Shown here piece by piece: positions 1 through 64,000 of a DNA stretch of 64,000 bases. The position numbers were made by a program, and so were the translations under genes. Source of the stretch: Closterium sp. NIES-65 (lineage: Eukaryota; Streptophyta; Zygnematophyceae; Desmidiales; Closteriaceae); the NCBI GenBank assembly GCA_948144175.1, contig CANXME010002067.1, forward strand, positions 186,001 to 250,000. The letters are read 5' to 3'. Position 1 is the first letter of the stretch, and each line of letters begins with the position of its first letter. The notes under the pieces are model-generated. The model worked only from the letters and a program-made list of their open reading frames with translations. It ran no database searches and was not told the origin of the DNA.

Positions 1-360
1 GCGGGCGGCCGTCAGGGCGCTAGGGCGGGCGGCGCTCAGGCATCAGGGCGGGCGGCCGTCAGGGCGCTAGGGCGGGCGGCGCTCAGGCGTCAGGGCGGGC
101 GGCCGTCAGGGCGCTAGGGCGGGCGGCGCTCAGGCGTCAGGGCGGGCGACCGTCAGGGCGCTAGGGCGGGCGACGCTCGGGCGCTAGGGCGGGCGGCGCT
201 CGGGCGCTAGGGCGGGCGGCGCTCGGGCGCTAGGGCGGGCGGCGCTCGGGCGCTAGGGCGGGCGACGCTCGGGCTCTAGGGCGGGCGGCCGGCAGGATCT
301 AGGGCGGGCCGCGCTCGAGCGCTAGGGCAGGCAGCGCGCGGGCGCTAGGGGCCGTTAGGG
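1..360 (-). repeat. GC-rich tandem repeat in the leader of element 0
   Basis: Imperfect tandem units built on GGGCGGGCGGC(G/C)CTC and GGGCGCTA. The same composition, read on the other strand, fills the leaders of elements 1 and 2 (GCCCGCCCTAGCGCC). No coding signal. Confidence 0.85.
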
Positions 361-424
361 CAGATCGAAAAAAAAGGAAGTACGAAGGCCCGGAGCACGC
401 TCCGGGCAGAAAAAAAAAAGTTAC

Positions 425-686
425 GAGGTAGCGGTGGGCCCTAAGAACAGTTCCCACAGGGGAACCTGCTCGATACCATCTCAGAATCCCAACCACTAGA
501 CCATTGGGATAAAAGGGCTTGTTTCAGTAGCGGGTCAGTGCGCCCATAACCCCCCAGGGAAATGTGCCTGTAACCCTTCCCTAGGATCGATCGGGGATCA
601 CCAGTGGACCTCTGACACCCCCCCGCACTGGGATGCCCGAAGTGCATACACCGGGATTCGAACCCGAGACCTTCGCTCTGATACCA
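425..686 (-). other. Primer-binding region of element 0, with two PBS-like sites
   Basis: On the minus strand TGGTATCAGAGC follows the LTR directly and matches the primer-binding site of plant LTR elements that use initiator tRNA-Met. It is followed by GGGTTCGAATCCC, a good Pol III B-box sequence. About 206 bp further on a second site, TGGTATCGAGCAGG, appears with the hairpin and GGGCCC block that in elements 1 and 2 directly abut the LTR. The intervening segment also holds a 7-bp stem ATCCCAA/TTGGGAT. Confidence 0.6.
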
Positions 687-818
687 TGAGAAGAAGTGAA
701 CGAGAATGAAATGACTATGAATGAAGTGAGTACAAATAGGAAACCCTAATTGGGTTGTACCCCCTATGGGATACCCCACTATAGCCTACACAAATAAGTA
801 AGCTGTAATGTTCTGACA
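687..818 (-). repeat. 5' LTR of element 0 (132 bp)
   Basis: Reverse complement starts TGTCAGAACATTACAG and ends TTCTTCTCA, with the TG...CA ends and the core GTAGGCTATAGTGGGG shared with the LTRs of elements 1-6. It aligns over its whole length to the right LTR of element 2. Confidence 0.9.
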
Positions 819-2523
819 GTCTTGGCCCCCACTGGCGCTCCACTCGCGCCATATTACGAGCACACGGGAGGATCTCCGAAGCAGCACTCTGTACCGAAAT
901 TCATGCTGAGCAGCAGGACATGGACCTGCAAGAAGAAAGACACAAGAAGAAATCATTAGCACCGGAGTTTGCGTTTCCCACCCAGCGACGATACAACGGC
1001 AATAACAATCGACAACAGCAACAAGTAAAGACGGTACCTCCGTTCTGCCACATCTGCAAGACTTCGGGCCATCCTCGTACGCATTGCCCGTCTCGTCAGA
1101 CATCACCACAGCGACAACTCCAGGCGTCAAGCTCCCAAGCTGCTTCAACGCAAACAAATCCGACGACCACAATCCAAGCTTCAACGACTTCAATTGGACA
1201 ACCTGCACAAGGAGCAAGAAACATCGTCAACTGCATGGTGAAGATCACCGATTCGTGCACAACAGAGTCACCACCCCACTACTCACCGGAAGAAGAGCTC
1301 GACAACAGGACGCCCCGCCGCGAGTCACTCCAGCCGAATCCAACGTACGCGGCCATCGCTCAAAGCGAACCATCCGGACAAGACACCTGGTTCTTGGATA
1401 GTTGCTGCGGACAACATATGTGCTCCTCCGGGCGCTTCGTTCAACGCGAACATCGACTTCAACGAGATGTAGTCATCACGGTCGCCAACAACCAGAACCT
1501 GCGCACACTACGACAAGGAGTAGTTCAGCTTCAATCAAGAGAGACAAACGTCATACTGCACATGTCAAAGGTACTCATCGCAGAAGGACTCGGCTATAAC
1601 TTACTGAGTGTTAGCCAGCTGATGGTGAAAGGCATTCACTTGGAAGCCGACAGCACCACCCAGGAGTTTAAGTTATACCACGGGAAGGGCGGCCTCTACA
1701 TCGGAAGAGCAGTGTTGAAGAACAACGTCTTCGTTCTTGATTTCGTCCCCGACCTGGGCACTGCAGACAGCGACGCCATGGTCAATTTCACCGACTGGAC
1801 ACATCCTTCGGATCTCGATCCCGACTTCAGCCCGGGAGGTTTCTGGTACTCACACACCATCCCTGAAGCAGAACGAACACGAGCGTTAGCGACGATTCAA
1901 CAATCGGCAGCAGCAGAGACAATATCAGCAGCAGAGACAACATCGGCAGCAGCAGAGACAACATTGGCAACAGCAGGACCAACGGCACCAGTCATCGTCG
2001 ACGAAGCACCACCAACACTCGCACAACAGCTGAACCCGACTCAACGAGAAGTCCACAGAAGCGCCAATGTCGTCGCCAGCTTCTACTCCAACTCTGACGC
2101 GTATCAACGCTCACCCGGACATCGCGCTCCCGAAGACATCTGGCACGCACGCACAGGACATCCAAGCAATACGGTGTTAAACAACACAATACGAGCGAGA
2201 GTCCTGGACAAAGATTCACTACTTCTACCCGACGGCAGAGAACTTCAACGTGCACGAGGAACTTGCCTCATATGCCCCGAAGCCGACTTACCCCATCGAC
2301 CGTTTCCTTCTCACCACAACCCGAGCGCACCTGCATACGCACCACTCGAAAAAGTATACAGCGACATCCACTTCAATCGAGAACCAGGGCAAGTTACCTA
2401 TAACTACACGATAACCTTCATCGACGCCGCCACTCGATACGTTTGGCATCGAAACCTACCCAGCCACGAAATGGGTCTTGCAGTGTTCGCCGCCTGGCTA
2501 CCGGTAGCAGAGAGGGAATCAGG
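819..2523 (+). pseudogene. H1 Copia Gag (C-terminal part), protease and start of integrase
   Basis: The frame is open from 819, after the LTR of element 0, to 2523 where element 1 interrupts it. Visible parts in order are a Gag helix-rich segment, a CCHC zinc knuckle (CHICKTSGHPRTHC, near 1050-1090), a retroviral-type aspartic protease around WFLDSCCGQH (near 1390), a GAG-pre-integrase motif (IWHARTGHPS, near 2140) and the first Asp of the integrase core (YSDIHF, near 2365). The protease reads Asp-Ser-Cys where the family has Asp-Ser-Gly, which probably reflects decay. The downstream coding is at 9775. Confidence 0.85.
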
Positions 2524-2657
2524 TGTCAGAATATCATAACTTACTTATTTGTGTAGGCTATAGTGGGGTATCCCATAGGGGGTACAACACAACTAGGGTT
2601 TCCTATTTGTACTCACTTCATTCATAGTTCATTCATTCTCTCGTTCACTTCTTCTCA
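2524..2657 (+). repeat. 5' LTR of element 1 (134 bp)
   Basis: Starts TGTCAGAATATC and ends TTCTTCTCA. It is followed without spacer by the primer-binding sequence TGGTATCGAGCAGG at 2658. No clear TATA box is visible. Confidence 0.95.
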
Positions 2658-3501
2658 TGGTATCGAGCAGGTTCCCCTGTGGGAACTTTGCTTAGGGCCC
2701 ACCACTTCGAATTTTTTTTTCCTGCCCTAGCGCCCTAGCGCCCACCCTTGCGCGCGCCCTAGCGCCCGCCCTAGCGCCAGCCCTAGCGCCCTAGCGCCCG
2801 GCGCCTGCCCTAGTGCCCGTGAGCCGCCCGCGGCCTGCCCGTAAGCCGCCGCCCGCGACCTGCCCTAGCACCCGTGAGCAGCCCGCGGCCTGCCCGTGAG
2901 CCGCCGCCCGTGAGCTGCCGCCCGTGAGCGCCGCCCGTTAGCCGCCGCCCGTGAGCGCCGCCCGTGCGCCGCCGCCCGTCAACCGCAGCCCGTGCGCCGC
3001 TCGTCAGCCGCCGCCCGTGAGCGCCGCCCGTCAGCCGCCGCCCGTAAGCAACCGCCTGTCAGACGCCGCCCGTGCGCCGCCGTCTGCGAAGCCGCCGCCC
3101 GCGCGCCGCCCGACCGTGAGCCGGCGCCGCCCGTGAGCCGCCCGCCTGTGCGCCACCCACGCCGCCCGTGCACAGCCCGCGAGCCGCCCGCGAGCAGCCT
3201 GCGAGCCGCCCCAGCCGCCCGTGCAGCCACCCGTGAGCCGCCCCAGCCGCCCGTGAGCCGCCCGCGCGCCGCCCGTGACCCGCCCCGACCGCTCGTGCAG
3301 TCACCCGTGCGCCGCCCGCGAGACGCCTGCGCCGCCCGAGTCGCCCGAGCCGCTCGAGCCGCCCGAGCAACCTGAGGTGCCGAGCTCCTGCTCCAGTGGG
3401 GCTGCTGCTGCTCCTGGACCGGCGCAACCGCCGTGCTGCCGTGTTGCTGTACTAGTGAGCTACCCAACTCTTCCTGCTCGGTGAGACTGTCAGCTGCTAT
3501 A
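2658..3501 (+). other. Leader of element 1: primer site, hairpin, GGGCCC and GC repeats
   Basis: PBS-like TGGTATCGAGCAGG is at 2658-2671. A hairpin GTTCCC/GGGAAC (2671-2676 with 2681-2686, loop CTGT) and the self-complementary GGGCCC (2695-2700) follow. From about 2725 to 3400 there are imperfect GC-rich repeats on CCGCCCGTGAGC. Long open frames here have no A/T-rich stop codons to interrupt them and no start context, so I read the region as untranslated. Confidence 0.75.
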
Positions 3502-6500
3502 ATGGCCACCCCCAGTGTCCTGGCTTTTGATGCTGAGGGTCGCGCCATTGACTTTGCAGTCTGGGTCGAGGACCTGAACCTGTACTTACTGTGCGATGCG
3601 ATAGATGAGGTTTCTCTCTTTGACTTTGTCTCTGGCGCTGTCCCTGCCCCTCCTGCTGATGCTGACCCCGCTGTTCGCTCCAAGTGGGCCACACGCGATG
3701 CTGCTGCACGTCTTGCTGTGCGTCGCCACCTCCCTTCCTCCGAGCGTGTGCACTTTAGTCAGTGCAAGACCGCTCAGGCCTTGTACGACGCTGTAGTTGC
3801 GCGCTACTCCTCCCCTTCCTCCGCTACGCTGAGCTGCCTCATGCTACCGTACCTCTTCCCTGACCTCGCTGCCTTTCCCACAGTCGCTGACCTCTTTACC
3901 CACCTCCGCGCTAGTGACACTCGCTACCGCGCTGCGCTTCCTGCTGAGTTCCACGCCGCAAACCCTCCTCCCATGTACATCACTCTCTACTTTCTAGTCA
4001 CCCGTCTCCCTGAGTCCCTTCGTGCCGTTAGGGACCAGTTTCTCTCTGTCTGTCCCACCACCCTCACCGTCGACCTCCTTGAGAAGTCCCTGCTAGCGGC
4101 TGAGGAGAGTATAGTCGCTGTAGGGGCCTCTCGTGGTGACCCTCGCACCCCCATCTTTGAGGGGTGTTCTCCCTCCCCCCTGTTACCCTCTATCGCCTCT
4201 GCTGCTGCGGCCGACCTCGTTGGTTTGGAGTCGGTCGGTGCGGCGTCTGCCCCCAGCGGTAGGCGCCGCTCTGGCAGGGGCAAGGGGGGCAAGGGAGCGG
4301 GTGGAGCTAGCGGTGGCGGTGGCGGAGGAGGTGGGGGCGGCGGGGGGAGTGGGGGTGGCGGTGGAGGTGGTGGCGGGAGTGGAGGTACTGGTGGCGGCAG
4401 TGGAGGCGGAGGCGGCGGCGGAGGTGGTGGCGGAGGTGGCGGTGGGAGCGGCGGGGGCGAGGGTGGCGGTGGCGGCGGTGGCGGCGGAGGCGGGGGTGGC
4501 GGTGGTGGAGGTGGTCGGAGTGGCTCGTCCCAGCGGAGCAGCACTGGGGGTGGTCAGCGCCAGCAGCAGCAACAGCAGCAGCAGCAGCGCTCTCGCGACG
4601 TCCCCACCCCTCAGCAGCTCCGTGAGTGGTACTCGCAGCGTCAGCGTGGTGGGGCGTTCGGTCCCTGCACCTACGTCCTTCGCACCGGCGACCGCGCGGG
4701 TGAGCAGTGTGGGGGCACCCACACCGCCCGCCGCTGCTTTGCCCGCTTGACCGACGCTTGGCGCCAGCAGTTTCCGGAGGCCTCTGAGATCCCCCGCTGG
4801 GGAGAGCTGTTTAGGGCTGGTGTAGCTATCTTTGATCTTGACTTTGATGCTATCCTTGCTGCCATGCATGCTGTGACTGTTAGTGATGAGGGTGACTGTT
4901 ACCGGTGTTTCCCGCCCGACCCGAGCATTGGTACTGCTGCGTCAGGTGCCAGTGAGGCTGCTGCTCTAGGTGCCAGTGCGTCTGTGCTCTCAGGTACTAG
5001 TGAGTCTGCACTCTCGGGTACTGTGTCGGCTTCGGCCTCTCACACCTTCACACTTGACTCTGGGGCGTCTCGCTCCTTCTCTCGGGACCGCACCACTCTC
5101 ACGCCGCTTAGTCGGCCGGTTGCGGTGTCCCTGGCAGACCCCTCTGGGGGTCCTGTCCTGTCTCGTTTCTCCACAGTCCTCCCGTGTCCGGCGGCTCCCT
5201 CTGGCACCTTGTCTGGTCTCTACCTCCCCTCGTTCTCTACGAACCTGGTGAGTGGTGCTAACCTACAGGATGTGGGTGTCCACCAGTTCACTCCTGCTCG
5301 TCAGCGGGTGACACACTGCACAGAGGCTAGCACAGGTCGCCACCTGGCTATGTTTACACGTCAGTCAGGGTCGAGCCTGTACACACTGACCACTGCTTCT
5401 CCTCCTGGTGCTGAGTCTGGTAGAGTCCCTTCGTCTGGTCGGTGTTTGCTGCAGCGTCCAGGTCTGGTCCTGAGTCTGCCCCCTGTTCGTGTCGCCGTCT
5501 GTCTCACGAGACTCTCCTCTGGCACCACCGCCTTGGCCACCCCTCTCTGCTTCGGCTCAGAGGTATGGCCTCCCGTCTTCTTGTGTCTGGTCTCCCCCGG
5601 TCCCTCCCTCCCCTTCCTCAGGGCCCTGGCCCTGCCTGTGTCCCCTGTGTCGAGGGGCGCCAGCGTGCTGCCCCTCACTCCTCCCAGTTTCCTCCGACAG
5701 AGGCTCCGTTGCAGACGCTTCACATGGACGTGTGGGGCCTTGCCCGCGTCCGTGGACTCGGTCACGAGCGCTACTTCCTGTTGGTGGTTGACGACTACTC
5801 GCGTTACACCACAGTCTTCCCCTTGCGCAGCAAGGGTGATGTCACTGAGGTGCTGATCGACTGGATCCGCGCAGCTCGTCTCCAGCTCAGGCAGAGCTTT
5901 GGCTCGGACTTTCCTGTGTTGCGTCTGCACTCGGACAGAGGCGGAGAGTTCTCCTCTGGCCTTCTGCGTGCCTTCTGTCGTGCGCGAGGCATCCGCCAGA
6001 CCTTCACGCTTCCGGACTCACCGCAGCAAAATGGGATTGCAGAGCGCCGCATTGGCATGGTCATGGACGTCGCTCGTACGTCTATGATGCATGCGGCTGC
6101 CCCCCATTTTCTGTGGCCGTTTGCGGTCAGGTACGCGGCACATCAGATCAACCTCCACCCCAGGGTCTCCAGGCCGGAGACCTCCCCAGCCCTGCTGTGG
6201 ATGGGGAAGGTTGGCGATGCGTCGGCGTTCCGGGTCTGGGGATCTCGGGCGTTTGTCCGCGACTTGTCTGCGGACAAGCTGTCCCCTCGCGCTGCTCCCT
6301 GCGTCTTCCTGGGGTTCCCCCCCCGACGCCCCTGGGTGGCAGTTCTACCACCCCACCTCTCGACGTGTTCTGTCCTCCCAGGACGTCACGTTCGACAAGT
6401 CGGTACCCTACTACCGCCTCTTCCCCTACCGCACTCCGTCCCTCCCCCCGCCCCCGCTCTTCTTGGTACCAGGTCCCCCCCCGGTAGATCCCCTCCCCCC

Positions 6501-9444
6501 TCAGGGTCCTGCCCCTTCAGGTGTGTCCCAGGTAGACGCGATCGAGCCTGTCGAGGTCACTGGTGACTCTAGTGCTGCTGCGGGAGCTGAGCCTGGGGGT
6601 GCTGGGACTGAAGGTGCTACGCCTGGGGGTGCTGAGCCTGGGCGTGCGGAGTCTGGAGGTGCTGAGCCTAGGGGTGCTGAGCCTGGGGGTACTGAGTCTG
6701 AGGGTGCTGAGCCTGGGGGTGCTGAGCCTGGGGGTGCTGAGTCTGGGGGTGCTCCGACTGGAGGTGCTTTGCCTGAGGGTGCTGAGCCTAGAGGTTCTTC
6801 GCCTGGAGGTTCTCCGCCTGGAGGTGCTTCGTCTCGCCGAGAGCCACTCTCCCCACAGGAGCTGCGTGAGTGGTTTGCCCGGCGCTGGAGGCGTGCTGCT
6901 GGTGCTGGAGGTTCTTCGACTGCTGAGGGTGCTGCTGCCGCGGGTCCCGGAGGTGCTCATCCTGGGAGTACTGGAGCTGCTGGGCCTGCGCGTTCGACTG
7001 GAGCTGGTGCTGCTGAGGGTGTTGGCGCTGAGACTACTGCTGACGGTCCGACTGGCAGTGCGCCTGGTGCTGCTGGGGGTTCTGGAGCTACTGGAGGTGC
7101 TGCTGGAGGTGCTGCTGGAGCGGGTACTCCTGCTGGGGGTACTGGTGCTGTCCCTGCTGTTTCTGGCGTCGCCACGCGGCCCCGACCGTACTTCGTTCCG
7201 CTCCTGCAGAAGGTTCTTGGTTTTACACCTTCTCCTGTTCCTCCTCCTCCTCCCTTAGAGGGTCCACAGCCTGTCCAGTCCCAGTCACAGCTACAGCCTG
7301 CCTCCCCTTTGCCTGCTCCTTCTCCCTACGCTGGTCCGACTGGAGGTCTTACTGAGCGTCGTGAGCCTGCGTCTCGTCCTGCGTCGCCTGTTCGTCTTGC
7401 GCGCACTAGTGGTCGCGGTTCGCGTCAGCGTCCTCCTCCTGTCCCTGGCACGCACCGGATGTCTCTGCGTCCGTCCACTGCTCCTCTGCGTGCCCCTTTG
7501 CCTTCTCCTCCTTCTTCCTCTCTTCCTGCTCTTGCCGACCCGGAGTCGGACTCTCTTCGTGCTGCCAGTCCCAGTGTCACGCGTCTCCTTGCTACTGCTG
7601 TCACTGACCCTTCTTTCGAGTCTTCTGCTGCGTATGCCCTTGTCACTGAGCTCGTCAACTTTGCTGCACGCTGTCGTCTAGACTACGCTGCTAGTCTTGT
7701 CGCTAAGTCTGAGTCTGCCTGTCCTCCGTCCGTCGGGGGTGGGTGTGCCCTTGGCACGGACGTCCTTGAGGACAGGCAGGAGGAGTTCCAATGTCTGGCC
7801 GCCGCTTCACCTCATCTCGCGTCTGTACTGCTCGCCCCTGAGGGAGACCCGGATGCACTAGACATCCCGACTCCGAGCTCTTACGCGGAGGCGATAGAGG
7901 GTCCCTACTCCTCTCAGTGGCAGGCAGCTATGGATGCAGAGATGGCTTCCTAGAAGTCCACAGGCACCTACGTTGACGCTGTTCCCCCTCCTGGGGCGAA
8001 CATAGTCAGTGGCATGTGGATTTTCAGGGTGAAGCGGCCGCCGGGTTCTCCGCCTGTCTTCAAGGCGCGTTACGTGGCTCGTGGCTTCAGTCAGCGGCAG
8101 GGAGTTGACTACTTTCAGACCTTCTCCCCCACCCCGAAGATGACCACTCTTCGGGTACTGCTGCACGTTGCTGCTCACCGTGACTACGAGCTGCACTCCC
8201 TCGACTTCAGCACTGCTTTCTTGCAGGGCAGCCTGCACGAGGAGATCTGGCTGCGTCGCCCACCTGGCTTCACTGGGTCTTTCCCTCCTGGTACCCAGTG
8301 GAGTCTCCGGCGTCCAGTCTACGGTCTCCGCCAGGCGCCACGTGAGTGGCACGACACACTGAGGACTACGCTGGCGGCACTTGGGTTTGCTCCTTCTACT
8401 GCCGACCCGTCGCTGTTTCTGCGCTCCGACACCTCTCTGCCGCCGTTCTACATCCTCGTGTACGTCGACGACTTGGTCTTTGCCACAGCTGACACTGCTG
8501 GACTCGCCTAAGTGAAGTCGGAGCTGCAGAAGAGACACACGTGCACTGACCTGGGTGAACTCCGCAGCTACCTTGGCTTGCAGATCACCCGGGACAGAGC
8601 ATGCCGCACCATTACCCTGACTCAGTCACACATGGTGCAGCAGGTCCTTCAGTGCTTCGGCTTCACGTACTCCTCGCCTCAGGCCACTCCTCTGCCTACT
8701 CGCCAATCGCTCTCAGCTCTGTCTTCGGATGAGTCCGTAGAGTCGAGTGGTCCGTATGCAGAGCTTGTTGGCTGCCTCATGTACCTGATGACCTGCACAC
8801 GACCTGACCTTGCATACCCTCTTAGCATTCTCGCACGCTATCTTGCTCCTGGGAGACACCGACCAGAGCACATGGCTGCAGCGAAGAGGGTGTTGCGCTA
8901 CTTGTGCAGTACGTCGGGCATGGGGCTAGTGCTTGGAGGGCGCAGTCCAGTGGTCCTCACTGGGCACGCGGACGCTTCTTGGGCTGACGACCAGGCTACG
9001 CAGCGGTCGTCACAGGGTTACACCTTCAGTCTTGGTTTCGGCTCTGTTTCGTGGCGGGCTACCCGCTCGTCTTCTGTTCTCGGCTCCAGTTGTGAGGCTG
9101 AGATCTACGCCGGGGCTATGGCTGCTCAGGAGCTTCGCTGGCTCACCTACCTGCTGACTGACCTTGGAGAGCCGCCTCGTTCTCCTCCAGTCCTGTACGT
9201 AGACAACAAGGCCATGTTGGCCTTGTGTCGAGAGCAGCGACTGGAGCACAGGACAAAGCACATTGCTCTCCGCTACTTTCTTGCTCGTGAGCTACAGCAG
9301 CGTGGACAATTGCGACTTGCGTACGTGGCCTCTGAGGCCAACACTGCTGATGTCTTCACCAAGGCACTTGCGCCTTGTGATCATCAGCGTTGCTGCACGC
9401 AGCTGGGTCTTGTGCCTGTCTTGCCTCACTTGCTCACTTCTTGA
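3502..9444 (+). pseudogene. Gag-Pol of Copia element 1, disabled
   Basis: Polyprotein of a Copia retrotransposon: Gag builds the particle, and protease, integrase, reverse transcriptase and RNase H copy and insert the element. The ATG at 3502 begins the conserved MATPSVLAFDAEG. In order: Gag, a Gly tract (about 4310-4530), an unusual Cys/His motif (near 4667-4740), protease LDSGAS (Asp at 5056), integrase core (first Asp at 5727), linker repeats (about 6590-6830), reverse transcriptase with YVDD (8461-8472) and RNase H (near 8970-9350). Breaks against elements 2 and 5: a 1-bp deletion near 5440, one extra C in the run 6317-6324, TAG at 7951-7953 (Trp in sisters) and TAA at 8509-8511 (Tyr in sisters). 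Stop at 9442-9444. Confidence 0.95.
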
Positions 9445-9635
9445 CCTTGCTTGTACCTTCACCTATATATACTCTTGCATATCTCTATATATGATCTTGC
9501 ATGTGAACTGGCCTTGTGGCCCTTGAACTTGTGCTCGGACTGTGTGGTGACTTTGTGATCCACCCTCAGCTTTGCTTTGCTTTGCTTGACTGGTCTTGTG
9601 ACCCCTTGTTCTCCCCCACTTTGCCTATGGGGGTG
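9445..9635 (+). other. 3' untranslated region and plus-strand primer hairpin of element 1
   Basis: TATATATAC-like runs are followed by a conserved block ending in CCCCCA...TGGGGG directly before the 3' LTR. The 6-bp stem spans about 9612-9633. The G run next to the LTR is the likely polypurine tract. Confidence 0.6.
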
Positions 9636-9769
9636 TGTCAGAATATCATAACTTACTTATTTGTGTAGGCTATAGTGGGGTATCCCATGGGGGGTACAAC
9701 ACAACTAGGGTTTCCTATTTGTACTCACTTCATTCATAGTTCATTCATTCTCTCGTTCACTTCTTCTCA
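9636..9769 (+). repeat. 3' LTR of element 1 (134 bp)
   Basis: One mismatch to the 5' copy. Followed by the target duplication TCAGG at 9770-9774. Confidence 0.95.
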
Positions 9770-11115
9770 TCAGGAACGCAACTAATAAGCTTCCAGTTAG
9801 ACGGAGGAGGAGAATACACCTCTTAGCGCTTCAAGCAGTACCTGGTGGAAAGGGGAATCAAGCAACTCCTCTCCCTTCCCTACGCCCATCAGCAGCAAGG
9901 TGTGGCAGAAAGAATGAACAGGACTCTGCAGAATAGCATGCGCAAGCTGCTACGTGGCATGCGGCTACCCAACCACCAGTGGCCTGTAGCAATGGACCAT
10001 GCTGTCATGCTGCACAACTTGCTGTCGTCGTCGTCACTCCCGAACAACGCATCACCGCATCTGCTGTGGACAGGAAAATAGGGCAGCACAAAAATGTTAC
10101 GAGTTTTCGGGTGCATGGTACAGTACCGACCCCCAGAAGCACGAGCGGGAAGATTTTCGCAACGGGCACAGTGGGGACTACACCTCGGCATCGAGAAAAA
10201 TTACAGCGCGTGGAAAATCTTCGATGTCCACTCAAAGGAAACAGTAGCAGCACGTGATGTGATCTTCTACGAGCGACTCACCCTTCAAACGTACCTCGCC
10301 AACTTGCACGAGAATCAGGACCCCACAGGTGGCTTTCGTGGTGACCGAGCCTTCGCCTCAGCAGCGGACGAAGCAGACTGGGATGAACAGAACGTGGACA
10401 ACGCATCCGAAGAAGTCGGACCTCTCCCGTTCTGCTCAGTCGACGTGCCCATGGACGAAGAAAATCCTCGCGACAGTGCCAACGCCGAAGTCTTCTATCA
10501 CTTCGCCGACAACGGTTACGTAACACCTGCAACAGTCAACACAAACGAAGCAGAAAGGATAGGGCCAAATTTCATACCCGATCCAAAAGCGGGAGACGAA
10601 GCAGCCTATCCCGAGGATCTAACACTCCCTCAATACTCACAGACTGGGCTGCAAATCCTCGGCCTCGTCACCGCAGTCCACGGGAACACAGGCAGCGCAC
10701 TTCCTAAGGAGCCTGCGACAGTTCAGCAGGCTCTGGGGGGGGAACACACGGAGAAATGGCGTGAAGCCATGGACAAAGAATTGAAGGCATTAGAGGAACG
10801 CAACACCTGGAAGGTCGTTCCCGCAAGCGTGGCACGGAACAAGACCATTCTCACCGGGAAATGGGTCTTCCGCATCAAAACAAAAGCTAACGGCACAATC
10901 GAGAAGTTCAAAGCACGCTGGGTCGTGCGTGGATTCGACCAGGAGCAAGGACGAGACTTCACCGAGACTTTCGCCCCAGTTAGTCGACATACCTCTCTCC
11001 GAATTCTTCTCGCCGTCGCCGTCATGAAGAAGAAGAAGCTACGACAAATAGACGTCGCCAACGCATTCCTCTACGCACCCGTCGACGCCGAAATCTTCGT
11101 CGAACTCCCCCACGG
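9770..11115 (+). pseudogene. H1 Copia integrase (rest) and N-terminal half of reverse transcriptase
   Basis: Continues the H1 frame from 2523. It contains the second integrase Asp (QLDGGGEY, near 9800) and the catalytic Glu region (GVAERMNRTLQ, near 9900), then the integrase C-terminal part, and the reverse transcriptase opening (TGKWVFRIKTKANG, near 10855; ARWVVRGFDQEQGRDF; QIDVANAFL near 11047). In-frame stops at 9824-9826 and 10079-10081 make it a pseudogene. It is cut at 11115 by element 2. Confidence 0.9.
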
Positions 11116-11212
11116 TGTCAGAACATTATAGCTTACTTCTTTGTGTAGGCTATAGTGGGGTATCCCATAGGGGGTCGTTCATAGTCATTTCATTCTCGTT
11201 CACTTCTTCTCA
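11116..11212 (+). repeat. 5' LTR of element 2, with a 34-bp internal deletion (97 bp)
   Basis: Compared with the 3' LTR it lacks the 34 bp between GGGGGT and CGTTCATAG. Because a 5' LTR is copied from the 3' one during reverse transcription, the loss most likely happened after insertion or in the last copying cycle. Confidence 0.9.
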
Positions 11213-11999
11213 TGGTATCGAGCAGGTTCCCCTGTGGGAACTTTGCTTAGGGCCCACCACTTCAAAAAAAAAAAATTCCTGCCCTAGCGCCCTAGCGCCC
11301 ACCCTTGCGCCCGCCCTAGCGCCCTAGCGCCCGCCCTAGCGCCCGCCCTAGCGCCCGCCCTAGAGCCGCCCTAGCGCCCTAGCGCCCGGCGCGCTGCCCT
11401 AGCGCCGCCCTAGCGCTGCCCGACGCGCCGCCCTAGCGCCGCCCGACGGCAGCCCGTGCCCCCGCCCGTCTGCCCGCCCGTGCGCCCGCCCTAGCGCCGC
11501 CCAACGGCCCGCCCGTGCAGCCGCCCTAGTGCCCGCCCGTGCACCCGCCCGTGTGGCCGCCCGTGCACCCGCCCCTGCACCTACCCGCGCGGCCGCCGTT
11601 GCAGCCGCCCGTGCGCGACCTGCGAGCCGCCCCAGCCGCCCGTGCAGCCGCCCGTGCATCGCCCGGGAGCCGCCCCAACCGCCCGTGCAGTCGCCCGCGA
11701 GCCGTCCCAGCCGCCCGTGCGCCCGCCTGCGAGACGTCTGCGCCGCCCGAGCCGCCCGCGAGACGCCCGCGCCGCCCGAGCCGCCCGCGAGACGCCCGCG
11801 CCGCCCGAGCCGCCCGCAAGACGCCTGCGCCGCCCGAGCCGCCCGAGTCGCCCGTGCCGCCCGAGCCGCCCGAGGAGCCGATCTTCTGCTCCTGTGGGGC
11901 TTCTACTCCTCCTGGGCCGGCGCAGCTGCTGTGCTGCCGTGTTGCTGTGTCGCTGTGCTACCCGACTCTTCCTGCCCGGTGAGACTGTCAGCTGCTACA
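11213..11999 (+). other. Leader of element 2: primer site, hairpin, GC repeats
   Basis: The PBS-like TGGTATCGAGCAGG, the GTTCCC/GGGAAC hairpin, GGGCCC and a 12-A run are followed by repeats on GCCCGCCCTAGCGCC. From about 11720 the repeats become CCGCCCGAGCCGCCCGCGAGA. Confidence 0.75.
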
Positions 12000-14900
12000 A
12001 TGGCCATCCCCAATGTCCTAACTTTTGACGCTGAGGGTCGCGCCGTTGACTTTGCAGTCTGGATTGAGGACCTGCAGCTGTACTTACTGTGCGATGCGAT
12101 CGATGAGGTTTCTCTCTTTGACTTTGTCTCTGGCGCTGTCCCTGCCCCTCCTGCTGATGCTGACCCCGCTGTTCGCTCCAAGTGGGCCACACGCGATGCT
12201 GCTGCACGTCTTGCTGTGCGTCGCCACCTCCCTTCCTCCGAGCATGCACACTTAAGTCAGTGCAAGACCGCTCAGACCTTGTACAACGCTGTAGTTGCGC
12301 GCTACTCCTCCCCTTCCACTGCTACACTGAGCCGCCTCATGCTACCGTACCTCTTCCCTGACCTTGCAGCCTTTCCCACAGTCCCTGACCTCTTTACCCA
12401 CCTTCGCGCTAGTGACACTCGCTACCGAGCTGCGCTTCCTGCTGCCTTCCTCGCCGAGAACCCCCCTCCCATGTACATCACTCTCTACTTTCTAGTCACC
12501 CGTCTCCCTGAGTCCCTTTGTGCTGTTAGGGACCAGTTTCTCTCTGTCTGTCCCACCACCCTCACTGTCAACCTCCTTGAGAAGTCCCTGCTAGCGGCCG
12601 AGAAGAGCATAGTCGTTGTAGGGGCCTCTCGTGGTGACCCGCGCACCCCCATCTTTGAGGGGTGTTCTCCTTCCCCCCTGTTACCCTCTGTCGCCTCTGC
12701 TGCTGCGGCCGACCTCGTTGGTTTAGAGTCGGTCGGTGCGGCGTCTGCCCCCAGCGGTAGGCGCCGCTCTGGCAGGAGCAAGGGGGGCAAGGGAGCGGGT
12801 GGAGCTAGCGGGGGCACTGGCGGAGGAGGTGGGGGCGGCGGGGGGAGTGGGGGTGGCGGTGGGAGTGGAGGCGCGGGTGGGGGTACTGGTGGCGGCACTT
12901 GAGGCAAAGGTGGCGGCGGAGGTGGTGGCGGAGGAGGCAGTGGGAGAGGCGGGGGCGAGGGTGGCGGTGGCGGCGGTGGCGGCGGTGGCGGCACTGGTGG
13001 CGGTGGTCGGAGTGGCTCGTCCCAGAGGAGCGGCACTAGGGGTGGTCAGCGCCAGCAGCAGCAGCAGCAGCAGCGCTCTCGCGACGTCCCCACCCCCCAG
13101 CAGCTCCGTGAGTGGTACTCGCAGCGTCAGCATGGGGGGGCGTTCGGTCCCTGCACCTACGTCCTTCGCACCGGCGACCGCGCGGGTGAGCAGTGTGGGG
13201 GCACCCACACCGCTCGCCGCTGCTTTGCCCATCTGACCGACGCTTGGCGCCAGCAGTTTCCGGAGGCCTCTGAGATCCCCCGCTGGGGAGAGCTTTCTAG
13301 GGCTGGTGTAGCTGTGTTTGATCTTGCCTTTGATGCTATCCTTGCTGCCATGTATGCTGTGACTGTAAGTGATGAGGGTGTCTGTTACCGGTGCTTCCCG
13401 CCCGACCCGGGCATTGGTACTGCTGCGTCAGGTGCCAGTGCGGCTGCTGCTCTAGGTGCCAGTGCGTCTTTCCTCTCAGGTGCTAGTGAGTCTGCCCTCT
13501 CAGGTACTGTGTCGGCTTCTGCCTCCCACACCTTCACCCTTGACTCTGGGGCGTCTCGATCCATCTTTCGGGACCGCACCACTCTCACGCCGCTTAGTCG
13601 GCCTGTTGCGGTGTCCCTGGCTGACCCCTCTGGGGGTCCTGTCCTGTCTCGTTTCTCCACAGTCCTCCCGTGTCCGGCGGCTCCCTCTGGCACCCTGACT
13701 GGTCTTTACCTCCCCTCGTTCTCTACGAACCTGGTGAGTGGTGCTGACCTGCAGGATGCGGGTGTCCACCAGTTCACTCCTGCTCGTCAGCGGGTGACAC
13801 ACCGCACAGAGGCTAGCACAGGTCGCCACCTGGCTACGTTTACTCGTCAGCCAGGGTCGAGCCTGTACACACTGACCACTGCTTCTCCCCCAGTTCCTGA
13901 GTCTGGTCGAGTCCCTGCGTCTGGTCAGGTGTTTGCTGCAGCGTCCAGGTCTGGTCCTGAGTCTGCCCCCTGTTCGTGTCGCCGTCTGTCTCACGAGACT
14001 CTCCTCTGGCACCACCGCCTTGGCCACCCGTCTCTGCTGCGGCTAAGAGGCATGGCCTCCCGTCTTCTTGTGTCTGGTCTCCCCCGGTCCCTCCCTCCCC
14101 TTCCTCCGGGCCCTGGCCCTGCCTGTGTCCCCTGTGTCGAGGGGCGCCAGCGTGCTGCCCCTCACTCCTCCCAGTTTCCTCCGACAGAGGCTCCGTTGCA
14201 GACACTTCACATGGACGTGTGGGGCCCTGCCCGCGTCCGTGGACTCAGTCACGAGCGCTACTTCCTGTTGGTGGTTGACGACTACTCGCGTTACACCGCA
14301 GTCTTCCCCTTGCGCAGCAAGGGTGATGTCACTGAGGTGCTGATCGACTGGATCCGCGCAGCTCGTCTCCAGCTCAGGCAGAGCTTTGGCTCGGACTTTC
14401 CTGTGTTGCGTCTGCATACGGACAGAGGCGGAGAGTTCTCCTCTGGCCTTCTGCGTGCCTTCTGTCGTGCGCGAGGCATCCGCCAGACCTTCACGCTTCC
14501 GGACTCACCACAGCAAAATGGGATTGCAGAGCGCCGCATTGGCATGGTCATGGACGTCGCTCGTACGTCTATGATGCATGCGGCTGCCCCCCATTTTCTG
14601 TGGCCGTTTGCGGTCAGGTACGCGGCGCATCAGATCAACCTCCACCCCAGGGTCTCCAGGCCGGAGACCTCCCCAGCCCTGCTGTGGACGGGGAAGGTTG
14701 GCGATGCGTCGGCGTTCCGGGTCTGGGGATCTCGGGCGTTTGTCCGCGACTTGTCTGCGGACAAGCTGTCCCCTCGCGCTGCTCCCTGCGTCTTCCTGGG
14801 GTTCCCCCCCGACGCCCCTGGGTGGCAGTTCTACCACCCCACCTCTCGACGTGTTCTGTCCTCCCAGGACGTCACGTTCGACGAGTCGGTACCCTACTAC

Positions 14901-17889
14901 CGCCTCTTCCCCTACCGCACTCCGTCCCTCCCCCCTCCCCCGCTCTTCTTGGTAACAGGTCCCCCCTCGGTAGACCCCTTCCCCCCTCAGGGTCCTGCCC
15001 CTTCAGGTGTGTCCCAGGTAGACGCGGTCGAGCCTGTCGAGGTCACTGGTGACTCTGGTGCTGCTGCGGGAGCTGAGCCTAGGGGTGCTGGGACTGGAGG
15101 TGCTACGCCTAGGGGTGCTGAGCCTGGGGGTGCGGAGTCTGGAGGTACTGAGCCTGGGGGTGCTGGGCCTGGGGGTGCTGAGTCTGGGGGTGCTGAGCCT
15201 GGGGGTGCTCCGCCTGGAGGTGCTTTGCTTGAGGGTGCTGAGCCTGGAGGTTCTCCGCCTGGAGGTGCTTCGTCACGCCGAGAGCCACTCTCCCCACAGG
15301 AGCTGCGTGAGTGGTTTGCCCGTCGCTGGAGGCGTGCTGCTGGTGCCGGAGGTTCTTCGACTGCTGAGGGTGCGGCTGCCGCGGGTCCCGGAGGTGCTCG
15401 TCCTGGGAGTACTGGAGCTGCTGGGCATGCGGGTTCGACTGGAGCTGGTGCTGCTGAGGGTGTTGGCGCTGAGCCTACTGCTGGCGGTCCGGCTGGCAGT
15501 ACTCCTGGTGCTGCTGGGGGTTCAGGAGCTACTGGAGGTGCTGCTGGAGGTGCTGCTGGTGGTGCTGCTGGAGCGGGTACTCCTGCTGGGGGTACTGGTG
15601 ATGTCCCTGCTGTTTCTGGCGTCGCCACGCGGCCCCGACCGTACTTCGTTCCGCTCCTGCAGCAGGTTCTTGGTTTTACACCTTCTCCTGTTCCTCCTCC
15701 TCCTCCCTTAGAGGGTCCACAGCCTGTCCAGTCCCAGTCACAGCTACAGCCTGCCTCCCCGTTACCTGCTCCTTCTCCCTACGCTGGTCCGACTGGGGGT
15801 CATACTGAGCGTCGTGAGCCTGCGTCTCGTCCTGCGTTGCCTGTTCGTGCTGCGCGCACTAGTAGTCACGGTTCGCGTCAGCGTCCTCCTCCTGTCCCTG
15901 GCACGCACCGGATGTCTCTGCGTCCGTCCACTGCTCCTCTGCGTGCCCCTTTGCCTTCTCCTCCTGAGTCCTCTCTTCCTGCTCTTGCCGACCCGGAGTC
16001 GGACTCGCTTCGTGCTGCCAGTCCCACTGTCACGCGTCTCCTTGCTACTGCTGTCACTCACCTTTCCTTCGAGTCTTCTGCTGCGTCTGCCCTTGTCACT
16101 GAGCTTGTCGACTTTGCTGCACGCTGTCGTCTAGACTACGCTGCTAGTCTTGTCGCTGAGTCTGAGTCTGTCTGTCCTCCGTCCATCGGGGGTGAGTGTG
16201 CCCTAGGCACGGAAGTCCTTGAGGACAGGCAGGAGGAGTTTCAGTGTCTGGCCGCCGCTTCACCTCATCTCGCGTCTGTACTGCTCGCCCCTGAGGGAGA
16301 CCCGGATGCACTTGACATCCCGACTCCGCGCTCTTACGCGGAGGCGATAGAGGGTCCCTACTCCTCTCAGTGGCAGGCAGCTATGGATGCAGAGATGGCT
16401 TCCTGGAAGTCCACAGGCACCTACGTTGACGCTGTTCCCCCTCCTGGGGCGAACATCGTCAGTGGCATGTGGATCTTCAGGGTGAAGCGGCCGCCGGGTT
16501 CTCTGCCTGTCTTCCAGGCGCGTTACGTGGCTCGTGGCTTCAGTCAGCGGCAGGGAGTTGACTACTTTCAGACCTTCTCCCCCACCCCGAAGATGACCAC
16601 TCTTCGGGTACTGCTGCACGTTGCTGCTCACCGTGACTACGAGCTGCACTCTCTCGACTTCAGCACAGCTTTCTTGCAGGGCAGCCTGCACGAGGAGATC
16701 TGGCTGCGCCGCCCACCTGGCTTCACTGAGTCTTTCCCTCCTAGTACCAAATGGAGTCTCCGGCGTCCAGTCTACGGTCTCCGCCAGGCGCCACGTGAGT
16801 GGCACGACACACTGAGGACTACACTTGCGGCACTTGGGTTTGCTCCTTCTACTGCCGACCCGTCACTGTTTCTGCGCGCCGACACCTCTCTGCCGCCGTT
16901 CTACATCCTCGTGTACGTCGACGACTTGGTCTTTGCCACAGCTGACTCTGCTGGACTCGCCTACGTGAAGTCGGAGCTGCAGAAGAGACACACGTGCACT
17001 GAACTGGGTGAACTGCGCAGCTACCTTGGCTTGCAGATCACCCGGGACAGAGCACGCCGCACCATTACCCTGACTCAGTCACACATGGTGCAGCAGGTTC
17101 TTCAGCGCTTTGGCTTCACGTACTCCTCGCCTCAGGCCACTCCTCTGCCTACTCGCCACTCGCTCTCAGCTCTGCCCTCGGATGAGTCCGTAGAGTCGAG
17201 TGGCCCGTATGCAGAGCTTGTTGGCTGCCTCATGTACCTGATGACCTGCACACGACCTGACCTTACATACCCTCTCAGCATTCTCGCACGCTATGTTGCT
17301 CCTAGGAGACACCGACCAGAGCACATGGCTGCAGCGAAGAGGGTGTTGCGTTACTTGTGCAGTACGTCGGGCAGTGCTTGGAGGGCGCAGTCCAGTGGTC
17401 CTCACTGGGCACGCGGACGCTTCTTGGGCTGACGACCAAGCTACGCAGCGGTCGTCACAGGGTTACACCTTCGGTCTTGGTTCCGGCTCTGTTTCGTGGC
17501 GGGCTACTCGCTCGTCTTCTGTTCTCGGCTCCAGTTGTGAGGCTGAGATCTACGCCGGGGCTATGGCTGCTCAGGAGCTTCGCTGGCTTACCTACCTGCT
17601 GACCGACCTTGGAGAGCCGCCTCGTTCTCCTCCAGTCCTGTACGTAGACAACAAGGCCATGCTGGCCTTGTGTCGAGAGCAGCGACTGGAGCACAGGACA
17701 AAGCACATTGCTCTCCGCTACTTTCTTGCTCGTGAGCTACAGCAGCGTGGACAGCTGCGACTTGCGTACGTGGCCTCTGAGGCCAACACTGCTGATGTCT
17801 TCACCAAGGCACTTGCGCCTTGTGATCATCAGCGTTGCTGCACGCAGCTGGGCCTTGTGCCTGTCTTGCCTCACTTGCTCACTTCTTGA
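12000..17889 (+). pseudogene. Gag-Pol of Copia element 2, disabled
   Basis: The ATG at 12000 begins MAIPNVLTFDAEG. Same domain order as element 1. Gag ends early at TGA 12900-12902, inside the Gly tract where the sister copies have GGA (Gly). The frame stays open past this stop through protease (LDSGAS near 13545), integrase (first Asp near 14215), the linker repeats, and reverse transcriptase (YVDD near 16914) to about 17372. There an 8-bp deletion shifts the frame just before RNase H, and the false frame ends at 17432. RNase H continues in another frame to 17889. Only two lesions separate it from an open frame. Confidence 0.95.
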
Positions 17890-18101
17890 CCTTGCTTGTA
17901 CCTTCTCCTATATATACTCTTGCTCTTGCTTGCTTGACTCTTGTATATCCCTATATATGATCTTGCATGTGAGCTGGCCTTCTGGCCTTTGAACTTGTGC
18001 TCGGAATGTGTGGTGACTTTGTGATCCACCCTGAGCTTTGCTTTGATTTCCTTGACTGGTCTTGTGACCCCTTGTTCTCCCCCACTTTGCCTATGGGGGT
18101 G
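17890..18101 (+). other. 3' untranslated region and plus-strand primer hairpin of element 2
   Basis: Carries two TATATAT-like runs and ends with the CCCCCA...TGGGGG hairpin (about 18079-18100) against the 3' LTR. Confidence 0.55.
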
Positions 18102-18232
18102 TGTCATAACATTATAGCTTACTTCTTTGTGTAGGCTATAGTGGGGTATCCCATAGGGGGTACAACCCATTAGGGTTTCCTATTTGTACTCACTTCGTTC
18201 ATAGTCATTTCATTCTCGTTCACTTCTTCTCA
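18102..18232 (+). repeat. 3' LTR of element 2 (131 bp)
   Basis: TGTCATAAC...TTCTTCTCA. Full-length copy, followed by CACGG at 18233. Confidence 0.95.
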
Positions 18233-18563
18233 CACGGTACCCAAGGAAACCCCGATCAGGTCTGCCAACTACTGAAATCGCTCTACGGAATCAAACAAGC
18301 TCCGCGACTGTCGCAACAGCACCTACACACCCGCCTCACTCGCATCGGATTACGCCAACTACCTCACGACCAACGAATGTATCGATTCACCAAAGGCACA
18401 GACTACATCCTGCTGATCGTCTACGTCGACGACCTACTCTACATCGGCTCCACCGACGACATCACCTCCTGGTTCGAAGGGGAGCTCCATAAGGATCTCA
18501 CGCTCACGGTTTCTTCTACCGTCACCCAGTACCTCGGGCTCAACATCCGTGAAAAGGAAAATG
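18233..18563 (+). pseudogene. H1 Copia reverse transcriptase, catalytic part
   Basis: Continues H1 after element 2. SLYGIKQAPR (near 18270), MYRFTKGTDY and the catalytic IVYVDDLLYIGS (near 18415-18450) are typical of Copia reverse transcriptase. No stop is seen in this piece. It is cut at 18563 by element 3. Confidence 0.9.
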
Positions 18564-18691
18564 TGTCAGATTTATATGACATAGTTTCTGTAGGCTATAG
18601 TGGGGTAGCACATATGGGGTACAGGGTTTCTAGGGTTGTATTTGTACCCACTCTTCCTTAGTCATTTCATTCCTGTTTTCCTTGTTTCACA
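18564..18691 (+). repeat. 5' LTR of element 3 (128 bp)
   Basis: Starts TGTCAGATTTATATGAC and ends TTGTTTCACA. It is followed directly by TGGTATATAGCGGG. Confidence 0.95.
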
Positions 18692-19757
18692 TGGTATATA
18701 GCGGGTCCTACCTTAGGACCGTTTTCTTAGGGCCCACCGAAGCGCGCCCCGAGGCGCGCATTTTTTTTTAGCGACCCCTCGGGTCACCTTTTCCCTCGCG
18801 GCCCCGCTGTCCCTCAGACGCGGCCCCGCCACCTCTCCTGATCGCGGCCCCGCCGCCTGCTTGACGCGGCTCCGCCGCCTCCCCTGACGCGGCCTCGCCG
18901 CCTCCCCTGACGCGGCCTTGCCGCCTCCCCTGACGCGGCCCCGCCGCCTCCCCTGACGCGGCCACGCCGCCTCCCCTGACGCGGCCCCGCCGCCTCCCTT
19001 GACGCGGCCCCGCCTCTACTACCGCGGCCATGGCCCGCCGCCTCTGACGGCCCCGCCGCTGCACCCTACGGCCCGCCGCTGCTCCTGCCGGCCCGCCGCC
19101 TCACCTGACGGCCCCGCCGTTGCTCCTGCCGGCCCGCAGCTGCTCCTGCCGGCCCGCCGCTGCACCTGCCGGCCCGCCGCAGCACCCAGCGGCCCGCCGC
19201 CTCTGACGGCCCCGCCGCTGCACCCTCCGGCCCGCCGCCTCACCTGACGGCCCCGCCATTGCACCTACCGGCCCGCCGCTGCTCCTGCCGGCCCGCCGCT
19301 GCTCCTGACGGCCCCGCCGCTGCACCTACCGGCCCGCCGCTGCTCCTGCCGGCCCGCCGCTGCTCCTGCCGGCCCGCCGCTGCTTCTGCCGGCCCGCCGC
19401 CTCACCTGACGGCCCCGCAGCTGCACCTACCGGCCCGCCGCTGCTCCTGCCGGCCCGCCGCTGCTCTTGCCAGCCGAGCCGCCCAACGCCGAGCCGCCCG
19501 GGACCCGAGCCGCCCTGCTGCCGAGCCGCCCTGCACCCGAGCCGCCCAGCCAACGAGCCGCCCGGGAGCCGAGCCGCCCTGCGCCCGAGCCGCCCAGCCG
19601 CCGAGCCGCCCGGGAGCCGAGCCGCTGTGCACCCGAGCCGCCCGGTCGCTGAGCCGCCTTTCTGCATATCTACACGACCTGCCCTGCCTGGTGAGCACAC
19701 TCCCACTGACACTGCGAGCTCTTTCCCTACTGCTTGCCCTGCGTCGCTGTCGTCGCC
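18692..19757 (+). other. Leader of element 3: primer site, hairpins, minisatellites
   Basis: The hairpin GGTCCT/AGGACC and the GGGCCC block come first. Units near 23 bp on GACGCGGCCCCGCCGCC run from 18800 to 19015. Units near 20 bp on CCGGCCCGCCGCTGCTCCTG run from 19070 to 19470, and GAGCCGCCC units to 19650. The region just before the ATG (19660-19757) is conserved with elements 5 and 6. Confidence 0.75.
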
Positions 19758-22700
19758 ATGGCTACCCCTAGTGTCCTAGCTTTTGACGCTGAGGGTCGCG
19801 CCATTGATTTTGAGGTCTGGTTAGACGACCTGCAGCTGTTCTTACAGTGCGACAGGGCTGACGACCTTTCTCTCTTTGACCTCACCTCTGGCGCCTCTCC
19901 TGCTCCTGCTGCTGATGCTGATCCCGCTGTCCGCTCTAAGTGGGCCACCCGCGATGCTGCTGCACGTCTTGCTGTGCGTCGCCACCTCCCTACCTCTGAG
20001 CGTGCACACTTTAGTCAGTACAAGAGTGCTCAGACCTTGTACGACGCTGTAGTTGCGCGCTACTCCTCCCCTGCCACTGCTGCACTGAGCCGTCTCATGC
20101 TTCCCTACCTCTTTCCTGACCTCTCTGCCTTTCCCACTGTCGCTGACCTCATTACTCACCTCCGCACTAGTGACACTCGCTACCGCGCCGCCCTTCCTGC
20201 TGAGTTCTGCGCTAAGAACCCCCCCCCCCATGTACATCGCTCTCTACTACGTAGTCGCGCGCCTCCCTGACTCCCTTCGCGTCGTCAGGGACCACTTTCT
20301 CGCTGTCTGTCCCACCACCCTCACCGTCGACCTCCTCGAGAAGGCCCTCCTCGCAGCGGAGAAGAGCATAGTCGCTGTAGGTGCTTCTCGTGGTGACCCT
20401 CGCACCCCCATCTTTGAGGGGTGCTCTCCTTCCCCCTTGCTGCCCTCTGTTGCCTCTGCTGCTGCTGCCGACCTGCTTGGTCTTGAGTCGGTCGGCGCGG
20501 CGTCTACCCCTAGTGGGAGACGTCGCTCTAGCAAGGGCAAGGGGGGCAAGGGCGCGGGTGGAGCTGGAGGGGGCGGTGGCGGTGGCGGCGGTGGCGGCGG
20601 AGGAAGTGGGGGTGGTGGCGGGACTAGTGGCGGGGGTGGTGGTGGTGGTGGTGGCAGCAGCGGCGGAGACGGTGGTGGTGGTGCCAGCGGTGGTGGTGGA
20701 GGCAGCGGCGGAGCTGGAGGCGGCGGAGGTGGAGGCGGTGGAGGCGGCAGCGGAGGCGGCGGTGGTAGTGGAGGAGGTGGAGCTGGTCGGGGTGGTCCCC
20801 AGCAGCGTAGCGGCGGTGGTGGTGGCCAGCGCTCCCAGCGGCAGCAGCAGCAGCGCTCGCGGGACATCCCTCCGCCTCAGCAGCTTCGTGAGTGGTATGC
20901 TGGGCGTCAGAGGGGTGGGGGTACTGGTCCCTGCACCTACGTTCTTCGTTCCGGCGACCGCGCGGGTGAGCAGTGTGGGGGTGCCCACGCCACTCAGCGC
21001 TGCTTTTGCCGCCTGACGGACGCTTGGCGTCGGCAGTTCCCTGGAGCTAGTGAGATCCCTGGCTGGGATGAGCTTCTTAGGGCTGGTGTAGCGATCTTTG
21101 ATCTTGATTTTGATGCTATCCTTGCTGCTATGTATGCTGTGGATTATAGTGAGGAGAATGAGGGTTACCGGTGTTTCCAGCCCGACCCGGGCATTGGTAC
21201 TGCTGCGCTGGGTGCTTGTGAGGCTGCTGCTCTAGGTGCCAGTGCGACTGCGCTCTCAGGTACTGGTGAGACTGCGCTCTCAGGTACTGCGTCGTCCTCG
21301 TCCTCCCTCACTTTCACACTTGACTCCGGAGCTTCTCGCTCCTTCTTTCGAGACCGCACTACCCTTACGCCGCTCGGCCGGCCGGTTGCGGTCTCCCTTG
21401 CTGACCCCTCTGGGGGTCCTGTCCTTTCTCACTTCTTCACTGTCCTCCCGTGTCCGGCTGCCCCTTCGGGCACCCTGTCTGGTCTGTACCTTCCCTCGTT
21501 CTCTACGAACTTGGTGAGTGGAGCGGACCTGCAGGATGTGGGGGTTGACCAGTTCACTCCTGCGAGTCAGCGGGTGACCCACTGCACGGAGGCACGCACA
21601 GGCCGACACCTGGCCACGTTCTCGCGTCGGCCGGGGTCGAGTCTCTACACCCTGACCGTTGAGTCTCCTCCTGTCCCTGCGTCTGGTCAGGTGGCTGCGT
21701 CGGGTCAGGTGCTTGCTGCTGCGTCCCGGTCAGGTCCTGAGTCTGCCCCCTGTTCTTGTCGCCTCCTGTCTCACGAGACTCTCCTGTGGCACCACCGTCT
21801 TGGCCACCCCTCCTTGCCCCGTCTTCGGAGCATGGCTTCCCGTGTCCTTGTCTCTGGTCTTCCCCAGTCTCTCCCTCCTCTCCCCTCCGGGCCAGGACCT
21901 TCCTGTGTCCCCTGTGTCGAGGGTCGCCTCCGGGCTGCTCCTCACTCCTCCCACTTCCCCCCGACAGAGGCTCCCCTGCAGACGCTTCACATGGATGTGT
22001 GGGGCCCAGCCCCCGTCCGTGGGCAGGGTTACGAGCGCTACTTCCTGCTGGTGGTTGACGACTACTCGCGTTACACCACAGTCCTCCCCTTGCGCAGCAA
22101 GGGTGCGGTCACTGAGGTGTTGATCGACTGGATCCGCGAGGCTCGTCTCCAGCTCAGGAAGAGCTTCGGCTCGGACTTTCCTGTTCTGCGTCTGCACTCG
22201 GACAGAGGCGGAGAGTTCTCTTCTCGCCTTCTGCGGGACTACTGTCGTGCACGGGGGATCCGCCAGACCTTCACGCTTCCGGACTCACCACAGCAAAATG
22301 GGATTGCTGAGCGCCGCATTGGCATGGTCATGGATGTCGCTCGTACGTCCATGATGCATGCGGCTGCCCCCCATTTTCTGTGGCCGTTTGCGGTGAGGTA
22401 CGCGGCGCATCAGCTCAACCTTCACCCCCGGGTCTCTCGGCCTGCGATGTCCCCAGCCTTGCTGTGGACGGGGAAGGTTGGCGATGCGTCTGTGTTCCGT
22501 GTCTGGGGATCTCGGGCGTTTGTCCGCGACTTGTCTGCGGACAAGCTGTCCCCTCGTGCTGCTCCCTGTGTCTTCCTTGGCTTCCCCACTGACGCCCCAG
22601 GGTGGCAGTTTTACCACCCCTCCTCTCGTCGTGTTCTGTCCTCCCAGGACGTCACGTTCGACGAGTCAGTCCCCTTCTACCGTCTCTTCCCCTACCGCAC

Positions 22701-25700
22701 TCCTTCCCTCCCCCCTCCCCCGGACTTCCTTGTGCCGGTTCCCCCCCCGGTAGACCCCCTCCCCCCTCAGGTTCCTGCCCCCTCAGGTGTGTCCCAGGTA
22801 GACGCCGTTGACCCGGTCGAGGTTACTGGTGACTCTGGTGCTGCTGCGGGTGCTGAGCCTGGGGGTGCTGACTCTGGGGGTGCTGTGCGCGGGGGTGCTG
22901 AGCCTGGGGGTGCTACTGCTGGGGGTGCTGGGCCTGAGGGTGCTACTGCGGAGGGTGCGGAGCCTGGGGGTGCTGAGCCGGGGGGTGCTGTGCCTGGGGG
23001 TGCTGAGCCTGGGGGTGCTGAGCCTGGGGGTGCTGTGCCTAAAGGTGCTGGGTCTGGGGGTGCTGGGTCGGGAGCTGCTGAGCCTGGGGGTGCTGAGCTG
23101 AGAGCTGCTGAGCCTGGGGGTGCTGCGTCTGGAGCTGCTGAGCCTGGGGTTTCTCCTGCTGCTGCGTCTCGCCGGGAGCCCCTCTCTCCACAGGAGCTGC
23201 GCGAGTGGTTCGCTCGCCGCTGGAGGCGTGCTGCTGAGTCTGGAGGTGCTGCTGGAGCTGGAGCTGGAGCTTCTTCGACCGTCGAGGGTGCGGGTGCTGC
23301 CGGTCCCGGAGCTGCTGGACCTCCTGGTCCCCCTGGAGCTGGAGCTGCTGAGGGCGTTGGTACTGAGCCTACTGCTGTTGGTCCTGCCGCTGGAGGTGTG
23401 GGTGGCGCTGGTGCTGTCGCTGAGGGTGGTGTTGCTGTCCCTGCTGAGTCTGGAGCTGTTGCGCGGCCTCGGCCGTACTTCGTTCCGCTCCTGCAGCAGG
23501 TTCTTGGTCTTTCTCCTCTAGCAGAGGGTCCACCGCCTGTCCAGTCGCAGTCCTTGCTGGAGCCTTCCTCTCCTTTGCCTGCTCCCTCTCCTTACACTGG
23601 TCCTACTGGAGGTCTTGCTGAGCCTCGTGAGCCTGCGTCTCGTCCCGCGTCGCCTGTTCGTGCTGCTCGCGCTAGTGGTCGCAGTTCGCGTCAGCGTCCT
23701 CCTCCTGTCCCTGGCACGCACCGGATGTCTTTGCGTCCGTCCACTGCTCCTCTGCGTGCCCCTTTGCCTTCTCCTCCTGAGTCCTCTCTTCCTGCGCTTG
23801 CCGACCCTGAGTCGGACTCTCTTCGTGCTGCCAGTCCTACTGCCACGCGTCTGCTTGCTACTGTCGTCACTGACCCCTCTTTTGAGTCCACTGCTGCGTC
23901 TGCTCTAGTCGCTGAGCTCGTCGACTTTGCTGCTCGCTGTCGCCTCGACTACGCTGCTAGTCTAGTTGCTGATTCTGCGTCTCTCTGTCCTCCGTCCGTC
24001 GGGGGTGAGTGTGCTCTTGGCACGGACGTCCTAGAGGACAGGCAGGAGGAGTTACAGTGTCTAGCGGCTGCTTCACCTCATCTCGCGTCTGTACTGCTTG
24101 CCCCTGAGGGAGACCCGGATGCACTAGACATCCCGACTCCGCGTTCTTACGCGGAGGCCGTAGAGGGTCCCTACTCCTCTCAGTGGCAGGCAGCTATGGA
24201 TGCAGAGATGGCTTCCTGGAAGTCCACAGGCACCTACGTTGACGCGGTTCCCCCTCCTGGGGCGAACATCGTCAGTGGCATGTGGATCTTCAGGGTGAAG
24301 CGGCCGCCGGGCTCTCCAACTGTCTTCAAGGCACGGTACGTTGCTCGTGGCTTCAGTTAGCGGCAGGGAGTTGACTACTTTCAGACCTTCTCTCCCACCC
24401 CGAAGATGACTACTCTTCGGGTGCTGCTGCACATAGCCGCTCAGCGCGACTACGAGCTTCACTCTCTCGACTTCAGCACTGCGTTCTTGCAGGGTAGCCT
24501 GCACGAGGAGATCTGGCTTCGCCGTCCACCTGGCTTCACTGGGACTTTCCCTCCTGGCACCCAGTGGAGCCTCCGACGGCCAGTCTACGGTCTCCGCCAG
24601 GCACCGCGTGAGTGGCACGACACACTGAGGACTACGCTTGCGGCTCTTGGGTTTGCTCCTTCTACTGCTGACCCGTCGCTGTTTCTTCGCACCGACACTT
24701 CCCTGCCGCCGTTCTACATCCTCGTGTACGTCGACGACTTGGTCTTTGCCACAGCGGACACTGCTGGACTCGCCTACGTGAAGTCCGAGCTGCTGAAGAG
24801 ACACACGTGCACAGACCTGGGTGAACTGCGCAGCTACCTTGGCTTGCAGATCACTCGGGACAGAGCACGCCGCACCATTACCTTGACTCAGTCACGCATG
24901 GTGCAGCAGGTCCTTCAGCGCTTCGGCTTCACGTACTCCTCGCCTCAGGCCACTCCTCTGCCTACTCGCCACTCACTCTCAGCTCTGCCTTCGGATGAGT
25001 CCGTAGAGTCGAGTGGCCCGTATGCAGAGCTTGTTGGCTGCCTCATGTACCTGATGACCTGCACACGACCTGACCTTGCATACCCTCTGAGCATTCTTGC
25101 ACGCTATGTTGCTCCTGGGAGACACAGACCAGAGCACATGGCTGCAGCGAAGAGGGTATTGCGCTACCTGTGCAGTACGTCGGGCATGGGGCTAGTGCTT
25201 GGAGGGCGGAGTCCAGTGGTCCTTACCGGCCATGCGGACGCTTCTTGGGCTGACGACCAGGCTACGCAGCGGTCGTCACAGGGTTACACCTTCAGCCTTG
25301 GTTCCGGCTCTGTCTCGTGGCGGTCTACTCGCTCGTCTTCGGTTCTCGGCTCCAGTTGTGAGGCTGAGATCTACGCCGGGGCCATGGCTGCACAGGAGCT
25401 TCGCTGGCTCACCTACCTGCTGACTGACCTTGGAGAGCCGCCTCGTTCTCCTCCAGTGCTGTACGTAGACAACAAGGCCATGCTGGCCTTGTGTCGAGAG
25501 CAGCGCTTGGAGCACAGAACGAAGCACATTGCTCTCCGCTACTTCCTTGCTCGTGAGCTGCAGCAGCGTGGTCAGTTGCGACTTGCGTACGTGGCCTCTG
25601 AGGCCAACACTGCTGATGTGTTAACCAAGGTACTCGCGCCTTGTGACCATCAGCGCTTTTGCACCCAGCTGGGTCTTGTGCCTGTCTTGCCTCACTTGCT

Positions 25701-25710
25701 CTCCTCTTGA
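19758..25710 (+). pseudogene. Gag-Pol of Copia element 3, disabled
   Basis: The ATG at 19758 begins MATPSVLAFDAEG, and the type-B Gag reads WLDDLQLFLQCDRADD. The frame breaks at a run of 11 C (20219-20229), where intact element 5 has 10. The shifted frame then runs through the Gly tract (about 20560-20790), the Cys/His motif, protease (LDSGAS near 21320), integrase (first Asp near 21993), the EPGGA-type linker (22850-23150) and into reverse transcriptase. It stops at TAG 24358-24360, where sister copies have Gln. The rest (YVDD near 24727, RNase H near 25230-25650) is open to the stop at 25710. Confidence 0.95.
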
Positions 25711-25923
25711 CTTCACTTGTACTGTGACATATATATATTCCTGCTCTTGCTTGTCTAGTTTGATATATATATGTCTGTACTCCTGCATGTGAACTGGCCT
25801 CTGGCCCTTCTCTTGTGCTCGGACTGTGTGGTGACTTTGTGATCCACCCTGAGCTTGCTTTGCTTTGCTTTGCTTGACTGGTCTGGTGACCCCTTGTTCT
25901 CCCCCACTTTGCCTATGGGGGTG
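25711..25923 (+). other. 3' untranslated region and plus-strand primer hairpin of element 3
   Basis: Contains ATATATAT runs and the conserved CCCCCA...TGGGGG hairpin ending against the 3' LTR. Confidence 0.55.
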
Positions 25924-26051
25924 TGTCAGATTTATATGACATAGTTTCTGTAGGCTATAGTGGGGTAGCACATATGGGGTACAGGGTTTCTAGGGTTGTA
26001 TTTGTACCCACTCTTCCTTAGTCATTTCATTCCTGTTTTCCTTGTTTCACA
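25924..26051 (+). repeat. 3' LTR of element 3 (128 bp)
   Basis: Identical to the 5' copy as read here. Followed by AAATG. Confidence 0.95.
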
Positions 26052-26919
26052 AAATGCTCTCTACCTCAGCGCCGAGAAATACACCGACACCATCGCCAAG
26101 CGCTTCTCACTCACACCTACCGCTATCGCCACGCCGTACCGCTACACGGTAGGAAATGACAAAGGAAAATCCGCTCCACTCAAAACTACCGGAATACGCG
26201 ACTACCAGAAGAAACTGGGCTGCCTCCTTTTCGCTGCAGTCACCTGCCGCCCGGATCTATCCTACTCCGTAAGCCAACTCGCCACCTATCTCAAGAAACC
26301 CGAAACAGAGCACCTGGCGGAGCTCGATCGCGCACTACACTACTTCGTGAGCACACCGACGATCGGCCTGACTTACTACAAGGGCGAAGCTACGACGACG
26401 AAACTAATCGGCTATGTCGATGCTGACCATGCCGGCGATTCTGATAACAGGCGCTCTCGCACTGGCTACGTCTATCGTCTCGAGCCTATCGGACCTATCT
26501 CCTGGCAGTCGAGTAAGCAGGAACTAATCGCACTCTCCTCAGCTCAAGCAGAATATATCGCCCTCTGTTCAGCCACCAAGGAAGGACTCTACCTTCGCGA
26601 GCTGCTGGAAGAAGCGAAGTTAGCTGAGTTACCTATCTTCACCCTGTTCTGCGACAACCAATCTGCAATTCGCATCGCCAACAAAAGCGGATTCGCGAAC
26701 AGAACGAAGCATATCGCTCTACGATACTTCTTCGTGAAGGACGAGATCGAGAAAGGGAAACTCGAATTATCCTACTGTCCCACGTCCGAGATGTCAGCCG
26801 ATTATCTGACCAAGAAACTCGGAAAACAGAAGTTCGAGTACTGCATGCTGCTGACTGGACAAGGCCACGTCAGCGACACTCCAGAAGCGAAGGGGAGTGT
26901 TGGTAATAATAAGTCTTAA
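26052..26919 (+). pseudogene. H1 Copia reverse transcriptase end and RNase H
   Basis: Reverse transcriptase tail (GCLLFAAVTCRPDLSYSVSQ near 26218) and Copia RNase H. Visible catalytic neighbourhoods are GYVDADHAGD (near 26410), SSAQAEYIAL (near 26540) and LFCDNQSAI (near 26645), followed by the usual NRTKHIALRYFFVKDEI and DYLTKKLGK. The reading ends at TAA 26917-26919, which overlaps the start of the 3' LTR. This piece has no internal stop, but it cannot be expressed as part of an intact H1. Confidence 0.9.
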
Positions 26920-27276
26920 GCGCCTCTGTCGTGTCGAAACTCAGGACACTAGCGAAGCAGTCCGAATCGAAGCATCGCGATTCAACCCTCGGAGGTTAGG
27001 GTAACCGCCTGGAGGTTACGTGAAGGTCAAAGGTCAGTGACCTTTGACTTAACAAATACAGCGCGACAGCAAGGACACAGAACTGACTCGACATTGAGCA
27101 GTTGCCCGAGTCGCACTGTATCGAATCGCAACAGTAAAACGGTTTAAACTTATCTATTCGTATTCCTTGTACTCTTATATAAACCTTTGTATTTGCTTGT
27201 TTAATTAACTTACTTTTCCCTCACATACTAGCGCAAGGTGGTTCAAGCATCATTTATTTCAACGCTTCGGCTATTA
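26898..27276 (+). repeat. 3' LTR of H1 (right end approximate)
   Basis: Begins TGTTGGTAATAATAAGTC after the purine tract GCGAAGGGGAG. A TATA-like TTATATAAACC lies near 27175, consistent with an LTR promoter. The end is placed at a CA near 27276, but without the 5' LTR this is a guess. Confidence 0.55.
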
Positions 27277-27526
27277 CAATTCTACTCAGACCTTAAGCTC
27301 TACAAAGATCCTAGGGCTTTTCAGTCCAACAAGTTTCGCGTACTGTAGACGATGACTCATGCTGTCGATTCGAATCTTGAGCTGCCACGCGGGTCGCAAC
27401 CGCTGTGCTCGGTTGCGGCCCGTTGACTTGCCATCAGGTTCAAATCCCTCGCTATGGCGAGCCCTTGTAAGCACACTTCGAAGAGTGCACTTATAATAAA
27501 AGCATACAAACATATTCTCAACAAGT

Positions 27527-27604
27527 GGGACGATGTTTGAGCCCCTTTTTGCCTGTGGCGACGCAGGGACGATGTTTGAGCCCCTTTTTGCCTGCGGCGA
27601 CGCA
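27527..27604 (+). repeat. Two tandem 39-bp units
   Basis: GGGACGATGTTTGAGCCCC followed by TTTTTGCCTG(T/C)GGCGACGCA occurs twice head to tail with one mismatch. It lies in the non-transposon island. The neighbouring 27277-27526 shows no gene. Confidence 0.9.
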
Positions 27605-27759
27605 GACGAGACGACCGATCGCGAAATGGGATGCTCAAGTATGCATCATCTCAATTTTAGTTTCTTTCTGAACGTTTTAGCATTACGAACGTTAGCATTT
27701 CTGAACTTTTTCGGACACCGGTACGTGTACTGGGAGACCTGACCTCTCAGCGAGCCCAG

Positions 27760-27903
27760 TTCTGTTCTCCCCAACTATGGCGACAAAGGCGTTCCTGATC
27801 GTGCCTTCTTCACTTCACCTCCCAGTAAGCACAGTACACAACACAGTTCTGCGCTCCCCTCCCCAACCATGGCGACAAAGGTTTTGCTGGTCGTGCCTTC
27901 GCT
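27760..27903 (+). repeat. Direct repeat pair of about 50 bp
   Basis: TATGGCGACAAAGGCGTTCC (near 27776) recurs as CATGGCGACAAAGGTTTTGC (near 27868), with flanking CTCCCCAAC and TCGTGCCTTC also shared. Both copies contain an ATG reading MATK(A/V)(F/L)L(I/V)VPS. Confidence 0.7.
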
Positions 27904-28021
27904 TGAACCAGTGCATTCCCCGTGTGATCGCTCAGATCTAGCAGATGCAATTCGTGCAATCGTCGTAATTGGATTTTACAAGCAGTTGCTCGTCGCATTC
28001 ACCATTGTGCCGCCCCACTAG
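27869..28021 (+). CDS. Hypothetical short ORF (50 aa)
   Basis: ATG in the second copy of the repeat above opens 50 codons beginning MATKVLLVVPSLEPVH, ending at TAG 28019-28021. I recognise no family. The first copy opens a different, diverging frame. It may be a remnant of an exon or of an older element. Confidence 0.2.
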   Translation: MATKVLLVVPSLEPVHSPCDRSDLADAIRAIVVIGFYKQLLVAFTIVPPH

Positions 28022-28240
28022 TCCTCTGGGAACTAACGGGAGTGGACCTCGTGATTAGGTGTCGTTATTTAGATCACGCACGTGGGGTTTGCAGCATTGC
28101 CTAGGGAAGCAGCTTCCTACCAAACCTTCGTTTCAGCATTCGTGGATGCGAGTGGTCAGGGCGTGGCGACACTAGCGGCGTTATCTCTGTCCTTGTCAGC
28201 TTGCTGTCCCGACATAACCAGTTCTGCTTCTCGTTACTTC

Positions 28241-28405
28241 ACAACAGTTCTGTCAGATTGCTCACGTACGAAATGAGGTCGAGAAGCTCTCCGACCCGAA
28301 ATTTCTGGATCGCAGAAGTGCCACATCGTCTCGGTGACCCCTCGTCCTAGGAGCCCATTGGTTTTAGTGGCCCTAGAGTACGAAATCAAAAGGATTATCG
28401 TATCC
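28241..28405 (+). repeat. Dispersed repeat R, copy 1
   Basis: About three quarters identical to 51220-51384, same orientation. Shared anchors include CAGATTGCTCACGTA, TGGATCGCAGAAGTG and CCTAGGAGCCCATTGG. Identity of the repeat is unknown. Confidence 0.7.
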
Positions 28406-28726
28406 CATCGTTTGTCTGTTTGCATGCGTAACAAGAATCGTCGTCGTCGTTTTACTGTAGTGCGACGAAGGCGGCACGATGATTAGCCCTCCACCCTACG
28501 ATGGGCCCGAACAAATCCGCCTTCCTAATCATCGTGAGCTTCTCAAGAAAGGGCGTGCTTGGCGGCCTGCTCATGACAACCTTCTCAGTGAAGTGAGAGA
28601 ATGTGATAGAAATACACACGCCCGTTTTTTCAAGTTTCATCTACTTTCACATTCAGACCTTCGCCCGAATTCAGATATATCGACGCTTAGCAGCAAAACC
28701 TGGTTCCGTCGATACTAGGAGCGAGC

Positions 28727-28933
28727 ATGGAGTGTTGCCAAACCGACACCCTCCGCGCGGCGCGGAAGCGATCGCGAGATCAGGATGAGCTGCGACATTC
28801 AAGCCCCGCAAAACGCGGCGCAGAGCACGCCAGGATTGCAGAAAGGTATGCTCTACAGCACCTGAGTAAACGGAAGAGCGAGAATGGGTTGAGAGTGAAC
28901 GGGGTGAGGGGGGACAAAGGAGCAGAACGTTAG
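28727..28933 (+). CDS. Hypothetical ORF, possible upstream exon of the WRKY gene
   Basis: 68 codons from the ATG at 28727, beginning MECCQTDTLRAARKRSRDQD, rich in Arg, Lys and Glu. RAARKRSR could be a nuclear-localisation signal. It lies about 150 bp upstream of the WRKY coding, whose open frame has no ATG of its own, so part of this ORF could be the first coding exon. I could not find a donor whose phase fits the acceptor near 29089, so the link is unproven. Confidence 0.3.
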   Translation: MECCQTDTLRAARKRSRDQDELRHSSPAKRGAEHARIAERYALQHLSKRKSENGLRVNGVRGDKGAER

Positions 28934-29072
28934 TCGCAGGGTTACTAAGTGTACCCTAGTGGGTTCGCAGCAGGGGTTCGTCCCGTGTAGAATAGGGCTC
29001 GTGCGGCAATTCTTGTGACACAACTCGTGCAACCTCTAATTTCCACGCCATTTCGTGCCCCACTCCGATTGA

Positions 29073-31094
29073 ACCCTCATCCCGTGCAGCTCATCTTGCT
29101 TAAAGGGCGACTTGGATACGCAAGAACAAGATTATCACCATAATGCTGCCAGAAGCAGTGCTTTTGGGAGGCAGCATGCAACCGGGAACCTGAATCAGCC
29201 GCACCAGCGTGACGGGAAGAAAGTGCGCGTGGTTCAGTACCCGTACAAGCCGCTGCTGCCACGCGACGGGTTCAGCTGGGTCAAGTACGGGCAGAAGAAA
29301 CTCACCACGGGCGACAACATGATCAGGTGCGGGTCTGATCGGGATTGGGAAGCCCCCTTTGGGCCAATGTGCCGCTCTTCCTGTTGGGCTGATCCTCTGA
29401 CACGAGTTGCTCCTTACCTCAAGGTGCGTCCAGGCTGTGTGCACCCTGCGCACGTCCCATGGCGACGTTAGCTCAATCAGTTCTAACCAAGCTGACCCAC
29501 GCCCTTCCCTGTTCCTCCTGTCCTTCTCTCTCTCCCTCCCCACCCGTCCATGACTCCAGGCTCTACTTCCAGTGCGGCCTGCTGGGACCCCTCCGCCTCT
29601 CCTGCTCAACTACCACAGTTCCTTCTCTCTCTTTCTCCATTTCCTCCCACTCATGATGCCTGCAGGCTCTACTTCCAGTGCGGCCTGCGCACGTCCCACG
29701 TCTGCCCCGCACGCCGCACGGTGGACCTCAGCTGCTGGGACCCCTCCGCACCTCTGGTGCTCAACTACCACTGCACGCACAACCACTTGCCGCACTACCA
29801 CGCTGCTGGTGCTGCTACCACTCCTGCGCCGCTGCCCAAGGACTGCGCAGTCAAGAATTGCTCGGTCCGAGCGATCAAGCGCGCTGTTGTCAAGGAGGAA
29901 GCAACGACGGCAAAGAGGTGTTGCCGTTCCGGCTCGCCGCCGTGCCTGCCGGCCCTTGCTTCCAGCCCGATCAGCTGCGACAAGTGGGAGGTTCCGTCTG
30001 TCTCCGCGCTCTCCCCACCTGCCCCCAATGAATCAACCTCGTCCCGCCACGCTCCCGCCTCGGATGTGGCGGACTGGCGGGCTGCGCTAGCAGCACTGCT
30101 GAATGGGCCGCCTGTGCCTGCTACCGCTGCTCCTCCTGCTCCTGCTCCCCATCGTGCTCCGGCTTCCCCTGATGAGCCTGCTCTTGTGCCGCCGAGAAAA
30201 GTGTTCCCCGCAGACGACGTTGCTCCCTTGGAGACCCATTCGTGCCCGTTGACACCTGAGCTGCTTGCAGCGCTGGCGCTGCTATTGCAGTCAGCACTGG
30301 CGGAAGGAGAATCTGAATCTGTTCCGGCTAACGACTCGCCACAGCAGCAGCAGCAGCAGCATGAGTGGCAGGAGGAGCTTCCATGCTTGGAAAACACAGA
30401 CTGCCCATTGGCAGCCGCCTCCCTGATGCCGGCCATCCGAAATTCCACAAATTGCCTTCAGCAGAGTTTCAAGACGTCTGAAAAGCCAGCCGACGCGGAT
30501 TTCTTTCAGGAAATGAGCCCTGGTGTTGAAGCTGCTGCTGCTGCTTCTGCTCTTGCTGCTGCTGCTGAATCGCACCTGGTGAACTGGGGGGATTCTGCTT
30601 CCATTGGAGCTGATCTGCTTCGGGATGCAGTCACATGGCCCAGCGATTCATGGCCCAATGCTGGTCGACTACTCGCCTTGGAGCAGTGCGCGAACACGCT
30701 GCCGCACAGGGAAGCACATTTGTTGCTCCCAGGCCAGAATTTGTGTAATGAACCACTGGGTACCGGTTTTTGTGTGATCGGAGCTGATGCAGTGGAAGAA
30801 AGGCGTTCCACTGCAAGCCAGCAGCAGCTTGTGATTTGTGAAGATGGGTGTGGAGCAATTCAAGTTGCTGTGCGTCCTCTTTGTGAAAATTCAAAGGGCT
30901 TCCAAGATTCGTGCGGGGTGCTAGTGGATGAATGCAGCCCACATGTTTTTCTGACGACTTGTGGATCGGCGGATTCGATTGGAAGCTCGGGACAGAAATT
31001 GTGCAAGGACTTGGCAGAGCTTTTGCACTCCGTGAGCCCATCATCGAGTGTTTTTTTTAGTTTGGACGAGCTTTACGATGGTGAGAGTTGGTAA
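29073..31094 (+). CDS. WRKY-type transcription factor, exons around one intron (5' end uncertain)
   Basis: WRKY factors bind W-box DNA in the nucleus. The open frame starts at 29073 and probably enters through an acceptor near 29089. The first half of the WRKY domain, DGFSWVKYGQKKL, is near 29256-29300. A donor lies at 29327 (ATCAG|GTGCGG) and the acceptor at 29665 (TGCAG|GCTC), splitting an Arg codon AG/G as in the classic phase-2 WRKY intron. The second exon gives RLYFQC...C...HNH, a Cys-x7-Cys-x24-His-x-His zinc site, then about 400 low-complexity residues rich in Ala, Ser and Gln, with an acidic C-terminus, stop at 31092-31094. The heptapeptide reads WVKYGQK, not WRKYGQK. No ATG precedes the domain in this frame, so at least one upstream exon is missing from the model. 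The feature is drawn across the intron 29327-29665. Confidence 0.75.
29560..29617 (+). other. Duplicated, internally deleted zinc-finger exon inside the WRKY intron
   Basis: A second copy of the acceptor, its pyrimidine tract and the exon start (GCTCTACTTCCAGTGCGG) lies 106 bp upstream of the real one. It matches 29666-29688 and then jumps to 29736, omitting 47 bp bounded by the microhomology CTGC. Splicing here would keep the frame at first but lose the second zinc Cys and meet a stop at 29654-29656. Confidence 0.75.
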
Positions 31095-31279
31095 TCCTTC
31101 TTGGTATTGATTAATTGACTGATTAATTAGAACCGGTTGTTTTTCATAATCTCTTGAGTGTATTGTATTGGCTACCCTTTCTAAACCTATGCATAGGGCG
31201 CAATCACATGTGCATGTGAACGCTCTTACAGGTGGTTGATGTTTAGAGTCCCTTTTAGTCTGGCCCAGCAGACTAACAG

Positions 31280-31285
31280 AATAAA
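31280..31285 (+). promoter_or_regulatory. Possible polyadenylation signal of the WRKY gene
   Basis: AATAAA about 190 bp after the stop codon, within an AT-rich untranslated stretch that ends where H2 begins at 31349. Confidence 0.4.
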
Positions 31286-31348
31286 GTGAGTAAGGCTCAA
31301 AGTATCTAGGACTACATGATAATATGCACACAGTCTATTTTGAACACC

Positions 31349-31490
31349 TGTAAGGAATTTTCTCGGCATTCCTTACGGAGCCCGACAACATCGCGTACAG
31401 TAACAGTCGTTGTTCGCCCGTTACTGCTAACGGGACTTCGCCAACTTCGCGCGCACTGTTTTGCCAAACCTCGCACTAAGGGACTCACGT
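31349..31490 (+). repeat. Left LTR fragment of H2 (about 140 bp)
   Basis: Matches the reverse complement of 51180 back to about 51050 at roughly 90 per cent. It includes a near-terminal inverted pair GTAAGGAA/TTCCTTAC. Similarity stops near AAACCTCGCAC, so the rest of the LTR is missing. From here to the gag ATG (31584) no primer site is recognised. Confidence 0.75.
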
Positions 31491-31583
31491 ACCTTAGCAC
31501 CTAGGAGCCGCTGTCCTCGCGTTCTCTCGTAAACGCGTGCAGCCACGACTGCGCCTAGACTAAGACGAGCCGACGCCCTTTGA

Positions 31584-32773
31584 AATGGCTGAACATATCG
31601 ACGTCACGACTCTCACGTAGGAGCACTTGAACGATCTGCTGCGACAAATCCGCGAGAGCGCCGAGGAAATCGCGACCCTGACGGCAGAACGCTCGTCCCT
31701 GCAAAATGACCTCATACGAGCACAACAGGCACAGTCTCAAGCACCTGGCACTCCGGAACAGCCCGCACCATAGGCATCACAACACGGAAGCGTGGGGCAA
31801 CCCGCGAGCGCGGCCAGTGATGGCGTCGTCCGCCTCGACGGAGACGACGACCACGGCACGACACACCCCGAAGCGGCGAATGCAGCCCGAAGCCAGCCAC
31901 GCGTCACAATTTCGGCACCAACCGACGGTTCGGCACTGCCGTCACCAATGCCGCTGAAGCAGCAGCGTCCGCCATGCTTCGATCCCAGCCAACGGGGTGG
32001 TCCTACCGTTCAGGCGTGGTTGTTCACGATGAACGTATTCTTCGACGCCAACTACGTCTCGGAGGATACGGCGAAAATCCGATACGCCGTGTCGTTGCTG
32101 CGAGGACCCGCCATGGATTGGTGGCGCGTCATCGTCACGAAGCCGTTAGACTATTCGACTCTACCGACATGGGAAGGACAAACCGGACCCTGGGCGCCGT
32201 CTCATTTTGTGGAGGTGCCCCAGTATCGCACGTGGGACGCGTGGTGCGCAGGTCTGCGTGCTCGTTTCGAGCCAATCGCGGCTTCAATCGCGACGCGACA
32301 GAAGCTCCGCACTTGGCGCGAACTAGGTTCCGTCCAAGACTACACGAGCGGATTTCTGGCGCTATGCAAGCAGGTGGGATATATGCACGAGAGCGAGCGC
32401 ATGGACCGCTACATCGGCGGCCTGAAGCAAGACATCGCTCAGGAAATCCAACTTCGCGGCGTCACCGACTTTCAAGAAATTCTCGCTATGGCGGAGAAAC
32501 TTGATTTCTTCCGCCGACCGAGACCGGAGTCCTACGGAAGCAGCCATTGGGGACATCGGCCTCGAGGGACGAACGAGGGCGCCACGATACGTGTCGTCGC
32601 CGCAAATGCCGCTGCCGCACCGTTCAAAGGGCGCTGGTTTGCGTGCAATCGGCCGTGACATCGCAAGAGCGAATGCCCGGGAAACGCTAAGGGAAAGGGG
32701 GAAGCTGAGCAGCAGAAACAGACCAAGCAGCAGAGAAACGCTGGGAGTCAGTAGCAGACGGGCCCTCTACTGA
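31584..32773 (+). pseudogene. H2 Gypsy Gag, decayed
   Basis: ATG at 31584 begins MAEHIDVTTLT. A stop follows at once at 31617-31619 and another at 31770-31772, both where Gln is plausible. From 31792 the frame is open through a retrotransposon Gag domain (WLFTMNVFFDANY, DWWRVIV, YIGGLKQDIAQEIQ). The zinc knuckle near 32635 is damaged: FACNRP-stop-HRKSEC lacks its first Cys (Trp instead) and has TGA at the Gly position. Coding decays after 32660. Confidence 0.8.
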
Positions 32774-32813
32774 CAGGTCACGCCGCTCACCCGACCCAAC
32801 CGACCCTCACCGA

Positions 32814-33540
32814 GTGATTGTGCCGGTTCACGCAATCGACCACAACCCGCCGAATAAGGAGGTTACTACGGTAGACAGCCCCATACTGCTTAGTGGAAAA
32901 ATCGGGACGGACTTAGTAAAAATCTTCGTAGACGGGGGAGCCAGCCACAGCCTCATCAACACTGCCACAGCACGAAAACTACGACTGCCACTGGACAGAT
33001 GTTTACCTGAGATCGACGCAAGACTGGTAGATGGCACACCGCTGGCAATACGGGAACGCATAGACCGGGTTCGGATTCGATGTGGGGGTAACTTCACGTT
33101 TAGCCAGGAAATGCTCGCAACGACCCTCGACGGAACCGATATTTTACTCGGCCGTTATTGGCTGCGACGACACAATCCGCGAATCGACTGGACGACAGGT
33201 GACTGCACCGTGCGAGTGAACGGTAACAACATTGCCTTACCTCGCTGGGGCTCGCCTGCGTCTTCGTCGGTGCGTGTCAACGCGATCACGATGAAACGCG
33301 CCGTAGCGGCGGGAGCTGACGTGTACGCCGCCGACATTCGGGAAGCCGAGGCAGCAAACAAGGAGGGGATTTACAGAAACTGCTGGCCGACGTACCGAGT
33401 GACATGGCGGCACTGTTGAAGCAATACAGCGACATTTTCCCGGACGATTTACCGACGGGACTGCCACCTCAGCGACCGCACGACCACAGGATAGAGTAAG
33501 AACCGGGGGCACAGCCAACAGTACAGCGACAGTTCCGACT
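32814..33540 (+). pseudogene. H2 Gypsy protease and start of reverse transcriptase
   Basis: A retropepsin-like domain is visible: KIFVDGGASHSLINTATA near 32924, and later GTDILLGRYWLRRHNPRIDW near 33135, the typical second half. The active-site triplet is Asp-Gly-Gly where Asp-Ser/Thr-Gly is usual. After a frame change near 33380, LLKQYSDIFPDDLPTGLPP and DHRIE mark the lead into reverse transcriptase, with a stop at 33497-33499. Element 4 cuts it at 33545. Confidence 0.75.
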
Positions 33541-33545
33541 GACCC

Positions 33546-33676
33546 TGTGAAACTATGAGCAGAGGAATGAATTGACTAAGTCAGAGTTGGGTACAAATAC
33601 AACCCTAGCAAACTGTACCCCATATGTGCTACCCCACTATAGCCTACAAACATGCATCAGCTATAATAATCTGACA
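33546..33676 (-). repeat. 3' LTR of element 4 (131 bp)
   Basis: Minus-strand reading TGTCAGATTATTATAGC...AGTTTCACA. It shares the core GTAGGCTATAGTGGGG with the other LTRs but is a distinct variant. Confidence 0.95.
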
Positions 33677-33880
33677 CACCCCCATAGGCAAAGTGGGGGA
33701 GAACAAGGGGTCACAAGACCAGTCAAGCAAAGCAAAACAAGCTCAGGGTGGATCACAAAGTCACCACACAGTCCGAGCACAAGAGCAAGGCCAGAGGCCA
33801 GTTCACATGCAGGAGTAAAGACATATATATAAAACTAGACAAGCAAGAGCAGGTATATATATGTCAAAGTACAAGTAAAG
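33677..33880 (-). other. 3' untranslated region and plus-strand primer hairpin of element 4
   Basis: Plus-strand CCCCCATAGGCAAAGTGGGGG at 33679-33699 is the reverse complement of the hairpin found before the other 3' LTRs. ATATATAT runs follow near 33825-33862. Confidence 0.55.
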
Positions 33881-36800
33881 TCAAGAAGAGAGCAAGTGAG
33901 GCAAGACAGGTACAAGACCCAGCTGGGTACAAAAGCGCTGATGGTCGCAAGGCGCAAGTGCCTTGGTGAACACATCAGCAGTGTTGGCCTCAGAGGCCAC
34001 GTAAGCAAGTCGCAACTGACCACGCTGCTGCAGCTCACGAGCAAGGAAGTAGCGGAGAGCAATGTGCTTCGTTCTGTGCTCCAAGCGCTGCTCTCGACAC
34101 AAGGCCAACATGGCCTTGTTGTCTACGTACAGCACTGGAGGAGAACGAGGCAGCTCTCCAAGGTCAGTCAGCAGGTAGGTGAGCCAGCGAAGCTCCTGTG
34201 CAGCCATGGCCCCGGCGTAGATCTCAGCCTCACAACTGGAGCCGAGAACCGAAGACGAGCGAGTAGACCGCCACGAGACAGAGCCGGAACCAAGGCTGAA
34301 GGTGTAACCCTGTGACGACCGCTGCGTAGCCTGGTCGTCAGCCCAAGAAGCGTCTGCGTGCCCAGTAAGGACCACTGGACTCCGCCCTCCAAGCACTAGC
34401 CCCATGCCCGACGTACTGCACAGGTAGCGCAATACCCTCTTCGCTGCAGCCATGTGCTCTGGTCGGTGTCTCCCAGGAGCAACATAGCGTGCAAGGATGC
34501 TCAGAGGGTATGCAAGGTCAGGTCGAGTGCAGGTCATCAGGTACATGAGGCAGCCAACAAGCTCTGCATACGGACCACTCGACTCTACGGACTCATCCGA
34601 AGGCAGAGCTGAGAGTGAGTGGCGAGTAGGCAGAGGAGTGGCCTGAGGCGAGGAGTACGTGAAGCCGAAGCGCTGAAGGACCTGCTGCACCATGTGTGAC
34701 TGAGTCAGGGTAATGGTGCGGCGTGCTCTGTCCCGAGTGATCTGCAAGCCAAGGTAGCTGCGCAGTTCACCCAGGTCTGTGCACGTGTGTCTCTTCAGCA
34801 GCTCGGACTTCACGTAGGCGAGTCCAGCAGTGTCCGCTGTGGCAAAGACCAAGTCGTCGACGTACACGAGGATGTAGAACGGCGGCAGGGAAGTGTCGGT
34901 GCGAAGAAACAGCGACGGGTCAGCAGTAGAAGGAGCAAACCCAAGAGCCGCAAGCGTAGTCCTCAGTGTGTCGTGCCACTCACGCGGTGCCTGGCGGAGA
35001 CCGTAGACTGGCCGTCGGAGGCTCCACTGGGTGCCAGGAGGGAAAGTCCCAGTGAAGCCAGGCGGACGGCGCAGCCAGATCTCCTCGTGCAGGCTACCCT
35101 GCAGGAACGCAGTGCTGAAGTCGAGAGAGTGAAGCTCGTAGTCGCGCTGAGCGGCAATGTGCAGCAGCACCCGAAGAGTGGTCATCTTCGGGGTGGGAGA
35201 GAAGGTCTGAAAGTAGTCAACTCCCTGCCGCTGACTGAAGCCACGAGCCACGTAACGCGCCTTGAAGACAGGCGGCGAGCCCGGCGGCCGCTTCACCCTG
35301 AAGATCCACATGCCACTGACGATGTTCGCCCCAGGAGGGGGAACCGCGTCAACGTAGGTGCCTGTGGACTTCCAGGAAGCCATCTCTGCATCCATAGCTG
35401 CCTGCCACTGAGAGGAGTAGGGACCCTCTACGGCCTCCGCGTAAGAACGCGGAGTCGGGATGTCTAGTGCATCCGGGTCTCCCTCAGGGGCTAGCAGTAC
35501 AGACGCGAGACGAGGTGAAGCAGCGGCTAGACACTGGAACTCCTCCTGCCTGTCCTCTAGGACGTCCGTGCCAAGGGCACACTCACCCCCGACGGACGGA
35601 GGACAGGCGGACTCAGACTCAGCGACAAGACGAGCAGCGTAGTCTAGACGACAGCGCGCAGCAAAGTCGACAAGCTCAGTGACAAGGGCAGACGCAGCAG
35701 ACGACTCGAAGGAAGGGTCAGTGACAGCAGTAGCAAGGAGACGCGTGACAGTAGGACTGGCAGCACGAAGAGAGTCCGACTCCGGGTCGGCAAGAGCAGG
35801 AAGAGAGGAAGCAGGAGGAGAAGGCAAAGGGGCACGCAGAGGAGCAGTGGACGGACGCAGTGACATCCGGTGCGTGCCAGGGACAGGAGGAGGACGCTGA
35901 CGCGACCCGCGACCACTAGCGCGCTCAGTACGAACAGGCGACGCAGGACGAGACGCAGGCTCACGACGCTCAGTAAGACCTCCAGTCGGACCAGCGTAGG
36001 GAGAAGGAGCAGGCAAAGGGGAGGCAGGCTGTAGCTGTGGCTGTGACCGGACAGGCTGCGGACCCTCTAAGGAAGGAGGAGGAGGTGTAAGACCAAGAAC
36101 CTGCTGCAGGAGCGGAACGAAGTACGGTCGAGGCCGCGCGGCGACGCCAGAAACAGCAGGAACAGCACCAGCACCCCCGGCAGGAGCACTCACTCCAGCA
36201 GCACCTCCAGCAGAACCACCAGAAGCTCCAGAACCTCCAGCAGCAGCACCAGGAGCACCGTCAGTCGGACCACCAACCGCAGGCTCAGCGCCAACGTCCT
36301 CAGCAGGACCAGCTCCAGGAGAACACTCAGACCCAGCAGCTCCAGCACCCACAGGACGAGCACCGCCAGGTCGCGTGGCAGCAGCGCCCTCCGCAGCCGA
36401 AGAACCACCAGCACCAGCGGCACGCCTCCAGCGCCGGGCAAACCACTCACGCAGCTCCTGTGGAGAGAGCGGCTCCCGGTGAGACGAAGCACCCCCAGGC
36501 ACAGCACCTCCAGGCTCGGCACCTCCCGGCTCAGCACCCCCAGGCTCAGTACCCCCAGACACAGCACCCCCAGGCACAGCACCCCCAGGCTCAGCACCCC
36601 CAGGCTCAGCACCCCCCAGGCCCAGCACCCCCAGACTCCGCACCCCCAGGCTCAGCACCCCTAGACTCCGCACCCCCAGGCTCAGCTCCCGCAGCAGCAC
36701 CGGAGTCACCAGTGACCTCGACAGGCTCGACCGCGTCTACCTGAGACACACCTGAAGGGGCAGGACCCTGAGGGGGGAGGGGGACTACTGGGGGGGGACC

Positions 36801-39800
36801 TGGAACCAAGAAGAGGGGGGGTGGGGGGAGGGACGGAGTGCGGTAGGGGAAGAGGCGGTAGTAGGGTACCGACTCGTCGAACGTGACGTCCTGGGAGGAC
36901 AGAACACGTCGAGAGGTGGGGTGGTAAAACTGCCACCCAGGGGCGTCGGGGGGGAACCCGAGGAAGACGCAGGGAGAAGCACGAGGGGACAGCTTGTCCG
37001 CAGACAGGTCGCGAACAAACGCCCGAGATCCCCAGACCCGGAACGCCGACGCATCGCCAACCTTCCCCGTCCACAACAGAGCTGGGGAGGTCTCCGGTCG
37101 AGAGACCCTGGGGTGGAGGTTGATCTGGTGCGCAGCGTACCTGACCGCAAACGGCCACAGAAAATGGGGAGCAGCCGCATGCATCATGGACGTACGAGCG
37201 ACGTCCATGACCATGCCAATGCGGCGCTCAGCGATCCCATTCTGCTGTGGTGAGTCCGGAAGCGTGAAGGTCTGACGGATGCCTCGCACACGACAGTAGG
37301 TACTCAGGAGGGCCGAGGAGAACTCTCCGCCTCTGTCCGAGTGCAGACGCAAGACAGGGAAGTCAGAGCCAAAGCTTCTCCGAAGCTGAAGACGAGCTGC
37401 GCGGATCCAGTCGATCAACACCTGAGTGACCTCACCCTTGCTGCGCAAGGGGAAGACTGTGGTGTAACGCGAGTAGTCGTCAACCACTAGCAGGAAGTAG
37501 CGCTCCTGACCCTGTCCACGGACGCGGGCTGGGCCCCACACGTCCATGTGAAGCGTCTGCAACGGGGCCTCTGTCGGAGGAAACTGGGAGGAGTGAGGGG
37601 CAGCACGCTGGCGCCCCTCGACACAGGGGACACAGGCAGGGCCAGGGCCCGGAGGAAGGGGAGGGAGGGACCGGGGAAGACCAGACACAAGGACCCGCGA
37701 GGCCATGCCTCTGAGCCGAAGCAGAGAGGGGTGGCCAAGGCGGTGGTGCCAGAGGAGGGTCTCGTGAGACAGACGACGACACGAACAAGGGGCAGACTCA
37801 GGACCAGACCTGGACGCTGCAGCAAACACCTGACCAGACGAAGGGGCCCTACCAGACGCAGTACCTGGAGGAGAAGCAGTGGTCAGTGTGTACAGGCTCG
37901 ACCCCGGCCGACGTGTAAACGTAGCCAGGTGGCGACCTGTATCCGCCTCCGTACAGTGGGTCACCCGCTGACGAGCAGGGGTGAACTGGTGGACACCTGC
38001 ATCCTGGAGGTCAGCACCACTCACCAAGTTCGTCGAGAACGAGGGGAGGTAGAGACCAGTCAGGGTGCCAGAGGGGGCCGCCGGACACGGGAGGACAGTG
38101 GAGAAGCGAGACAGGACAGGCCCCCCAGAGGGGTCCGCCAGGGACACCGCAACAGGCCGACTCAGCGGCGTGAGAGTGGTGCGGTCCCTAAAGAAGGAGC
38201 GAGACGCTCCAGAGTCAAGGGTGAAGGTGTGAGAGGCCGAAGCCGACACAGTACCTGAGAGGGCGGACTCACCAGTACCTGAAAGCACAGACGCACTGGC
38301 ACCTAGAGCAGCAGCCTCACTAGTACCTGACGCGGCAGTACCAATGCCCGGGTCGGGCGGGAAACACCGGTAACAGTCATCCTCATCACTACCAGTCACA
38401 GCATACATAGCAGAGAGAATAGCATCAAAATCAAGATCATAAATAGCTACACCAGCCCTAGACAGCTCTCCCCAGCGGGGGATCTCAGCGGCCTCCGGAA
38501 ACTGCTGACGCCAGGCGTCGGTCAGGCGGCCAAAGCAGCGACGGGCTGTGTGGGCGCCTCCACACCTCTCCCCTGCACGGTCACCAGTGCGAAGAACGTA
38601 GGGGCAGGGACCAAGCGCACCACCGCGCTGACGCTGCAAGTACCACTCACGGAGCTGCTGAGGGCCGGGGACGGTGCGAGAGCGCTGCTGCTGCTGCGGC
38701 TGCTGCTGTGGCTGCTGCTGCTGCTGCTGCTGGCGCTGACCACCCCCAGAGCTGCTCCGCTGGGACGAGCCACTCCGACCCCCTCCTCCACCGCCACCCC
38801 CGCCTCCACCGCTACCCCCGTCGCCACCGCCACCTCCCCCACCAGGACCGTCGCTCCCACCGCCTCCTCCGCTACCACCTCCGCCGCCACCTCCGCCTCC
38901 ACCGCCGCCACTACTACCTCCACTCCCGCCACCACCCCCTCCGCCACCCCCACTCCCCCCTCCACCCCCACCGCCTCCTCCACCGCCCCCTCTGGCTCCA
39001 CCCGCTCCCTTGCCCCCCTTGCCCTTGCCAGTGCGGCGTCTGCCACTGGGAGCAGACGCCGCGCCGACCGACTCAAAACCAACGAGGTCGGCCGCAGCGG
39101 CAGAGGCGACAGAGGGCAGCAGGGGGGAGGGACCACACCCCTCAAAGATGGGGGTGCGAGGGTCACCCCGAGAGGCCCCTACAGCGACAATACTCTTCTC
39201 AGCCGCTAGCAGGGACTCCTCAAGGAGGTCGACAGTGAGAGTGGTGGGACAGACAGAGAGAAACTGGTCCCTAACGACACGAAGGGACTCAGGAAGACGG
39301 GTGACGAGAAAGTAGAGAGTGATGTACATGGGAGGAGGGTTCGCAGCGCGGAACTCAGCAGGAAGGGCAGCGCGGTAGCGGGTGTCACTAGCGCGGAGGT
39401 GGGTAACGAGGTCAGCGACAGTGGGAAAGGAAGCGAGGTCAGGGAAGAGAAACGGTAGCATGAGGCGGCTAAGGGTAGCGGAGGAAGGGGAGGAGTAGCG
39501 CGCAACTACAGCGTCGTACAAGGCCTGAGCGGTCTTGCACTGACTAAAGTGGGCACGCTCAGAGGAAGGGAGGTGGCGACGCACAGCAAGACGTGCAGCA
39601 GCATCGCGGGTCGCCCACTTGGAGCGAACGGCAGAGTCAGCATCAGCAGGCGGGGCAGGGACAGCGCCAGAGACAAAGTCAAAGAGAGAGACCTCATCTA
39701 CCGCATCACACAGTAAGTACAGCTGCAGATCCTCGACCCAGACGGCAAAGTCAATGGCCCTCCCCTCAGCGTCAAAAGTGAGAACATTGGGGGTAGCCAT
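33881..39800 (-). pseudogene. Gag-Pol of Copia element 4, one frameshift
   Basis: ATG at 39800 (minus strand) begins MATPNVLTFDAEG. Gag reads WVEDLQLYLLCDAVDE as in type A. Then follow the Gly tract (about 38990-38760), a Gln run, the Cys/His motif, protease LDSGAS (near 38215), integrase, and the linker, where the frame breaks at six C on the plus strand (36612-36617) in place of five. The second frame is open from the linker through reverse transcriptase (YVDD near 34860) and RNase H to the stop at 33881-33883. A single 1-bp change separates it from an open 1970-codon frame. Confidence 0.95.
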
Positions 39801-40688
39801 AGCAGCAGCTGAAAGTCTCACCGGGATGGGAGAGTCGGGTAGGTCAGCAGCAGGCGGCTCGGGCTGCTCAGGTACCGGGCGGCTCGGCTACTGCGGGGCG
39901 GCTCGGCTACTGCGGGGCGGCTCGGCTGCTGCTGGGCGGCTCGGCTGCTGCTGGGCAGCTCGGCTGCTGCTGGGCGGCTTGGCTGCTGCTGGGCGGCTCG
40001 GCTGCTGCTGGGCGGCTCGGATGCTGCTGGGCGGCTCGGCTGCTGCTGGGCGGCTCGGCTGCAGTGCAGTGGCGGGGCCGGGACAAGGCCGGCGGTAGGG
40101 CCGGCGGTAGGGCCAAGTAGGAGCCGGCGGCGGGCCGAGTAGGAGGCCGGCGGCGGGGCCGAGTAGGAGCCGGCGGCGGGGCCGTGTAGGAGGCCGGCGG
40201 CGGGCCGAGTAGGAGGCCGGCGGCGGGCCGAGTAGGAGCCGGGGCCGGGCCGTGTAGGAGGCCGGCGGCGGGCCGTGTAGGAGGCCGGCGGCGGAGCCGA
40301 GTAGGAGCCGGCGGCGGGGCCGTGTAGGAGGCCGGCGGCGGGCCGAGTAGGAGGCCGGCGGCGGGCCGTGTAGGAGGCCGGCGGCGGGGCCGAGAAGGAG
40401 GCCGGCGCGGGGCCGCGTAAGGGGCCGAGTAGGAGCCGGCGGCCCAGGGCCGCGTAAGGGGCCGGCTCGGAGCCGCGTAAGGGGCCGGCGCGGGGCCGCG
40501 TAGGAGCCGGCGGCGCAGGGCCGCGTAAGGGGCCAGCGCGGGGCCGCGTAAGGGGCAGGCGGCGGGGCCGCAGGGGAGAGGGCGACCCGAAGGGTCGCTA
40601 AAACAAAAAAAAGGGCGCGCCTCGGGGCGCGCTTCGGTGGGCCCAAAAAAAAAAAATTTCGGTCCTGGAGGGACCTAGCTCTATACCA
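39801..40688 (-). other. Leader of element 4: primer site, hairpins, minisatellites
   Basis: On the minus strand TGGTATAGAGC is followed by a GGTCC/GGACC hairpin (plus-strand 40661-40665 with 40671-40675), an A/T run, GGGCCC (40639-40644) and the GCGCGCC/GGCGCGC hairpin. Then come units on CGGCCTCCTAC(A/T)CGGCCCCG (40080-40400) and CGGCTGCTGCTGGGC (39890-40060). Confidence 0.75.
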
Positions 40689-40819
40689 TGTGAAACTATG
40701 AGCAGAGGAATGAATTGACTAAGTCAGAGTTGGGTACAAATACAACCCTAGCAAACTGTACCCCATATGTGCTACCCCACTATAGCCTACAAACATGCAT
40801 CAGCTATAATAATCTGACA
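40689..40819 (-). repeat. 5' LTR of element 4 (131 bp)
   Basis: Identical to the 33546-33676 copy. The primer site lies on its left at 40688 and below, as expected for the minus strand. Confidence 0.95.
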
Positions 40820-41439
40820 GACCCTGCCCGAACTGGACGAACTGAGGAAGCAGCTCGATTAACTGCTCGAGAAGGAATTAATTCGCCCTAGTTCGTCGCC
40901 TTTCGCAGCACCGATACTGTTCACACCGAAAAAAGACGGGGGATTTCGCATGTGCATAGATTACAGAGCACTTAACAGGGTTACCATCGAATCCCGTTAC
41001 CTCATCCCGCGAGCTGACGAACTGATCGACCAACTGCGCACAGCCCGGGTTTTCTCGAAAATCGACCTCCGAGGGGGTTACCACCAGATTCGCGTCAATC
41101 CGCCCGACTGCCCTAAGACCGCATTTCGCACACGCTACAGATCTTTCGAATACACCGTCATGCCCTTCGGACTGACCAACGCCCCCGCCACGTTTCAAAT
41201 GACCATGAACGAAGCTTTCCGCCCGCTCTTAGATAAGTGCGTCATAGTATACCTGGACGACATACTGATTTACAGCCCTGACAGAGCACAGCACTTACAG
41301 GACATCGAAGCAGTTTTTAAAATACTGAGTGAGAATCGCCTACTGACAAAAGCGTCCAAGTGTGAGTTTTTACAGGACCGCCTAGAATTTTTGGGACACG
41401 TTATTTCAGCTGCAGGAGTGGAAATAGACCCGAAGAAAA
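40820..41439 (+). pseudogene. H2 Gypsy reverse transcriptase, core
   Basis: After one stop near 40858-40860 the frame is open. ELIRPSSSPFAAPILFTPKKDGGFRMCIDYRALN, KIDLRGGYHQIRV, TVMPFGLTNAPATFQ and the catalytic VYLDDILIYS (near 41248) are all in place, then FLGHVISAAGVEIDPKKM. These are textbook Ty3/Gypsy motifs. Element 5 interrupts at 41439. Confidence 0.9.
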
Positions 41440-41568
41440 TGTCAGATTTATATGACATAGTTGCTGTAGGCTGTAGTGGGGTAGCACATATGGGGTACAG
41501 GGTTTCTAGGGTTGTATTTGTACCCAATCTTCCCTTAGTCATTTCATTCCTGTTTTCCTTGCTTCACA
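41440..41568 (+). repeat. 5' LTR of element 5 (129 bp)
   Basis: TGTCAGATTTATATGAC...TTGCTTCACA, followed directly by TGGTATAGAGCGGG. Confidence 0.95.
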
Positions 41569-42642
41569 TGGTATAGAGCGGGTCCTGCCTTAGGACCGTT
41601 TTTTTTAGGGCCCACCGAAGCGCGCCCCGAGGCGCGCCTTTTTTTTTAGCGACCCCCTCGGGTCGCCTTTTCCCTCGCGGCCCCGCTGTCCCTCAGACGC
41701 GGCCCCGCCACCTCTCCTGATCGCGGCCCCGCCGCCTGTTTGACGCGGCTCCGCCGCCTCCCCTGACGCGGCCCCGCCGCCTCCCCTGACGCGGCTCCGC
41801 CGCCTCCCCTGACGCGGCCCCGCCGCCTCCCCTGACGCGGCTCCGCCGCCTCCCCTGACGCGGCCCCGCCGCCTGTTTGACGCGGCCCCGCCGCCTCCCC
41901 TGACGCGGCCCTGCCGCCTCCCCTGACGCGGCTCCCCCGCCTCCCCTGACGCGGCACCGCCGCCTCCCCTAACGCGGCTCCGCCGCCTCCCCTGACGCGG
42001 CCCTGCCGCCTCCCCTGACGCGGCTCCGCCGCCTCCCCTCCCGGCCCGCCGCTGCTCCTGCCGGCCCGCCACTGCACCTGCCGGCCCGCCGCTGCACCCA
42101 GCGGCCCGCCGCCTCTGACGGCCTCGCCGCTGCACCTGCCGGCCTCGCTGCTGCACCTGCCGACCCGCCACTGCACCCTACGGCCCGCCGCCTGCACCTG
42201 CCGGCCCGCCGCTGCACCTGCCGGCCCGCCGCTGCACCTGCCGGCCCGCCGCTGCACCTGCCGGCCCGCCACTGCACCGGTCAACCCGCCGCTGCACCTG
42301 ACGGCCCCGCCCCTGCATCTCCTGGCCGAGCCGCCCCAGCAACCGAACCGCCCGTGAGCCGAGCCGCCCGACGCCGAGCCGCCCGGGACCCGAGCCGCCT
42401 TGCCGCCGAGCCGCCCGGGAGCCGAGCCGCCCTGCACCCGAGCCGCCCAGCCGCCGAGCCGCCCGGGAGCCGAGCCGCCCTGCGCCCGAGCCGCCCAGCT
42501 GCCGAGCCGCCCAGCACCCGAGCCGCCAGGTCGCTGAGCCGCCTTTCTGCATACCTACACGACCTGCCCTGCCTGGTGAGCACAGTCCCACTGACACTGC
42601 GAGCTCTTTCCCTGCTGCTTGCACTGCGTCGCTGTCGTCGCC
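41569..42642 (+). other. Leader of element 5: primer site, structured RNA, minisatellites
   Basis: Hairpin GGTCCT/AGGACC (41581-41586 with 41592-41597, loop GCCTT), GGGCCC (41608-41613), and a perfect 7-bp hairpin GCGCGCC/GGCGCGC (41620-41626 with 41631-41637, loop CCGA) before a T run. About a dozen 23-bp units GACGCGG(C/T)(C/T)CCGCCGCC run from 41696 to 42030, then 20-bp CCGGCCCGCCGCTGCACCTG units to 42320, then GAGCCGCCC units to 42535. Confidence 0.8.
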
Positions 42643-45600
42643 ATGGCTACCCCTAGTGTCCTAGCTTTTGACGCTGAGGGTCGCGCCATTGATTTTGAGG
42701 TCTGGTTAGACGACCTGCAGCTGCTCTTACAGTGCGACAGGGCTGACGACCTTTCTCTCTTTGATCTCACCTCTGGCGCCTCTCCTGCTCCTGCTGCTGA
42801 TGCTGATCCCGCTGTCCGCTCTAAGTGGGCCACCCGCGATGCTGCTGCACGTCTTGCTGTGCGTCGCCACCTCCCTACCTCTGAGCGTGCGCACTTCAGT
42901 CAGTACAAGAGTGCTCAGACCTTGTACGACGCTGTAGTTGCGCGCTACTCCTCCCCTGCCACTGCTGCACTGAGCCGTCTCATGCTTCCCTACCTCTTTC
43001 CTGACCTCTCTGCCTTTCCCACTGTCGCTGACCTCATTACGCACCTCCGCACTAGTGACACTCGCTACCGCGCCGCCCTTCCTGCTGAGTTTTGCGCTAA
43101 GAACCCCCCCCCCATGTACATCGCTCTCTACTACGTGGTCGCGCGCCTCCCTGACTCCCTTCGAGTCGTCAGGGACCACTTTCTCGCAGTCTGTCCCACC
43201 ACCCTCACCGTCGACCTCCTCGAGAAGGCCCTCCTCGTAGCGGAGAAGAGCATAGTCGCTGTAGGTGCTTCTCGTGGTGACCCTCGCACCCCCATCTTTG
43301 AGGGGTGCTCTCCTTCCCCCTTGCTGCCCTCTGTTGCCTCTGCTGCTGCTGCCGACCTGCTTGGTCTTGAGTCGGTCGGCGCGGCGTCTGCCCCTAGTGG
43401 GAGACGTCGCTCCAGCAAGGGCAAGGGGGGCAAGGGCGCGGGTGGAGCTGGAGGGGGCGGTGGCGGTGGCGGCGGTGGCGGCGGAGGGAGTGGGGGTGGC
43501 GGCGGGACTAGTGGCGGGGGTGGTGGTGGTGGTGGCAGCAGCGGCGGAGACGGTGGTGGTGGTGCCAGCGGTGGTGGTGGCGGCAGCGGCGGAGGTGGAG
43601 GCGGCGGAGGTGGAGGCGGTGGAGGCGGCAGCGGAGGAGGCAGTAGTGGTGGAGGGGGTGGAGCTGGTCGGGGTGGTACCCAGCAGCGTAGCGGCGGTGG
43701 TGGTGGCCAGCGCTCGCAGCGGCAGCAGCAGCAGCGCTCTCGGGACATCCCTTCGCCTCAGCAGCTTCGTGAGTGGTACGCTGGGCGTCAGAGGGGTGGG
43801 GGTACTGGTCCCTGCACCTACGTTCTTCGTTCCGGCGACCGCGCGGGTGAGCAGTGTGGGGGTGCCCACGCCACCCAGCGCTGCTTTGGCCGCCTGACGG
43901 ACGCCTGGCGTCAGCAGTTCCCTGGGGCTAGTGAGATCCCTCGCTGGGATGAGCTTCTTAGGGCTGGTGTAGCGATCTTTGATCTTGATTTTGATGCTAT
44001 CCTTACTGCTATGTATGTTGTGGATTATAGTGAGGAGAATGAGGGTTACCGCTGTTTCCAGCCCGACCCGGGCATTGGTACTACTGCGCTAGGTGCTTGT
44101 GAGGCTGCTGCTCTAGGTGCCAGTGCGTCTGCGCTCTCAGGTACTGGTGAGTCTGCGCTCTCAGGTACTGAGTCGTCCTCGTCCTCCCTCACTTTCACAC
44201 TTGACTCCGGAGCTTCTCGCTCCTTCTTTCGAGACCGCACTACCCTTACGCCGCTCGGCCGGCCGGTTGCAGTCTCCCTTGCTGACCCCTCTGGGGGTCC
44301 TGTCCTGTCTCACTTCTCCACTGTCCTCCCGTGTCCGGCTGCCCCTTCGGGCACCCTGTCGGGTCTGTACCTTCCCTCGTTCTCTACGAACTTGGTGAGT
44401 GGAGCGGACCTGCAGGATGTGGGTGTTCACCAGTTCACTCCTGCGAGTCAGCGGGTGACCCACTGCACGGAGGCACGCACAGGCCGACACCTGGCCACGT
44501 TCTCGCGTCGGCCGGGGTCGAGTCTCTACACCCTGACCGTTGAGTCTCCTCCTGTCCCTGCGTCTGGTCAGGTGGCTGCGTCGGGTCAGGTGCTTGCTGC
44601 TGCGTCCCGGTCAGGTCCTGAGTCTGCCCCCTGTTCTTGTCGCCTCCTGTCTCACGAGACTCTCCTGTGGCACCACCGTCTTGGCCACCCCTCCTTGCCC
44701 CGTCTTCGGAGCATGGCTTCCCGTGTCCTTGTCTCTGGTCTTCCCCAGTCTCTCCCTCCTCTCCCCTCCGGGCCAGGACCTTCCTGTGTCCCCTGTGTCG
44801 AGGGTCGCCTCCGGGCTACTCCTCACTCCTCCCACTTCCCCCCGACAGAGGCTCCCCTGCAGACGCTTCACATGGATGTGTGGGGCCCAGCCCCCGTCCG
44901 TGGGCAGGGTTACGAGCGCTACTTCCTGTTGGTGGTTGACGACTACTCGCGTTACACCACAGTCCTCCCCTTGCGCAGCAAGGGTGCGGTCACTGAGGTA
45001 CTGATCGACTGGATCCGCGAGGCTCGTCTCCAGCTCAGGAAGAGCTTCGGCTCGGACTTTCCTGTTCTGCGTCTGCACTCTGACCGAGGCGGAGAGTTCT
45101 CTTCTCGCCTTCTGCGAGACTACTGTCGTGCACGGGGGATCCGCCAGACCTTCACGCTTCCGGACTCACCACAGCAAAATGGGATTGCAGAGCGCCGCAT
45201 TGGCATGGTCATGGACGTCGCTCGTACGTCTATGATGCATGCGGCTGCCCCCCATTTTCTGTGGCCGTTTGCGGTGAGGTACGCGGCGCATCAGCTCAAC
45301 CTTCACCCCCGGGTCTCTCGGCCTGCGATGTCCCCGGCCTTGCTGTGGACGGGGAAGGTTGGCGATGCGTCTGTGTTCCGTGTCTGGGAATCTCGGGCGT
45401 TTGTCCGCGACTTGTCTGCGGACAAGCTGTCCCCTCGTGCTGCTCCCTGTGTCTTCCTTGGCTTCCCCACTGACGCCCCAGGGTGGCAGTTTTACCACCC
45501 CTCCTCTCGTCGTGTTCTGTCCTCCCAGGACGTCACGTTTGACGAGTCAGTCCCCTTCTACCGTCTCTTCCCCTACCGCACTCCTTCCCTCCCCCCTCCC

Positions 45601-48546
45601 CCGGACTTCCTTGTGCCGGTTCCCCCCCCGGTAGACCCCCTCCCCCCTCAGGTTCCTGCCCCCTCAGGTGTGTCCCAGGTAGACGCCGTTGACCCGGTCG
45701 AGGTTACTGGTGACTCTGGTGCTGCTGCGGGTGCTGAGCCTGGGGGTGCTGACTCTGGGGGTGCTATGCGCGGGGGTGCTGAGCCTGGGGGTGCTACTGC
45801 TGGGGGTGCTGGGCCTGAGGGTGCTACTGCGGAGGGTGCGGAGCCTGGGGGTGCTGAGCCGGGGGGTGCTGTGCCTGGAGGTGCTGGGTCTGGGGGTGCT
45901 GGGTCGGGAGCTGCTGAGCCTGGGGGTGCTGTGCTGGGAGCTGCTGAGCCTGGGGGTGCTGCGTCTGAAGCTGCTGAGCCTGGGGTTTCTCCTGCTGCTG
46001 CGTCTCGCCGGGAGCCCCTCTCTCCACGGGAGCTGCGCGAGTGGTTCGCTCGCCGCTGGAGGCGTGCTGCTGCGTCTGGAGGTGCTGCTGGAGCTGGAGC
46101 TGGAGCTTCTTCGACCGTCGAGGGTGCGGGTGCTGCCGGTCCCGGAGCTTCTGGACCTGCGGGTCCTCCTGGAGCTGGAGCTGCTGAGGGCGTTGGTGCT
46201 GAGCCTACTGCTGTTAGTCCTGCCGCTGGAGGTGTGGGTGGCGCTGGTGCTGTCGCTGAGGGTGGTGGTGCTGTCCCTGCTGAGTCTGGAGCTGCCGCGC
46301 GGCCTCGGCCGTACTTCGTTCCACTCCTGCAGCAGGTTCTTGGTCTTTCTCCTCTAGCAGAGGGTCCACCGCCTGTCCAGTCGCAGTCCCTGCTGGAGCT
46401 TTCCTCTCCACTGCCTGCTCCCTCTCCTTACACTGGTCCTACTGGAGGTCTTGTTGAGCGTTGTGAGCCTGCGTCTCGTCCCGCGTCGCCTGTTCGTGCT
46501 GCTCGCGCTAGTGGTCGCAGTTCGCGTCAGCGTCCTCCTCCTGTCCCTGGCACGCACCGGATGTCTTTGCGTCCGTCCACTGCTCCTCTGCGTGCCCCTT
46601 TGCCTTCTCCTCCTGAGTCCTCTCTTCCTGCGCTTGCCGACCCTGCGTCGGACTCTCTTCGTGCTGCCAGTCCTACTGTCACGCGTCTCCTTGCTACTGT
46701 TGTCACTGACCCCTCGTTTGAGTCCACTGCTGCGTCTGCCCTTGTCGCTGAGCTCGTCGACTTTGCTGCTCGCTGTCGTCTCGACTACGCTGCCTGTCTT
46801 GTTGCTGAGTCTGCGTCTGTCTGTCCTCCGTCCGTCGGGGGTGAGTGTGCTCTTGGCACGGACGTCCTAGAGGACAGGCAGGAGGAGTTACAGTGTCTAG
46901 CGGCTGCTTCACCTCATCTCGCGTCTGTACTGCTTGCCCCTGAGGGAGACCCGGATGCACTAGACATCCCGACTCCGCGTTCTTACGCGGAGGCCGTAGA
47001 GGGTCCCTACTCCTCTCAGTGGCAGGCAGCTATGGATGCAGAGATGGCTTCCTGGAAGTCCACAGGCACCTACGTTGACGCGGTTCCCCCTCCTGGGGCG
47101 AACATCGTCAGTGGCATGTGGATCTTCAGGGTGAAGCGGCCGCCGGGCTCTCCACCTGTCTTCAAGGCACGGTACGTTGCTCGTGGCTTCAGTCAGCGGC
47201 AGGGAGTTGACTACTTTCAGATCTTCTCTCCCACCCCGAAGATGACTACTCTTCGGGTGCTGCTGCACATAGCCGCTCAGCGCGACTACGAGCTTCACTC
47301 TCTCGACTTCAGCACTGCGTTCTTGCAGGGTAGCCTGCACGAGGAGATCTGGCTTCGCCGTCCACCTGGCTTCACTGGGACTTTCCCTCCTGGCACCCAG
47401 TGGAGCCTCCGACGGCCAGTCTACGGTCTCCGCCAGGCACCGCGTGAGTGGCACGACACACTGAGGACTACGCTTGCGGCTCTTGGGTTTGCTCCTTCTA
47501 CTGCTGACCCGTCGCTGTTTCTTCGCACCGACACTTCCCTGCCGCCGTTCTACATCCTCGTGTACGTCGACGACTTGGTCTTTGCCACAGCGGACACTGC
47601 TGGACTCGCCTACGTGAAGTCCGAGCTGCTGAAGAGACACACGTGCACAGACCTGGGTGAACTGCGCAGCTACCTTGGCTTGCAGATCACTCGGGACAGA
47701 GCACGCCGCACCATTACCTTGACTCAGTCACACATGGTGCAGCAGGTCCTTCAGCGCTTCGGCTTCACGTACTCCTCGCCTCAGGCCACTCCTCTGCCTA
47801 CTCGCCACTCACTCTCAGCTCTGCCTTCGGATGAGTCCGTAGAGTCGAGTGGTCCGTATGCAGAGCTTGTTGGCTGCCTCATGTACCTGATGACCTGCAC
47901 ACGACCTGACCTTGCATACCCTCTGAGCATCCTTGCACGCTATGTTGCTCCTGGGAGACACAGACCGGAGCACATGGCTGCAGCGAAGAGGGTATTGCGC
48001 TACCTGTGCAGTACGTCGGGCATGGGGCTAGTGCTTGGAGGGCGAAGTCCAGTGGTCCTTACCGGCCACGCGGACGCTTCTTGGGCTGACGACCAGGCTA
48101 CGCAGCGGTCGTCACAGGGTTACACCTTCAGCCTTGGTTCCGGCTCTGTCTCGTGGCGGTCTACTCGCTCGTCTTCGGTTCTCGGCTCCAGTTGTGAGGC
48201 TGAGATCTACGCCGGGGCCATGGCTGCACAGGAGCTTCGCTGGCTCACCTACCTGCTGACTGACCTTGGAGAGCCGCCTCGTTCTCCTCCAGTGCTGTAC
48301 GTAGACAACAAGGCCATGCTGGCCTTGTGTCGAGAGCAGCGCTTGGAGCACAGAACGAAGCACATTGCTCTCCGCTACTTCCTTGCTCGTGAGCTGCAGC
48401 AGCGTGGTCAGTTGCGACTTGCGTACGTGGCCTCTGAGGCCAACACTGCTGATGTGTTCACCAAGGCACTCGCGCCTTGTGACCATCAGCGCTTTTGCAC
48501 CCAGCTGGGTCTTGTGCCTGTCTTGCCTCACTTGCTCTCCTCTTGA
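42643..48546 (+). CDS. Gag-Pol polyprotein of Copia element 5, intact (1967 aa)
   Basis: The whole retrotransposon machinery in one frame. The ATG at 42643 is shared with the sisters; an upstream in-frame TTG is not a eukaryotic start. Residues 1 to about 265 are Gag. About 270-350 is a Gly tract, followed by a Gln-rich patch. Near 390-420 lies a Cys-x13-Cys-x3-His-x4-Cys motif in place of the standard zinc knuckle. Protease: LDSGAS, Asp 521. GAG-pre-integrase: WHHRLGHP, near 675. Integrase: Asp 745, Asp 814, Glu 850, an exact DD35E spacing. A linker with EPGGA-like repeats spans about 1030-1115. Reverse transcriptase: about 1490-1735, YVDD at 1641-1644. RNase H: first Asp 1811, then CEAEIYAG and YVDNKAM. 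The protein ends VLPHLLSS. No stop or frameshift. Expression is presumably from the short LTR. Confidence 0.97.
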   Translation: MATPSVLAFDAEGRAIDFEVWLDDLQLLLQCDRADDLSLFDLTSGASPAPAADADPAVRSKWATRDAAARLAVRRHLPTSERAHFSQYKSAQTLYDAVVARYSSPATAALSRLMLPYLFPDLSAFPTVADLITHLRTSDTRYRAALPAEFCAKNPPPMYIALYYVVARLPDSLRVVRDHFLAVCPTTLTVDLLEKALLVAEKSIVAVGASRGDPRTPIFEGCSPSPLLPSVASAAAADLLGLESVGAASAPSGRRRSSKGKGGKGAGGAGGGGGGGGGGGGGSGGGGGTSGGGGGGGGSSGGDGGGGASGGGGGSGGGGGGGGGGGGGGSGGGSSGGGGGAGRGGTQQRSGGGGGQRSQRQQQQRSRDIPSPQQLREWYAGRQRGGGTGPCTYVLRSGDRAGEQCGGAHATQRCFGRLTDAWRQQFPGASEIPRWDELLRAGVAIFDLDFDAILTAMYVVDYSEENEGYRCFQPDPGIGTTALGACEAAALGASASALSGTGESALSGTESSSSSLTFTLDSGASRSFFRDRTTLTPLGRPVAVSLADPSGGPVLSHFSTVLPCPAAPSGTLSGLYLPSFSTNLVSGADLQDVGVHQFTPASQRVTHCTEARTGRHLATFSRRPGSSLYTLTVESPPVPASGQVAASGQVLAAASRSGPESAPCSCRLLSHETLLWHHRLGHPSLPRLRSMASRVLVSGLPQSLPPLPSGPGPSCVPCVEGRLRATPHSSHFPPTEAPLQTLHMDVWGPAPVRGQGYERYFLLVVDDYSRYTTVLPLRSKGAVTEVLIDWIREARLQLRKSFGSDFPVLRLHSDRGGEFSSRLLRDYCRARGIRQTFTLPDSPQQNGIAERRIGMVMDVARTSMMHAAAPHFLWPFAVRYAAHQLNLHPRVSRPAMSPALLWTGKVGDASVFRVWESRAFVRDLSADKLSPRAAPCVFLGFPTDAPGWQFYHPSSRRVLSSQDVTFDESVPFYRLFPYRTPSLPPPPDFLVPVPPPVDPLPPQVPAPSGVSQVDAVDPVEVTGDSGAAAGAEPGGADSGGAMRGGAEPGGATAGGAGPEGATAEGAEPGGAEPGGAVPGGAGSGGAGSGAAEPGGAVLGAAEPGGAASEAAEPGVSPAAASRREPLSPRELREWFARRWRRAAASGGAAGAGAGASSTVEGAGAAGPGASGPAGPPGAGAAEGVGAEPTAVSPAAGGVGGAGAVAEGGGAVPAESGAAARPRPYFVPLLQQVLGLSPLAEGPPPVQSQSLLELSSPLPAPSPYTGPTGGLVERCEPASRPASPVRAARASGRSSRQRPPPVPGTHRMSLRPSTAPLRAPLPSPPESSLPALADPASDSLRAASPTVTRLLATVVTDPSFESTAASALVAELVDFAARCRLDYAACLVAESASVCPPSVGGECALGTDVLEDRQEELQCLAAASPHLASVLLAPEGDPDALDIPTPRSYAEAVEGPYSSQWQAAMDAEMASWKSTGTYVDAVPPPGANIVSGMWIFRVKRPPGSPPVFKARYVARGFSQRQGVDYFQIFSPTPKMTTLRVLLHIAAQRDYELHSLDFSTAFLQGSLHEEIWLRRPPGFTGTFPPGTQWSLRRPVYGLRQAPREWHDTLRTTLAALGFAPSTADPSLFLRTDTSLPPFYILVYVDDLVFATADTAGLAYVKSELLKRHTCTDLGELRSYLGLQITRDRARRTITLTQSHMVQQVLQRFGFTYSSPQATPLPTRHSLSALPSDESVESSGPYAELVGCLMYLMTCTRPDLAYPLSILARYVAPGRHRPEHMAAAKRVLRYLCSTSGMGLVLGGRSPVVLTGHADASWADDQATQRSSQGYTFSLGSGSVSWRSTRSSSVLGSSCEAEIYAGAMAAQELRWLTYLLTDLGEPPRSPPVLYVDNKAMLALCREQRLEHRTKHIALRYFLARELQQRGQLRLAYVASEANTADVFTKALAPCDHQRFCTQLGLVPVLPHLLSS

Positions 48547-48752
48547 CTTCACTTGTACTGTGACATATATATATGCCTGCTCTTGCTTGTCTAGTTTTAT
48601 ATATATGTCTGTACTCCTGCATGTGAACTGGCCTCTGGCCCTACTCTTGTGCTCGGACTGTGTGGTGACTTTGTGATCCACCCTGAGCTTGCTTTGCTTT
48701 GCTTGACTGGTCTTGTGACCCCTTGTTCTCCCCCACTTTGCCTATGGGGGTG
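48547..48752 (+). other. 3' untranslated region and plus-strand primer hairpin of element 5
   Basis: ATATATATAT runs at about 48563-48610, then a conserved stretch, then CCCCCA...TGGGGG (about 48731-48751) touching the 3' LTR. Confidence 0.6.
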
Positions 48753-48881
48753 TGTCAGATTTATATGACATAGTTGCTGTAGGCTGTAGTGGGGTAGCAC
48801 ATATGGGGTACAGGGTTTCTAGGGTTGTATTTGTACCCAATCTTCCCTTAGTCATTTCATTCCTGTTTTCCTTGCTTCACA
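48753..48881 (+). repeat. 3' LTR of element 5 (129 bp)
   Basis: Identical to the 5' copy as read here. Followed by GAAAA. Confidence 0.95.
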
Positions 48882-49617
48882 GAAAATTGCGACGATTCAA
48901 GCATGGCACGCGCCGACCAACTTGACCGAGTTGCAGAGTTTTTTGGGGTTCGTCAACTACGTGCGCCGGTTCGTCCCCGACATGGCGAAGCTGACTGCCC
49001 CGCTGACAGACCTGCTGAGGAAGGGGGTTGAGTACACGTGGGGGGAGAAAGAGCAAGCTGCCTTCTCGGCCCTCAAAAACATTTTGTGCTCACCGCCCGT
49101 GCTTCACATCGCACATCCACACCGTCTGTTCGAGCTCGTCACTGACGCAACTGACATCGCTGTGGGAGCAGTACTATTGTAGGATTTCGGGAACGGCCTC
49201 CAGCCAATCGCGTACGAGTCCCGCAAGCTGCACCCGCCCGAACACAACTACCCGATACACGACCGCGAAATGTTGGCGATCGTGCACGCGTTCAAGGTTT
49301 GGCGGTGTTACCTGACTGGCGCCGACGTGACAGTACGGACATACCACCGATCACTTCAGTACCTACGCGCCCAACCAAGTCTCAATCCGCGACAGATTCG
49401 CTGGTTAGACTACATCGAGTCCAACTTCCACTACACGGTTACGTACAAGAAAGGCGCCTCCAACATCGCCGATGCACTCACTCGCCCTACCGCCCAACTC
49501 CATGCCATCCTACTCGCCCAAACCAACTCGCTTTTAACAAGCCTATTCACCCACGGATACCGCACGGACCCATTTTTCACGACCGGAAATTCACAGCAAC
49601 TGGCAGAAGCTAAATGA
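48882..49617 (+). pseudogene. H2 Gypsy reverse transcriptase end and RNase H
   Basis: ELQSFLGFVNYVRRFVPD (near 48928) is the Gypsy connection domain. RNase H follows: LVTDATDIAVGAVLL (near 49136), a stop TAG at 49180-49182, then PIAYESRKLHPPEHNYP, DREMLAIVHAFKVWRCYLTG and NPRQIRWLDYI. KGASNIADALTR marks the end of the domain. A further TGA stands at 49615-49617. Confidence 0.9.
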
Positions 49618-50850
49618 GTTTATTACGCAAAAACAGGCACCAACCGCATCTGGGTACTCGCGTACTCACTACTGAAGGAGCTGCTACTGCAGGAGGCACA
49701 CGACGGAATGACCTCGGGACATTTTGGGGTAGAAAAAACGCGACAGCAACTGCAGCGGTATTACTACTGGCCGGAGCTGTTGACCGACGTGCAGTAGCAC
49801 GTGGGCTCCTGCCCCACGTGTCAGGTGATGAAGAGCTCGAGGAAGCGGAAGGCGGGTCAGTTGCAGCCGATACCACCGCCCGAGCGCGCCTGGCAGCAAG
49901 TTACCATGGACTTCGTCACAGGGTTACCTTCGAACCCTGGGGGTAACGACGCGGTGATGGTCGTCGTTGAGAGGTTGACGAAGATGGTACGCTTCGCTGC
50001 GTGCAAAAAGTCGATCTCAGCCGAGGAGACCGCTCGTCTGTTCATCGTAGCCGTTGTTCGCCTGCACGGGATACCAGCAGCGATTATCAGCGACAGGGAC
50101 ACGAAGTTCACCAGCAACTTCTGGAAGAACCTCTTGGAGCAGTTTGGGACCAGGCTACAGTTCAATTCGTCGTACCACCCCGAGACCGACGGTCAAACGG
50201 AGCGGACGGATCAGACGATGGAGCAGTTGATTCGTGCCACGTGCGACGACCCCACGACTTGGGAGCAGCAGCTGCCGCTGATCGAGTTCGCGTACAACAA
50301 CGCCACGTCAGCAACGACGCAGCAGTCCTCCTTCTACCTGAACTACAGGCAAATTCCGACAGTGCCCATGACGCCGAGTCCGGACAACCCAACACCACGT
50401 GCACATCAATTCGCCAAAATTCTGCACGCTGCCCGCACCAGAGCCGCAGAAGCAATTAAAAAAGCAAACGTCATCGCTAAGCGCAACGCCGATCGCCACC
50501 GCCGCCCAGTCACATACCAGCCAGGGGATTACGTAGTGCTCGACACGCAAAACCTGCGACTGCCCAACGTACCGAAACTTCGACCGCGCTACTGTGGCCC
50601 AATCCAAATCAGCCACATGATCACGCCAGTAACCGCGCACCTACTGCTACCGACCGACTGGTACATCAGCCCACCGTTCCACGTCAGTCTGCTTCGCCCA
50701 TACATCCCAACCACAAGCCAACTGCCTCGCCACCGCCCGCCATCCATGACTCGCTCTGCATCGGAGCCGATCATCAAGCCCGAAAAAATCCTGAGCCATT
50801 GGATTCGCCACCCCACGGGAATCAGGAGGATTGAATTCTGTTGATTGGAG
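49618..50850 (+). pseudogene. H2 Gypsy integrase with GPY/F module and truncated chromodomain
   Basis: The zinc-binding part (HDGMTSGHF then CPTCQ, 49710-49830) is interrupted by TAG 49795-49797. The open frame 49801-50844 has the catalytic DDE neighbourhoods TMDFVTGLP, IISDRDTKFTSNFW and DGQTERTDQ. It then has a GPY/F module (LRPRYCGPIQI near 50580). The last residues, KPEKILSHWIRHPTGIRRIEF, look like the start of a chromodomain that stops abruptly at 50844. This suggests a chromovirus whose 3' end was lost at the junction with the inverted LTR. Confidence 0.85.
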
Positions 50851-51180
50851 TGTTGTTACGGGTGCAATGAATCGAAGTAGCGAGACTTGCACTAAGGTGT
50901 CAAACGAGTACAAAATGTGAGCGAAGGCATGAGCGAACATTTATACGCGAAACATGCAAACGGTAACACGGTGCGTGCGAGCTAGCTAGTGCTACGCTGG
51001 AGCGAGGCTTGGGCTAGTCCCGAAGCGTAGGCCGACACGGCCATGCCAGCAGTGTGAGGTTTGGTGAAAACAGTGTGCGCGAAGTCGGCGAAGCCCCGTT
51101 AGGAGTAACGGGCAAACAACGGCTGTTGCTGTACGCGATGTAGTCGGGCTCCGTAAGGAATGCCGAGAAAATTCCTTACA
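50851..51180 (-). repeat. Right LTR of H2, in inverted orientation (about 330 bp)
   Basis: On the minus strand it starts TGTAAGGAATTTTCTCGG, matches the left H2 LTR fragment for about 140 bp, has a TATA-like CGTATAAATG near 50940 and ends CCCGTAACA or ACA near 50854. Its orientation is opposite to the H2 genes. Confidence 0.65.
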
Positions 51181-51219
51181 GACACCCTCAATTGGCAACT
51201 TGACGTGAGTGTAAAGTAC

Positions 51220-51384
51220 ACAACAGTTCCGTCAGATTGCTCACGTAAGAAATGAGGCCGAGAAGCCTTCTGAGAGCCCAAGTTTTTGGATCGCAGAAGT
51301 GCCCCCACCTCAGTGACCCCTCGTCCTAGGAGCCCATTGGTAGCGGCTCTTGAGTACGGTATCCGATAGGGTGATCGTATAAGA
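51220..51384 (+). repeat. Dispersed repeat R, copy 2
   Basis: Partner of 28241-28405. Lies just outside the right end of H2. The remaining sequence up to 52114 shows no gene; near 51740-51810 it has several short CCGGAA/TTCCGG palindromic pieces. Confidence 0.7.
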
Positions 51385-52114
51385 TAGCGCGCCTTGTCTT
51401 CGTCGTTTAAAGCCCGCGTCCCAAATTGCGGACCGCGAGGGTCAAGTTTTTAAAACTTGACAAAGTTGAGTGTCCAAGTTTTTGAAAGTCACGCACCTGC
51501 AATTTGGGACTTTTGAAGACAGATTCACTCACCAGGGGGAAAACTGAGGGTTGGCTGGGTCTCGCGAAAAAAACGAGCCTAGACGAAATTGCGAACTTTC
51601 GCCAAAGCCTACAACAGAAAAACTCCCTCTGGTCAACTTTTAAAAGCATGAACAACTTGGGCCGCCGGCTTTAACCGTACTACGAACGAATGCGTCTCTA
51701 TGAATGGGTCCGGGCCAGGGCTCACGGTAGCAGGGTGCACATCCGGAATTTCATCAACATTCCGGATGTTTCTTCCAGATTTCAAAATCCGGAAGTTCCG
51801 GATTTTGATGGGGTCGACTGAGTAATCATCCGGACACATCAAGGGTTTTTTCAGACAGATTTAAGCGCTTAAGGGTGTTTCTATAAATCCTTCGTGCCGG
51901 ATTCAATTGGTCGCGTCCCTCAGTGAGACACATCTGCGATGCCAAACAGGTGCAGTGCAACTTCACAATTTACTTGTGTTTTCCGCACCCACTTTCAGTA
52001 CTGTGGGTGTTTAGGGTGTTGGAGTGTTAGGATCTTTCACGAACTCGTGAATCACGTCAGACCTACCAAGGATGTAAAGGTGGCCCTTGCGTGGAGGGAA
52101 GTGCTCTCTCGAGT

Positions 52115-52123
52115 GCTTCTTCC
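52115..52123 (+). other. Left 9-bp target site duplication of the MULE
   Basis: GCTTCTTCC, identical to 61946-61954. Nine base pairs is the hallmark length for Mutator insertions. Confidence 0.95.
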
Positions 52124-52614
52124 GAGAGATTTTCTCCAGACCCGGAAACGGTGATTTGCCGTTGCACACGTAGGCTCAATTTGCTACCGTAGTCGGACAA
52201 TTTGATGATAATTGCTCGAATGGTCTTGCCAGAGGTTTCCTCTGGTTTTTTTTTTATCCGGCACATTACCCAAAACCGGTTTTTAGCCCTGCTTTTCTCA
52301 CGTCGTTCGTAACTCTTCCCGCAAAAACGTGGCGTGTGTTTTTCCGCCCGATTTTTTCGGCTGGGTGACGTGCGCGAGAGCGGCCACGTCATCGTTCGAA
52401 TACACGACAATAATCAACACGATCATGTTCGGCGAACAGTCGCGCTCATTTTCGGTCCAATGATTGACCAATCCGCGCATAGAGATATGAATCCCCGATC
52501 ATATACTCAATTGCACGACTGTCCACACGCGCGACCAATTACAGAGCGCGTGTGATTGGTCGACTCTATGCGCGGGCCCTTTTTTTATCTTGCGCGTCCA
52601 ATCAGGCGCGCTCA
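52124..52614 (+). repeat. Left terminal inverted repeat of the MULE (about 490 bp)
   Basis: Pairs with 61452-61945 at high identity, with few substitutions and small length changes in the T run near 52245. Short open frames inside are shadows and appear in both copies. Such long repeats usually hold the promoter of the neighbouring gene. Confidence 0.9.
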
Positions 52615-52887
52615 TATAGGGTCACGCCCATATGAGATCGCGCTACTGGAAATGGAATATATGTTTAAACTCACCAATGCTACAAAAGGTACACACGCCG
52701 AAACAAAACCTCTGGCCAATAAGAGTCAAATTGAAACGCTAAGTCAATATCCCGCGTTTTTTTTTTTTTTAAGTGATGCAACGCACCTCACACACCCTAT
52801 TCTCTCGTCGTTTTAGGGTTGACATCCTACTTTGTTCCCGTATCTCTTCTAGGAGGTAATTCAGTTGGAACGTTTCTACTAGCCGCA

Positions 52888-55847
52888 ATGGGTTCGTCAT
52901 CTAATACTACTAACACAGAGTACGACTCAGGCGACGAAGATACGGAGTTTTGTTTTGTTGGCACTGGAGAGCCCAAGCAGAGTGATATGTACCGTGCATT
53001 GCTCCGAAATATGACGGATGAAGATAATCACTCGCCACCATTAGTGATAAACGATCGAGCCCCGTTGTGTGAAGGTCAACTGTACTCCTCGAAGAAATTT
53101 ATGTACGAGGCGTTGGAAGATTATTCGGTAGCCCACAACTTCGGTTTTAGGGTTTCAAAGAGTAGGCCAAACAGAGCCAGCGCTATATGCATGAGTCACC
53201 ATGAGCGACGTAAACCAGCTTGCAAGTGGCGGTGTGAGTACTCAACTGACGGAGCGGGTGGGTTTTGGCGTGTTAATAAACTGTCCGCCCCAACATCTCA
53301 TTGTTGCTCACCCGTTGATCGGGACCGCTACGTCAACCACACTACAAATAAAGTACCATATCTACAGCGTCATCATGGGAACCTTGTCCACGCCGCTCCA
53401 CATCACCCTCCCGGGACTTACAAGGATCAGATTGCGTCGACCGGCGGTCCTGACATCAGTTATCATCAATCTTGGAGGTAAGTATTATAGCATTCTATTG
53501 TGGTTCCCAACCTTCCATCTCATCCGTGTACCATAAAGAAATGTTCATGATTACCCACACGATGTCTCTCATGTTCGTGCTACATGCCTATACTGTCTTG
53601 CACGTTATCACCAATCATCGCAGGCTCAAGGAAAAGATGTTGAAGGAGCGGTTTGGAGATTGGAAAACATCGTTTCGTTACATCCCTCGCCTGTTGGAAC
53701 GCTTCAGGGCGATTGACCCTGAAGCAACGCTCGACCTTGTGACAAAGGATCACGCTTTCTTCCGTGCTTTTGCCACCCCATCGGCATAAAAAACTGCCCT
53801 AAGGTTCTGTCGACCGGTCATTGGTATGGATGGCACGTTTCTCATTCGGGCACAGCGTGCTACGCTCTTGGTTGCAGCTGCTAAGGATGGCAATAACCAG
53901 CTTGTTCCACTTGCGTACGGCCTATGCGAGAGTGAGAATAAGGATAGTTGGAAGTGGTTTTGTGAGAACTTGTTGAAGCATATTCCATCTTGGCCAACCA
54001 CACAGAATGCCTCCCTTATTAGTGACCGTGACAAGGGGTTGATTCCTGCTGTTAAAGAAGTGTTCCCATTGCAGCTTCCCCACTACTTTTGCAGCTGGCA
54101 TTTGGAGCAAAATGTGCTAAAGTTTGGGCCCAACGCCTCGGACCTCTTCAAGAAGCTCGCCAACTGCCGCACCAAGGCGAAGTTTGGGAAACTCGTGAGG
54201 AGATGCCGGCAGCAGTGCGCCGCAATGGCTAACTATATTTTCGGGGTTGAAGAAGGTCGTGCGCAACAGACCGGTGGCCGACGCAAAACCAACCGACGAG
54301 CTAGCGTGCCAGAGTCAGGAGATGAGTTAAGGAGCATGAATAGTGCCGCAAAACAGGCAAGAAAGGCGAGGATAGAGTTGCGGCGGCAAAGACGACGTCA
54401 AAGCAGGGGAGAGCAGCAGCAAACAATGGCGGCAGATGATACCGCTAACCACACCTTTCCCTCCATGCCCCATTCGCTGGCTGCCGACATTGTTGATTCA
54501 TCGGCTCAAGAGACCACACCAACATCTTTGCTCCCTTCGTTCGCAGGCGATAACCAAGGACACGAGCCGGCACCTTTGGACGATATTCAACCGGAAACAG
54601 ATGCCACACCAGAAGTGTTCAATGACCAGTTCGAGGTGGAGGACGGGAGTCAGATCAGCTGCGGGGAGGATTCCGGGGATGAGGACGGTACAGATAATGG
54701 CCACTGCTCACATCCCACCACTACGCTGACTGATCCAACGCTATCCAACGCAGCTGCGCAACAAGCGGCCAAGATGCGGCAAAGGCGGAAGGAGATCCTT
54801 AGAGGGAAACGGGATGCAAGGGTTGGAAGGACCAGTGTCTTCGACAACAGGGCAACAACCGACCCTCATTTGCCAACGCAAGAGAGCCAAACACAACGTC
54901 ATCCAACACTTCAGCACCGTGTCCCCCCCCCCATGGGTCGACGGAACGAAGCAGGACGAAGTGCGGACGTAACCGGCGGTCCTGAGACGGGGTTGGGTGG
55001 ATTGGGCAATGCGGATGCTCAGCAAGGGGCTGGGGACCAGATGGAGGAAGGTGCAGGCATAATCGTTCGCACGAGACAGGATGGCCCCAGGTACAAGAGG
55101 AAAAAGAAGATTACAGTCTTCATCAAGCAATGGGCACGGTGTTATGCCCCCACGTGTCGCTTTGGTATCTACAGCAGCCAAATGGTGGAGTCCATAAACA
55201 ACGCTATCAAGAAGATCCGTATTCTGCCCGTGACGTACGTAATGGCGGGCATGTGGGACTGGATGGCACATATCTACTCGGATGGACAGCGTAGATCTTT
55301 AAACTGGCAGCATACGTTGACGGTCGAGGGTGAGAAGCGGTTTGAGCTGAAAAAGAACCGAAGCCGTGGCTACAGGGTCACACGCAACGGTCCAAGCAAT
55401 GCAGAGGTTCGAAACAAGGGCTCCCTGCTGGATCCACGTCCTCTATCCTTCAACAATGATGTCGGAGAGAGATCGTGCGAATGCAAAAACTGGCAGGAGT
55501 ATCGGTTCCCATGCTCACATGCATTTGCACACTTACGGAAGAGGGGAATGGATCCTATACCCTTTATTTCCAGGTATTGGAAGGCCGACAACTGGAAAAA
55601 GACTTATGGGTCTCTCATTCCGTATTCGTGTGTAGACACGGTTATTGCTGAAAACGAGCCAGTTGAGGAGGGAGTTTGTGATCCTCCTATTTTTGTGCAG
55701 AGAGGAGCAGGGCGGCCACAATCAAACCGAAGGCGTGAAGCCCCTAAACGGAGATACAAGTGCGGTGACTGTGGCTCGACGGAGCATACCCGGAAGAAAT
55801 GTAAGGGCAAATATGGGGGGTCAGGTGTGTATCACGTAGCAAGCTAG
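52888..55847 (+). pseudogene. MuDR/MURA-type transposase, two exons, one in-frame stop
   Basis: Cuts and pastes the MULE. ATG at 52888. Exon 1 to 53477 holds an N-terminal MuDR DNA-binding domain (LYSSKKFMYEALEDYSVAHN; CKWRCEY). A donor GGAG|GTAAGT at 53478 and acceptor CGCAG at 53623 split an Arg codon, giving SYHQSWRLKEK, as the family requires. The MULE catalytic domain follows with Asp 266 (GMDGTFL), Asp 331 (LISDRDKG) and Glu 719 (MVESINNAI). A SWIM zinc finger has Cys 815, Cys 817, Cys 827 and His 829, and a terminal CCHC knuckle has Cys 910, Cys 913, His 918 and Cys 923. TAA at 53787-53789 (codon 252) interrupts the frame 14 codons before the first catalytic Asp. The gap between the second Asp and the Glu holds a long low-complexity insertion. 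Confidence 0.9.
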
Positions 55848-57075
55848 TGGTACGGTGATAGTTTGATTGCTGAATATTAACTACTGCATATGAATGTTAG
55901 GGAATGTGGTACGTTGCATGCACTTTACTACTAGGAGAAAAAGAGCAACGAATTGCCATGACTTGAAGATATATGAAACTCCATATGACCGGCCATAAAC
56001 ATTACTGCCCCTGACCATTAGTACGCACAGGCGCAATCCACGCGCTGTATTCACACGTGCAAATGACGAGGCAAATGCAGACGCACATATGACCGGTCAT
56101 ATGTGCACGCGCATATGACCGATCATTAACGGACGAGCATATTACCTCACCAATGACCGGATGGGTACAATGTTACCACGCGAGCCTGACGTTACGTGCC
56201 AAGGACGGATGCGTTTTGAGGTCTACTTTCCATCATGTGATTTTGTATCGCGAAATTAGGGTTCACGACAATTAGGAAATTGCATATATGTGCACCGGAA
56301 TAGACATATTGTATACATGGATGAAACATCTTTTGAGTGGAGTTTAAGTAGCGAAATGTTAGAAGGACCTGATAGTCCTTAATCTCGTGTCCATCACATC
56401 AATACACAACAACGCTAAACATACTACCACCCGGTACAGCCCATGCAACACACTCATGGGTAATATTAAATCCCTTAGCCACTATACTCTCAAGAACAGA
56501 ATGGTGGTTCGATTAAGGTTGGTTGGGGTGCGTAAACCTAACCCATACTGCTATACCCCATATAACAACCCTCATGTAAAAATATATCATACGACGATAC
56601 CGTTCACGTATCCATACTTCTTTTTTTGGCCATATCCATGTTACCAGGAATGGAGTGTTGGCCCTGCCCTCGCTTGGGCAACGCCGGCGACTTGGTCGGA
56701 TGTACGGGAGTAGCAACCGACCGTTCACAGTGGAGAGCTGCTCGACAGGATTCGTCGAGCTGCAGGGGACCGCTGTGGTGTTGCTATCGACCAGGGAGCT
56801 CGACAGCTGCAACTGACTGGTCTGGGCGACGGGTGGGGCGTCGACCAGGACCTACAGCTCGACCAGGAGGTCTTCGGAGCATTCTGTCGACCTAATGTTC
56901 GACTTGGAGTTTCATACGTGTACCCATCTCCTTGTTAGTTCAACCACTCATTGTTTTGTAATTTTCACACACATTGCGTGGATGTTGCGCATTTGGAAAC
57001 TAGGGTTGTATGCTTCTAGAACATTGCCGTTGTGCTAGATCAACTGCAAATTTTTGGGGTTACATGTATTGTACA
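55848..57075. other. Spacer of the MULE between its genes, with ATGACCGG palindromes
   Basis: No convincing gene. ATGACCGG(C/T)CAT-type palindromes occur near 55986, 56088 (as CATATGACCGGTCATATG), 56115 and 56154. A short region 56740-56880 repeats (A/C)TCGACCAGG. The stretch would hold the 3' untranslated region of the transposase gene. Confidence 0.6.
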
Positions 57076-57205
57076 TGTCAGAATATTATTCTTATGTTCT
57101 AGCCTGTAGTGGGGTGCTCTATAGCGAGTACAACCCTTCTAGGGTTTGCTATTTGTATCCCCATTTCTGCTAGTTCATTCCTCTTTCTTTCTTCAAACTT
57201 TGTCA
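57076..57205 (+). repeat. Solo LTR of the short-LTR Copia lineage (130 bp), diverged
   Basis: TGTCAGAATATTATTC...AACTTTGTCA keeps the lineage core (GCCTGTAGTGGGGT, GAGTACAACCCTTCTAGGGTTT) but differs at many sites from LTRs of elements 0-6. Flanks GTACA (57071-57075) and ATACA (57206-57210) look like a duplication with one mutation. No internal Copia sequence accompanies it. Confidence 0.8.
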
Positions 57206-57843
57206 ATACATACAGAATTATGTATCGTTATCAGGCCTTTTAAGGCGCGCTGACGCGCCTTTTCAAATAGCGTATGGCGCTTTATGACCGGCCATATAAG
57301 ACGTGCATAAGACCGGTCATACAGGAACGTGCATTGCACAGGTTGAATGGCACGTCTAATTGCCCGATCAATTACTGGGTGAATTTCCATTGGTCGAAGA
57401 TACTGTCGGAAATGGTTGGCAATCCAACCCTCGTATGGAATTCTGAAGAGATGCGTGTTCACTCTGTGCCGGGGTCCGACAGTGTGACATTTGGGCTCGC
57501 ACGTAACAGCGCAACCATGAGTTTCGTGCCTCATGTGGTTTCGCGAGTTTAAAATAACACGTTCGTAAAAAGTAGTTTCGCTCACGAAATCGAGTTACCA
57601 TCGATTCAATCGCGAGCTACATAAATGATCCGCATCCATTTAGCTAACCTGAACCACGGTGTTTCACCCGATCAATTTCAAGCCGATCGTGTTCTTATCT
57701 CTGAGTCACACAGCACAGAAAATTAGGGTTCTCGTTGTAGTCACGCTACTATAGCTCCTAGGTCTTAGTCCGGGACAGCTCCACGTAGCATCACCTCGTA
57801 ATTACATATCACAGCTGCGGACGGCGCGTTGCATATCGTTACT
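57206..57843 (+). promoter_or_regulatory. Upstream region of the ULP1-AP2 gene
   Basis: Two more palindromic motifs are present: TATGACCGGCCATA near 57285 and GACCGGTCAT near 57312. No TATA box can be assigned with confidence. No ORF of interest. Confidence 0.35.
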
Positions 57844-60800
57844 ATGACAGGTCGCGCCGCTAGAGGTAGGAAGGCCGCGAAAAACACCCGTGATGACACA
57901 CCGGCTGGGAAACTCTCTCGAAAACGGGAAAATGCGTCACAACCCGACGTAGAGTCTGGCGAGGATGACGGGCATCGTCGAAGTGATAGGCTGAAGTTGG
58001 CGCATGCACACTACTCGTCTACTAAAGAGCAGGGCGCCACGAATCTTGAGCCGGTGGTATTGAATAAGGTAGCCCCTCACGATTACGGCCTGGAGCCCCC
58101 GTTTGACTCACCGTCGGTACACTCTCCGCCGGACGACCTTATCGCAAAAATCACGGCAGATGTTCAAATCCCGTTTCTAGATACTCATGAGGAGACTAGC
58201 ACTATTGCGGCCAAGTTAAAGCATCCATTGTTTCCCACCAATGCGATTCGTGATCATCACGGAATGACATCAATTATTTCGTTGGCCGATGCTCTCCACA
58301 TCACCGACAACCAGCCGATCACGCAGCCGTTGATAGATTTTCATAACATGTGAGTGTCACACCGCGGACATGCTGTATCATTTGCTGCAGTTGTGGGGCC
58401 ATTATCACGATGGCCGGTCTTATTGCCATACCCACATCTTCTGATTCTAACGCAAACAACTCCCTATTGCTTTTGACCTATTTAATGGCTGTGTAAACGC
58501 AGAGTGCTGAACATCCGCCAGCCCAAGTTGAGCAACGGCAAGACGTGGCTCGCGTTGGACAGTCAGAGTTACGACTACTTCTGCTCTCGAGGCAAGATAG
58601 CCGAATGTGTCACGGGACCGTCGATCTTCAGCTACGACTATCTAGCCATGCCAATCTATGGCGGGTAACTTGCAGTATCACGATTCGCTAGTCTCTCCAA
58701 CTCTCTAACGTCTTCTGCCGTTGTAATGCCTAAGCACTGACAAATATTGTGGATTAACGAACGATGCAGGTTTCATTTCAGTGTCATGATTGTCGTCAAC
58801 CCTGGAGTTGTGACTCTCACGCTCGACGAGGACAGCACCACAGAGCCTGCGTGGTTGCTGCTATACGACTCTTTCGGGATGCATGCTGTGGGGGGCAATG
58901 CTTTCAAGAACATGACCAAGTAAGTTTTTTTTTGGGGTGCGTACGACCATTCCCACACAAGCACTCCAACATAGCTCTGCTAGCTTATGTCTCACTAAAC
59001 CACACACTAATCCGCCTTTTTTATATCACAAATTCGACCGGGTGACAGCTTGCTTGGCATGGCCTTCGAGAAGGAGCATGGCAACCGCACGGTACAAGAG
59101 ATGAAGGCGAGGCTTGGGCGCTTCAAGCCACACGTCATGGAGGTGAGTTGACTTGAATAACGCTCGTCAACCATGCTACAACATCCCGTTGTCAAATGAT
59201 TCTACATGCCACCCCTTGTCAAATGATGCTCGTGTACTCTATTGTTCTCATTTATGCTGCATGTGGCATAGGTGTTTAGCAGGCGTGGCAAATGCCTCTG
59301 CAGCAGAATGAATATGACTGCGGCATCTTTGTATGCCAGTACATTCAAGCGCTAGTGGAGGCATGCTTCGAAGGTGCTGAGCATGGGGTCCGGTTCAGCA
59401 TGAGCCCACTGGCATACCGACGTGTTATACGGGAGGATGTGTGCGCCCTGGCAGAAGGACGGCTGATCGGGGAGCTCATAGCAGCTGGGCATGAGATCCC
59501 TCCTGGCAATGAGATTAGGAAACCACCTGAGTTTGAGGTGATTGGCGATGAGGTGGAGGATAGGGAGTGGAGAGCGGAGATGGCAGAGCGGATGCATAGG
59601 CTGGAGGTTCGAAATGAGAGTCAGGCAGTGGCTATTGCCAAGCTCGAGAGGCAACTGCGTGAGCTGATGCTGTCCCGTACTCCACAGCCGGGCATTGGCG
59701 GTGTGGATATAGGGGAGGGACATGGTGATGTGGGAGGGGACGTTGCAGGAGAGGGACATGTTGATGTGGGACAGGTAGCTACAGGGCAGGGACATGGGGA
59801 TGCGGGAGGGGATGCTGTAGGGGAGGGACATGGGGATGTGGGAGGGAACAACGCTGGCACACATGACAGCATGAGAGGTGCACATGGCGAGGGTCCTGAG
59901 GCTGACGTTGAGGCGGGTGTAGGTGGGATTAACAGTAAGCTTGAAAAAGATGGAGATGGTGATATGGCGGACGGTGCGAGGAGGGACAATGAGGAACTGG
60001 GGTTGCGTGATGAAGGTGCCAAAGGGTTGTTGGGTACTACGGATGGTAACAGAGGTGCAAGAGAGGCCGTGGGTGCTGGGCATGGTGTGACAGCCTTTAA
60101 CGCGGATGTGGATTTAGTGTCCGCCCACAGCACAGGGACTGAGACAACGAGTCGCAACACTGCGCGTGGTCGAGCTCCTAGCTTTGGCTATACTGGCGTA
60201 ACCAAACGGGAAGGAAGGTGGGCGGCACGACTGTGCGTAGATAGCGCAAAGAGTAAGTTTTTAGTGCTTGGACGGTATACGGAGATCTTGGATGCCGCAA
60301 AAGCATATGCCGCAGCCGCCCACATTTGCCGACCGTCCCTCTCCAGCTCAACGATGGTGGAGTTGAGCGTGGAGGAGAGGCGGTGCTTGGAGGGACTGAC
60401 GACGCAAGGGGTTGCAAGGATAGTGGAGGCCAAGCGGTGGGCAGAGTGGAGGAACTGGCGAGAAGTGCTCGGCAGCCTCCCTGAGCCTTCCATCCCAACG
60501 CCAGCAGGAGTACACACACAGGCTCCACCCCCCTTTTCCCACCAGCACCCTGGAGCCACGTTTGGCAACTACCACCCGCCAGCCGCCGCCTTCGCGGGAC
60601 ACGCCGGTGCAGCCCTTAACCCTGGTGCATGGCAGCCGTACAATCAGAACCGCCCTCCTCCCAACCTCCATTTTCCATCCAAGCAGTTTGCTTTCAACCA
60701 AATCCCAAACCATCCATTCAGCCAGGTGCAAGCCCCTATCCCCGTACACCCAACCCCTTCATTACCCATTGCTCCCAACCCTGCAGGCCATGCCGCTTCA

Positions 60801-61160
60801 CAGAACACAGCACCCCATCCGCATGTCCTACCAACACCACCATCCGTTGCACCCAGTACGGCACATCCAGTATCTGACCCACAAACCCAACCAGTCCGAC
60901 CCGCAGGGCAAACTGGACAGGTCAGGGTACATGGCCTGACATATTCACAGTCGACTTCTCCCAACAATCCCAACCCAACGTCCCACGGCTCCGCACTGGC
61001 AAGCGAGCCAGCAACAGGTGAGATGTGTGGTTGTGTCATATTAGTGCTTATTCATATGCTGTAGTTTCACTAAACTCTGCATTAATCTAATGAACTTGTT
61101 TGCTAAACCTGTGCAGGGGCGGCGGACGACATCATCGATGCCTTTCTGCACAATAACTGA
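57844..61160 (+). CDS. ULP1-type cysteine protease fused to an AP2-like domain, six exons (896 aa)
   Basis: ULP1-family proteases process SUMO or related conjugates. Exons 57844-58349, 58503-58664, 58770-58919, 59049-59142, 59283-61017 and 61117-61160 all have GT-AG borders and compatible phases, and total 897 codons with TGA at 61158. The N-terminus is basic. The protease region includes LALDSQSYDYF, then His 225 (FHFSVMIVV), Asp 256 (LLYDSFG), Gln 311/312 and Cys 317 (QQNEYDCGIFVCQYI): the full catalytic set. A coiled-coil-like segment and GEGHGDVGGD repeats (about 445-505) follow. Residues 604-653 read GYTGVTKREGRW...LGRYTEILDAAKAYAAAA, an AP2-like pattern. A Pro/Ala/Gln-rich tail ends the protein. 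No stop or frameshift. It lies within the MULE, downstream of the transposase and on the same strand. ULP1 in MULEs is known; the AP2 fusion I have not seen described. Confidence 0.85.
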
Positions 61161-61451
61161 TGAGACGTATGGTCAACAATGACATTGCGTGCTCAGTACA
61201 CATCAAATCTACGTAATATCATTGTAGCCATGCGTAGAGGTCGACATGCCTACAGATACAATAAACCCTATGATTGCTAAATGAACGGACCGCACAGTGT
61301 TATAAAGATACAATGGCAAAACACCGGTAGTGAACGTCTCCCGATTCTATTAATATAGTTGTTTATTAATAAAACAGATCGCACACACATTCGAGCACCA
61401 CATATGCGCGCTCATATAGGTAAATGCGCGGTTTTATATGAGCGCGATCTT

Positions 61452-61945
61452 ACATGACCGCGCCTGATTGGACGCGCAAGGTAAAAAAGTACTTTGCGCA
61501 TAGAGTCAACCAATCACACGCGCTCTGTAATTGGTCGCGCGTGTGGACAGTCGTGCAATTGAGTATATGATCGCGGATTCATATCTCTATGCGCGGATTG
61601 GTCAATCATTGGACCGAAAATGAGCGCGACTGTTCGCCGAACATGATCGCGTCGATTATTGTCGTGTATTCGAACGATGATGTGGCCGCTCTCGCGCACG
61701 TCACCCAGCCGAAAAAATCGGGCGGAAAAACACACACCACGTTTTTGCGGGAAGAGTTACGAACGACGTGAGAAAAGCAGGGCTAAAAACCGGTTTTGGG
61801 TAATGTGCCGGATAAAAAAAAAGCCAGAGGAAACCTCTGGCAAGACCACTCGAGCAATTATCATCAAATTGTCCGACTACGGTAGCAAATTGAGCCTACG
61901 TGTGCAACGGCAAATCACCGTTTCCGGGTCTGGAGAAAATCTCTC
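61452..61945 (-). repeat. Right terminal inverted repeat of the MULE (about 490 bp)
   Basis: Reverse complement of 52124-52614. The stretch 61161-61451 between the last exon and the repeat has no gene and should hold the 3' end of the ULP1-AP2 transcript. Confidence 0.9.
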
Positions 61946-61954
61946 GCTTCTTCC
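61946..61954 (+). other. Right 9-bp target site duplication of the MULE
   Basis: GCTTCTTCC, matching 52115-52123 exactly. Confidence 0.95.
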
Positions 61955-62565
61955 TGTCTGTGTTCTTCACTTGTACACATGATGCCCGACCAATGCACGC
62001 GAAATTGCCATGCACCGGATGGAAACGCTGCACCCGAGCTGGAAACCCCTGCTTGCTGCTCCCACAGTACAAGCACATGGATGGCTGGCAACAGTACACG
62101 AAACTCAGCCATCAATGCACGTTCATTCCCGAACAAGCCACGCTACCCCACTTTCCCTTTGTTTCTAGGCCAGGAGTCAGAGAGGCGAACAGAAAGGACG
62201 AAAAAGCACAGGTTTCGTGAACGCATTCGCCCATCTGGGCCGCCACCTGAGCAAGGATCATCGTGCGTGTAACAGGCAGTTGGTCAGATTAACCCTGCCA
62301 CGTGTATATCGGGACCTGCACGGTACACGCGCATTACCAGCCAGGCGTTGTTCGCCCGACCCACGTCAGACAACCGAGGGTGTGGTTACCAAACCAGTTG
62401 CTAAAAAATGCAAGCCAGGTGCATGGAACGAACACCAACCACACAAATGTGACATTCAACAACGAACAGGCCCCAGTCTTGCCCAGCACGCCCGACCTGT
62501 GATGATAAAATGTGTGCAACTAATTCACTAAGTCACCTCTGTCTCTCACACCCCAGTCGCACACA

Positions 62566-62680
62566 ATGCCCCGTTTTAACCGACGAGAGCAGCTCCCGCT
62601 GCATATCAAGCGCGCTATTTGCGTTCACCACGTAGACAGCCCCCGCCTGCGTCATGTCGACCTGGCTAGGTGGTGTTACT
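62566..62680 (+). pseudogene. Fragment resembling the N-terminal helix-turn-helix of pogo/CENP-B transposases
   Basis: ATG at 62566 opens MPRFNRREQLPLHIKRAICV, then HHVDSPRLRHVDLARWCY, resembling the start of pogo/Tigger and CENP-B-type proteins (Lys-Arg-Ala-Ile-Cys, then Leu-Ala-Arg-Trp). Element 6 cuts it after 38 codons, so any catalytic domain lies beyond the window or is lost. The stretch 61955-62565 upstream shows no recognisable gene. Confidence 0.4.
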
Positions 62681-62810
62681 TGTCAGATTTATATGACATA
62701 GTTGCTGTAGGCTATAGTGGGGTAGCACATATGGGGTACAGGGTTTCTAGGGTTGTATTTGTACCCAATCTTTCCTTAGTCATTTCATTTTCCTGTTCTT
62801 CAATTTCACA
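62681..62810 (+). repeat. 5' LTR of element 6 (130 bp)
   Basis: TGTCAGATTTATATGAC...CAATTTCACA. It is followed by TGGTATAGAGCAGG, whose hairpin is GTTCCC/GGGAAC as in type A, although the LTR is type B. Confidence 0.95.
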
Positions 62811-63746
62811 TGGTATAGAGCAGGTTCCCTGTGGGAACTTCGCCTAGGGCCCACCGAAGCGCGCCCCGAGGCGCGCGATTCCTTTTTTTTTTGCGACCCT
62901 CCGAGTCGCCCTGTCCCCTTGCGGCCCCGCCGCCCTTCAGACGCGGCCCCGCCACCCCCTCGCGCGGCCCCGCCACTCAGTCACGGCCCCGCCACCCAGT
63001 CGCGGCCCCGCCGCCCAGTCGCGGCCCCGCCGCCCGTTCTGATCGCGGCCCCACCGCCCAGTCGCGGCCCCGCCACTTCGTCGCGGCCCTGCCGCCCAGT
63101 CGCGGCCCCGCCACTTCGACGCGGCCCCGCCATCCCTTCGCGGCCCCGCCGCCTTTCTGCGGCCCGACCACCGCCCTACCAGCGGCCGTCCCGCCGCCCT
63201 ACCTGCGGCCCTACGCCGCCTCATCTGCGGCCCACCCGCCGCCCTACCCGCGGCCCTTCGCCGCCCTACCCGCGGCCCTTCGCCGCCCTACTTGCGGCCA
63301 GCCGCCGCCCTACCTGCGGCCCACCTGCCGCCCTATCAGCGGCCCGCCCGCCGCCCTACCTTCGCGGCCCAGCCGCCCTACCTCCACGGCCCCAGCAGCA
63401 GCCGAGCCGCCCGGAGCAACCGAACCGCCCGGAGCCGCCGAGCCGCCCGGGAGCAGCCGAGCCGCCCAGGAGCAGCCGAGCCGCCCAGCCGCAGCCGAGC
63501 CGCCCAGCCGCAGCCGACCCTGCGCCTGACCCGCCCTGCACCCGAACCGCCCAGCCGTCGAGCCGCCCGGGAGCCGAGCCGCCCTGCGCCCGAGCCGCCC
63601 AGCAGCCGAGCCGCCCAGCACCCGAGCCGCCAAGTCGCTGAGCCGCCTTTCTGCATATCTACACGACCTGCCCTGCCTGGTGAGCACAGTCCCACTGACA
63701 CTGCGAGCTCCTTCCCTGCTGCTTGCACTGCGTTGCTGTCGTCGCC
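62811..63746 (+). other. Leader of element 6: primer site, hairpins, minisatellites
   Basis: GGGCCC and the GCGCGCC/GGCGCGC hairpin are kept. The repeat units differ from element 5: CGCGGCCCCGCC(A/G)CCCAGT (62945-63130), CTACC(A/T)GCGGCCC units (63175-63360), then GAGCCGCCC units. Confidence 0.75.
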
Positions 63747-64000
63747 ATGGCTACCCCTAGTGTCCTAGCTTTTGACGCTGAGGGTCGCGCCATTGATTTT
63801 GAGGTCTGGTTAGACGACCTGCAGCTGTTCTTACAGTGCGACAGGGCTGACGACCTTTCTCTCTTTGATCTCACCTCTGACGCCTCTCCTGCTCCTGCTG
63901 CTGATGCTGATCCCGCTGTCCGCTCTAAGTGGGCCACCCGCGATGCTGCTGCACGTCTTGATGTGCGTCGCCACCTCCCTACCTCTGAGCGTGCGCACTT
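63747..64000 (+). CDS. Gag start of Copia element 6 (partial)
   Basis: ATG at 63747 begins MATPSVLAFDAEG, then WLDDLQLFLQCDRADD as in element 3. The frame is open to the last base. Two differences from element 5 stand out: Asp for Gly in LTSDASPAP and Asp for Ala in AARLDVRR. Whether the rest is intact cannot be seen. Confidence 0.9.
   Translation, partial: MATPSVLAFDAEGRAIDFEVWLDDLQLFLQCDRADDLSLFDLTSDASPAPAADADPAVRSKWATRDAAARLDVRRHLPTSERAH

Follow-up and report, generated by a model that had tools for sequence, protein, structure and literature searches.

A TIR-Mutator element of Closterium sp. NIES-65 carries a gene joining a ULP1-type protease to an AP2-like domain, which is shared with Plavaka/KDZ transposons

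The region 57844–61160 (forward strand) of the window, a 64,000-nucleotide stretch of a Closterium sp. NIES-65 contig, contains a predicted six-exon gene inside a TIR-Mutator element, whose exons join into an 896-aa frame with no internal stop and which combines a ULP1-type (Peptidase_C48) protease with an AP2-like domain. Purifying selection acts on both the protease and the AP2 parts, and the gene occurs in both Mutator and Plavaka/KDZ, two superfamilies of DNA transposons that are unrelated to each other. ULP1-AP2 may be a sequence-targeted protease of SUMO or other ubiquitin-like proteins serving the transposon as a VANC-like anti-silencing accessory, a reading to which a probability of roughly 45% is given here. 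Transposon-borne ULP1 is already known; the fusion with an AP2-like domain appears to be new.

Exon 1 (57844–58349) encodes an N-terminus without Pfam match, which shares 65% identity with the clade-2 relative L060 over residues 32–168. The ULP1 fold begins in exon 2 (58503–58664), exon 3 (58770–58919) encodes the catalytic His225 and Asp256, and exon 4 (59049–59142) is followed by exon 5 (59283–61017), one open frame comprising Gln311, Cys317, a linker, the AP2-like domain, a conserved post-AP2 module and a Pro-rich C-terminus; exon 6 (61117–61160) contains the stop codon. The catalytic Cys317 and the AP2-like part thus share one exon. The post-AP2 module (60354–60482; residues ~662–704) is helical in appearance and common to the other ULP1-AP2 families aligned. 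All introns have GT donors and AG acceptors, in agreement with the six exons and single frame of the original prediction; an alternative acceptor (TAG at 59280 replacing CAG) leads to 897 aa. All seven deposited gene models that were read, as well as P0012, are each without part of the H-D-C triad.

The residues first read as catalytic, H225, D256, Q311 and C317, were confirmed at their positions and occur in ULP1 order, and the spliced protein matches Pfam Peptidase_C48 with 27.1 bits (E 4.5e-6; cut-off 20.7). In tblastn scans of ten relative loci, the Cys motif was matched at all ten and the His-Asp exon at seven. The nearest solved chains to the C48 part are SENP8 and SENP2 (E 0.0065–0.0095), which score alike, so that SUMO and NEDD8 are not distinguished by the C48 match; SUMO is the putative substrate.

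That the gene rides on a Mutator element, as originally predicted, is borne out by the surrounding DNA. The whole element (52124–61945, forward strand; ~9.8 kb) is framed by a 5′ terminal inverted repeat (TIR; 52124–52643, forward strand) and a 3′ TIR (61426–61945, reverse strand), each of ~520 bp and identified by arm complementarity and genome matches. The 451-bp arms are 98% complementary and the 63-bp inner part 84%, with a common 27-base terminus, and the 5′ TIR has at least 40 genome matches (40 scored of 261 candidates). The 9-bp target-site duplication GCTTCTTCC is present at 52115–52123 and, as an exact match, at 61946–61954. The transposase gene (52888–55847, forward strand; start assigned by reading) includes the frame 53790–55847, which matches the Pfam MULE (64.7 bits) and SWIM zinc finger (26.1 bits) domains, both above cut-off. 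The MULE and SWIM domains, the long TIRs and the 9-bp duplication place the element among the TIR-Mutator elements. An in-frame TAA is found at 53787–53789 within the transposase gene, just before the frame. Kaonashi (KI-MULE), originally mentioned as a known case of ULP1-like genes on plant MULEs, was rejected as the family, since KI-MULEs, as described in the accessible part of PMC2528002, are non-TIR elements whose ULP gene runs opposite to mudrA, whereas the present element has TIRs and its ULP1 gene is in the same orientation as the transposase.

The AP2-like domain (60183–60335, forward strand; residues ~605–655) is divergent in the window copy, and its homology to AP2 domains is supported by profile-profile comparison, shuffle controls and relatives. 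Against five plant AP2 segments, hhalign gave 95.7% and a score of 42.3, which none of 300 column shuffles reached (best 23.1); against seven viral HNH-AP2 segments it gave 95.6% and a score of 42.7 (0/200 shuffles; best 15.9); with relatives added to the profile, the AP2 value rises to 97.6–97.7%. When a purpose-built AP2 HMM was run on the 1172 six-frame stretches of the window, the ULP1-AP2 frame came first with E 1.4e-7, the runner-up having E 0.22, and WRI1 matched the AP2-like part with E 0.0012. The six-copy AP2 profile returned a single protein at E ≤ 10 among 1266 candidates, P0013 (AP2 plus HNH; E 0.027), which is the sole database match outside the ULP1-AP2 family. In PDB searches, a RanBP2 chain ranked higher than the AP2 chains, and no RanBP2 stretch passes alone.

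The full 896-aa protein has no Pfam AP2 match at E ≤ 1; one trimmed piece of it reaches 17.4 bits where the cut-off is 33.3, and a longer trimmed piece has no match. Among eight family members scanned as 62–65-aa pieces, two match below cut-off (18.5 and 17.1 bits), the window's own piece not being one of them. The homologous domain in the Plavaka-type element C1773 scores 34.8 bits, above the cut-off, and keeps YKGV. The window copy is therefore named AP2-like, as it falls under the gathering score, which is a detection limit. A fortuitous AP2 resemblance within a disordered tail would be consistent with the sub-threshold score and with the poor first AlphaFold model described below, but is disfavoured and highly improbable, given that no shuffle reached the observed scores and that the AP2 pattern is kept by relatives with 31–39% identity over the module, of which one among those scanned exceeds the Pfam cut-off. 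The originally noticed AP2 pattern thus exceeds chance.

AlphaFold with nine close sequences in the alignment gave helices at pLDDT 40 and no AP2 fold. A second model, built on an alignment of AP2 relatives, gave the strand-strand-strand-helix order (E13–16, E19–27, E32–39, H42–56; pLDDT 84–91 over residues 11–50), and is biased to the AP2 fold because its alignment held 15 viral AP2 segments. The top nine Foldseek hits of this guided and hence biased model are all AP2 (E 0.0021–0.17), none with an E-value reaching 0.001. The basic residue of YRG or YKG in plant AP2 domains contacts DNA; all eight MULE sequences aligned have YTG at this place, while family A members have YKG at the start of the domain. 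The AP2-derived part may thus have lost DNA binding and become a protein-interaction or substrate-recognition module, with the protease acting anywhere in the cell. This is consistent with YTG in the MULE copies and with AP2 scores near the limit, but is unlikely in view of the YKGV and above-cut-off score of the Plavaka-type relative and of the motif enriched in the MULE (see below).

The search for other MULE copies with the two-domain gene was successful: at least nine loci, the window included, have two TIRs framing an exon-5 match, and exon 5 has five further copies at 99%, each with an open 594-aa frame. Between MULE clades (window versus C1122 copy), Ka/Ks is 0.12 for the C48 tail and 0.15 for AP2, compared with 0.23 for the post-AP2 part, 0.60 for the linker and 0.58 for the C-terminus. 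Several family A copies are damaged. MULEs are on record as capturing gene pieces (PMC2528002 and PMC13317346, each as partly accessible), and the gene could accordingly be a captured host fragment, a Pack-MULE-style passenger without gain for the element; this is improbable against the low Ka/Ks of both domains, the many copies with open frames and the presence of the gene in two superfamilies.

The second superfamily is represented by Plavaka/KDZ loci. Of 12 further C48 loci listed, 11 were fetched, and in each of these AP2 lies downstream of C48. A Plavaka/KDZ transposase is found upstream of ULP1-AP2, in divergent layout, at nine of the 11 loci tested; in C1773 and C637 it scores above the Pfam cut-off. 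The sharing of the cassette suggests that it, and not one element, is the persisting unit. ULP1-AP2 could, more tentatively than the reading given at the outset, be a sequence-targeted deSUMOylase that forms a portable anti-silencing cassette, passed between Mutator and Plavaka/KDZ in a zygnematophyte alga with lineage-specific targets, the ATATGACCGGTCATAT palindrome being that of the MULE, and may help both kinds of transposon escape the silencing machinery of the cell.

The ATATGACCGGTCATAT palindrome is enriched in the transposase-ULP1 intergenic DNA of two diverged MULE clades, which aligns over one 128-bp stretch: six sites in 2.0 kb in one clade (shuffle mean 0.98; 1/1000 reaches six) and five in 1.9 kb in the other (mean 0.79; 0/1000 reach five). 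Six regions taken from three Plavaka-group loci show no such enrichment. In the window, ATGACCGGTCAT-like motifs form a cluster beyond the transposase stop (55986–56160) and another ~530–560 bp upstream of the ULP1 start codon (57285–57320). The palindrome is a candidate target of the AP2-like module; its binding partner could instead be the transposase or a host factor. Tethering by AP2, as originally proposed, gains support from selection on both domains and from the intergenic palindrome. Action at the element ends is not indicated by the motif: the 5′ TIR and sub-terminal stretch lack its TGACCG core, of which the 3′ stretch has a single copy. The same distribution weighs against a transposition cofactor, in which AP2 would bind element DNA and the protease would free the transposase or host repair factors of SUMO or a related tag, so that transposition increases without silencing being lifted; such a role, which would suit the retention of the gene with a transposase in two superfamilies and the constraint on both domains, is considered rather doubtful with a motif that is mostly intergenic.

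For the preferred anti-silencing reading, the accessory protein, in which an AP2-like module lies C-terminal to a ULP1-type protease for SUMO or another ubiquitin-like protein, would most likely work in the nucleus. Its AP2-like module would bind the copies of the palindrome that lie within the element between the transposase gene and the ULP1 start, and the tethered protease would strip SUMO from silencing or repressor proteins at the element, whose genes would stay expressed; nuclear action, DNA binding and anti-silencing are all inferred. ULP1-AP2 would thus be a VANC-like factor made from other domains.

VANC of VANDAL MULEs is likewise an accessory gene, reported in the accessible parts of PMC5735166 and PMC10398659 to bind short motifs that recur in non-coding parts of the element, as is proposed for ULP1-AP2; some VANC genes are said to contain a Ulp1 domain (PMC13317346, in part). 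ULP1-AP2 differs from VANC in having no Pfam match to DUF1985 or DUF287 (full protein at E ≤ 1; exon-1 frame at E ≤ 10), an AP2-like domain in place, TIRs, and a putative anti-silencing role. ULP1-type genes have been known in plant MULEs since 2006 (Hoen et al., cited in PMC6117577), and the Kaonashi KIU genes of Arabidopsis non-TIR MULEs and the ULP1-carrying MULEs and CACTAs of melon, rice and grapevine also encode a ULP1/C48 domain, according to the portions consulted of PMC6117577, PMC2528002 and PMC13317346. The Closterium element is distinguished from these by being a TIR-MULE of a charophyte alga with a co-oriented ULP1, an AP2-like fusion and sharing with Plavaka. The function of the Ulp1 domain in plant MULEs is described as unknown in a 2026 review (PMC13317346, partial text); given a fusion under constraint and a motif as its candidate target, it becomes directly testable whether the protease is anchored to DNA of its own element and whether it reverses SUMO-dependent silencing. 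The Plavaka/KDZ transposons of the Closterium genome have the same gene beside their transposase, while the window element is a MULE. The AP2/ERF factors AtERF1, WRI1 and TEM1 share AP2 profile homology and, in the guided model that is biased to it, the predicted strand-strand-strand-helix; ULP1-AP2 differs from these factors in its ~30% identity, YTG for YRG, fusion to a protease and location on a transposon. HNH endonucleases with AP2 (phage and other) also have AP2 on a mobile-type protein, there a nuclease and here a protease.

The ULP1-AP2 gene of the window (57844-61160) was reproduced as a six-exon model in a single frame, encoding 896 amino acids with the CAG acceptor at 59283 or 897 with the alternative TAG acceptor at 59280. 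The original prediction of a ULP1 protease was also confirmed, as the spliced protein matches Pfam Peptidase_C48 above its cut-off and carries the catalytic residues in the order H225, D256, Q311 and C317. Since SENP8 and SENP2 are both its closest solved chains (E 0.0065-0.0095), the putative substrate may be either SUMO or NEDD8. Exon 5 (59283-61017) encodes both the catalytic cysteine and the AP2-like part.

The gene resides in a Mutator element (MULE, 52124-61945). Its two terminal arms have an identical terminus, with 98% complementarity across 451 bp and 84% across 63 bp more, and outside them stand identical copies of the 9-bp target-site duplication GCTTCTTCC (52115-52123 and 61946-61954). 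The transposase frame between the terminal inverted repeats (TIRs) contains a MULE domain (64.7 bits) and a SWIM domain (26.1 bits), and the ULP1-AP2 gene has the same orientation. The transposase of this copy is probably broken, because it has an in-frame TAA (53787-53789), directly ahead of the MULE domain, where the deposited NIES-65 protein P0010 has a residue; the copy is probably reliant on other copies for transposase. About 280 residues, low-complexity in appearance, separate the MULE domain from the SWIM part (54250-55090).

The original prediction proposed a search for other MULE copies, and these were found in the same genome (874 Mb, 2400 contigs), where exon 5 has at least 110 matches (best 75 of 63936 candidates scored). 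At least five full-length copies besides that of the window match at 99% and have an open frame of 594 aa; also among the matches listed are others at 91-98% and, at 72-79%, a second MULE clade, which has the transposase end and exons 1-4 upstream in unchanged order. At least nine loci, the window counted, have an exon-5 match framed by two TIRs (best 40 of 261 TIR candidates scored), while paired TIRs about 1.49 kb apart at seven or more loci (C450, C1718, C1006, C2029, C1743, C1165 and C985) probably represent a short non-autonomous derivative. Host AP2 matches are frequently paired with equal score, so both haplotypes may be in the assembly and copy numbers may be inflated.

Selection was estimated as Nei-Gojobori Ka/Ks from three MULE copies only (window, C1122 and C740). 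Between the window and C1122, Ka/Ks was 0.12 for the C48 tail, 0.07 for the post-C48 part, 0.60 for the linker, 0.15 for AP2, 0.23 for the post-AP2 module and 0.58 for the Pro-rich C-terminus; the respective values were 0.08, 0.26, 0.58, 0.33, 0.15 and 0.59 for the window and C740, which differ by few changes, and 0.13, 0.11, 0.68, 0.16, 0.18 and 0.53 for C740 and C1122. In these three copies the protease and AP2 domains are under constraint, and the joining parts far less so. Family A, a group of ULP1-AP2 loci outside the MULE, shows a similar but weaker order (C48, 0.26-0.65; AP2, 0.37-0.59 for the majority of pairs and 0.83-2.68 for outliers; linker, mainly 0.5-1.6 with outliers of 0.37 and 4-5).

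The predicted AP2 domain was upheld by profile-profile homology, shuffles and relatives from the same genome, but not by a Pfam scan of the whole protein, which gave no AP2 match at E ≤ 1. One trimmed piece of the protein matches Pfam AP2 at 17.4 bits and a longer piece does not; two of the typed AP2 pieces from eight family members match, both below the cut-off, and the window's own piece is not one of them. In PDB searches a RanBP2 chain ranks above AP2 chains through a sum of weak repeats. With an eight-copy profile, E is 0.0012 for WRI1 and 0.3 for AtERF1, while the sole match of a six-copy profile at E ≤ 10, among 1266 candidates sharing words and of similar length from a database of 5.8 billion proteins, is an AP2+HNH protein (E 0.027). 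Profile-profile comparison gives a probability of 95.7% against plant AP2 (reached by 0/300 shuffles) and 95.6% against viral AP2 (0/200), rising to 97.6 and 97.7% once relatives from the same genome are included. Unguided structure prediction was poor (pLDDT 40) and counts against AP2; the AP2-like strand-strand-strand-helix fold (pLDDT 84-91 over residues 11-50) appears only in a model biased by the 15 viral AP2 segments in its alignment. Foldseek ranks plant AP2 domains first to ninth for this biased model (E 0.0021-0.17), none of them reaching E ≤ 0.001.

The strongest support for AP2 is independent of these comparisons and comes from other C48 loci of the same genome, with AP2 downstream. 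The C48 search gave at least 12 matches (best 150 of 339 candidates scored), and 11 C48-led loci besides the window were fetched, with C2001 left out; these are not wholly independent, C442 and C2298 being near-identical. HMM search placed AP2 downstream on the same strand in all of the first eight fetched (L024 by a partial match only), and tblastn with the window's AP2 region matched 10 of the 11, the remaining locus, C637, being L031 among the HMM-positive eight. The C1773 element exceeds the Pfam cut-off for AP2 (34.8 bits; C48, 26.5 bits), while AP2-bearing frames from C637 and C1731 have no Pfam AP2 match at E ≤ 0.1. A single frame free of stops spans the C48 tail and AP2 in C783, and the exon-5 matches listed include 29 distant loci at which both parts carry an equal listed frame length; 27 of these have no stops, and C783 alone was read. 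Several family A copies are damaged, with a stop between the domains (C1749), a frame change (C1773) or a stop within the AP2 module (C946). Because the AP2 and post-AP2 modules of the MULE and families A, B and C align end to end at 31-39% identity, and exons 2 and 3 separate at the matching place in family A, descent from one ULP1-AP2 ancestor is more probable than several separate fusions.

Most of these loci point to a second superfamily of element. C1773 has, on the strand opposite its ULP1-AP2 gene and upstream of it, a match to Plavaka transposase that exceeds the cut-off (40.5 bits), and 15-bp ends, CATCGCGAAAAAGGG, enclose both genes. C637 from family B has the same layout (37.8 bits), and right ends related to CATCGCGAAAAAGGG (≤2 mismatches) occur past the gene in C637 and C1731, the latter assigned to this group solely from its right end and similarity. 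Of 10 loci scanned by tblastn (C2298 left out), 8 have the Plavaka gene upstream, the exceptions being C842 and C1731; C783 has it too, giving 9 of 11. The window's MULE transposase was not found in the 9.6-20 kb fetched around the 11. Plavaka/KDZ-type transposases (PF18759) are very numerous in this genome, with at least 133 matches; even so, the DNA common to families A and B (66-68% between C946 and C637), the recurrence of the layout and the short element ends all speak against a chance neighbourhood.

Most likely, the AP2-like module would anchor the protein at ATATGACCGGTCATAT-like motifs of the MULE, where the protease is predicted to strip SUMO, or a related tag, off silencing proteins, so that both element genes would stay active. 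Such a role would resemble that of VANC, which VANDAL MULEs encode as an accessory protein and which is described in PMC5735166 as counteracting silencing in a sequence-specific way. A 2026 review notes a Ulp1 domain in some VANC genes and calls its function unknown (PMC13317346), and a text search of the available part of PMC10398659 found no mention of ULP, SUMO or protease. ULP1 in MULEs and CACTAs is already known (PMC6117577, PMC2528002 and PMC13317346); the literature searched contained neither a ULP1-AP2 fusion nor a case in which MULE and Plavaka elements share such a gene.

The MULE intergenic DNA (55848-57843) contains six separate TGACCG/CGGTCA sites, most inside ATATGACCGGTCATAT-like palindromes, clustered 139-307 bp past the transposase stop and 530-559 bp ahead of the ULP1 start. 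Shuffled versions average 0.98 sites and reach six in 1/1000, and the raw count of seven compares with a maximum of 4 elsewhere (0/520 overlapping 2-kb stretches of the window). As the motif was picked after inspecting the window, the fair test is C1122 of the second clade, a single locus, whose intergenic DNA aligns with the window's in one stretch only (128 bp, 67%). It has five sites (reached by 0/1000 shuffles), one group past the transposase stop and another roughly 430-545 bp ahead of a start codon extrapolated from exon 1; one first-cluster site falls within the alignable stretch and is therefore not independent, while the second cluster lies outside it. Enrichment was not found in six regions of three Plavaka-group loci.

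All 11 protein relatives at E ≤ 0.001 (7993 candidates scored) are from Closterium strains, P0010 and P0003 from NIES-65. The deposited models P0001-P0003 and P0008-P0010 appear mis-split or fused: P0008 and P0009 leave out AP2, P0010 fuses the transposase to exon 5, and P0001-P0003 lack some catalytic pieces. Intergenic positions 57100-57195 are 73% similar to 41467-41566 and 48780-48879 of the window, which resemble LTR retrotransposon ends, possibly making the former a solo-LTR remnant within the MULE. At 62860-64000, a CCG-rich tract precedes a frame that resembles a Copia-type gag.
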